Below are positions 1-33,767 of a stretch of 33,767 nt of DNA, in pieces; position 1 is the first letter of the stretch; the number at the start of each line of letters is the position of its first letter. The DNA comes from Lachnospiraceae bacterium (GTDB taxonomy: Bacteria; Bacillota; Clostridia; Lachnospirales; Lachnospiraceae). The notes under the pieces were generated by a model. It had not been told where the DNA came from, ran no database searches, and saw only the letters and a program-made list of their open reading frames with translations. Position numbers and translations under genes: made by a program. The stretch covers positions 1 to 33,767 of the forward strand of contig JAFTFD010000110.1 of NCBI GenBank assembly GCA_017449745.1, in the 5' to 3' direction.

Positions 1-644
1 ATTTTATTCCAGGCATCCACACTGTCTGATTCGTTTTTAAACAATTCCTTATACATGCCGGCGATCTCCGGTACGGTAAGACAGATATCGATGCCGGTGT
101 CCTCATTGTCCTTATCCAATATGCAGGTAGAGACCAGGATCAGGCAGAGGTTCTCTCTGGTATATCCGAGCGCAAGCATCTCCTCTGTGCACTTCTGTAC
201 GAAAAGTGTCCTTACGTCGGGAACCGGAGACAGGAGGCCGCTGTATTCCGGAAAATGATGGGTGATGAAATGAACGACAGCAGGGCATTTGGAAGTGATC
301 AGGGGAAGATCCTTGTCCTCAGCGATCCGCTGTTTTACCAGCGTCACGTTTTCCTCCAGAACAAACTGCATCAAGGTGTCGATGTCGTACACCCTGTCAG
401 CGCCCAGACGACGCAGAAGCGCAGCTGTTTTATCCCGATCGTATCGGCTGCCGGGCTTCTGGCCAAAACACTCCCCGATCACGGCAGGGACGTCCCTTGT
501 GATGCCAAAGCATACGGTAACAGCAGGATCCTTCAGGGCATCAGAGGCAAGGCGGATGGAATCATTGTCCTGACATAAGGCGAGCGTGCCGAGATATTCC
601 TGAAGAGCAGAGGCGCTTTCTGTAAAGGTATTTAAGATATTCAT
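1..644 (-). CDS. [FeFe]-hydrogenase-like H-cluster domain protein (partial, N-terminal 214 residues)
   Basis: The minus-strand frame starts at an ATG at 644 (AAGGA 11 nt upstream) and stays open to the window edge, so the C-terminus is missing. The translation resembles the large-subunit catalytic domain of [FeFe] hydrogenases. It has the 'LLRRLGADRVYDIDT' stretch typical of these proteins, then 'ITSKCPAVVHFI' matching the TSCCP motif (Cys120), then 'LVSTCILDKDNED' matching the PCxxKKxE motif (Cys174). The 54-residue spacing of these cysteines agrees with the 55 between two H-cluster ligands of clostridial CpI. The other two ligands would lie beyond the edge. Two features are odd. No N-terminal ferredoxin domains precede the catalytic domain. 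The residue before Cys120 is Lys instead of the proton-relay Cys. A sensory or non-catalytic relative is more likely than a respiratory hydrogenase. It is divergent from the LysR gene. Confidence 0.8.
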   Translation of the reverse strand, partial: MNILNTFTESASALQEYLGTLALCQDNDSIRLASDALKDPAVTVCFGITRDVPAVIGECFGQKPGSRYDRDKTAALLRRLGADRVYDIDTLMQFVLEENVTLVKQRIAEDKDLPLITSKCPAVVHFITHHFPEYSGLLSPVPDVRTLFVQKCTEEMLALGYTRENLCLILVSTCILDKDNEDTGIDICLTVPEIAGMYKELFKNESDSVDAWNK

Positions 645-963
645 TACGAATGGATTCCTTTTATGTGTCGGCAGATACTGCAGATTCTGATGCTGCTATT
701 ATAATTGTGATATCCGGCAACGACAGTGATGAACCGGCGATTCGTCGAATATGTTATTATAATACAATAAAAAGTATCTATGTAAATAGAAGAAAATAGT
801 AACTATTCAGGCAGCCCGAAGCGTGACACTCACGAAAAATAATGAAATTCGGTTTATCCGTTTTTATATGCTTCCAGTCTACCGCAATTTGTTTGACATT
901 CAATTCTAACCATACTACTATTTATTATCATATGGAATAAAAGGCAGATGGGAGGTGTTTTCC
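645..963. promoter_or_regulatory. Divergent control region between the hydrogenase-like gene and lysR
   Basis: This non-coding stretch separates two divergent genes, the usual arrangement for a LysR regulator and its target. It contains the perfect palindrome ATTCGTCGAAT at 740-750, a candidate operator. For the minus-strand gene a TATAAT -10 box (complement of 698-703) is visible, but its -35 region is poor, as expected for an activator-dependent promoter. The plus-strand promoter is listed separately. Assignment of the palindrome to this LysR protein is inference. Confidence 0.45.
893..921 (+). promoter_or_regulatory. Sigma-A promoter of lysR
   Basis: A perfect TTGACA -35 box (893-898) is followed after 17 bp by TACTAT (916-921), giving a predicted start near 928, about 35 nt before the ATG of the LysR gene. 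Box quality and spacing make this one of the best promoters in the window. Confidence 0.75.
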
Positions 964-1860
964 ATGGAGCTGGACTATCTGCGGGAATTTGTCGCGCTGG
1001 CTGGAACCTGTCAGTTTCAGGCGACTGCCGATGCTCTGTATATTTCACAGTCAAGCCTGTCCAAACATATCAAGGCTATTGAAAAGGAACTGGGGCACGA
1101 TCTCCTCAGCAGATCGACCAGGCGCGTTGAGCTGACCGAATTTGGCCGCGCATTTCTGCCATACGCCACACAGATTGCAGCCCTGCAGAAAGAGTATTCG
1201 GAACAGCTGCTGCAGAGATCCGGCAGCAATCATTTCAATATCGGATATACTCCTATTGTCACATTATACACATTGAACAGGTTTCTGACAGAGGAAATCC
1301 TGAAACTCAAAGAGTACTCTATTGACGTACAGGAGGACAGCGCGGATAATCTGCTGACAGCCCTGGCAAGCGGAGAGATGGATGCCGTGATCATCCCTGT
1401 GACTGGAGATCTGTCTATACCGGAGGATTACTGCCAGGAATTATACGCGCAGGACAGGCTGGTGTGCCTTGTGTCCAGGAACAATCCGATCGCGGGACGC
1501 GATACTGTCTCTGTCAGCGATTTCAGGGATTTTCCGCTGGCACAGAAAGGAACCGCCAACTTTGCCAGAATGCTGGATCCGTCGATCCCGCCTTCCGCCT
1601 ACAGAGTCAGCAGGGACTCCATGCTGATGAGTCTTGTATCAAGTGATGTGGCAATGACGGTGATCCCATACTATACCGCGATCGGATGTCTGGAAAGTGA
1701 CGCGGGGAAAAATGTGACTCTGCTTGACATAGAGGAGGATCCGGAGATCCGCTTTCTTCTCGTTTATCTCCCTTCCGCAAAGAATAAGACGGTCATCCGC
1801 CTTCTCAGTACTTTCCTGAAGGAAAAACAGGAGACACTGCAGCATCAGGGCGTATTCTGA
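964..1860 (+). CDS. LysR-family transcriptional regulator
   Basis: A 298-residue protein of normal length for the family. The ATG at 964 was chosen over the in-frame GTG at 955 because GGAGG at 951-955 sits 8 nt upstream of the ATG and overlaps the GTG. Residues 1-60 form the winged HTH ('FQATADALYISQSSLSKHIKAIEKEL'-type, with the conserved LT-FG segment after it). Residues ~90-290 are a two-lobed effector-binding domain. It is divergent from the hydrogenase-like gene and directly precedes a nucleotidyltransferase of molybdenum cofactor type. Control of either or both is therefore likely, but the effector is unknown. Confidence 0.9.
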   Translation: MELDYLREFVALAGTCQFQATADALYISQSSLSKHIKAIEKELGHDLLSRSTRRVELTEFGRAFLPYATQIAALQKEYSEQLLQRSGSNHFNIGYTPIVTLYTLNRFLTEEILKLKEYSIDVQEDSADNLLTALASGEMDAVIIPVTGDLSIPEDYCQELYAQDRLVCLVSRNNPIAGRDTVSVSDFRDFPLAQKGTANFARMLDPSIPPSAYRVSRDSMLMSLVSSDVAMTVIPYYTAIGCLESDAGKNVTLLDIEEDPEIRFLLVYLPSAKNKTVIRLLSTFLKEKQETLQHQGVF

Positions 1861-1965
1861 GCCATATGCGTACGGAATCCAGTGCAGGGGATGAAGCTTT
1901 ATTTTGTTAAGAGGCGGATTTTTTCTGTGAAATGCCTGAGCTGACGCTGCAAACGGAGGATCCAT

Positions 1966-2553
1966 ATGACAACAGGCGCAGTAATAGTGGCTGCCGGAAT
2001 GGCGACCAGAATGCATGAGTTCAAGCAGCTGATGAGGATCGCAGGCAGGCCTATGGCGGAGCGGGTCATTTTGAATTTTCGGGAGGCTGGTGTCGCGCCG
2101 ATCATTGTCGTCACGGGTTACCGTGCCGCGGAACTGGAGGCGGCACTTCAATATCCGGATATTCTGTTTGTCCGCAATGAAGCATATGAAACTACGCAGA
2201 TGTTCGATTCGGCAAAGATAGGACTAGCTGCGATCAAAGATCGCTGTGATCGGACTTTTTTCTGTCCCGCGGATATTCCGATGTTCACCTCTGTGACGGT
2301 ACGACAGCTGATGCAGTACAAGGCACCGCTTGTTCTTCCAATTTGCCGTGGAAAACAGGGGCATCCTATTTTGATAGAAAACTCATTGATCCCCCAGATC
2401 CTTGCCTGGCAGGGAGAAGGAGGACTCAAGGGTGCATTGAATGGACTTTCGGCACAGAGCCTGAGAGTCGAAGCGGATGATCCGGGGACCCTGGCCGACG
2501 CAGATACACAGGAGGAGTTCCGGCATCTGGCAGAAATGGCGGAACATAATTGA
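1966..2553 (+). CDS. MobA/MocA-like NTP transferase, probable molybdopterin nucleotidyltransferase
   Basis: This 195-residue protein starts at an ATG with GGAGG at 1955-1959. The N-terminal signature 'IVAAGMATRMHEFKQLM' (residues 6-22) is the nucleotide-binding loop of MobA/MocA-type transferases, with the Arg-Met and Lys of the LAAGxSxRMGxxK consensus retained. 'FFCPADIPMF' near residue 103 matches the metal-binding GDxP region in degraded form. Family members attach CMP or GMP to molybdopterin. With a xanthine dehydrogenase-type enzyme nearby, the MocA (cytosine dinucleotide) role is the better guess. It lies 105 bp after lysR without an obvious intervening terminator and is followed by one, so the two may form an operon. 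Other nucleotidyl transfer targets cannot be excluded. Confidence 0.78.
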   Translation: MTTGAVIVAAGMATRMHEFKQLMRIAGRPMAERVILNFREAGVAPIIVVTGYRAAELEAALQYPDILFVRNEAYETTQMFDSAKIGLAAIKDRCDRTFFCPADIPMFTSVTVRQLMQYKAPLVLPICRGKQGHPILIENSLIPQILAWQGEGGLKGALNGLSAQSLRVEADDPGTLADADTQEEFRHLAEMAEHN

Positions 2554-2595
2554 TCCATCATATACCTGTGGCATAAAACAGAATAGTTTGGAAAG

Positions 2596-2626
2596 CTGTC
2601 GCACTGAAATGGTGCGGCAGTTTTTT
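2596..2626 (+). terminator. Rho-independent terminator after the nucleotidyltransferase
   Basis: A 9-bp stem CTGTCGCAC/GTGCGGCAG (one T-G pair) with a 7-nt loop is followed directly by six T residues. It lies 43 bp after the stop codon of the upstream gene and separates it from the membrane-protein gene. Confidence 0.9.
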
Positions 2627-2813
2627 GATTGCTAAGGAAATAGAAGAGTAATAGGGGATGGCCGGAATGATACAGTATTCCAATACGGAATCAATCAGAC
2701 AAAGATAGATTTGAGCAGCGGTATTGCCATAAGCTATCATATTTTCAGCAGCCGGATCAAATAGCGTATCGGCTTCATTTCTGATTTGGAAATATTGGAT
2801 GAAAAAACGTCAT

Positions 2814-2842
2814 TTGATGCTTTATCCGGGAAATGCCATAAT
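2814..2842 (+). promoter_or_regulatory. Predicted sigma-A promoter of the membrane protein gene
   Basis: TTGATG (2814-2819) and CATAAT (2837-2842) are spaced by 17 bp. A start near 2849 would leave a leader of about 40 nt before the ATG at 2890. The rest of the gap 2627-2813 is AT-rich and shows no gene or clear structure. Confidence 0.5.
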
Positions 2843-2889
2843 GTAACAAACGCTACAATGTAATGACATAGTCTGAAAGGAGAACCCAG

Positions 2890-3435
2890 ATGCCCCCGAA
2901 ACCGGAAAAAGGACTGAAGGAGATAGATATCCGTGCAGGCGTAAACATGCTGTTGGCCTCGATCATCTATTTTGCTGTGACAGGTCTTGTCAGCGGCGCT
3001 GATAATTATCTGAATATCTGCGTGCTGCTCATCGCTGTCGGATTTATTACTGAGAAGAACTGGAAAGCTACCTGGAGTGCAGGCCTTACAAGATGCCTTA
3101 TTATCGCAATCGGCGTGATCTGCGGAATGGTCGTCGTATTCCTGGATAATCTTTGCGGCGGAAATAATATCATTGTTTCTATTCTGGCCGGCGTTTTCGG
3201 TGCGCTCACCCTTGTGGCTGAAAAATATACCGGCAAAATGTATGTGCAGTGCAAGCTGGGGCTTGTTGCATACGTCCTGACGATCTTTACCTTCCGCGGC
3301 GCTTTTTACGCCCAGATGGGGAAAACATGCTACAAATACGGAATCATGTTTTTCATCAGTACAGTGGCTGCCGCGCTGATGGCAGCTTGCGGATCCTGGA
3401 TCTTTGATTTTATAAAAAGCAAGCTTGATAAATAA
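2890..3435 (+). CDS. Small integral membrane protein, FUSC/aromatic-acid-exporter-like
   Basis: The 181 residues have six predicted membrane segments (about 19-37, 42-55, 67-88, 91-107, 120-135 and 148-172) and a short charged N-terminus ('KPEKGLKEIDIRAG'). The hydrophobic pattern and the start 'DIRAGVNMLLASIIYF' recall the N-terminal membrane half of FUSC/ArAE exporters. No cytoplasmic domain is present, so it is much shorter than full-length exporters. The ATG has AGGAGA just upstream. It has its own predicted promoter and sits between two groups of Mo-cofactor genes. Transport of an aromatic or heterocyclic substrate of the hydroxylase is possible, but nothing in the sequence proves it. 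Confidence 0.6.
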   Translation: MPPKPEKGLKEIDIRAGVNMLLASIIYFAVTGLVSGADNYLNICVLLIAVGFITEKNWKATWSAGLTRCLIIAIGVICGMVVVFLDNLCGGNNIIVSILAGVFGALTLVAEKYTGKMYVQCKLGLVAYVLTIFTFRGAFYAQMGKTCYKYGIMFFISTVAAALMAACGSWIFDFIKSKLDK

Positions 3436-3482
3436 TCACCTCGGGATGGAAATTCGCTGACACGAAAACAAGGGGAAAAGGG

Positions 3483-3534
3483 GACAGGGACGGTTCCGTG
3501 TCTCCTGGCCAGGAGACACAGAACCGTCCCTGTC
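3483..3534. repeat. REP-like perfect-axis palindrome (double copy)
   Basis: Two 26-bp arms (3483-3508 and 3509-3534) are reverse complements with one mismatch and no spacer. The core GGGACGGTTC followed by TGTCTCCTG recurs at 17162-17195 and, inverted, at 17355-17387. The arms would form a cruciform or a long RNA hairpin. The layout is that of a REP/BIME-type dispersed repeat. No transposase gene is in the window. Confidence 0.8.
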
Positions 3535-3577
3535 CTCCTCCTGTTTCCTACTTCCATCTCAGGATCATCAGGTAATG

Positions 3578-3676
3578 ATGCCGGGTATGCAGATGCTGTA
3601 ATAGCTGTCGGCCTCCCCGGCATTTACTATTTTCTGAGGAATTAAATGGATAGTTCTGAGGAATATTCTGAAGAAT
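3578..3676 (+). promoter_or_regulatory. Leader of moaC: 8-bp-stem hairpin plus three repeats of TTCTGARGAAT
   Basis: Between the REP-like palindrome and moaC there is a helix ATGCCGGG (3578-3585) / CCCGGCAT (3616-3623). Three copies of TTCTGARGAAT follow (3632-3642, 3654-3664, 3666-3676). Each copy is itself nearly palindromic (ATTCT/AGAAT). The repeats end about 50 bp before the moaC ATG. They could be an operator array, and the hairpin could be part of a leader RNA. I could not match it to the known molybdenum-cofactor riboswitch by eye. Confidence 0.4.
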
Positions 3677-3728
3677 AAAAACCGTGGAAAGTTTCGAAGG
3701 TCACTGCAGACCTGTCAGGTAAAAAAAT

Positions 3729-4217
3729 ATGGCAGCACAATTCAATCATTTTGACAGCGCGGGAAATGCCGTGATGGTCGATGTATCCGGCAAGGACGTG
3801 ACCAGCAGGAGAGCCTGTGCGGAGGGGAAGATCCTTGTCGGCCCGGAGATCTTCGCCAGAATTAAACAGGGACAGATCGGCAAGGGCGACGTTCTTGGAA
3901 CTGCCAGGATCGCCGGCATTATGGCGACCAAGCGCACAGGAGATCTGATCCCGCTGTGTCATCCGCTGATGCTTGAAAAGGCGTCTGTCGACTTTGAACT
4001 GAATGAGGAAGAGTACAGTATCAAGGCGACCTGCATAGTTAAGACCAGCGGACGCACCGGAGTGGAAATGGAAGCCCTGACAGGCGTCAGTACAGCTTTA
4101 CTGACGATCTACGACATGTGCAAAGCTGTCAGTAAGACCATGGAGATCACACAGGTCCATCTGTTGTCAAAAAGCGGCGGAAAATCAGGAGATTATCTCA
4201 GAGGAGCAGAGGAATAA
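3729..4217 (+). CDS. moaC: Cyclic pyranopterin monophosphate synthase MoaC
   Basis: A 162-residue protein of normal MoaC length. The cytoplasmic enzyme converts the MoaA product 3',8-cyclo-7,8-dihydro-GTP into cyclic pyranopterin monophosphate. Family signatures are clear: 'GNAVMVDVSGKDVTSRRA' near the start, 'GTARIAGIMATKRTGDLIPLCHP' (residues ~57-79, with the active-site His in LCHP), and 'GRTGVEMEALTGVSTALLTIYDMCKA' near residues 114-139. The family's C-terminal segment is present as 'LLSKSGGKSGDY'. The ribosome binding site is weak (TCAGGT). It opens the long co-directional array and is separated by only 4 bp from the next gene. Confidence 0.97.
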   Translation: MAAQFNHFDSAGNAVMVDVSGKDVTSRRACAEGKILVGPEIFARIKQGQIGKGDVLGTARIAGIMATKRTGDLIPLCHPLMLEKASVDFELNEEEYSIKATCIVKTSGRTGVEMEALTGVSTALLTIYDMCKAVSKTMEITQVHLLSKSGGKSGDYLRGAEE

Positions 4218-4221
4218 GCGA

Positions 4222-5244
4222 ATGAAACTCATGAGAACAGAAGATGCCGTCGGTCAGATGCTGTGCCATGATATTACACAGATCATCAAGGATGTAAAAA
4301 AAGGCCCTGTCTTCAAGAAAGGGCATATCATCACCGAGGAGGACGTTCCCGTCCTCTTAAGCGTGGGGAAGGATCACGTCTATATCTGGGAAAACAACGA
4401 GAATATGATGCATGAGAACGACGCGGCGCAGGTTCTGTATGATCTGTGCAAAAACGAGCACATGCATCCTTCGGACGTCTCAGAGGGTAAGATCGAGCTG
4501 ATCGCGGACTGCGACGGCGTCCTTAAGATCGACAGGGAAAAACTCTGTGCCGTCAATTCCCTCGGGGAGATGATGATCGCTTCCAGACACGGTGATTTTC
4601 CGGTCAGAAAAGGTGACAAGATCGCCGGCACCCGCATCATTCCGCTGATCATCGAAAAGGAGAAAATGGAGCGTGCCAGGGAGGCCGTCCCGGGAGGCAA
4701 GATCTTTTCCCTTCTCCCCTATGTTCATAAAAAAGTCGGCATCGTGACCACCGGAAATGAAGTCTACTACGGTAGGATCAGGGATACGTTCACACCGGTG
4801 ATCGAACAGAAGGTAAAACAGTTTGATGCCGAGATCATAGGACATGAGCTCAGCAGCGATGACGCACAGATGGAGATCGGCTGTATTCAGAAACTCCTCG
4901 ATGCCGGCGCAGATATGATCCTGTGTACCGGAGGCATGAGCGTGGATCCGGATGACAGGACTCCTTACGCGATCCGCATGGCGGCTGACAGAGTCGTCAC
5001 ATACGGCGCGCCTGTCCTCCCGGGAGCAATGTTCATGCTCGCATATAAGGGAGAAAAGAATATCCCGATCGTCGGCCTCCCCGGCTGCGTGATGTACGCC
5101 AAAAGAACGATCTTTGACATTATCCTGCCGAGGCTTATGGCAGGCGACCTTGTCACAAAAGAGGAGATCGACCGCCTCGGAGAAGGGGGCCTTTGCCTGA
5201 ATTGTGACGTCTGCACCTTCCCGAACTGCGGGTTTGGAAAATAA
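4222..5244 (+). CDS. MoeA-like molybdopterin-binding protein with C-terminal Cys cluster
   Basis: The protein has 340 residues. The N-terminal part (1-60, 'RTEDAVGQMLCHDIT...GPVFKKGHIITEEDVPVLL') is MoeA-like. Residues ~165-310 form the MoaB/Mog-type molybdopterin-binding domain, including 'VGIVTTGNEVYYG', 'ILCTGGMSVDPDDRTP' and 'PIVGLPGCVMY'. Such proteins act in adenylation of, or metal insertion into, molybdopterin. It is shorter than classical MoeA (about 400), because the C-terminal domain IV is replaced by a tail CxxCxxCxxxxC (Cys325, 328, 331, 336) that could bind zinc or an iron-sulfur cluster. It follows moaC by 4 bp and precedes the XdhC-like gene by 5 bp, so it is almost certainly cotranscribed. 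Confidence 0.85.
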   Translation: MKLMRTEDAVGQMLCHDITQIIKDVKKGPVFKKGHIITEEDVPVLLSVGKDHVYIWENNENMMHENDAAQVLYDLCKNEHMHPSDVSEGKIELIADCDGVLKIDREKLCAVNSLGEMMIASRHGDFPVRKGDKIAGTRIIPLIIEKEKMERAREAVPGGKIFSLLPYVHKKVGIVTTGNEVYYGRIRDTFTPVIEQKVKQFDAEIIGHELSSDDAQMEIGCIQKLLDAGADMILCTGGMSVDPDDRTPYAIRMAADRVVTYGAPVLPGAMFMLAYKGEKNIPIVGLPGCVMYAKRTIFDIILPRLMAGDLVTKEEIDRLGEGGLCLNCDVCTFPNCGFGK

Positions 5245-5249
5245 AAAAG

Positions 5250-6275
5250 ATGAAAGAATACTACGATATTTTAGGGAATATTGATACCGGTGTAAAAACA
5301 CAGGCGGTCACGGTGATCAGCGGCGCTTCAACAGGAGAAAAAGCCCTGCTGAAAGAGGGAGAGCCTGTCTGGATGGCAGATCCTTCCGGCTGCATCGCGC
5401 AGAACACAGGTGTCATTGCATCGGCAGCGGAAGACGGCGTGGTTGAGGCAGGGAAGGATCGTATTCTTGTTGAAACCATAGGCAGTACGAAGAAACTCGT
5501 CATCTGCGGCGGCGGACATGTGAGCATGCCGGTGATCCGGATCGGGAAAATGATCGGGATGCAAGTGTGCGTCCTGGAGGACCGCCAGGAATTTGCCGAT
5601 AATGCCCTGCAGGCGGGAGCCGATGAAGCGATCTGCCGTGATTTTGTGGATGCGCTGAAAGAGATTCCCGGAGACAGGGATACGTATTTTGTCATAGTGA
5701 CCAGAGGGCATTCTCTTGACAAGGAGTGCCTGAGGGAGATCGCAGGAAAACCGCACGCCTATATCGGAATGATCGGCTCGCACAGGAAAAACGAGATAGT
5801 GATCAGCGGCCTGAAGGCGGAAGGGATCTCCGCAGAGGTACTGGAGAGCGTTCACGCGCCGATCGGCCTGTCCATAGGCGCCAGGACGCCGGAAGAGATC
5901 GGGGTATCCATCATGGCGGAGATCATCTCCGTTAAAAACACGCATCTGCACAGCGTAGGTTACCAGAGGGATATTCTCAAGGCGATCGCGCAGTCCTATG
6001 AGGAAAAAAGCGGGAAGGTGCTCTGCACGATCGTCTCCAAGAGCGGATCCGCGCCCCGCGAGATCGGCTCCAAGATGCTGGTGGACCCGGAAGGCAGGAT
6101 CGTCGGAACCGTAGGCGGCGGACTGGGAGAAGCACAGGTGATCCGCGCAGCTGTAAGCATGCTGAAAAACGGAACAGAGCATCAGCTTATCAGCGTGGAT
6201 ATGACAGCGGAAGCGGCGGCAAAAGAAGGCCTGATCTGCGGAGGAACGATAGAAGTTTTTCTTGAGAAGATCTGA
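5250..6275 (+). CDS. XdhC/CoxI-family molybdenum hydroxylase maturation factor, rearranged domain order
   Basis: The protein has 341 residues. XdhC proteins bind molybdenum cofactor, help its sulfuration and deliver it to xanthine dehydrogenase-type enzymes. A Rossmann XdhC_C domain lies in the middle, with 'LVICGGGHVSMP' at ~83-94 and 'AYIGMIGSHRKNE' and 'IGLSIGARTPEEIGVSIMAEII' later. A CoxI-type segment is at the C-terminus (~250-341: 'TIVSKSGSAPREIGSKMLV...GTVGGG'). In the classical protein the CoxI part comes first. Residues 1-75 look like a degenerate CoxI part ('AVTVISGASTGEKALL'). The arrangement is thus a permuted or duplicated XdhC. Five bp separate it from the previous gene. Confidence 0.88.
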   Translation: MKEYYDILGNIDTGVKTQAVTVISGASTGEKALLKEGEPVWMADPSGCIAQNTGVIASAAEDGVVEAGKDRILVETIGSTKKLVICGGGHVSMPVIRIGKMIGMQVCVLEDRQEFADNALQAGADEAICRDFVDALKEIPGDRDTYFVIVTRGHSLDKECLREIAGKPHAYIGMIGSHRKNEIVISGLKAEGISAEVLESVHAPIGLSIGARTPEEIGVSIMAEIISVKNTHLHSVGYQRDILKAIAQSYEEKSGKVLCTIVSKSGSAPREIGSKMLVDPEGRIVGTVGGGLGEAQVIRAAVSMLKNGTEHQLISVDMTAEAAAKEGLICGGTIEVFLEKI

Positions 6276-6354
6276 GCTGTTCACAGAGACAGAAGCGGAA
6301 TAAGAGAGTGTAAACACAGGAAGCCAGCTAAGCCTGCCGGAGATAAAACAGGAA

Positions 6355-7335
6355 ATGATCGACCAGTACGGACGGACAATTGATTATATGCGGATCTCGA
6401 TCACCGACCGGTGCAATCTGCGCTGCAGGTACTGCATGCCGGAGGACATTGAGAAGATCCCTATGAAGGACATCCTGACCTACGAGGAGATCGGGGAGAT
6501 CAGCCGTGCTGCGGTGAGCCTGGGGATCCGCAAGTTCAAGATCACAGGAGGAGAACCGCTTGTCAGGAAGGACGCCGCCGCCCTGGTGGAGAAGATCCAT
6601 AAGATCCCCGGGACAGAGCAGGTCACGCTGACTACGAACGGGATCCTGCTGAAGAAGTGCCTGCCGGAGCTGCTGGCAGCAGGGCTTGACGGAGTGAATA
6701 TCAGCCTGGATACCCTGGATGCGGCGCAGTTCGAGACGATCACAGGAAAAAACGACCTGGACCAGGTCCTGGAAGGGATCGAAGCTGCCTTTCAGGCCGG
6801 AATTCCCGTAAAGATCAACACCGTGCTCCAGAGAGACGTAAATGCGGACGCCTGGAGGCAGCTCATTCAGTTTGCAAAAGACCGCCCGATCGATGTCAGG
6901 TTCATTGAGATGATGCCGATCGGCTTTGGCAGAAAGTTTGAGCCTGTTTACGGAGAGGAGATCCGGGAAAAGATCCGCAGCCTGTATCCGGACCTTGAGG
7001 AGGATCCCCGCGTCCATGGTAACGGACCTGCCGTCTACGTCAGGGTCCCGGGATGGAAGGGTTCCATCGGTTTTATCAGCGCGATCCACGGAAAATTCTG
7101 CAGGGATTGCAACAGGATCCGCCTGACCAGCACAGGAAAGCTAAAGCCCTGCCTGTGCTATGGCGAAAACATCGACCTGCTTCCGCTATTAAGAAATCCT
7201 GCTGACAAGACAGCCAGAGCGGCAGCGCTGAAAAATGCGATAGAAGATGCAATCCGCAAAAAACCGGAGGCGCACTGTTTTGACCTGCTCTCCAAAGTTA
7301 CGGAGCAGAAGAAAATGGTTGAGATCGGAGGCTGA
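6355..7335 (+). CDS. moaA: GTP 3',8-cyclase MoaA (radical SAM)
   Basis: The 326-residue enzyme carries out the first step of molybdenum cofactor synthesis, radical rearrangement of GTP. The radical-SAM cluster motif is CxxxCxxC at Cys20, 24 and 27, preceded by 'YMRISITDRCN'. The C-terminal [4Fe-4S] ligands are Cys249, 252 and 266 ('FCRDCNRIRLTSTGKLKPCL'). The protein ends in Gly-Gly, as functional MoaA proteins do. 'KFKITGGEPLVRKD' is the conserved SAM-binding segment. The start ATG has AGGAA close upstream. The 79-bp gap before it shows no terminator, so it remains in the moaC operon. Confidence 0.97.
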   Translation: MIDQYGRTIDYMRISITDRCNLRCRYCMPEDIEKIPMKDILTYEEIGEISRAAVSLGIRKFKITGGEPLVRKDAAALVEKIHKIPGTEQVTLTTNGILLKKCLPELLAAGLDGVNISLDTLDAAQFETITGKNDLDQVLEGIEAAFQAGIPVKINTVLQRDVNADAWRQLIQFAKDRPIDVRFIEMMPIGFGRKFEPVYGEEIREKIRSLYPDLEEDPRVHGNGPAVYVRVPGWKGSIGFISAIHGKFCRDCNRIRLTSTGKLKPCLCYGENIDLLPLLRNPADKTARAAALKNAIEDAIRKKPEAHCFDLLSKVTEQKKMVEIGG

Positions 7336-7342
7336 ACAAGGA

Positions 7343-8269
7343 ATGGGAAAACTACTGGCTATATGTATCAGTGAAAAAAGAGGGACACAGAAGACACCCA
7401 TCGATGAAGCGCAGCTGAAGATCGACTGGGGGATCGTGGGAGACGCCCATGCCGGCAACTGGCACAGGCAGGTGAGCCTTCTTTCTTTTGAAAAGATCGA
7501 GGATTTTCGCAAAAAAGGCGCGGAGGTGGACTTCGGCGCTTTTGGCGAGAATCTCATCGTGGAGGGCTTTGATCTCTCGAAGCTGCCTGTGGGCACCAGA
7601 TTTAAAGTCGGTAACGCCGCGGAGCTGGAACTGACGCAGATTGGAAAAGAATGCCACAGCCACTGCGCGATCTACAAGGTCATGGGAGATTGCATCATGC
7701 CCAGGGAAGGCGTGTTTACAAGAGTCATCCGGGAGGGAACGATCAGGCCGGGAGATGAAGTGGTCATGACCGAGCCGGCTAAAGACAGGCCCTTTACGGC
7801 AGCTGTCATCACGCTGAGCGACCGCGCTTATAAAGGGGAATATGAGGACAAAAGCGGCCCGCTGATGGCGCAGATCCTGAAAGAAAACGGTTATCAGGTA
7901 GAGGAGGAGCTGGTCCTGCCGGACGGAAGGCCGATGCTGGAGGCCAATCTGAAAAGGCTCGCGGACCAGAGGCAGCTGGATGTTATTTTTACGACCGGCG
8001 GAACAGGGTTATCAGAGAGGGATCTTACCACGGAAGCGACACAGGCTGTCTGTGACAGGATGGCTCCGGGGATCGCGGAAGCCATGCGCTGGTATTCCCT
8101 GCAGATCACTCCGAAGGCCATGCTCAGCAGACAGACGGCAGGGATCCGTAAAAAAACGCTGATCGTGAATATGCCCGGCAGCCCTAAGGCTGTGAAAGAA
8201 GATCTGGACTTTATTCTGGGACCCCTCGCTCATGGCCTTGGGATCCTCAGGGGAACGGATACGGACTGA
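7343..8269 (+). CDS. MOSC domain - MogA/MoaB domain fusion protein
   Basis: The 308-residue protein starts at the ATG at 7343, just after the moaA stop and preceded by AAGGA. Upstream in-frame starts would overlap the end of moaA. Residues ~1-145 are a MOSC domain with the conserved Cys ('TQIGKECHSHCAIYK') that in this family handles sulfur or cofactor persulfide. Residues ~150-305 are a MogA/MoaB-type molybdopterin adenylyltransferase domain ('AAVITLSDRAYKGEYEDKSGP', 'IFTTGGTGLSERDLT', 'MPGSPKAVKE'). The fusion links MPT adenylation with sulfur handling and is known from clostridial molybdenum hydroxylase loci. It is encoded between moaA and modA. Confidence 0.93.
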   Translation: MGKLLAICISEKRGTQKTPIDEAQLKIDWGIVGDAHAGNWHRQVSLLSFEKIEDFRKKGAEVDFGAFGENLIVEGFDLSKLPVGTRFKVGNAAELELTQIGKECHSHCAIYKVMGDCIMPREGVFTRVIREGTIRPGDEVVMTEPAKDRPFTAAVITLSDRAYKGEYEDKSGPLMAQILKENGYQVEEELVLPDGRPMLEANLKRLADQRQLDVIFTTGGTGLSERDLTTEATQAVCDRMAPGIAEAMRWYSLQITPKAMLSRQTAGIRKKTLIVNMPGSPKAVKEDLDFILGPLAHGLGILRGTDTD

Positions 8270-8284
8270 AATGTGGGGTGAAAA

Positions 8285-9238
8285 ATGAGACGCAGACTGG
8301 CTTCTGCAGTATTAGCAGCAGTGATGGCAATTGGTACGGCGGCATGCGGAGCGGCAGCGGTTCCTCCTGCGCAGGCTGGGGATACCACTTTGGAGACCGC
8401 CGGACAAGGTGCCGGACAAGGAAGCAATACGGCTTCAAATATGGCTTCAGAAGAGCCAAAAGAAACAGAAGCAATTGGTAGCATCGGAGAAACGGAAATA
8501 CAGGTCTTCATTGCCGCGAGCCTCAACACGGTCATGCAGAAGATCGCGGAGGAATTCAGCAAGGTTCATCCGGAAATAAAAATCGTCTTTAATGCGGACA
8601 GCTCCGGCAAGCTTCTCACCCAGATCGAAGAAGGCTATGCCTGCGACGTATTCTTCAGCGCCGCGCAGAAGCAGATGAATGCACTGGAGGAAGACGGTCT
8701 CCTGATCGAGGGGACCAGGGCCAACGTCCTGAACAACCAGCTCGTCGTAGTCACCAGAAAGGACAGCAGGACCGCCGTCACAGGACTCGCCGATCTGGAT
8801 AAGGCAGAGAGCATCGCCATGGCAGACGGCAGCGTTCCTGCGGGAAAATATACCAGACAAGCCTTGATGAATCTTGGAATCCTGGAGCAGTCGGAGGACG
8901 CCGCAGCCTATACAACAGAAGAGGTATCCGAAGCGCTTGGCGGCGTGGAGATCAGCGAGCAGAGCAACGTCAGCAAGGTCCTCACCGCCATCGTCGAGGC
9001 TTCCTGCGAGGTCGGCACGACCTATTATTCCGACATTTACGGATATGAGGAGGAACTGCAGATCCTGGAGGTCGTCCCCTATGATCTCACCGGAAATATC
9101 ATCTATCCCATCGCGCAGGTTGTAAATACAGAGGCGGATGAGGCAGAGGTACAGGCAGCCGCGGAATTTGTGGAGTACGTGCTCTCAGATGAAGCTGCCG
9201 CGATCCTGCAGTCCTATTATTTCGATACTGATTTATAA
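8285..9238 (+). CDS. modA: Molybdate ABC transporter substrate-binding lipoprotein ModA
   Basis: The 317-residue protein has a lipoprotein signal peptide (MRRR, hydrophobic stretch, 'IGTAAC' with lipid-modified Cys21) and a flexible Ala/Gly/Gln/Thr-rich linker to ~residue 72. The binding domain has typical ModA features: 'FIAASLNTVMQKIAEEF', 'NADSSGKLLTQIEEGYACDVFFSA' and 'SIAMADGSVPAGKYTRQAL'. It captures molybdate outside the membrane for ModBC. The start has GGGGTG 5 nt upstream and is 15 bp after the MOSC-MogA gene, so uptake is in the cofactor operon. A tungstate preference cannot be excluded from the sequence. Confidence 0.93.
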   Translation: MRRRLASAVLAAVMAIGTAACGAAAVPPAQAGDTTLETAGQGAGQGSNTASNMASEEPKETEAIGSIGETEIQVFIAASLNTVMQKIAEEFSKVHPEIKIVFNADSSGKLLTQIEEGYACDVFFSAAQKQMNALEEDGLLIEGTRANVLNNQLVVVTRKDSRTAVTGLADLDKAESIAMADGSVPAGKYTRQALMNLGILEQSEDAAAYTTEEVSEALGGVEISEQSNVSKVLTAIVEASCEVGTTYYSDIYGYEEELQILEVVPYDLTGNIIYPIAQVVNTEADEAEVQAAAEFVEYVLSDEAAAILQSYYFDTDL

Positions 9239-9257
9239 TTTGCCTTCGGCAGACTAT

Positions 9258-9502
9258 ATTCGCCAGGGGCAGGTGCCTGTGAAATCTGCTTGCGACTGAG
9301 TGCATAGATCCACTTCCTGACCCGCGAATATAGGGAGGGATACATGGCAGCGTTCACGCTGTCATGTAAAGCCGACTGTCTGAGCATACGCGCATCAGCG
9401 CGGATGCGAGTTTGGAGGCGGTGCCCGACAGGAATGAGAGGGGAAGGTTAGTGGATCTGCACGAAATAGCCGCAGATTTCACAGGCACCTGCCCTGGCAA
9501 AT
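9258..9502 (+). ncRNA. Unidentified 245-nt highly structured element between modA and modB
   Basis: The ends form a near-perfect inverted repeat (left arm 9258-9289, right arm 9472-9502, one inserted base and one mismatch). Inside it is a second helix 9300-9314 / 9450-9462 with a 2-nt bulge. The interior holds a 12-bp hairpin with a TTCA loop (9341-9352 / 9357-9368, one G-T pair), helix 9376-9380 / 9427-9431, and hairpin 9384-9393 / 9398-9407 with an ATCA loop. CTATATTCGC at 9254-9263 is also perfectly complementary to 9324-9333, which would compete with the outer helix. G-T pairs and nested branching suggest RNA rather than only DNA symmetry. A 35-codon frame (9344-9451, GGGAGGGA upstream) exists inside but looks incidental. 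A miniature inverted-repeat element is the main alternative. Confidence 0.6.
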
Positions 9503-9541
9503 TTTACATCGAATCCTTTTTATCATCAGAACACAAATGAT

Positions 9542-10249
9542 ATGAATGACATCCTCGTAGTTCTTCAAAAACTGGACTGGAGCCCGCTGGCGATCTCCTT
9601 AAAGACCGGTGCGGCAGCGACAGTGATCTCTTTCTTTCTCGGGATCCTGGCGGCGCGGCGGATCATGTACTGCAAAACAGGATGGAAGGCCGTTCTTGAC
9701 GGGATCCTGACACTGCCGATGGTGCTGCCTCCGACAGTCGCGGGCTTTTTCCTGCTGCTGCTCTTCAGCAAGCGCCGTCTTTTCGGTATTTTTCTGTACG
9801 ACACGTTCGGGATCAAGGTCGTTCAGTCGTGGCTGGGGTGCATCATTGCCGCCACGGTGATCGCTTTCCCGCTTATGTACAGGAATGCGAGAGCGGCTTT
9901 TGAACTGGTGGATATCGACCTGATCCATGCAGGGAGGACACTTGGAATGTCGGATTTCAGGATCTTCCGGGAGATCGTACTGCCGACGGCAGGCCCCGGG
10001 ATCGTTTCCGGGACGATCCTCACCTTTGCGAGGGCGCTTGGAGAGTTTGGAGCAACCTCTATGCTGGCGGGGAACATACCCGGAAAAACGGCGACGATCT
10101 CACAGCGCATCGCGATGGTCATCCAGGACGGCGACTATGTGACAGCCGGGATCTGGGTGTTTGTGGTCATCCTGATCGCCTTTGCCGTGATCTTTCTGAT
10201 GAATATTGCGGCAGGGAAGGCTCTGAAAAAGATTCCGGACTGGCGGTAG
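9542..10249 (+). CDS. modB: Molybdate ABC transporter permease ModB
   Basis: The 235-residue membrane protein has about five or six hydrophobic segments. The EAA-type cytoplasmic loop that contacts the ATPase is 'AGRTLGMSDFRIFREIVLPTAGPGI', followed by the ModB signature 'TFARALGEFGATSMLAGN'. The N-terminal 'LDWSPLAISLKTGAAATVISFFLG' is typical of the family. It is separated from modA by 303 bp, unusually far for an ABC operon, because of the structured element. It is immediately followed by modC. The ATG at 9542 fits the family start, although the ribosome binding site is poor. Confidence 0.95.
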   Translation: MNDILVVLQKLDWSPLAISLKTGAAATVISFFLGILAARRIMYCKTGWKAVLDGILTLPMVLPPTVAGFFLLLLFSKRRLFGIFLYDTFGIKVVQSWLGCIIAATVIAFPLMYRNARAAFELVDIDLIHAGRTLGMSDFRIFREIVLPTAGPGIVSGTILTFARALGEFGATSMLAGNIPGKTATISQRIAMVIQDGDYVTAGIWVFVVILIAFAVIFLMNIAAGKALKKIPDWR

Positions 10250-10277
10250 ATTGGCAGCTGGCACCGTTGCAACAATT

Positions 10278-11351
10278 ATGGAATTTTCTGCAGAAATCAA
10301 AAAATCAATGGGCAGCTTTACCCTGGATATCCACTTCCGGACGGAGGCTAAACGGCTCAGTATACTGGGGGCTTCCGGCTCAGGGAAGAGCATGACGCTT
10401 AAGTCTATTGCCGGCATTGTGACTCCCGATGAGGGAGTGATCAGAGCCGGTGGAAGAGTGCTGTATGACAGTGCCCATGGAATCAATGTCAGGACACAGG
10501 ACAGAAGTGTCGGATATCTTTTTCAGAACTATGCCCTTTTTCCGACCATGTCGGTTGAAAAAAACATTGGCATCGGCGTCCGGGGCAGCAGGGCTGTGAG
10601 GAATGAGCGCGTGCGGGAGATGATCCGGCGCTTTCATCTGGAGGGACTCGAGGACAGGCTTCCCTCCCAGCTCTCCGGCGGACAGCAGCAGAGGACGGCG
10701 ATTGCCAGGATCATGGCATATTCCCCGGAGATCATATTGCTGGATGAACCTTTTTCGGCACTGGACATTTATCTAAAGGACCAGATGCAGCAGGAACTGC
10801 AGTATCAGCTGCGTGATTACGAGGGGACTGTGATCCTGGTCACCCATAGCAGGGACGAGGCCTACCGGTTCAGCGAGGACCTTATGATCGTCGATGAAGG
10901 CAGGATCGCGGCGCAGGGGAAAACAAAAGACGTGTTTTCAAAGCCCGGTACCGTTGCCGCCGCAAAAATATCCGGCTGTAAAAACATCAGCACCGCAAGA
11001 CGGATCGACGATCACACATTTGCGGCGGAGCAGTGGGGAACTACTCTCAGGACCTCTTTCATACTGCCTCAGGATTTCAATGCCGTCGGCTATCGGGCGC
11101 ACGAATTCCTGCCGGTATGGGGAGAGCGAAGAGAGAACTGCATTCCTTTCCTGCTCGAGTCTTCGGCGGAGCTTCAGTTTGAGAAGAATTATTACGTAAG
11201 ACCTGACCGGGAATCTTACACAAGAGAGGATATCCTCACCTGGTTCGTGCAGAGAGACAAGTGGCCGGTCCTCAGTGAAAAGGGGATGCCGGACTACCTG
11301 CAGTTTCAGGAAAAGGATCTCCTGTTTCTGCAGGCCGGATCGAAGGCATAA
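10278..11351 (+). CDS. modC: Molybdate ABC transporter ATP-binding protein ModC
   Basis: The 357-residue protein starts from the ATG at 10278. An in-frame TTG at 10251, immediately after modB, would add nine residues and cannot be ruled out. It has Walker A GASGSGKS (31-38), signature 'LSGGQQQRTAIARIMA', Walker B 'EIILLDEPFSALD' and H-loop 'LVTHSRDEAYRF', all intact. Residues ~235-357 replace the usual MOP/TOBE molybdate-sensing tandem with a divergent region ending 'YLQFQEKDLLFLQ'. Feedback by molybdate may therefore differ from E. coli ModC. It energises ModB in the cytoplasmic membrane. Confidence 0.9.
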   Translation: MEFSAEIKKSMGSFTLDIHFRTEAKRLSILGASGSGKSMTLKSIAGIVTPDEGVIRAGGRVLYDSAHGINVRTQDRSVGYLFQNYALFPTMSVEKNIGIGVRGSRAVRNERVREMIRRFHLEGLEDRLPSQLSGGQQQRTAIARIMAYSPEIILLDEPFSALDIYLKDQMQQELQYQLRDYEGTVILVTHSRDEAYRFSEDLMIVDEGRIAAQGKTKDVFSKPGTVAAAKISGCKNISTARRIDDHTFAAEQWGTTLRTSFILPQDFNAVGYRAHEFLPVWGERRENCIPFLLESSAELQFEKNYYVRPDRESYTREDILTWFVQRDKWPVLSEKGMPDYLQFQEKDLLFLQAGSKA

Positions 11352-11397
11352 GCTGTTTGCAGTTTTTAGTCAGCATTTTATATGAGGTACAGATCAG

Positions 11398-12111
11398 ATG
11401 GAAAAAATAAAGGCAAAGATCGAGTGCCCGATCTGCAAAAAAGTCCATGAGGCAGAGATCCACAGCGTGATCGATATCCGGAAAGAGCCGGAAATGAAAG
11501 ACCGCCTCATGAAAGAGGACCTTTTCGGCTTTCAGTGCCCGGAGTGCGGTTTTTACTCCGACCTGCACTATGATGTCCTCTATGCGGATCCGGAGGCGAA
11601 GCTTTTTATCTATTTATCGGACAGTCCCAGACCTTCCTCCGGAGGCGTTTCGGAACAGGCCCAGGGGACAGATGCCGGAGGACAAAAAGAGTGGGAGCGG
11701 ATCCGGGAAAAGGCAGCACAGAAGGCCGCCGGATGCACAGAAGAAGGCGCGGTACCGCAGGATGCTGTTTTCCGGCTGGTATTTACGCTTGAAGACATGA
11801 AAGAGAAGATCAGGATCTTTGACCACGGCCTGGACGACAGGATCGTTGAAATATTTAAGGGCTTTTCCCTGTCACAGTTCGATTACAGCGAGAACTATTA
11901 CGTGACGGATATCCGCTATGACCTGATCGACGGAAAAGAGTTTTTCCGGATCCGTGTCTCTGACGGGACGGAGCAGTATGTTCTGGATTTTAACGGCGGA
12001 TATGAGCAGATCCTGAATGAGTATATAGAAAAAATACCTCCGATGCGGGGGAGCGTTCCGGTCTGTGTGGACCTGGACTATGCAGCTGCCCTGATCCGGG
12101 AAGGTTTATAA
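11398..12111 (+). CDS. CpXC-domain protein of unknown function
   Basis: The 237-residue protein begins with two CPxC motifs ('IECPICKKVHEAEIHSVI', Cys11/14, and 'FGFQCPECGFYSDLHYDVLY', Cys44/47). This is the CpXC arrangement that probably binds zinc or another metal. A linker rich in Gly, Gln and Ala (about 75-125) joins it to a second half with 'FRLVFTLEDMKEKIRIFDHGLDDRIVEIFKG', a segment seen C-terminal in other CpXC proteins. It lies 46 bp after modC in the same orientation. No function is assigned to this family. Its place here suggests, but does not show, a link to metal handling. Confidence 0.75.
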   Translation: MEKIKAKIECPICKKVHEAEIHSVIDIRKEPEMKDRLMKEDLFGFQCPECGFYSDLHYDVLYADPEAKLFIYLSDSPRPSSGGVSEQAQGTDAGGQKEWERIREKAAQKAAGCTEEGAVPQDAVFRLVFTLEDMKEKIRIFDHGLDDRIVEIFKGFSLSQFDYSENYYVTDIRYDLIDGKEFFRIRVSDGTEQYVLDFNGGYEQILNEYIEKIPPMRGSVPVCVDLDYAAALIREGL

Positions 12112-12187
12112 AGATTTTCAGAGAAACCGCAGGATGGGCGGAAACGGAGACTGCTCATTAGCATTCCGTAAGAGGAGGAATAACCCT

Positions 12188-12496
12188 ATGACAAGGCTCT
12201 TGATCGTATATACCCTGGCACAGGATGTGCCCGTTCAGAAGGCTGTAGACGCCCTGCTGGAGACTGGCAAGGAACTGCCGGGAACAGTGACGATGGGAAT
12301 TTATGACAGAAGCGCCGCGGAAGTGGCGGGGCAGCTTCGATGGATCCCCTATGGCGATCTCGTCCAGGTGCTGGAGTTTCCGGAAGCGGCACAGGCGGAT
12401 GCATGGCAGGATACGGAGGCGGCGAAGGCACAGCGCAGGCGTTGCAGACATATGTTCTCAAACCAGTCGGCATTGACCTTCCCGATCGTGGAGTGA
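12188..12496 (+). CDS. Small hypothetical protein, possible Dabb-like ferredoxin fold
   Basis: The 102-residue protein starts at the ATG at 12188 behind AGAGGAGG (12172-12179). 'MTRLLIVYTLAQDVPVQKAVDALLETGKELPGTVTMGIYD' followed by 'VLEFPEAAQADAWQDT' has the beta-alpha-beta pattern and length of stress-responsive A/B barrel (Dabb) or antibiotic-monooxygenase-like proteins. I could not identify a firm family. Its stop codon overlaps the start of the Crp-family gene (GTGA), suggesting translational coupling and a shared role. Confidence 0.6.
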   Translation: MTRLLIVYTLAQDVPVQKAVDALLETGKELPGTVTMGIYDRSAAEVAGQLRWIPYGDLVQVLEFPEAAQADAWQDTEAAKAQRRRCRHMFSNQSALTFPIVE

Positions 12497-13179
12497 AGCC
12501 GCATCAGGGGGAAGGGCTGCTCTTCTCCCGGGAGCAGATCGATCTTCTCAGAAACGCGGGAAGCCTGATCCATAAAAAGAAAAACTCGGTTCTATGCCGC
12601 GCAGGTACTTCTCCGGAGTACTGCTACTATATTGAATCGGGCTCTGTAGTCGCCTACGAGCACGGCCTCTCAGGAAACGAGCGTATTTTCAACATCAGCT
12701 ATGCGGGCTCGATCATCCTGATCCCCAGCATGGTCATTACGCACAGGCCGAGCCTCAGCTTTAAAACAGCGGAAGATTCTGACCTGATCCGGATCAGCCG
12801 GGATACCCTCTTTTCCCTGATCGCCAGCGATGCGGCATTTTCGGCGGCGCTGATCTATGCGCTTTCCGACAGGCTGATTCAGACAGTGGACCAGTACAGG
12901 CAGAAGGGGACATACACGGTGGAATGGCGCGTCAGCAATCTTCTTCTGGAGGCGGCGGACCGCAGCGGCGTGCCCTATGACGGAAAACTGCTGATCGAGG
13001 AAAAAATAAGCCAGCAGGCCACGGCCGACAGGCTGCAGGTGAACCGGGTAAGTGTCGCCAGGGCTATGCGGAGCCTCAAAGACCACGGGCTGATCGAATA
13101 TATCAACGGTTTTTACTGCGTCCGCAGTCCGGAACAGCTCGAGCGCCATATGCTGTATCTTGAGATGAACGGCAGATGA
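12493..13179 (+). CDS. Crp/Fnr-family transcriptional regulator
   Basis: The 228-residue protein starts at GTG 12493, which overlaps the preceding stop as GTGA. In-frame ATGs further upstream would lie within the previous gene. Residues ~15-125 are a cyclic-nucleotide-binding-like beta-roll ('YCYYIESGSVVAYEHGLSGNERIFNISYAGSIILI'). After a long dimerisation helix, residues ~170-215 are a winged HTH ('ISQQATADRLQVNRVSVARAMRSLKDHGLIEYINGFY'). There is no Cys cluster like that of FNR. It lies just upstream of the hydroxylase structural genes and is a good candidate for their regulator. The effector is unknown. Confidence 0.85.
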   Translation: MKPHQGEGLLFSREQIDLLRNAGSLIHKKKNSVLCRAGTSPEYCYYIESGSVVAYEHGLSGNERIFNISYAGSIILIPSMVITHRPSLSFKTAEDSDLIRISRDTLFSLIASDAAFSAALIYALSDRLIQTVDQYRQKGTYTVEWRVSNLLLEAADRSGVPYDGKLLIEEKISQQATADRLQVNRVSVARAMRSLKDHGLIEYINGFYCVRSPEQLERHMLYLEMNGR

Positions 13180-13248
13180 AAAGATGCTGCACTGCCGTGA
13201 GCGTTAGCAAATGTGAAATGTGCACAAATTCGATAGCGATGATTTGTT

Positions 13249-13280
13249 GTAGCCTGTGTTACGCGTGTAGCACAGGCTAC
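13249..13280. promoter_or_regulatory. 14-bp-stem hairpin in the crp - hydroxylase intergenic region
   Basis: Arms 13249-13262 and 13267-13280 pair completely apart from one T-G pair, with a GCGT loop. No clean T-tract follows (TATGTTGTTACTTAG), so it is a weak terminator candidate. It may be an operator or a leader RNA hairpin instead. A TGTGAAATGTGCACA segment at 13212-13226 nearby faintly resembles a Crp-type site. The rest of 13180-13403 shows no gene. Confidence 0.5.
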
Positions 13281-13403
13281 TATGTTGTTACTTAGTGCTT
13301 TTCGTACAATGGGAAAAGACATATCAGGCTCCCTGCGGCAGTGCCTGTCGTTCGAAAAATCCGGGGAGTCTGCGTAACATAGTTTTTTGCGAAGGAGGGA
13401 AAC

Positions 13404-14291
13404 ATGGTTTTACCTAAGTTTGAATATCTCGCGCCCACGACGCTGGATGAGGCAATGCAGCTTTACAATGAGCTCGGCAGCGGTGCGAAGATCATGGCAG
13501 GCGGTACGGATATCATTCCGCCGATGAGAGACAAGGCTCCGGGCAGCAAGTGCGATTTCCTGATCGATATCAAGCACGTTCCCGGGCTGGATTACATTGA
13601 GTACGACGAGAAACAGGGCCTGAAGATCGGATGCCTGACCAAGCTTTATGACATCCAGACTTCCAAACTGGTCAGGGAAAAGAATCCCGCCGTTGCACAG
13701 GCTGCAAAGTATGTCGCTTCCACGCAGATCCGTCATAAGGGCACCATGGTCGGCAACATCTGCAACGCCTCCCCTTCCTGCGACACAGCTCCCATCCTGA
13801 TCTCCTGCGGCGCTGTCGCCAAGGTGCACGGAAGAGATGCAGACAGAGACCTGCCTTTGGGAGAATTCTTTAAGGGCGTTAAGAAGACCAACCTGGAGCC
13901 CGGGGAGATTGTCACAGGTCTTGTGATCCCGCCTCTGGCAGAGGATGAGTGCGCTGCGTACATCAAGTTTTCCGTCAGAAAGGCCATGGATCTGGCGATC
14001 GTAGGCGTCGCTGCATGGCTCAAGATGGACGGCAAAAAGGTCGTGGACGCCAGGATCACACTTGGCGCCGTCGCAATTACACCTGTCCGTGCATACAATG
14101 CGGAGAAAGCCCTGATCGGCAATGAGATCTCCGATGAGCTGCTGCAGAAGGTCGGCGTGGCTGCCATGTCTGACTGCAAACCGATCTCGGATGTCCGCGC
14201 GTCTGCAGAATACCGCCATGATATGGTCAGGGTATTCACCAAGAGAGCGATCATGAAGGCACTCGAGGGATATAAGGAGGGCGAGATCTGA
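13404..14291 (+). CDS. Molybdenum hydroxylase FAD-binding subunit (XdhB/CoxM type)
   Basis: A 295-residue protein of the CO dehydrogenase/xanthine dehydrogenase medium-subunit family. It binds FAD and passes electrons from the [2Fe-2S] subunit to an acceptor. FAD-binding segments are 'IMAGGTDIIPPMRD' (residues ~31-44) and 'TQIRHKGTMVGNICNASPSCDTAPIL' (~108-133). No additional [4Fe-4S] insertion of the 4-hydroxybenzoyl-CoA reductase type is visible. The ATG has GGAGGG 6 nt upstream. Its stop overlaps the start of the [2Fe-2S] subunit (ATGA-type overlap). Codons are strongly biased (ATC, AAG, CTG), consistent with high expression. Confidence 0.93.
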   Translation: MVLPKFEYLAPTTLDEAMQLYNELGSGAKIMAGGTDIIPPMRDKAPGSKCDFLIDIKHVPGLDYIEYDEKQGLKIGCLTKLYDIQTSKLVREKNPAVAQAAKYVASTQIRHKGTMVGNICNASPSCDTAPILISCGAVAKVHGRDADRDLPLGEFFKGVKKTNLEPGEIVTGLVIPPLAEDECAAYIKFSVRKAMDLAIVGVAAWLKMDGKKVVDARITLGAVAITPVRAYNAEKALIGNEISDELLQKVGVAAMSDCKPISDVRASAEYRHDMVRVFTKRAIMKALEGYKEGEI

Positions 14292-14788
14292 TGAAAAAAA
14301 TACTGAGTTTTACATTAAACGGAGAGCCCTGCGAGGTTCTGTGCGAAGATAACCGTTCCCTGCTGGACCTGATCCGCGATGATCTGGGCCTGACAGGAAC
14401 GAAAAAAGGATGTGAAGAGGCGGAGTGCGGTGCCTGCACGGTCATGATCGACGGCCGTCCCGTCAACAGCTGCGCTACCCTGGCAAGAGAAGTGGAAGGG
14501 TGCGAGGTCCTCACCGTCGAAGGCCTGGCAAAGGACGGAAAACTCACTCCCCTGCAGAAGCAGTTCATTGACAAGTGGGCTTTCCAGTGCGGCTACTGCA
14601 CACCCGGCATGATCATGTCGGCCAAGGCGCTTCTGGATCACAATCCGAATCCGACCGAGCAGGAGATCCGCGAGGCGATCGAAGGAAACCTCTGCAGATG
14701 CACGGGTTACGCAAAGATCGTCGAGGCGATCCAGGCGACAGCTGCCGAGATGGCGGAAATGGCTGCTGCGCAGAAAGGAGAGGTGTAA
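14291..14788 (+). CDS. Molybdenum hydroxylase [2Fe-2S] subunit (XdhC/CoxS type)
   Basis: The 165-residue small subunit carries two [2Fe-2S] clusters. The first, plant-ferredoxin type, is bound by 'GCEEAECGACTVMIDG' and a following Cys in 'PVNSCATLA'. The second is bound by 'QCGYCTPGMIM' and 'GNLCRCTGYAKIVEAI'. All eight cysteines expected for the family are present. The length is normal (150-165). It starts within the stop codon of the FAD subunit and is followed after 6 bp by the large subunit, so all three are one translational unit. It relays electrons between the Mo site and FAD. Confidence 0.97.
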   Translation: MKKILSFTLNGEPCEVLCEDNRSLLDLIRDDLGLTGTKKGCEEAECGACTVMIDGRPVNSCATLAREVEGCEVLTVEGLAKDGKLTPLQKQFIDKWAFQCGYCTPGMIMSAKALLDHNPNPTEQEIREAIEGNLCRCTGYAKIVEAIQATAAEMAEMAAAQKGEV

Positions 14789-14794
14789 TCGTCC

Positions 14795-17161
14795 ATGAAT
14801 AAATTCGCAGATAAAGAATATTTCAGAAAACCGGAGGACTTCCGGCTGATCAGCTCTACAGAGAGCAAATATACACATGTGGACGCTTATGAAAAGGTAA
14901 CCGGCAAGGCAAAATACGCAGGCGACTTCATGGCTCCGAATATGCTGACAGCCAAGGTCCTGCACAGCCCGATCTCCCGCGGCAGGATCCTCTCCATCGA
15001 TACCAGCAAGGCAGAGGCACTGCCTGGCGTCAAGGGCGTTCTGACAGGCAAGGACTTCCCGATCCGCATCACGGAAGATATCGAGATCCTCTGCCAGGGA
15101 CAGGTCAGAATGGTCGGCGATCCGGTCGTCGCTGTCTGCGCGATCAGTGAAGAGATCGCGGAGCAGGCACTGGAACTGATCGACGTGCAGTATGAAGAGA
15201 TGCCCGGCGTTTATGATCCGTGGGAGTCCATCAAGGATGGCGCTCCGGATGTCCAGGGCTATGGCTATGATAACCACAACATCGGACCTACCTGCCATCA
15301 GCAGGGCAGCAACGACGGCAAGGACATCGACGAGGAATTCGAGAAGGCGGCCTATGTGCAGCATGAGGATTTCAAGACACATCGTATCCAGCACGCTCCG
15401 ATCGAGCCCCATGCGACCTTTGCAGAGTATGATCCCGAGAAAGATGAGTGGACAGTTCATCAGTCCACGACAATGAGCTTCGGCGACCAGTTCTGGCTGG
15501 CACACGGATTCCAGAAGGATGTTTCACACTTCCACATCATCCGCCCCTATGTCGGCGGCGCCTTCGGATCTAAGTCCAACTGGCCTTATTCCGAGTTTAT
15601 TGCCTGCGAATTTGCCCGCAGGACCCTGCGCCCTGTACGTTTCGTGCAGACCCGTGAGGAAGAGTTCCAGACCATGCACGGCAGACATCCGTTCCAGATC
15701 CACATCGATACCGCATTCGCAGAGGACGGAACGATCCTCGCCAAGAAGGCCGATCAGATCATGGATGGCGGCGCGTACGGCGTTTCTCACTCTCAGTACG
15801 CGGCAGTCAACCTGTCCGTTATCTGGTGCGCTTTCCCCTATAAGATCGATGCGATCGACTTCCGCTCCCGCAGAATTCTGACCAATACGGCAGAGGGCGG
15901 CGCTATGCGCGGCTATACGGCCTGCCAGGTCCAGTTCGCACACGACGTCAACATGCAGCTCGCTGCAGAGAGAATGGGAATCGACCCGATCGAATTCCGC
16001 AAGAGAAGCGCGATGGAACCCGGCTATCATTCACCTGCAGGCCTGATCGTCACCTCCTGCTCCTTCAAGGAAACGCTGGATGACGCGGCAAAGTTCATGC
16101 GCTGGGAGGAGCGCAAGGACAAGATGGGCAATGGCGAAGGCATCGGCTTTGCCGGAACGGCATTCGTCTCCGGAACAGCTGCCCCGGTCCTGAATACTCC
16201 GAACCAGGTACAGACCAATGCAACCGTCCGTGTCGACCTTCACGGTGTCGTCTCCCTGTATTCCAACTGCCACGACAACGGCCAGGGCGCGGATACTGTT
16301 ATGACAGCGATCGTAGCAGAGGAGCTCGGCCTTAATATGAACGAGGTCAAGCTGATCCAGCCGTCCACGTTCGACTCCGGCTATGACTCCGGTGCTTACG
16401 GAAGCCGTGTTACGTTCCTTGGCGGCAACGCTGTCCGTCGCGCGGCAGTCGATGCCAAGAGACAGATCCTTGAGGTCATCGGAGCAAAATGGGGCTGCGA
16501 GCCGCATCTGCTGGACATCATCGATCACAACATCATCTGCCGAGATATGGGCAAGACCGATCTGAAGATGAGCTGGGCAGAGGCTGTCTACGCCACGATG
16601 CTGACACACGGCGGTGATGAAGTCGTGGGTGTCGGTTCCTACTATCACAGGACCAACAACGCGCAGTATCAGGGCAAGCCTTCCAACTATGCTCCCTCCT
16701 ACGTATTCTCAACAGGTGCCTGCCATCTGTTCGTGGACCAGGAGACAGGCCAGATCGACATCGATGAGTTCTTCTTCGCACATGACTGCGGACGCGCTCT
16801 TAACAAACGCGCCGTGGAGGCACAGCTCGAAGGTTCCATCTACTCCGGTCTCGGCTATGCCGTTTATGAGGAGCTCAAGATCAATGACAAGGGCCGCATG
16901 ATGAACCCGAACTTCCGTGACTACCGCATGATCACAGCTCTGGATATGCCTCATATTACGACCAAGTTCGACTATGCTCCGGATCCGGAAGGACCTTTCG
17001 GCGCCAAGGAGTGCGGCGAGGGCACAACAGCTCCCATCGCTCCCGCAGTCGCCAATGCGATTCACAACGCGACCGGCCTCATGATCCACGAACTGCCGCT
17101 TGATCCTGAGCACATCTGGAGACTCCTGAAAGAACAGGGCCTGCAGAAAGACCATAAATAA
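14795..17161 (+). CDS. Molybdenum hydroxylase large (molybdopterin-binding) subunit, xanthine dehydrogenase family
   Basis: The 788-residue catalytic subunit binds the Mo cofactor. 'DAYEKVTGKAKYAGDF' opens the N-terminal hammerhead domain. 'RPYVGGAFGSKSNWPYSEFIACEFAR' and 'GGAMRGYTACQVQFAHD' (Arg372) line the cofactor site. 'NCHDNGQGADTVMTAIVAEELG' binds the dinucleotide cofactor. 'FGAKECGEGTTAPIAPAVANAI' contains the probable catalytic Glu742. Members hydroxylate purines, N-heterocycles, aldehydes or CoA-aromatics. The substrate cannot be told here, since none of the well-known substrate-pocket signatures is clear. It is the last gene of the array, before a strong terminator. The start follows AGGAGAGG. 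Confidence 0.95.
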   Translation: MNKFADKEYFRKPEDFRLISSTESKYTHVDAYEKVTGKAKYAGDFMAPNMLTAKVLHSPISRGRILSIDTSKAEALPGVKGVLTGKDFPIRITEDIEILCQGQVRMVGDPVVAVCAISEEIAEQALELIDVQYEEMPGVYDPWESIKDGAPDVQGYGYDNHNIGPTCHQQGSNDGKDIDEEFEKAAYVQHEDFKTHRIQHAPIEPHATFAEYDPEKDEWTVHQSTTMSFGDQFWLAHGFQKDVSHFHIIRPYVGGAFGSKSNWPYSEFIACEFARRTLRPVRFVQTREEEFQTMHGRHPFQIHIDTAFAEDGTILAKKADQIMDGGAYGVSHSQYAAVNLSVIWCAFPYKIDAIDFRSRRILTNTAEGGAMRGYTACQVQFAHDVNMQLAAERMGIDPIEFRKRSAMEPGYHSPAGLIVTSCSFKETLDDAAKFMRWEERKDKMGNGEGIGFAGTAFVSGTAAPVLNTPNQVQTNATVRVDLHGVVSLYSNCHDNGQGADTVMTAIVAEELGLNMNEVKLIQPSTFDSGYDSGAYGSRVTFLGGNAVRRAAVDAKRQILEVIGAKWGCEPHLLDIIDHNIICRDMGKTDLKMSWAEAVYATMLTHGGDEVVGVGSYYHRTNNAQYQGKPSNYAPSYVFSTGACHLFVDQETGQIDIDEFFFAHDCGRALNKRAVEAQLEGSIYSGLGYAVYEELKINDKGRMMNPNFRDYRMITALDMPHITTKFDYAPDPEGPFGAKECGEGTTAPIAPAVANAIHNATGLMIHELPLDPEHIWRLLKEQGLQKDHK

Positions 17162-17195
17162 GGCAGGAGACAGGGGACGGTTCTATGTCTCCTGA
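17162..17195 (+). repeat. REP-like dispersed repeat, copy 2
   Basis: It contains GGGGACGGTTC followed by TGTCTCCTG, the same core as at 3483-3534. The ends AGGAGACA (17165-17172) and TGTCTCCT (17186-17193) can pair. It abuts the stop codon of the hydroxylase large subunit. Confidence 0.75.
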
Positions 17196-17281
17196 CAACA
17201 GACTCGGCATCAGCCATGAAGCAGGGCTTGGTTCTCAGTCCCTGATATAGGCGGCAGAACATTATAAAATCTATTAGATCG

Positions 17282-17319
17282 AAAAAAAGGTGATCACGTT
17301 GATGTGATCACCTTTTTTT
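17282..17319. terminator. Bidirectional rho-independent terminator between convergent genes
   Basis: GGTGATCAC (17289-17297) pairs with GTGATCACC (17304-17312) around a 6-nt loop. Seven A residues precede the stem and seven T residues follow it, so it can terminate on both strands. It serves the Mo hydroxylase genes (plus) and the GH4 gene (minus). Confidence 0.93.
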
Positions 17320-17354
17320 AATATGACAAAAGATCTGCCCATTTATTTCACTTG

Positions 17355-17387
17355 AAGGCAGGAGACAGAGAACCGTCCCCTGTCTCC
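17355..17387 (-). repeat. REP-like dispersed repeat, copy 3 (inverted)
   Basis: The reverse complement carries the same GGGGACGGTTC...TGTCTCCTG core. Relative to the copy at 17162-17195 it is inverted, so the pair flanks about 160 bp containing the terminator. Confidence 0.75.
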
Positions 17388-17404
17388 CTTAATGTCGTTA
17401 TGAA

Positions 17405-18808
17405 TTATTCTTTCCAGCCTTCCGGAAGGTAAGCAATGGTATTGTCGATCATGTCATCGACGAGCTCTGCGATCTGCCTGGGGCTGCAGTGATGTCCCTT
17501 GACAATGGGATCATGCAGGAATGCCTCCACGACAAGAGCCCGGTCGCAGGTGGTCGCAGCCTTATAGATGCGCTCATGGTTTTCAATATGAGGCATCAGC
17601 AGCTCCTTGACATCCGCAATTGCCTCACCGGCAGCGATCGGGTGGATCGAGTCACGGCTGAAGACAGCGTTGGTCTCCACGATGGCATTTGCGGGCAGGT
17701 TGCTGATCTGAAGTGCGGAGTTCGGAACGTTGACGTTGCTGACAACGCGTGTCAGGCCGCACAGGGCCTTGATCAGAAGAATGCCTTCCTCGCCTGTGGG
17801 CTTGAGTTCGATCTCTTCTTCCCCGCGGTAGAGCCTTTCGCTGCGGGCAAGACGGCGCTGCAGATCTTCTTTTCTCCAGGCAACGCTTGTCAGGCCGAAC
17901 TTCCAGCTGTGTGCTGTATCGGGATCCTTGAGGTACTCATCACCGGGCATAAACTCGGCAAGATGACGGTCGCCGGCAGCGCCGATCCAGCCATAGCGGC
18001 GGAACAGATCCATTTTTACTCTGTGCGCGCAGTTGAAAACGGAGTTCATCCAGTTGTCATCTGCTTCCTCGAATCCCTCCTCAAAGTGCTGTGCCATATA
18101 GTCGCGCAGGATGGGGAAGAGGTCTTTGCCGTGGCAGGAAGCCTCGCTGAACCATGTGAAGTGGTTGATGCCAACGACATTGACGTGAACGTCATGCCAG
18201 TCCTCGACCTTGTCGCCGGTCTGGAACTCGTAGATGCCTCTCAGCGCTTTCTGTGTGCCGAAGACCTCGTGGCAGCAGCCGAAAGCCTTGATCTGCGGGA
18301 AGGTCTCATACAGTGTCTTCACGCACAGGGACATGGGGTTCGTGTAGTTGATGACCCAGCAGTCCGGAGCATAGTCGCGGACAGCCTCGGCGATCGTGAC
18401 GAACATGGGGATCGTGCGCAGGGCGCGGATCATGCCGCCGGGGCCTGCTGTATCGCCGACAGTCTGATAAATTCCAAGTCTCTCCGGAAGATGGACATCG
18501 GATTCCATCTCATCAAAGGTTCCGGGCAGAATGGAGATCACAACGAAATCGCAGCCGGTCAGGGCTTCCTGAAGGGAACCGACGGTCTCGAACTTCCAGT
18601 CGCCTTTTGCCTCCGGGCGGCTCATCAGGTGATTGCCGATCACTTCATTGTGCTTTGCCGCTTCAGGATCAATATCATACAGACGGATCACACCGCTGAT
18701 CTCGTCATCGAGCGCCAGATCGGTCATAAAAGTCCACGCCCAGCCGCGGGAACCGCCGCCGATGTAGGCGATCTGAATATCTTTCATCTTGCCATTCACG
18801 TACTGCAT
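17405..18808 (-). CDS. Glycoside hydrolase family 4, alpha-galacturonidase/alpha-glucuronidase type
   Basis: The 467-residue protein starts at the ATG at 18808, with GGAGGAGG upstream; an upstream in-frame ATG at 18853 lacks such a site. GH4 enzymes use NAD+ and a divalent metal and cleave by oxidation-elimination. The N-terminal NAD site is 'IAYIGGGSRGWAW'. The metal/specificity motif is Cys179-His180-Glu181-Val182. CHEV is the variant known from the Thermotoga alpha-glucuronidase and the Bacillus LplD alpha-galacturonidase, while alpha-glucosidases/galactosidases carry CHSV-like forms. 'VINYTNPMSL' and 'VVGINHFTWF' add the remaining conserved Asn/His. With pectin genes around, galacturonide is the likely substrate. 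There is no signal peptide, so it acts in the cytoplasm. Confidence 0.9.
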   Translation of the reverse strand: MQYVNGKMKDIQIAYIGGGSRGWAWTFMTDLALDDEISGVIRLYDIDPEAAKHNEVIGNHLMSRPEAKGDWKFETVGSLQEALTGCDFVVISILPGTFDEMESDVHLPERLGIYQTVGDTAGPGGMIRALRTIPMFVTIAEAVRDYAPDCWVINYTNPMSLCVKTLYETFPQIKAFGCCHEVFGTQKALRGIYEFQTGDKVEDWHDVHVNVVGINHFTWFSEASCHGKDLFPILRDYMAQHFEEGFEEADDNWMNSVFNCAHRVKMDLFRRYGWIGAAGDRHLAEFMPGDEYLKDPDTAHSWKFGLTSVAWRKEDLQRRLARSERLYRGEEEIELKPTGEEGILLIKALCGLTRVVSNVNVPNSALQISNLPANAIVETNAVFSRDSIHPIAAGEAIADVKELLMPHIENHERIYKAATTCDRALVVEAFLHDPIVKGHHCSPRQIAELVDDMIDNTIAYLPEGWKE

Positions 18809-18878
18809 TTTAAACTGCCTCCTCCGGAAAGAATAATAAATAGTATTGTTCAAGAGCCGGCTGTGCCGGCCAATATTG

Positions 18879-18892
18879 TGTAAACGCTTACA
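18879..18892 (-). promoter_or_regulatory. cre-type (CcpA/LacI-family) operator of the GH4 gene
   Basis: TGTAAACGCTTACA fits the catabolite responsive element consensus (TGNAANCGNWNNCW) exactly and is nearly palindromic around the CG. It lies immediately downstream of the predicted -10 box, over the transcription start, a place where binding represses. No LacI-family gene is in the window, so CcpA or a distant LacI regulator would be the binder. A GCCGGC/GCCGGC inverted repeat follows at 18856-18870. Confidence 0.75.
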
Positions 18893-18921
18893 ATCATATA
18901 TTTTCCTCTAGAACATATAAA
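18893..18921 (-). promoter_or_regulatory. Predicted sigma-A promoter of the GH4 gene
   Basis: Read on the minus strand, TTTATA (18921-18916) and TATGAT (18898-18893) are spaced by 17 bp, with the start expected near 18886 inside the cre-type site. The remainder of the divergent gap up to 19086 shows no further clear element. Confidence 0.55.
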
Positions 18922-19086
18922 AAAGCAATAGCAGTATGGTAGAATTTCAAGTATTGATACATCCTTATTTGGTGATAATGACAAGTATCGTTGCATCCTT
19001 GTTTTGTGTTAATTACAAGGAACGCAGGTTTTGGTTTCTGATGAAGGAAACAGCAATAATCGGCAGGTCGAAAGCGAGGAAAAGGA

Positions 19087-20109
19087 ATGATGATCTCAGG
19101 CACAATGACAATAGGAGAGCTTGGCAGAATACCGTCTTTATCGAAGGTGAAAGACTTTATCTTCACAAATCTGGATGACGAGAAATACGAGTCGCAGCTG
19201 CAGCAGTATGGCATTGAACAAAGCCGTCTCATCGAAGCACTGGAGTATACGGCAAAAAGATGTGAAGCAGAAGATTTTGTACTAAGTATATACAGCGGTG
19301 AGAAACCTTCTTCAGATGCCGGAAAAGCCGGAAAATATAAGATGATCTATGACAAGGCGGATGTCTGCCTGCTTAATTATGCGGTACATCCCGGCAAGTC
19401 TTATATCCTGGTCTGCCCCGGGGGCGGCTACAATCGGGAATGGGTCCTGGTGGAGGGGTACCCCCTTGCCATGAGGATCAACGAACTGGGGTACAACGCT
19501 TTTATCCTGATCTACCGCACAGGGAAAACAGGACTGTTTCCGGAGCCGTTGGAGGACTACGCGGCAGCTGTCCACTATATTGAAAAGCATAAAGATGAAC
19601 TGCAGGTGGAAACGGAGGGCTATGCTGTTACGGGAGCTTCTGCAGGAGGCCACCTGTGCTCCATGTGGGGAACAAAACAGAAAGGTTATGAGGCATATGG
19701 AGCTGCGAAGCCAAAAGCAATGCTTCTAAGTTATCCGGCACCGGTCCTGTCCATGTTCTATGAAATCTATGAGAAGTGTGTAGAAAACAAGGACACAGCT
19801 GGCGCGGAAGGGCAGGCTGCATTGCTGCGAAGAGTGGGCGGTGCTGATTTTGACAGGGATAAGATAGGGGTATACAGCCTGGAGAATCTGATCGACAAGG
19901 ATTATCCGCCGACCTATTTTGTGCACGCAGAGGATGACCCTGTAGTGCCGATCGTAACCGGCAGGAGATTCGAAGCGCTTCTGGAACAGTACGGCATCAG
20001 AAAGGAAGTTCATATTGTCGGTCACGCCGGGCACAGCTTCGGACTCGGCATCGGAACGGATGCGGAAGGGTGGCTGGAATACGCTGTCAGGTTCTGGCAA
20101 AGTATATAA
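19087..20109 (+). CDS. Alpha/beta hydrolase, probable carbohydrate acetylesterase
   Basis: The 340-residue protein has an alpha/beta-hydrolase core after an N-terminal extension of about 85 residues. 'YILVCPGGGYNREW' is the oxyanion-hole region in the form seen in BD-FAE/acetyl-xylan esterase-like enzymes. The nucleophile is Ser185 in 'TGASAGGHLCSMW'. The likely acid is in 'HAEDDPVVPI' and the His in 'HAGHSFGLG'. There is no signal peptide. It is divergent from the GH4 gene. Removal of acetyl groups from imported galacturonan oligosaccharides would fit the locus, but the substrate is inferred. Two adjacent ATG codons open the frame, with AAAGGAA upstream. Confidence 0.82.
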   Translation: MMISGTMTIGELGRIPSLSKVKDFIFTNLDDEKYESQLQQYGIEQSRLIEALEYTAKRCEAEDFVLSIYSGEKPSSDAGKAGKYKMIYDKADVCLLNYAVHPGKSYILVCPGGGYNREWVLVEGYPLAMRINELGYNAFILIYRTGKTGLFPEPLEDYAAAVHYIEKHKDELQVETEGYAVTGASAGGHLCSMWGTKQKGYEAYGAAKPKAMLLSYPAPVLSMFYEIYEKCVENKDTAGAEGQAALLRRVGGADFDRDKIGVYSLENLIDKDYPPTYFVHAEDDPVVPIVTGRRFEALLEQYGIRKEVHIVGHAGHSFGLGIGTDAEGWLEYAVRFWQSI

Positions 20110-20141
20110 CTAAAGGAATACGTTGTCAGGTTCTGGCAGAG
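20076..20141 (+). repeat. Imperfect 39-bp tandem duplication across the stop codon of the esterase gene
   Basis: The last codons of the gene (from GGAATACG at 20076) recur 39 bp later at 20115, with 24 of the first 27 bases identical. The unit is 13 codons, and translation past the stop would read '(L)KEYVVRFWQSL', a near copy of the true C-terminus, before a second stop. This looks like a recent in-frame duplication. Confidence 0.85.
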
Positions 20142-20173
20142 CTTATGAAACAGAAGGAATGTGCGGCTGGAAC

Positions 20174-20220
20174 AAGCAGGAGTTTATCCTGATCCGATAA
20201 ACTTCTGCTTATTTCTTTTT
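20174..20220 (+). terminator. Rho-independent terminator after the esterase gene
   Basis: A 15-bp stem (20174-20188 / 20196-20210, one G-T pair) with a 7-nt loop is followed by ATTTCTTTTT. Confidence 0.88.
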
Positions 20221-20367
20221 GAGCCTTCCCGAATCATCAAGCGGGTGACCTTACGGATGCATCTCGCCTGAACAGACAAACGCAGATGAAAAGAATTCCG
20301 CAATACCTTGCATTTTTGACAGGGATAAATCTTTTTTACGGACGCAACAGGCAATATTGTTATATTA

Positions 20368-20400
20368 GCGCCGTATGGAGATACCACGATACCACGGCGC
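20368..20400 (-). other. Inverted repeat downstream of the TIM-barrel gene
   Basis: GCGCCG-TA-TGG (20368-20378) pairs with CCACGGCGC (20392-20400), and the helix can be extended by flanking ATATT/AATAT. No T-tract follows on the minus strand, so termination of the minus-strand operon here is uncertain. The interval 20221-20367 shows nothing recognisable. Confidence 0.35.
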
Positions 20401-20420
20401 AATATTCATTTTTATATATC

Positions 20421-21278
20421 TTATATCTTCTCCAGAATCTCACACAGCGCGTGATGAGCGATCGTAAAGACTTCCTCGCCTGTGTACTTTCTCTCCTTCT
20501 GCACGGTGCCCTCGCTGTTTTCCAGGGCGGAGAATCCTGAGAACTGCTGCAGGTGCGGCTCGAGAGAGAGGAATCCCTGATAGCCGCTCTCCTTGAGCAT
20601 GGACAGGATCTTTGCGACATTTCCGTCTCCGTGGCCGGCGGGAACGACTTCGCCGCTGCCAAAGAGGGCATCCTTGATGTGGATGTAGGAGATGTAAGGC
20701 TTCAGCATCTCGTAAGCTTCCAGCGTATCCTGGTCGCACTGGACAAAGTTGGCAAAATCGAATACGGCCTTAAAATGATCGCCGTAGAACTCCTTCATGA
20801 TCTCAAGGCATCTTGGAGCATTATCACCGTAGATCTCTTTTTCGTTTTCGTGCAGAAGGACGACATCGGAGGCAGCGGCGTAATCAGCCATCTGTCCGAG
20901 CCGGTCCATCACTTCGCCGCGGAACACGGAGGGATCCTGGTCCTGAGGGATAAAGAAGCTGAACATACGGATATTCGGTGTCTCCATGATCTTTGCGATC
21001 TCCACCGTATGTTTGAAAAGATCCATATGAGGCGCGAAGTCATCGGCAATGCCTATCTTTCCGATCGGAGACCCGACGCTGGAGAGGCGGATGCCTTCCG
21101 CATCCAGCTGCTGTTTGATCTCCCGTACCTCCGGGAGTGTATAGTATACAAGTCCTTTCCCATTAACACCTCTCATTTCCACATAAGACACGTCAAGGTT
21201 CTTCAGTACCCGGATCTGCTCAGACAGATCTGTGGAGATCTCATCTGCGAAACCGGAGAGGGTTATAGTATTCCACAT
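20421..21278 (-). CDS. Sugar phosphate isomerase/epimerase-like TIM-barrel protein
   Basis: The 285-residue protein starts at the ATG at 21278, with GGAGG 8 nt upstream on the minus strand. 'LSGFADEISTDLSEQIRVLKNLDVSYVEMRGVNGKG' at the start and 'VLLHENEKEIYGDNAPRCLEIMKEF', 'FDFANFVQCDQDTLEAYEML' and 'YIHIKDALFGSGEVVPAGHGDGNVAKIL' are typical of the xylose-isomerase-like TIM barrel (AP-endonuclease 2 superfamily), with the metal-binding Glu, Asp, His and Glu positions spread through these motifs. It follows the Gfo/Idh/MocA gene by 66 bp. Such pairs commonly act in oxidation and isomerisation of unusual sugars. The exact substrate is unknown. Confidence 0.88.
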   Translation of the reverse strand: MWNTITLSGFADEISTDLSEQIRVLKNLDVSYVEMRGVNGKGLVYYTLPEVREIKQQLDAEGIRLSSVGSPIGKIGIADDFAPHMDLFKHTVEIAKIMETPNIRMFSFFIPQDQDPSVFRGEVMDRLGQMADYAAASDVVLLHENEKEIYGDNAPRCLEIMKEFYGDHFKAVFDFANFVQCDQDTLEAYEMLKPYISYIHIKDALFGSGEVVPAGHGDGNVAKILSMLKESGYQGFLSLEPHLQQFSGFSALENSEGTVQKERKYTGEEVFTIAHHALCEILEKI

Positions 21279-21344
21279 TTTGAATTCCTCCAAATCAGTA
21301 GTGTTTACCTGCTCAGCGTTTAACGAATCAATAAGTTCAACGGA

Positions 21345-22523
21345 TCAATAAGTCCCCTCTGTATCAAAGACGATATCTTTTGCCTCTTTCTGTCTGGAGG
21401 ACTGGCGGCGCTTTGTCAGCTCGGAGAGGAAGAGCTCCTCGTCAAAGGGGATCTCCACTGTCTTGTCCAGCCATGCGGACAGGTGCATGGCGTTAGAGAG
21501 GGTAAGGCCGCGGATGCCCTCCGCACCGTCAGCGACAAGCGGCGTTCCGTCCAGGATCTTTCCGACGAAAGCCTTCATGACGCCGACATGCTGCTCGTTC
21601 ATGCCGTCCGTCTCTACTTCGCAGACCGTGCACTCGGGAGAGTCAAAGCCACCTTTGGCTGTGCGGCAGAAGTCCCGCTCGTTTTCGGCAAGTTTGTAGA
21701 GCATCAGCTTGTTGTCCTCGCAGACGAGCTTGCCCATTTCCAGAGTGACTTCCAGGCGGTTCGTGCCGGGGGCGTCGCCGGTGGTCGTCACAAAGACGCC
21801 GGTCGCGCCGTTCGGGAATTCGAGATATGCCGTGACGTCATCTTCCACCTCGATGTCGTGCCACTTACCGTTGTGGCAGAAAGCGCGCACGCGGCAGGGA
21901 AGGCCGCATAACCACTGCAGGAGATCCAGCTGGTGAGGGCACTGGTTGAGCAGAACGCCTCCGCCTTCTCCGTCCCAGGTGGCGCGCCAGTCACCGGAAT
22001 CATAATAGATCTGTGTGCGGTACCAGTCAGTGATGATCCAGTTGACGCGCTTGATCGCCCCCAGGGTCCCGCCTTCGATCAGCTCATGCATCTTGCGGTA
22101 GAGGCAGTTCGTGCGCTGATTGAACATCATGGCAAAGACGCGGTCAGATTTCTCCGCTTCCGCATTCATTTCTCTCACCTGCAGCGTGTAAACGCCGGCG
22201 GGCTTTTCGCAGAGCACATGTTTGCCGCTGTGCAAAGCTTCGATGGTAAGTTCCGGATGCTGATAGTGAGGAACTGCGATCAGCACAGCGTCGCAGACGT
22301 CGCTGTGGATCAGGTCCATGCCTTCTTCAAAAACAGTGATCCTTTCTGCAGATCCCGCTTCGAGACTCTCGAACAGGGCAGATGCCTGCGCCCGTCTTTC
22401 AGGCTTTCTCTCCGCTATAGCCGTCAGGCGAAGACGGGGGACTTTCTTCCCGAGGACGCTTTTTACGTGATTGGTTCCCATGTTGCCCAGACCGATGATG
22501 CCGATTCTGACTTCCTGGTTCAT
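21345..22523 (-). CDS. Gfo/Idh/MocA-family NAD(P)-dependent oxidoreductase
   Basis: The 392-residue protein starts at the ATG at 22523 behind GGAAAGGA. The N-terminal dinucleotide site is 'RIGIIGLGNMGTNHVKSV' and the catalytic motif is 'GKHVLCEKPAGVYTLQVREM'. The C-terminal half has 'GGVLLNQCPHQLDLLQWLCG', the conserved Asp/His segment of the family. Members oxidise or reduce sugars, inositols or uronates at the cost of NAD(P). It is the first gene of a two-gene minus-strand unit with the TIM-barrel protein, after a terminator for the transporter genes. In this locus a modified galacturonate or a rhamnose-type sugar is the likely substrate, by inference. Confidence 0.92.
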   Translation of the reverse strand: MNQEVRIGIIGLGNMGTNHVKSVLGKKVPRLRLTAIAERKPERRAQASALFESLEAGSAERITVFEEGMDLIHSDVCDAVLIAVPHYQHPELTIEALHSGKHVLCEKPAGVYTLQVREMNAEAEKSDRVFAMMFNQRTNCLYRKMHELIEGGTLGAIKRVNWIITDWYRTQIYYDSGDWRATWDGEGGGVLLNQCPHQLDLLQWLCGLPCRVRAFCHNGKWHDIEVEDDVTAYLEFPNGATGVFVTTTGDAPGTNRLEVTLEMGKLVCEDNKLMLYKLAENERDFCRTAKGGFDSPECTVCEVETDGMNEQHVGVMKAFVGKILDGTPLVADGAEGIRGLTLSNAMHLSAWLDKTVEIPFDEELFLSELTKRRQSSRQKEAKDIVFDTEGTY

Positions 22524-22636
22524 GTAAATTCCTTTCCGGTCTGCCGTCAATTGTTTCCCCGAATTGCTCCCTGCCTGAAGAGACGGCTGACCTCTCTTTT
22601 GATTTATTGTATCTGTTCGAAACAGCCTTCAACAGT

Positions 22637-22662
22637 ATACACCGAAGGTGTATGCTTCGGCG
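22637..22662 (-). promoter_or_regulatory. Two mutually exclusive hairpins in the oxidoreductase leader
   Basis: ATACACC (22637-22643) / GGTGTAT (22647-22653) forms a 7-bp stem. CCGAAG (22642-22647) / CTTCGG (22655-22660) overlaps it and cannot form at the same time. The site is about 115 nt upstream of the oxidoreductase start. A regulatory leader is possible, but the stems are short. Confidence 0.3.
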
Positions 22663-22691
22663 TTCTGAATAGTTACGATCTATTTATATAA

Positions 22692-22719
22692 AAAACGCCG
22701 CTGATCTCAGCGGCGTTTT
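22692..22719 (-). terminator. Rho-independent terminator after the ABC permease genes
   Basis: CGCCGCTGA (22696-22704) / TCAGCGGCG (22707-22715), flanked by A and T runs on both sides, gives a strong hairpin followed by TTTTTT on the minus strand. It separates the transporter operon from the oxidoreductase gene. Confidence 0.9.
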
Positions 22720-22851
22720 CATGTTATTGCTTTCTTATTCCGATTGCCGCTGCATCTCTGTGACGGCCTGCATTTGCAGTATGGCAGTACAGCAGTGCAG
22801 CCGCAGGATCTGCATATATGCGCAAATGGTAAAGCGGATCTCTTTCCTTGA

Positions 22852-23697
22852 TCAGCCCTTGATACCGGAGCTTGCGATACCTTCGACCAGGGACTTCTGG
22901 AAGATCAGGAAGAGCACAGTCGCGGGTACGATCGAGAGCGTGGACATAGCCAGCGTCGCACCGATATCGGAACCGGAGCTCGGGTCGTTGAAGAGCTTCA
23001 GGGCCAGGGAGATCGGTCTCATCTCAGGCTTTGTGACATACAGCAAAGCGGAGAGGTAATCATCCCAGCGCCAGATGAAGGAGAAGATCGCACTGGTGAT
23101 CAGGGCGGGCACGATCAGAGGGAAAATAACTCTGAAGAAGATCCCGTAATAGGAGCATCCGTCGATCTTGGCAGCTTCGTCGAGCTCTTTCGGCACGCCG
23201 CCGATAAAGTTCATGATCAGGTAAACGAAGAATCCCTGGATCGCAAAGAAATAAGGCAGGATCATGGGATAGTAGGTACCGACCCAGCCGAGGCGTCTGA
23301 ACCACATGTACTGCGGGATCATCAGGATCTGAGGAGGCAGCATCATGGTAGACAGCACCAGGACAAAGAGAATGCCCTTGAGCTTAAAGTGAAGTCTCTG
23401 CAGTCCATATGCTACAAAAGCAGAGGACACCAGGGTCCCGAATGTAGACAGGATGGAAATAAAGAAGGAATTCTTAAAGAAGGTCGCAAATGTGTAACCC
23501 ATGAATCCCTTCCAGCCGGTCCTGTAGTTGTCCAGCGTCCATACCGTGGGAAGGAGCTGCTTAGCTGTGGGCAGGACCGAATTGGTGGGCTTAAAGGAGC
23601 TGAAGATCATCCACAGGAGAGGATAGATCATGATGAATGCTCCGGCCAGGACGAGCACGTGATAGACAATGGCGCCGATGGTTCTTTTCTTAGTCAT
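22852..23697 (-). CDS. CUT1 carbohydrate ABC transporter permease (MalG-like)
   Basis: The 281-residue protein has six predicted membrane helices, the first at ~8-28 ('IVYHVLVLAGAFIMIYPLLWMIFSSF'). The EAA loop is 'VPKELDEAAKIDGCSYYGIFFRVIFPLIVPAL', which docks to the ATPase. The C-terminus '...FQKSLVEGIASSGIKG' is the standard MalG-type ending. AAAGGAGG precedes the ATG. It lies 18 bp after the MalF-like gene. It forms the channel together with that protein for oligosaccharides bound by the lipoprotein encoded upstream. Confidence 0.95.
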   Translation of the reverse strand: MTKKRTIGAIVYHVLVLAGAFIMIYPLLWMIFSSFKPTNSVLPTAKQLLPTVWTLDNYRTGWKGFMGYTFATFFKNSFFISILSTFGTLVSSAFVAYGLQRLHFKLKGILFVLVLSTMMLPPQILMIPQYMWFRRLGWVGTYYPMILPYFFAIQGFFVYLIMNFIGGVPKELDEAAKIDGCSYYGIFFRVIFPLIVPALITSAIFSFIWRWDDYLSALLYVTKPEMRPISLALKLFNDPSSGSDIGATLAMSTLSIVPATVLFLIFQKSLVEGIASSGIKG

Positions 23698-23715
23698 TTC
23701 AGTGTCCTCCTTTCC

Positions 23716-24621
23716 TTAGTCTTCATAGACCCACTTGCTGCGGCTCCAGAACAGAAGCGCAGTGACGCAGGAAATAATGACGAGCATGATCCACGCAAGC
23801 GCGGAAGCATAACCCATCTGGCTCTTGCCCATGTTGGGGAAAGCTTTGCGGTAGACGTACAGCGTGTAGAACAGGGTGCTGTCCTTGGGCTGGCCGTCTG
23901 TGATCAGCTTACTCTGCGTGAAGGCGAGGAACGAGTTGATCGTCTGCTGGACCAGGTTGAAGAAAACAGTAGGTGTCAGCAGGGGAAGAGTGACCTTCCA
24001 GAACTGTTTCCACTTATTGGCGCCGTCCACCATGGCAGCCTCGTACAGTTCACGGTTGATCTGTTTGAGGGCTGACAGGAAGATCAGCATGGAAGATCCG
24101 AACTGCCACACGGTCAGGACGATCAGGACCCAGATCGCGCTCTTTTCACCGAACCAGTTGAAATTGGTCATGCCGGGGAAAACAACAGAAAGGATAGCAT
24201 TGATCGTACCTGTAGGCTCGAACATGCGGCGCCACAGGATCGCAACTGCGACAGATCCGCCGATGATGGAAGGAAGATAGTAAGCGGCGCGGTAGAAACC
24301 GGTCAGCTTGGTATCCCTTGCCAGGATCAGGGCTACGATCAGAGCGAAAATAACCTTGAGAGGAGTACCGATCAGTGCGTAGTAGCAGGTGACGCGCAGA
24401 GCCTTCCAGAAGGATTTGTCATGAAAGATATCGATATAGTTTTTCAGACCGATAAAGGTCGCCGGATTCTGAATGTCATATTTACAGAAAGATAAATACA
24501 GAGACATCACCATCGGAATGAGCATAAACATCAGGAAACCGATGATAAACGGTAAACTGAAAATATATCCGGCTACATGCTCATCGCCAAGGCGCTGCCG
24601 CAGAGATCTCTTTTTTTCCAT
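23716..24621 (-). CDS. CUT1 carbohydrate ABC transporter permease (MalF/LplB-like)
   Basis: The 301-residue protein starts at the ATG at 24621; upstream in-frame codons lie in the intercistronic hairpin and have no good ribosome binding site. Six helices are predicted, from 'YIFSLPFIIGFLMFMLIPMVMSLYLSF' on. The EAA loop is 'INRELYEAAMVDGANKWKQFWKVTLPLLTP'. 'YYLPSIIGGSVAVAILWRRMF' is typical of the LplB/UgpA type. It pairs with the MalG-like permease 18 bp downstream. No ATPase gene is in the window, so a shared ATPase elsewhere (MsiK/MsmX type) probably drives it. Confidence 0.95.
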   Translation of the reverse strand: MEKKRSLRQRLGDEHVAGYIFSLPFIIGFLMFMLIPMVMSLYLSFCKYDIQNPATFIGLKNYIDIFHDKSFWKALRVTCYYALIGTPLKVIFALIVALILARDTKLTGFYRAAYYLPSIIGGSVAVAILWRRMFEPTGTINAILSVVFPGMTNFNWFGEKSAIWVLIVLTVWQFGSSMLIFLSALKQINRELYEAAMVDGANKWKQFWKVTLPLLTPTVFFNLVQQTINSFLAFTQSKLITDGQPKDSTLFYTLYVYRKAFPNMGKSQMGYASALAWIMLVIISCVTALLFWSRSKWVYED

Positions 24622-24667
24622 TTTCAGAGTAACCCCCTCTCCGCGATAAAAAACCAGTTTAAGAGAA

Positions 24668-24700
24668 AGAGGCTGTCGACAGGACCTGCCGACAGCCTCT
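24668..24700 (-). terminator. Intercistronic hairpin between solute-binding protein and permease genes
   Basis: An 11-bp perfect stem AGAGGCTGTCG / CGACAGCCTCT with an 11-nt loop is followed on the minus strand by TTTCTCTT. It is a leaky terminator or RNA-stabilising hairpin, commonly placed after solute-binding protein genes so that this protein is made in excess over the permeases. Confidence 0.7.
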
Positions 24701-24793
24701 GATGAAATTATGTCAGCAATCACATTACGAAGAACGATCAGAGCTCTTCATAAATGTTATGAAACAGCTGCCTCCCGTTAAAGGGACAGACCA

Positions 24794-26257
24794 TTAATAA
24801 TCAGCTGCGATAGCGTTTGCTTCATCGACAAATGCCTGGCCGAGAGTTGCGGGAGTCTCGCTTGTTGCGGGATCCAGAGCTTCCTCAGACAGATGCTGGA
24901 TAACGTCTGTGTTTACAGTTCCTGCGTAAGCCGGAAGAGGAGGGAAGATCGTCTCGGAGTTCTCTGCGACGAAATCAAGGTAGTTAACAATGATGGGATA
25001 TGTTGCATCGGTCTTGGAAACTTCGTCCGCGATAGCTGCAGCAACTTCACTGTTAGCCGGGATACCACGCTCTGCGCGAAGCAGTGTGTTAGCCTGAGGA
25101 TCGTTGATCAGGTAGTTCAGGATCGCGACTGCAAGGTCAGGATTCTGTGTATCTGTTGTAACAGAGAAGAACTGGCTGGGCTTCAGATAGTTAGCCTTTG
25201 TCGGGTTGTCCTCCGGCCAGCTTGTGATGCCGAGCTCGATGCCGTCAGCCTCAGCTGCGTTTGCGAATGCGACATACTGGTTGGAGAAGTTGAATGCGCA
25301 CCAGCTTCTGACGCTCGGATCGGAACCGAATACCAGCGGGCTCTGAGGGATGGTCGCCATATCGACGCTCGCGCACTTCTCAGTGGAGAAGAGCCAGCCG
25401 TCCTTAACGCCGTCCTGCAGACGCTGATAGAATTTTTCCATCTCTTCGGGAGTAACAGTGACACCCTCTGCCTCGAACAGAGCGCCATGGCCAAGTCCGC
25501 GTGCATAATAGGTGATCGGGTTCTCGGAGTTGAGGTTGTGGAAGAGGACGCCTACGCCGCTCTTCTCATAGATCTCTTTGGAGATGTCGACGAACTGATC
25601 CCATGTCATGTTGTCCGGGATCTCGATGCCGAGCTCATCGGTCAGAGTCTTGTTGTAGGAAAGAGCCGGAGCGTTCATGCCTGCGCAGACAGCATAGATG
25701 TGGCCGTCGGTTGCGCTTCTGCCGGTGTCAACGATGCTCTCGGGAAGCTTGGAAAGATCCAGAGCGCCGCTCTCGACATAAGGTGTCAGGTCAAGCAGAT
25801 CGCCTGCCTCTACCCACTGCTCAAAGTAAGCGTAGTCCTGCTGCATCAGATCCGGCAGAGTGTCGCTGGAAGAGAAGCTGGTCATCTGTGCCCAGTAGTC
25901 ATTCCATGTCTGAGCGTTCAGATTGAACTTGACGTTCGGATAAACGCTTGTGAAATAATCTGTAGCGGCCTTTGTGACTTCGTCACGGACCTGGTTGCCC
26001 CACCAGCCAAAGCCGACAGTGACGTCGCCTGCGCTTGCGGGATCATATGTGCCAACTACGAGCTCGCTGTCAACAGGAGCAGCAGCCTCTGCGGGAGCAG
26101 CTTCTTCGGCAGGTGCAGCCTCTGCGGGAGCAGCTTCCTCAGCAGGTGCAGCCTCTGCAGCCGGCTCAGCAGATGCTGCAGGTGTGGAACCGCCGCAGGC
26201 TGCCAGAGTCAGAGCCAATACAGAAGCCATTAAAATGGAAATAGCTTTTCTTTTCAT
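24794..26257 (-). CDS. Extracellular solute-binding lipoprotein of the CUT1 transporter
   Basis: The 487-residue protein has a lipoprotein signal (MKRK, hydrophobic core, 'LTLAAC' with Cys21). A linker of about 40 residues made of Ala/Glu/Pro repeats spaces the binding domain from the membrane. The rest is family-1 type: 'NAQTWNDYWAQMTSFSSSDTLPDLMQQDYAYFEQWVEAGDLLDLTPYV', 'NMTWDQFVDISKEIYEKSG', 'FFSVTTDTQNPDLAVAILNYLIND'. The ATG follows AAGGAGGAAAAT. It captures oligosaccharides, most probably oligogalacturonides judged by the neighbours. It is first in an operon with two permeases. Confidence 0.95.
   Translation of the reverse strand: MKRKAISILMASVLALTLAACGGSTPAASAEPAAEAAPAEEAAPAEAAPAEEAAPAEAAAPVDSELVVGTYDPASAGDVTVGFGWWGNQVRDEVTKAATDYFTSVYPNVKFNLNAQTWNDYWAQMTSFSSSDTLPDLMQQDYAYFEQWVEAGDLLDLTPYVESGALDLSKLPESIVDTGRSATDGHIYAVCAGMNAPALSYNKTLTDELGIEIPDNMTWDQFVDISKEIYEKSGVGVLFHNLNSENPITYYARGLGHGALFEAEGVTVTPEEMEKFYQRLQDGVKDGWLFSTEKCASVDMATIPQSPLVFGSDPSVRSWCAFNFSNQYVAFANAAEADGIELGITSWPEDNPTKANYLKPSQFFSVTTDTQNPDLAVAILNYLINDPQANTLLRAERGIPANSEVAAAIADEVSKTDATYPIIVNYLDFVAENSETIFPPLPAYAGTVNTDVIQHLSEEALDPATSETPATLGQAFVDEANAIAADY
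26082..26160 (-). repeat. 33-bp tandem repeats coding for the Ala/Glu/Pro linker
   Basis: Units start at 26082, 26115 and 26148 (the last truncated) and encode an 11-residue repeat of the PAEEAAPAEAA type in the solute-binding lipoprotein. The number of units is likely variable between strains through slippage. Confidence 0.85.
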
Positions 26258-26295
26258 ATTTTCCTCCTTGGTTGAAAATATTTTATGTATAAATA

Positions 26296-26325
26296 AATAT
26301 ACATATTACACACAATGAATGTCAA
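26296..26325 (-). promoter_or_regulatory. Promoter of the transporter operon
   Basis: On the minus strand a perfect TTGACA (26325-26320) and TATATT (26301-26296) are spaced by 18 bp. The start would lie near 26289, giving a leader of about 30 nt. Confidence 0.7.
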
Positions 26326-26355
26326 TTGTTTTGGCAAATATGTTTATACAACAGG

Positions 26356-26409
26356 AAATATTATACCATTTACTGTTGAAAGATACCAACATATTTACCA
26401 TAAACTGTT
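26356..26409 (-). promoter_or_regulatory. Direct repeats upstream of the transporter promoter, candidate AraC-family sites
   Basis: On the minus strand AACAGTTTATGGTA starts at 26409 and AACAGTAAATGGTA at 26377: 12 of 14 bases match, 32 bp apart (about three helical turns), ending 31 bp upstream of the -35 box. Overlapping them are GGCAAATATGTT (26333-26344) with its inverted partner 26388-26399. Two half-sites in direct orientation on one helix face are the usual AraC-family architecture. Confidence 0.5.
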
Positions 26410-26484
26410 CGAGCGAATAGTAATTTTGCTGTTTATATATTAAAGAAGAAATTCAGCATTTTCGCATCTCGGACAAGTAATTCG

Positions 26485-27603
26485 TTACGCCTGCAGTGCT
26501 TCCAGCAGGGCGAAGATCGTCAGGGACTGTCCGTAGGCCATCGGCGCGATCATGATACTTTTATAGTGCTCTGCGTCGTATCCTATCGCTGTTCCCGCAG
26601 AGACATTTAATACGGTCCCGTCCTCCGCGATGTTATCCAGGATCCCGCGGACAGCTTTTTCCGCGCAGGGAAGATATTTTTTATCCAGTACTCCGGAGCG
26701 GATCCCGTGGAGGATCCCCGCTGCGATGGCGGCGCTTCCGGATGTTTCTTCATAACTCTCAGGATCGTCGAGGATCGTATGCCATAGCCCGCTCTCTGCC
26801 TGCAGCGGTTCCAGGGCCCGTACCTGCGCCCGGAAGGTGTCCAGAATGAACGACCTGACAGAAGGCACCAGGGTATCGCCGGACATATCCAGCCAGGCGG
26901 GGATCCCGAGCGTGAACCAGCTGTCCCCGCGGCACCAGAAGATACCGCCGAAGTGGCTGCGCTCCTTGAACGTCCAGCCGTGGTACAGCAATCCCGTGCA
27001 GGGGTCGCACAGATATTTGATGTGCATAAGGACCTGATGGATGCTCTCATCGATCCAGTCTGCCCTGTGGTATTTCTGCCCCATCCGATTGAGAAACAGG
27101 ACAGCCATGAAAAGGGTATCCACCCACAGCTGCTGATCGTTGAGATTAAGGGACGTGCCGTCTCCGCTTCCGCTCGTCACATGCTGAAAACCGCCTTCTT
27201 CCGTTCTGGGCAGGTCATGCATCAGCCACTCCGCCCAGGAGACGGCAAGCTTCTCGTAGGCCGGATCTTCCTCCAGAAAATCGACCAGGGTCAGCATAGG
27301 CGCTGTGGTGTTAATGTTGCGAAGAGGCAGGCCTTTGGCAATGTTGCGGGAATACCAGTTCCTCAGAAAGTCCCGGAATTCTTTACGGTCTTTAAACTCC
27401 AGGTACTGATGGAGTCCATACAGGCCGACACCCTGCGGCCAGTCCCAGTGATCGATCCCGCTGTCCCGTTTGTTCAATTCGACAAGAAGGGGATCCATAT
27501 CTTTGTAAGCTGCCCGATTGTCGTCAGAGCCAAGATGCATCAGCTTTTCAATGACCAGATCCAGTTTTGCCTGTATTTCCGGATGCAATGAAGTGAAGCT
27601 CAT
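26485..27603 (-). CDS. GH105/GH88-type unsaturated glycuronyl hydrolase (YteR/YesR-like)
   Basis: The 372-residue protein starts at the ATG at 27603, behind GGGGGA. The alpha/alpha-toroid is recognisable by 'DHWDWPQGVGLYGLHQYLEF', 'INTTAPMLTLVDFLEE', 'LNDQQLWVDTLFMAVLFLNRMG', 'TGLLYHGW' and 'FWCRGDSWFTLGIPAWLDM'. The Asp in 'LWVD' is at the position of a catalytic acid in YteR. Such enzymes remove the delta-4,5-unsaturated uronic acid left by pectate or rhamnogalacturonan lyases. There is no signal peptide. It ends 227 bp before the transporter gene start and is divergent from araC. The 'WCRGDSW' form differs slightly from the common WxRGxGW. Confidence 0.88.
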   Translation of the reverse strand: MSFTSLHPEIQAKLDLVIEKLMHLGSDDNRAAYKDMDPLLVELNKRDSGIDHWDWPQGVGLYGLHQYLEFKDRKEFRDFLRNWYSRNIAKGLPLRNINTTAPMLTLVDFLEEDPAYEKLAVSWAEWLMHDLPRTEEGGFQHVTSGSGDGTSLNLNDQQLWVDTLFMAVLFLNRMGQKYHRADWIDESIHQVLMHIKYLCDPCTGLLYHGWTFKERSHFGGIFWCRGDSWFTLGIPAWLDMSGDTLVPSVRSFILDTFRAQVRALEPLQAESGLWHTILDDPESYEETSGSAAIAAGILHGIRSGVLDKKYLPCAEKAVRGILDNIAEDGTVLNVSAGTAIGYDAEHYKSIMIAPMAYGQSLTIFALLEALQA

Positions 27604-27773
27604 ATTTTTTTCCCCCAATAAATATATTTTATCCGCTTTTTTTGTCTGCTTCTATTCATTCAGGGACGTTTTTCACTCTATATTTATGTCGATAATTTGG
27701 GTTAAAATTAGTCGCAAAAAAGAACGGACACGATAAAATGTTAAAAAACAGGAGATTTGAATTTTAAAGACAG

Positions 27774-27819
27774 GGAAAATATTTTACAGAAAAACAAATT
27801 ACATAGAGGTAAATATTTT
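27774..27819 (+). promoter_or_regulatory. Repeated GGWAAATATTTT motifs in the GH105 - araC divergent region
   Basis: GGAAAATATTTT (27774-27785) and GGTAAATATTTT (27808-27819) are 34 bp apart in direct orientation. The second resembles GGTAAATATGTT found within the repeats upstream of the transporter promoter (26399-26388, minus strand). The whole region 27604-27890 is very AT-rich. A weak -10 (TACAAT near 27844) precedes araC. These may be further AraC sites, but low complexity makes chance matches easy. Confidence 0.35.
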
Positions 27820-27890
27820 GTTTTATTATCTTTGGAATATCTATTACAATATATTTGCATATTTATTCCAAGCGAAGTGATCCGGAAAAC

Positions 27891-28970
27891 ATGAAAAAGA
27901 GAAAATCACAGGAAAAGAACTCCGTACACAAACAGGATACAGCCCTTTCGCGGGCAGCGAGCCTGGACGATAAGATCTATCTGACGCTGATCGACGAAAA
28001 CGGCGATCTGGCAGTGGAGACGCATGCCTTTATAGCGGGGAATTTCCGGTTCAACTGGAATGATTCCGTGGACCTCACCATGGTACTGAGAGGGAATCTC
28101 AAGCTCTGCACGGAGGATGGCATCTATGAACTCGGGGAAGATGATTTTGCACTGATCAACCCGAATATCGGGCATGCCGGATTGATGCAGGAGATCGGCA
28201 CGATCGTACTGGTCCTGCTCTTCTCGCGCGAGTTTCTGGAACGGATCCTCGGCCAGGTGCCTCTGTTTGACTGCATCTGCAGCAGCGAAAAGCATAATGA
28301 TCCCGGAATGATGAAGATCAGAAGGTATGCCGCGCGTATTTTCAGGGAGCTGGCTGACAGGCACACCGACATCGCGGGAAGGATCTTCATCAAGGCACAG
28401 ATCCTCCTGCTGTTCAGCGTACTGTTTTCCGGGTATAGGAAGACAGGGGGCATGGGACCAGAGCGTATCTCTTCGGATCTTCAGAAAAAGCGCGGCCAGG
28501 CGATGACGAAATATATAGACCGCCATTTCCGGGAGGACCTGACCCTGACGGAGCTGGCAAGGGAGCAGGAGATGAACGTCTCCTATCTCTCCATATATTT
28601 CCGCAGGTGCACAGGCCTTAGTTTTTACGAATATCTCACCTGCAAGAGGCTCGAATACGCGGTCTATATGCTCAATAACACCGACAGCAATATCCTGTCG
28701 ATCTCGGAGGATGCGGGATTTCCGAACGTAAAAAGCTTTCACTCCGCATTCCGCAAATATCTGGGTATGACGCCGGGGCAGTACAGAAAGGAGCTGGCGC
28801 TTCGGGACCGCATGAATATCAGCAGTTCCTTCACGCTCCCTTACGATCATCCCTTTGTGGAGTTCAAAGTTGCGGAATACCTGCGCTGCGATGCGGAGCA
28901 GAAAGAGCCGGACGTGCCGCTGCCGCCCCTGCCGGAATCATTCGGTAAAGACAAGATACTGATACCGTGA
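27891..28970 (+). CDS. AraC-family transcriptional regulator
   Basis: The 359-residue protein starts at the ATG at 27891; a TTG 36 bp upstream is an alternative. Residues ~35-130 are a cupin-like sugar-sensing domain ('FNWNDSVDLTMVLRGNLKLCTEDGIYELGEDDFALINPN'). Residues ~205-300 carry the double HTH ('DLTLTELAREQEMNVSYLSIYFRRCTGLSFYEYLTCKRLEYAVYML' and 'SISEDAGFPNVKSFHSAFRKYLGMTPGQYRK'). About 55 residues follow the DNA-binding domain, a longer tail than usual. It is divergent from the GH105 gene and precedes the esterase-GH31-GH28 genes, so it is the likely local activator responding to a galacturonan-derived sugar. Confidence 0.92.
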   Translation: MKKRKSQEKNSVHKQDTALSRAASLDDKIYLTLIDENGDLAVETHAFIAGNFRFNWNDSVDLTMVLRGNLKLCTEDGIYELGEDDFALINPNIGHAGLMQEIGTIVLVLLFSREFLERILGQVPLFDCICSSEKHNDPGMMKIRRYAARIFRELADRHTDIAGRIFIKAQILLLFSVLFSGYRKTGGMGPERISSDLQKKRGQAMTKYIDRHFREDLTLTELAREQEMNVSYLSIYFRRCTGLSFYEYLTCKRLEYAVYMLNNTDSNILSISEDAGFPNVKSFHSAFRKYLGMTPGQYRKELALRDRMNISSSFTLPYDHPFVEFKVAEYLRCDAEQKEPDVPLPPLPESFGKDKILIP

Positions 28971-29003
28971 TCAACACAATTTAATATAAAAGAGGAGGGA
29001 AAT

Positions 29004-29804
29004 ATGTTTCTGTCATGCCATTATTTCAGCTTTGTTCTCGGACGCAACGTTGAGGTCAATGTGATCGTGCCCACACCGGAGGGCAACGAGCAGATCACAG
29101 CGGAAGGAAAAGAGGCCCGCTATGACTATGAAAACGGGCTCCCGGTCGTCTATCTTCTGCACGGCGCGTACGGGGATAATAATTCCTGGATGCGTTTTTC
29201 CAGTGTGGAGCGGGCGCTGCAGGCGCATAACTGCATCGGCGTCATGGCCGGCGTAGAGAACAGCTTTTATCAGGACATGGTCCACGGGAGCAAATATTAT
29301 ACATTTATGACGGAAGAGCTTCCTGCCTATATCACCCGGATATTCCCGGCGTCAAAAAAGCGGGAAGATACCTATATCGCCGGTTTTTCCATGGGCGGCT
29401 ACGGCGCATGGTATCTGGCGCTTTCCAGGCCGGATCTTTATGCAAAATCAGCTTCTATGTCAGGCGCGCTGGATATCGCGGCTCTTTATGAATCGGCAAA
29501 GGAAGGGGCGGTAGAAAGCCCGTTTGCGTGGAGAGATATCTTCGGCCATCTGACGGATCACCTCGCCGGAACCGACAGGGATCTGTTCACACTCTATGAG
29601 AGAGATCGCGCGACAGGGCTCGTGCCGAAACTGTACCAGTCCTGCGGAGATAAGGATTTCCTGTTTGAGCTCAACCAGAAAGCGCATAAGAGGCTGACAG
29701 ACCTGGGCGCGGACATCACCTACTATGAGGCGCCCGGACATATGCACAACTGGGATTTCTGGGATCAGGATATCAAGAGGATCCTCGACTGGTTTATGGA
29801 ATAA
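29004..29804 (+). CDS. Esterase-family alpha/beta hydrolase (EstA/esterase D-like)
   Basis: The 266-residue protein has AGGAGGG before the ATG. 'LPVVYLLHGAYGDNNSWMRFSSVERALQ' is the oxyanion-hole region. The nucleophile is Ser129 in 'IAGFSMGGYGAWYLALSRPD'. The probable Asp is in 'SCGDKDFLFELNQ' and the His in 'GHMHNWDFWDQDI'. This is the esterase D/tributyrin esterase family, with acetylesterases acting on carbohydrates among its members. There is no signal peptide. It is 33 bp after araC and 28 bp before GH31, within one operon. It probably removes acetyl groups from pectic oligosaccharides. The substrate is inferred. Confidence 0.85.
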   Translation: MFLSCHYFSFVLGRNVEVNVIVPTPEGNEQITAEGKEARYDYENGLPVVYLLHGAYGDNNSWMRFSSVERALQAHNCIGVMAGVENSFYQDMVHGSKYYTFMTEELPAYITRIFPASKKREDTYIAGFSMGGYGAWYLALSRPDLYAKSASMSGALDIAALYESAKEGAVESPFAWRDIFGHLTDHLAGTDRDLFTLYERDRATGLVPKLYQSCGDKDFLFELNQKAHKRLTDLGADITYYEAPGHMHNWDFWDQDIKRILDWFME

Positions 29805-29832
29805 TTTTGAATTCAAATACAAGGAGGCAGAC

Positions 29833-32373
29833 ATGAAGGTGTGCTACAGTGCAGGAGCGGTGACGGCACGGGATAATTATTACTCGATCGCAGCGGACTG
29901 CGTCGAGATCCGCGTGTGGTTTCTGACAGACGATATCCTCAGGATCCGCGCGGGCTTTGACGGAGATTTCGATGAGGCCTCCTACAGTCTTGTCATGACG
30001 GCATGGGATTCAAGGACGGATGCGGTGCTGGGGAGCGAGAGAAAGCGTGTGAAAACAGCCCCCGCAGAGCTGACAGACGGGGATCAGGAGGCGGTCATTC
30101 AGGGAAGGAACCTGAAGGTCGTTGTCCATAAAAATCCTTTTTATCTCTCCGTCTATGATGCTGAGGGGACCCTGATCCATGAGGATATTCCGGATCTGGC
30201 CTATCGCGAGGATCCCAATCACAGAAGGCTTCATTCCTCCAGAATCGAGGCGGATGACCATTTCTATGGTTTCGGGGAAAAGTCCGGTGAGATCGACAAG
30301 GCGGAAGAAGTGATGGTCCTCTCACCCGGCGATTCCATGGGCTACAACGCCGTAAAGACAGATTCCCTCTACAAGCATATTCCGTTCTACATCAAGCTGC
30401 AGGAATCGACCGGAAAAGCAGTAGGATATTTTTACCACAACACATCGGAATGCATGTTCAATATGGGTCGTGAGAAGCGCAACTACTGGCACCGCTATTC
30501 CACTTACACGGCAGATGCAGGCGATATCGACCTGTTCCTGATCGCGGGACCGGCCATGAGCGATGTGATCCGCCGCTATACGGACCTGACCGGTAAATCC
30601 ATGCTGCTGCCCAGGGCTGCCCTCGGGTACCTCGGCTCCTCGATGTATTATCCGGAGCTGCCGGCGGACTGCGACGATGCGATCCTGGACTTCATAGATA
30701 CGACCAGGGAGGAGGATATTCCCGTAGACGGATTCCAGCTCTCTTCCGGATACTGCGCTGTGGAGACAGAGGAAGGCATCAAGAGATGCTCCTTTACGTG
30801 GAACTATAAGCGCTTCAAAGATCCTGCGGCGTGGTTTGCGGCCATGAATGAGAGGGGCATCGTCGTATCTCCCAACATCAAGCCGGGCATGCTCCTCGTG
30901 CATCCGCTCCTTCCGGAAATGATGGAAAAGGGAATGTTCGTCACAGCGGATCCGGATCTTCCCGAAGGATCAGTCGGAAATTATAAGGGACTCGGCACCG
31001 GCACATGGTGGGGAGGTCCCGGTATTTTTGTCGACTTCACAAAAGAGGAGACCAGAAAGCACTGGAAAGAGTACATCGGCAAAGGCCTTCTTCAGTACGG
31101 CTGCCGGTCGATCTGGAACGATAACTGCGAATATGACTCCATGGTGGACAAGGATGCCAGAGTCTTCTTTGAAGGAAAGGGCGGCACGATCGGAAACCTG
31201 AAGTCCATTATGGCAAACATGATGTGTAAGCTGTCCGATGAAGCCATTGAGGAGTACGATCCGGATGTGCGTCCGTTCTCGGTCTGCCGCTCCGGACACG
31301 CCGGGATCCAGCGCTATGCGCAGGTCTGGGCGGGCGATAACCTGACCTGCTGGGATACGCTCAAATACAATATCGCGACGATCCTCGGAATGGGCCTGTC
31401 CGGCGTCGCCAACCAGGGCTGCGACGTCGGCGGCTTCTACGGCGTCTCTCCGGAGCCGGAGCTCTTTGTGCGCTGGGTGCAGAACGGGATCTTTCAGCCC
31501 AGGTTCTCGATCCACTCCACGAACACGGACAATACCGTTACCGAGCCCTGGATGTACAGCGGCCTGACGCCGGTCATCAAGGCGGCGATCGATTTCCGTT
31601 ACAGGATGAGTCCTTACCTGTATTCCCTGGAGTCCCGCGCCCATGAGAGCGGACTTCCGATCATGGAGGCGGAGTTCCTTGTTTTTCAGAACGATCCCAG
31701 GACATACAGCCAGGGGGTGGACTTCCTCTGGGGCGAGCATCTGCTCGTCGCCAATGTCGTGGAAAAGGGGCAGAAAGTCCGCCGCGTGTATCTGCCTAAG
31801 CCTGTGGACCCGAAAGAGCGCTGGTATGATTTCTATACACGCGCAGAGTACGCTCCGGGCACGGAACTGGACCTTGACGTTGATATCCATTCCATTCCCC
31901 TGTTCATCCGCAGCGGCGCGATCCTGCCGATGTCGGGTAACCGCATCACCAACCTGATGACGCAGAAGACGACGGACCTCGAGATCCTCATGGCTCCGGA
32001 TGTGGACAGCACCTTTACCCTCTATGAGGACGACGGCGTGTCCAACGATTACCGGAACGGCGGATACCTTAAGACAAAGATCTCCGTTGAAGCGGGTGAA
32101 AAAACAAAGATCACCTTCACCGGGGAAGGAAATTATGAGACCGCAGTGGAGAGGATCCGCCTGGATGTCATCCACAGGGAAAAGGCCCCGTTCTTCGTCC
32201 TTGTTGACGGACGGGAGATCCCTCATTTCCTCCACCGCAGGAAATTCGAGGAGGCGCAGGAAGGCTGGTACTACAGCCAGACGCTCAAGTCCGTACAGGT
32301 AAAATACGACAACCCCAAAGCAGACCACGAGGTCATCGTCAGCTTTGAGGTATTTGACATGATTGGGATGTAA
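29833..32373 (+). CDS. Glycoside hydrolase family 31 (alpha-glucosidase/alpha-xylosidase type)
   Basis: The 846-residue protein starts at the ATG at 29833, directly behind AAGGAGG; upstream in-frame starts fall in the esterase gene. An N-terminal beta-sandwich (1-250) is followed by the catalytic barrel. The nucleophile is Asp430 in 'SIWNDNCEYD' and the acid/base Asp502 in 'QVWAGDNLTCWDTL', with 'VANQGCDVGGFYG' after it. 'IPVDGFQLSSGYC' is a family landmark. The C-terminal domains have 'IPLFIRSGAILPM' and 'FTLYEDDGVSNDY'. It has no signal peptide, so it acts on imported sugars. Specificity (glucose, xylose or galactose) cannot be fixed from the motifs. Confidence 0.92.
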   Translation: MKVCYSAGAVTARDNYYSIAADCVEIRVWFLTDDILRIRAGFDGDFDEASYSLVMTAWDSRTDAVLGSERKRVKTAPAELTDGDQEAVIQGRNLKVVVHKNPFYLSVYDAEGTLIHEDIPDLAYREDPNHRRLHSSRIEADDHFYGFGEKSGEIDKAEEVMVLSPGDSMGYNAVKTDSLYKHIPFYIKLQESTGKAVGYFYHNTSECMFNMGREKRNYWHRYSTYTADAGDIDLFLIAGPAMSDVIRRYTDLTGKSMLLPRAALGYLGSSMYYPELPADCDDAILDFIDTTREEDIPVDGFQLSSGYCAVETEEGIKRCSFTWNYKRFKDPAAWFAAMNERGIVVSPNIKPGMLLVHPLLPEMMEKGMFVTADPDLPEGSVGNYKGLGTGTWWGGPGIFVDFTKEETRKHWKEYIGKGLLQYGCRSIWNDNCEYDSMVDKDARVFFEGKGGTIGNLKSIMANMMCKLSDEAIEEYDPDVRPFSVCRSGHAGIQRYAQVWAGDNLTCWDTLKYNIATILGMGLSGVANQGCDVGGFYGVSPEPELFVRWVQNGIFQPRFSIHSTNTDNTVTEPWMYSGLTPVIKAAIDFRYRMSPYLYSLESRAHESGLPIMEAEFLVFQNDPRTYSQGVDFLWGEHLLVANVVEKGQKVRRVYLPKPVDPKERWYDFYTRAEYAPGTELDLDVDIHSIPLFIRSGAILPMSGNRITNLMTQKTTDLEILMAPDVDSTFTLYEDDGVSNDYRNGGYLKTKISVEAGEKTKITFTGEGNYETAVERIRLDVIHREKAPFFVLVDGREIPHFLHRRKFEEAQEGWYYSQTLKSVQVKYDNPKADHEVIVSFEVFDMIGM

Positions 32374-32383
32374 AGGAGACACC

Positions 32384-33664
32384 ATGTACAACGTACTAGA
32401 TTTTGGCGCAAAAGGCGACGGGACGACCCTTGACAGTGTCGCGATCCAGGCGGCGCTGGACGCATGCCGCGAAAACGGCGGCGGCACGGTGCTGCTGCCG
32501 GGAGGAAGGACTTACCGGAGCGGCTCCCTGATCCTGTATTCGGATACGGAACTGCATATCGAGAGCGGGGCGGTCTTAAAAGCCAGCTCGGACCTGAAGG
32601 ATTTCAAAAAGTTCTCCGATATTCCGCTGGGAGACAGGGAGGTCCCCTCGTATATAAATTGCGAATATGACGGAAAACCGGCAAACTTCTTTATCTATGC
32701 TGCCGGAGGAAAGAATATCCGGATCACAGGATACGGTGCGATCGACGGGACGGAAGAGATCTACTACGGGGATGAGAATCCATATCACATTGAAGGCAAG
32801 TGGTATCCCAGAACACCTCTGCTGTTCATCGAGAACGTGCATCATTTCACGGTCCGCGACGTCACCCTGACAGGCTCCGCGTTCTGGACTCTTCATATGG
32901 TCGGCTGCGAGGATGTTCTGGTCGAGGGAGCCAGGATCTTAAACAACCTGAGAATGGCAAACTGCGACGGGATCGATCCGGATCACTGCAAAAATGTCCG
33001 GATCGCGAACTGCCATATTGAGACGGCAGACGACTGTATCGTCCTGAAGACTTCCCAGGCGTATGAAGAATACGGTCCGTCCGAAAACGTGATCATCACA
33101 GGCTGTACGCTGGTCTCCACGAGCGCTGCGATCAAGATCGGTACGGAAAGCGAGAGTGACTTCCGGAACATCATCGTCGACAACTGCGTGATCGACAGGA
33201 CCAACAGGGGCGTGTCCCTGCAGCTGCGGGATAAGGGCAATATCGAGAATGTCACGATCAGCAATCTTCATATCCGCACGCGTTGCTTCTCGGAGCATTA
33301 CTGGGGAAAAGGAGAGCCGATCTGCCTCACGGCGGTGGAACGTCATGACGGCATCCCGACAGGGACGATCCGGAATGTGAAGATCCGTGATATCACCTGC
33401 CATGGGGAAAACGGCATTCTCTTGTATGGAAATGAGAAACATCCGATCGAAAACGTTCTGATCGATCGCGTCCAGGTAGAACTGAAAAAAACGACGAAGT
33501 GGGCTGCGGATGGATATGACCTTCGTCCGTGCGACGGCTCCGGACATGTCGGGGAGAAGATCTACGGGCTTTACACGGAGAACGTAACAGGCCTTACGAT
33601 CCGGGATCTTTCTATCAAGGCAGATCCGTCGATAGAAGACTGGTATGCAGGGGAGAGGAACTGA
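32384..33664 (+). CDS. Glycoside hydrolase family 28 (polygalacturonase-like), cytoplasmic
   Basis: The 426-residue protein starts at the ATG at 32384 with AAAGGAGA 6 nt upstream, 10 bp after the GH31 stop. It is a right-handed beta-helix enzyme: 'YNVLDFGAKGDGTTLDSVAIQAALDAC' at the N-terminus, Asp195 in 'ANCDGIDPDHCKNVRI' and Asp216-Asp217 in 'ETADDCIVLKTS' are the three catalytic acids of GH28. The usual GHG motif is replaced ('STSAAIKIGTES', where the Lys aligns with the substrate-binding RIK-type region only loosely). No signal peptide is present. It would trim galacturonic acid or a rhamnogalacturonan oligosaccharide inside the cell, probably as an exo-enzyme. Confidence 0.9.
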   Translation: MYNVLDFGAKGDGTTLDSVAIQAALDACRENGGGTVLLPGGRTYRSGSLILYSDTELHIESGAVLKASSDLKDFKKFSDIPLGDREVPSYINCEYDGKPANFFIYAAGGKNIRITGYGAIDGTEEIYYGDENPYHIEGKWYPRTPLLFIENVHHFTVRDVTLTGSAFWTLHMVGCEDVLVEGARILNNLRMANCDGIDPDHCKNVRIANCHIETADDCIVLKTSQAYEEYGPSENVIITGCTLVSTSAAIKIGTESESDFRNIIVDNCVIDRTNRGVSLQLRDKGNIENVTISNLHIRTRCFSEHYWGKGEPICLTAVERHDGIPTGTIRNVKIRDITCHGENGILLYGNEKHPIENVLIDRVQVELKKTTKWAADGYDLRPCDGSGHVGEKIYGLYTENVTGLTIRDLSIKADPSIEDWYAGERN

Positions 33665-33767
33665 CCTGACAGGACGCCTTTGCGTAACGGAGCAGGGACA
33701 CAACTATGTTCTGTGCAGTTTTGAGAGCGAAGACTGTCCGGAACAGTTCTCTGTGAGGGGGGAAGAG
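33645..33767 (+). CDS. Possible start of a further gene, cut by the window edge
   Basis: A frame opening at an ATG at 33645 overlaps the end of the GH28 gene by 20 bp and stays open to the edge (41 codons). The first residues are 'MQGRGTDLTGRLCVTEQG'. GGGGAGAGG at 33650-33658 would suit a start further downstream, but no standard codon is there in this frame. The product is not recognisable. No other frame of this stretch gives a plausible gene. Confidence 0.35.
   Translation, partial: MQGRGTDLTGRLCVTEQGHNYVLCSFESEDCPEQFSVRGEE

Follow-up and report, generated by a model that had tools for sequence, protein, structure and literature searches.

MITEs, including Correia elements and ERIC, are dispersed elements that encode no protein, carry terminal inverted repeats, and form transcript hairpins that RNases can cut. 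To our knowledge, a branched fold kept by compensating changes across dispersed copies is unusual, and bacterial interspersed repeats are mostly simpler hairpins. REPINs are described as dispersed intergenic inverted repeats with a predicted fold in single-stranded DNA or mRNA and with compensatory changes in their spacers (PMC3116915). The pneumococcal repeats BOX, RUP, and SPRITE are presented as noncoding repeats that have proliferated in a Gram-positive chromosome, with transcripts that fold strongly and a suggested effect on genes transcribed together with them (PMC3049150), and REPs are reported to lie mostly downstream of genes, plausibly acting as RNA (PMC3733652).

The segment compared here with these systems lies in a window of 33,767 nt from a Lachnospiraceae genome (assembly GCA_017449745.1, contig JAFTFD010000110.1), in which an initial annotation had placed it, as a folded element, between modA and modB. 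That annotation left two options—a mobile miniature element or a cis-regulatory RNA controlling modBC—and expected copies at many unrelated loci for the first and conservation beside mod genes with covarying helices for the second. With a probability of about one half, we read the segment as one copy of a non-autonomous small interspersed element of MITE- or REPIN-like behavior, whose information would lie in the fold of its single-stranded + strand; this reading includes RNA processing between modA and modB.

Fold and covariation of the modA–modB segment

The segment sits in an operon of modA-, modB-, and modC-like genes behind molybdenum-cofactor genes, the context given by the annotation. 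A modA-like binding protein gene (8285–9238, + strand; PF13531) leaves 19 nt between its stop codon and position 9258; downstream of the element follow a modB-like permease gene (9542–10249, + strand; PF00528) and a modC-like gene for the ATPase of the molybdate transporter (10251–11351). The fold energy of 9258–9502 is −137 kcal/mol on the + strand, against −82.8 ± 4.5 for 200 shuffles (z −11.9), and the complementary strand reaches z −11.6. Folded as DNA, the window strand and its complement give z −11.8 and −9.6. The arms, the inner helix, the 12-bp hairpin with its TTCA loop, and the hairpin with its ATCA loop are all present as annotated.

All parts of the fold are given on the + strand. 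The closing helix joins 9267–9289 to its perfect complement 9472–9494 and is kept in the relatives looked at; the inner long helix joins 9306–9314 to 9450–9458. Fold prediction and complementarity place the 12-bp TTCA hairpin at 9341–9368 (9341–9352 with 9357–9368). It is followed by a conserved, largely unpaired stretch, AAGCCGACTGTCTGAG (9369–9384), with many invariant columns across 19 copies, within which TGTcTGAG is retained in a 71-member consensus. The second hairpin (9384–9407) has the loop ATCA, replaced in some relatives by other loops such as TTCA, and on its 3′ side lies CGAGTTTGGAGG (9407–9418), conserved in the 19-copy alignment and the 71-member consensus. Blocks that are conserved and largely unpaired include CGAGTT and GCGAA besides TGTcTGAG and the hairpin loop ATCA, the last of which varies in some. 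Outside the closing helix, copy-specific outer arms at 9258–9267 and 9494–9502 pair with one C-A mismatch and one bulged G; 9258–9268 pairs at 10 of 11 positions with 9492–9502.

The annotated limits, 9258–9502, are both reached by the palindrome, whereas the conserved branched-fold element, common to 19 aligned copies of this genome (hereafter own copies), covers only ~226 nt (9268–9493): identity between these copies is 0.65–0.80 just inside this edge and 0.25–0.43 just outside. The annotation had also seen two competing folds. The 10-nt complement between 9254–9263 and 9324–9333 exists, but the other 18 aligned copies lack it, with a longest complement of 3 to 5 nt at the equivalent positions; it looks like a peculiarity of the window copy, and we rejected the competing-folds idea because the complement is not common to the others. 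A structured element of no catalogued class, as the annotation held, agrees with the Rfam search it had suggested: no family reached its curated gathering score in the window. Other loci tried against Rfam gave weak sub-threshold matches only; these, such as RF04159, which scored 51 bits where the cut-off is 168, were taken as a long-hairpin artefact. Judged by Rfam and a search of open-licence papers, the family is undescribed.

Covariation was scored on a MAFFT alignment of the 19 own copies that took no account of structure; the scored fold had been predicted from that alignment, a choice in its favor. There, 95.5% of cells pair and the covariation score is 0.513, and compensatory changes of the kind that the annotation had asked for in homologues are found as double changes at 64 of 85 pairs. 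None of 500 shuffles was as good (means 80.1% paired, 34.4 pairs, score 0.205), and sliding the partner by 1–3 columns lowers the paired cells to 31–42%. Six of the eight helices show covariation, with double changes at 26 of 31 pairs in the closing helix (helix 1), 11 of 18 in the inner long helix (helix 3), 11 of 12 in the TTCA hairpin (helix 5), and 7 of 10 in the second hairpin (helix 8). A second alignment, of 71 members from many genomes aligned to a model and therefore leaning to structure, has double changes in 53 of 56 pairs and 91.6% of cells paired. Judging from these alignments, the predicted shape, more than its letters, is kept by evolution in related gut bacteria.

The 73 pairs that are predicted on folding either strand by itself contain 48 G-U against 16 A-C, and 25 against 5 in the core; this excess points to the + strand as the folding strand. 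The 71-member set gives 88 against 44 (own copies 33 against 6, others 55 against 38), a bias that is weaker outside this genome. Wobble cells are few (48 of 1384), a low content that would also fit selection on single-stranded DNA or templated correction from arm to arm. It is more likely that the selected fold acts as RNA than as single-stranded DNA.

Copies, neighbors, and head-to-head pairs

Blastn of the segment against its own genome returned 24 rows: the window itself, two arm-to-arm matches of its own, and 21 other places. A covariance model built from the 19 own copies (R1), which matches the window copy at 9292–9470 with 185 bits, finds 25 matches in this genome, the window copy included, some cut by contig ends. 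These many dispersed copies without coding capacity, together with the terminal inverted repeats formed by the closing helix, are traits of MITEs. In the 71-member alignment, the nearest relative of every own copy (17 of 17) lies in the same genome; the element has been amplified within this species.

R1 matches 29 of 62 genus genomes, and a second model, built from the 71 members (R2), matches 32 of 62 (own included) with 1 to 42 matches per genome; both scans scored 43 candidates per genome under stricter filters than the scan of family genomes. There, R2 matches at least 3 of 299 genomes (own included), a floor, since 9 candidates were scored per genome. Blastn of the segment gave no match in 60 other genomes although the models later did so in many, so it misses diverged members; the same limit applies to its negative result against 50,697 phage and 72,556 plasmid records. 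A phage or plasmid origin was rejected on this blastn result and because the sole pattern match in viral_contigs fails the model.

A DNA pattern scan of genome_contigs gave at least 111 stretches, of which 80 were listed and 71 of those match R2 at E up to 0.01; the listed stretches, two family-genome loci, and one viral locus (no match) together hold at least 96 matches, some at places already seen. Per genome there are 7 in Murimonas intestini, 3 in Blautia massiliensis, 5 in Candidatus Limivivens, 19 in the Eubacteriales MAG S27M_St_58, 2 in UBA1721, 1 in a "Fibrobacter" MAG, and 16 in Lachnospiraceae RGIG2300, by coordinates the same genome as our G065. The reach of this per-genome search is limited: the genome of locus L113, which has matching loci in the pattern-scan set, gave 0. 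Among the stretches listed, 7 of 9 loci titled as other phyla fail R2, a Derxia locus matches weakly and in part (36 bits), and the "Fibrobacter" MAG locus gives a strong one (131 bits) that is possibly a misplaced contig. One contig of Lachnospiraceae RGIG4309, a genome from roe deer duodenum, matches a contig of the own genome over 2.8 kb at 99.8% identity; because RGIG4309 has no other match of the element, the contig may be misplaced there.

Neighboring genes are diverse: 110 of 114 listed neighbor proteins, from this and other genomes, were scanned and hold 132 Pfam families, the commonest of which, MatE, occurs in 5. A search for modB returned 24 hits, spread over 22 of 62 genus genomes (own included), and R2, applied to 1.5 kb on either side where the contig allows, matches the own locus and none of the 23 others. 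Among those 23, modA was located beside modB in 18, with gaps from overlap to 761 nt that hold other sequence or none. The window copy is therefore lineage-specific, and it is the sole one among 19 single own copies tabulated (of 25) with a secure same-strand downstream gene. Three congeneric modA–modB junctions (L214 in G010, L217 in G027, L220 in G011) have long gaps, a different, hairpin-rich one of 442 nt in one and gaps of 639 and 761 nt in the other two; the 639-nt gap apparently holds what we take to be a molybdopterin-binding (Mop-like) reading frame.

These neighbors bear on the switch option of the annotation, also in the form of a riboswitch-like RNA controlling modBC in response to molybdate or a cofactor. 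Its structure and its sense orientation between modA and modB would suit such an RNA, but 24 other matches in the own genome, the diverse neighbors, and the 23 modB loci of the genus without a copy make it very improbable, and the mod-specific switch was rejected on the last two grounds. The mobile option fares better, with many copies at unrelated loci. What the annotation had set apart as marks of alternatives occur together here—copies at unrelated loci and covarying helices—and conservation next to mod genes is the part that did not hold.

At every locus read in which two matches lie within 1 kb of each other, minus comes before plus, with 5′ ends facing. We tabulated 33 such head-to-head pairs (median core distance 241 nt, range 98–579). 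At least 11 genus genomes have a pair: G000 (the own genome), G001, G003, G013, G024, G025, G027, G029, G062, G065, and G081. The one other two-match locus, L141, has two minus matches ~1.5 kb apart. In the 71-member alignment the nearest relative is the own partner for only 3 of 30 pair members and another sequence for the remaining 27, so that pair members usually appear to be two different subtypes. Six whole units inspected in the Eubacteriales MAG have a variable center, and their long outer arms, though different from unit to unit, still pair; the unit in one MAG spans ~0.8 kb without a long reading frame. No closed ORF in the 33 units exceeds 140 aa (median 87; simple shuffles 76), which implies no sizeable protein gene. 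A tentative wider reading, to which we give well short of even odds, is a previously undescribed protein-less Lachnospiraceae mobile unit of ~0.8 kb that joins two distinct large structured RNAs head to head. Its fold would be a mobility or maintenance signal for a host or element protein acting in trans, and single copies such as that between modA and modB would be half-units turned into local RNA-processing sites.

The copies might alternatively belong to an independent class of functional noncoding RNA, trans-acting or part of a ribonucleoprotein, with many copies, its own promoter, and incidental dispersal. The unpaired blocks TGTCTGAG, CGAGTT, and GCGAA, the covariation of most helices, and the wobble bias to one strand all fit, and the window copy bears on its 5′ edge a promoter-like site whose last base is 9260, TTTATA-17-TATATT (9 of 12). 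The number of such sites in the region (3 found against 2.1 expected) is no more than chance level, however, and the 66 strands of the 33 pair centers show no sigma-70 enrichment (7.53 observed against 7.37 expected); on both counts we rejected an own promoter. Several own copies also start directly behind a stop codon or a REP, and a range of 0 to 42 matches per genome within one genus would be odd for a housekeeping RNA. We consider this alternative unlikely.

Edges, flanks, and candidate movers

Among the own copies, identity drops at one edge, which reads GGCAGG...CCTGCC in most and encloses ~226 nt. At the next 8 positions outside it, 14–18 of 19 copies pair within themselves, against 0.40–0.51 across copies; this pairing within copies means that each carries its own outer palindrome. 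That may reflect a long closing helix with free outer sequence, a flank copied into the arms, or insertion with a preference for palindromes. One explanation would make the fold a mutational by-product, in which the complementarity of the arms is maintained mostly through templated correction, or through outward extension by fold-back copying at replication, rather than by selection on RNA. The copy-specific palindromes of ~8 bp or more outside the conserved edge, REP-like flanks that match from one side of a copy to the other, and the few wobble pairs speak for it; the branched core with its conserved unpaired blocks, and a one-strand wobble bias that is strongest in that core, speak against it and leave it decidedly improbable.

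Inverted REP-like flanks, with 18–20 of 20 bases matching beyond the arm, border 7 of the 19 own copies (L008, L009, L011, L013, L014, L015, and L021). The other 12, the window copy included, score 11–15 of 20, and a mismatched-copy control has a median of 12–13; for these 12 the two inverted REPs with a spacer that characterize a REPIN are not found. One of these REP types, GGGGACGGTTCTCTGTC, occurs 41 times forward and 37 times in reverse in the genome at up to 2 mismatches, where a reversed control occurs twice in each direction. It also borders a gene of the own genome that we call RAYT-like, a label assigned here from a Y1_Tnp match and gene length.

Several REP-related structures were seen beside these. 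At 17166–17387 the window holds a REPIN, GGAGACAGGGGACGGTTCTATGTCTCC and its inverted partner with ~170 bp between them, including the terminator-like hairpin AAAAAAAGGTGATCACGTTGATGTGATCACCTTTTTTT. Three REPINs of the own genome (L265, L266, and L267, on C220, C301, and C309) carry an ~80-nt hairpin insert, GAAGGCAGA...GCCGCTGTGGCGCGAA...TCTGCCTTC; an insert of the same type, a second structured passenger, also lies upstream of the RAYT-like gene in L241. L273 contains a short hairpin with CTGCGCGAAGCAGCCGC, resembling the 3′ internal loop of the element, and the 5′ flank of L038 (own genome, C152) shows REP, linker, and the first element-arm bases in tandem partial duplication.

Genes for Y1_Tnp were found in 44 of 62 genus genomes, and the element occurs in 28 of these 44 against 4 of 18 others (Fisher P = 0.005, kinship ignored). 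No copy lies in any of 20 stretches surrounding Y1 transposase genes; the one close neighborhood found is outside those 20, where an IS200-like transposase fragment at a contig end (G003:C31:40068-40779, L276) lies ~360 bp from a copy on the same strand. A four-contig congener (G068) has 38 Y1_Tnp matches and no element match. For RVT_1 there is no association with the element (14 of 27 against 18 of 35, P = 1.0), on which ground we rejected a reverse-transcriptase mover; in these incomplete drafts 18 of 32 carrier genomes, including the 42-match G062, have no RVT_1 match, unlike what a retron or group II intron would call for. Searches of RVT_1 and Y1_Tnp found no ends common to an autonomous transposon. 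No transposition event or exact empty site was seen among the examined copies, and the target duplications considered in the initial annotation did not appear when flanks were inspected by eye, in a set that contained no exact empty site.

The REP flanks and the Y1 association are what a giant REPIN at the DNA level would lead one to expect: folded single-stranded DNA recognized at replication, as in REPINs or IS200/IS605, and spread by RAYT proteins. Compensatory changes are reported for REPIN spacers in the account cited (PMC3116915), and the window strand folds well as DNA. Yet 12 of 19 own copies, that of the window among them, fail the flank test, no Y1_Tnp was found in G065 with its 16 element matches, and six REP-type words are absent within 500 bp of the element at six pair loci of four RAYT-bearing congeners (G003, G013, G025, and G081). 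We regard this as rather unlikely.

Orientation and terminators were also considered as guides to placement. As tabulated, the 3′ end faces the stop codon of an opposing gene in 41 of 53 single copies, and in 37 of 49 (P = 0.0005) without the duplicate L159 (= L076) and the partnered L088, L113, and L154. The rule rests on the own genome (17 of 19); it applies to 20 of 30 single copies elsewhere (P = 0.10) and to 34 of 58 copies in pairs (P = 0.24, with L106 = L079 and L120 = L080 counted twice). The ORFs were called by a simple method, and L030, one of the own cases, is in doubt; because its significance rests on the own genome, the rule was dropped as a general one. In L082, L085, and L086 the outer arm of the element is apparently the 3′ half of a terminator-like hairpin formed with outside sequence, on the facing strand, and on inspection this edge may end the transcript of the neighboring gene. 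A scan for terminators in other genomes gave 9 of 78 3′ flanks toward the element and 4 of 78 away from it, and 11 and 10 of 78 5′ flanks, against 1.2–1.8 in shuffles; own copies gave 2 or 3 of 20 in each class. Insertion beside the terminators of facing genes, hinted at by a few flanks, was set aside because the systematic scan shows no clear side preference.

Proposed behavior and relation to known systems

As a small interspersed element without autonomy, the element would spread through a protein supplied in trans that recognizes the folded strand, and it would settle near gene ends. Where it is co-transcribed in the sense direction, as between modA and modB, the closing helix of ~30 bp could be cut by a double-strand-specific RNase or could slow transcription. 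The modA mRNA would then end in a protective hairpin, uncoupled from modBC, and the binding protein would be made in excess over the membrane parts. The compensatory changes in REPIN spacers, the folded BOX and RUP transcripts, and the REPs downstream of genes cited above show that such an effect is possible in general. The copy at this junction probably acts as an mRNA-processing or insulating hairpin, which suggests that one insertion could split an operon post-transcriptionally. Large structured RNAs and miniature mobile elements, two subjects usually treated apart, meet in this element. As a case in which shape would be the selected trait, it is open to test in gut carriers that include the named isolates Murimonas intestini and Blautia massiliensis.

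Compared with large structured Rfam RNAs, the element is similar in size and degree of covariation, and it differs in having no gathering-score match in the window. With MITEs such as Correia elements and ERIC it shares dispersal, the absence of a protein, terminal inverted repeats, and long hairpins; unlike them, it has variable outer ends and a branched conserved core, and no target duplication was seen. BOX, RUP, and SPRITE are likewise noncoding repeats that have multiplied in a Gram-positive chromosome and have folded transcripts (PMC3049150); they belong to another host and have another layout, BOX being a modular boxA-B-C. REPINs and their RAYT transposases, as the cited account describes them (PMC3116915), come close in dispersal as inverted repeats and in compensatory changes; the element, too, has no protein of its own, and some own copies share the REPs and a linker of the genome. 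Set against that same account, it departs from REPINs in that 12 of 19 own copies are without REP-like flanks, its subtypes stand in head-to-head pairs, none of the 20 Y1 stretches holds a copy, and its ~226-nt core is branched and carries unpaired blocks that are conserved.
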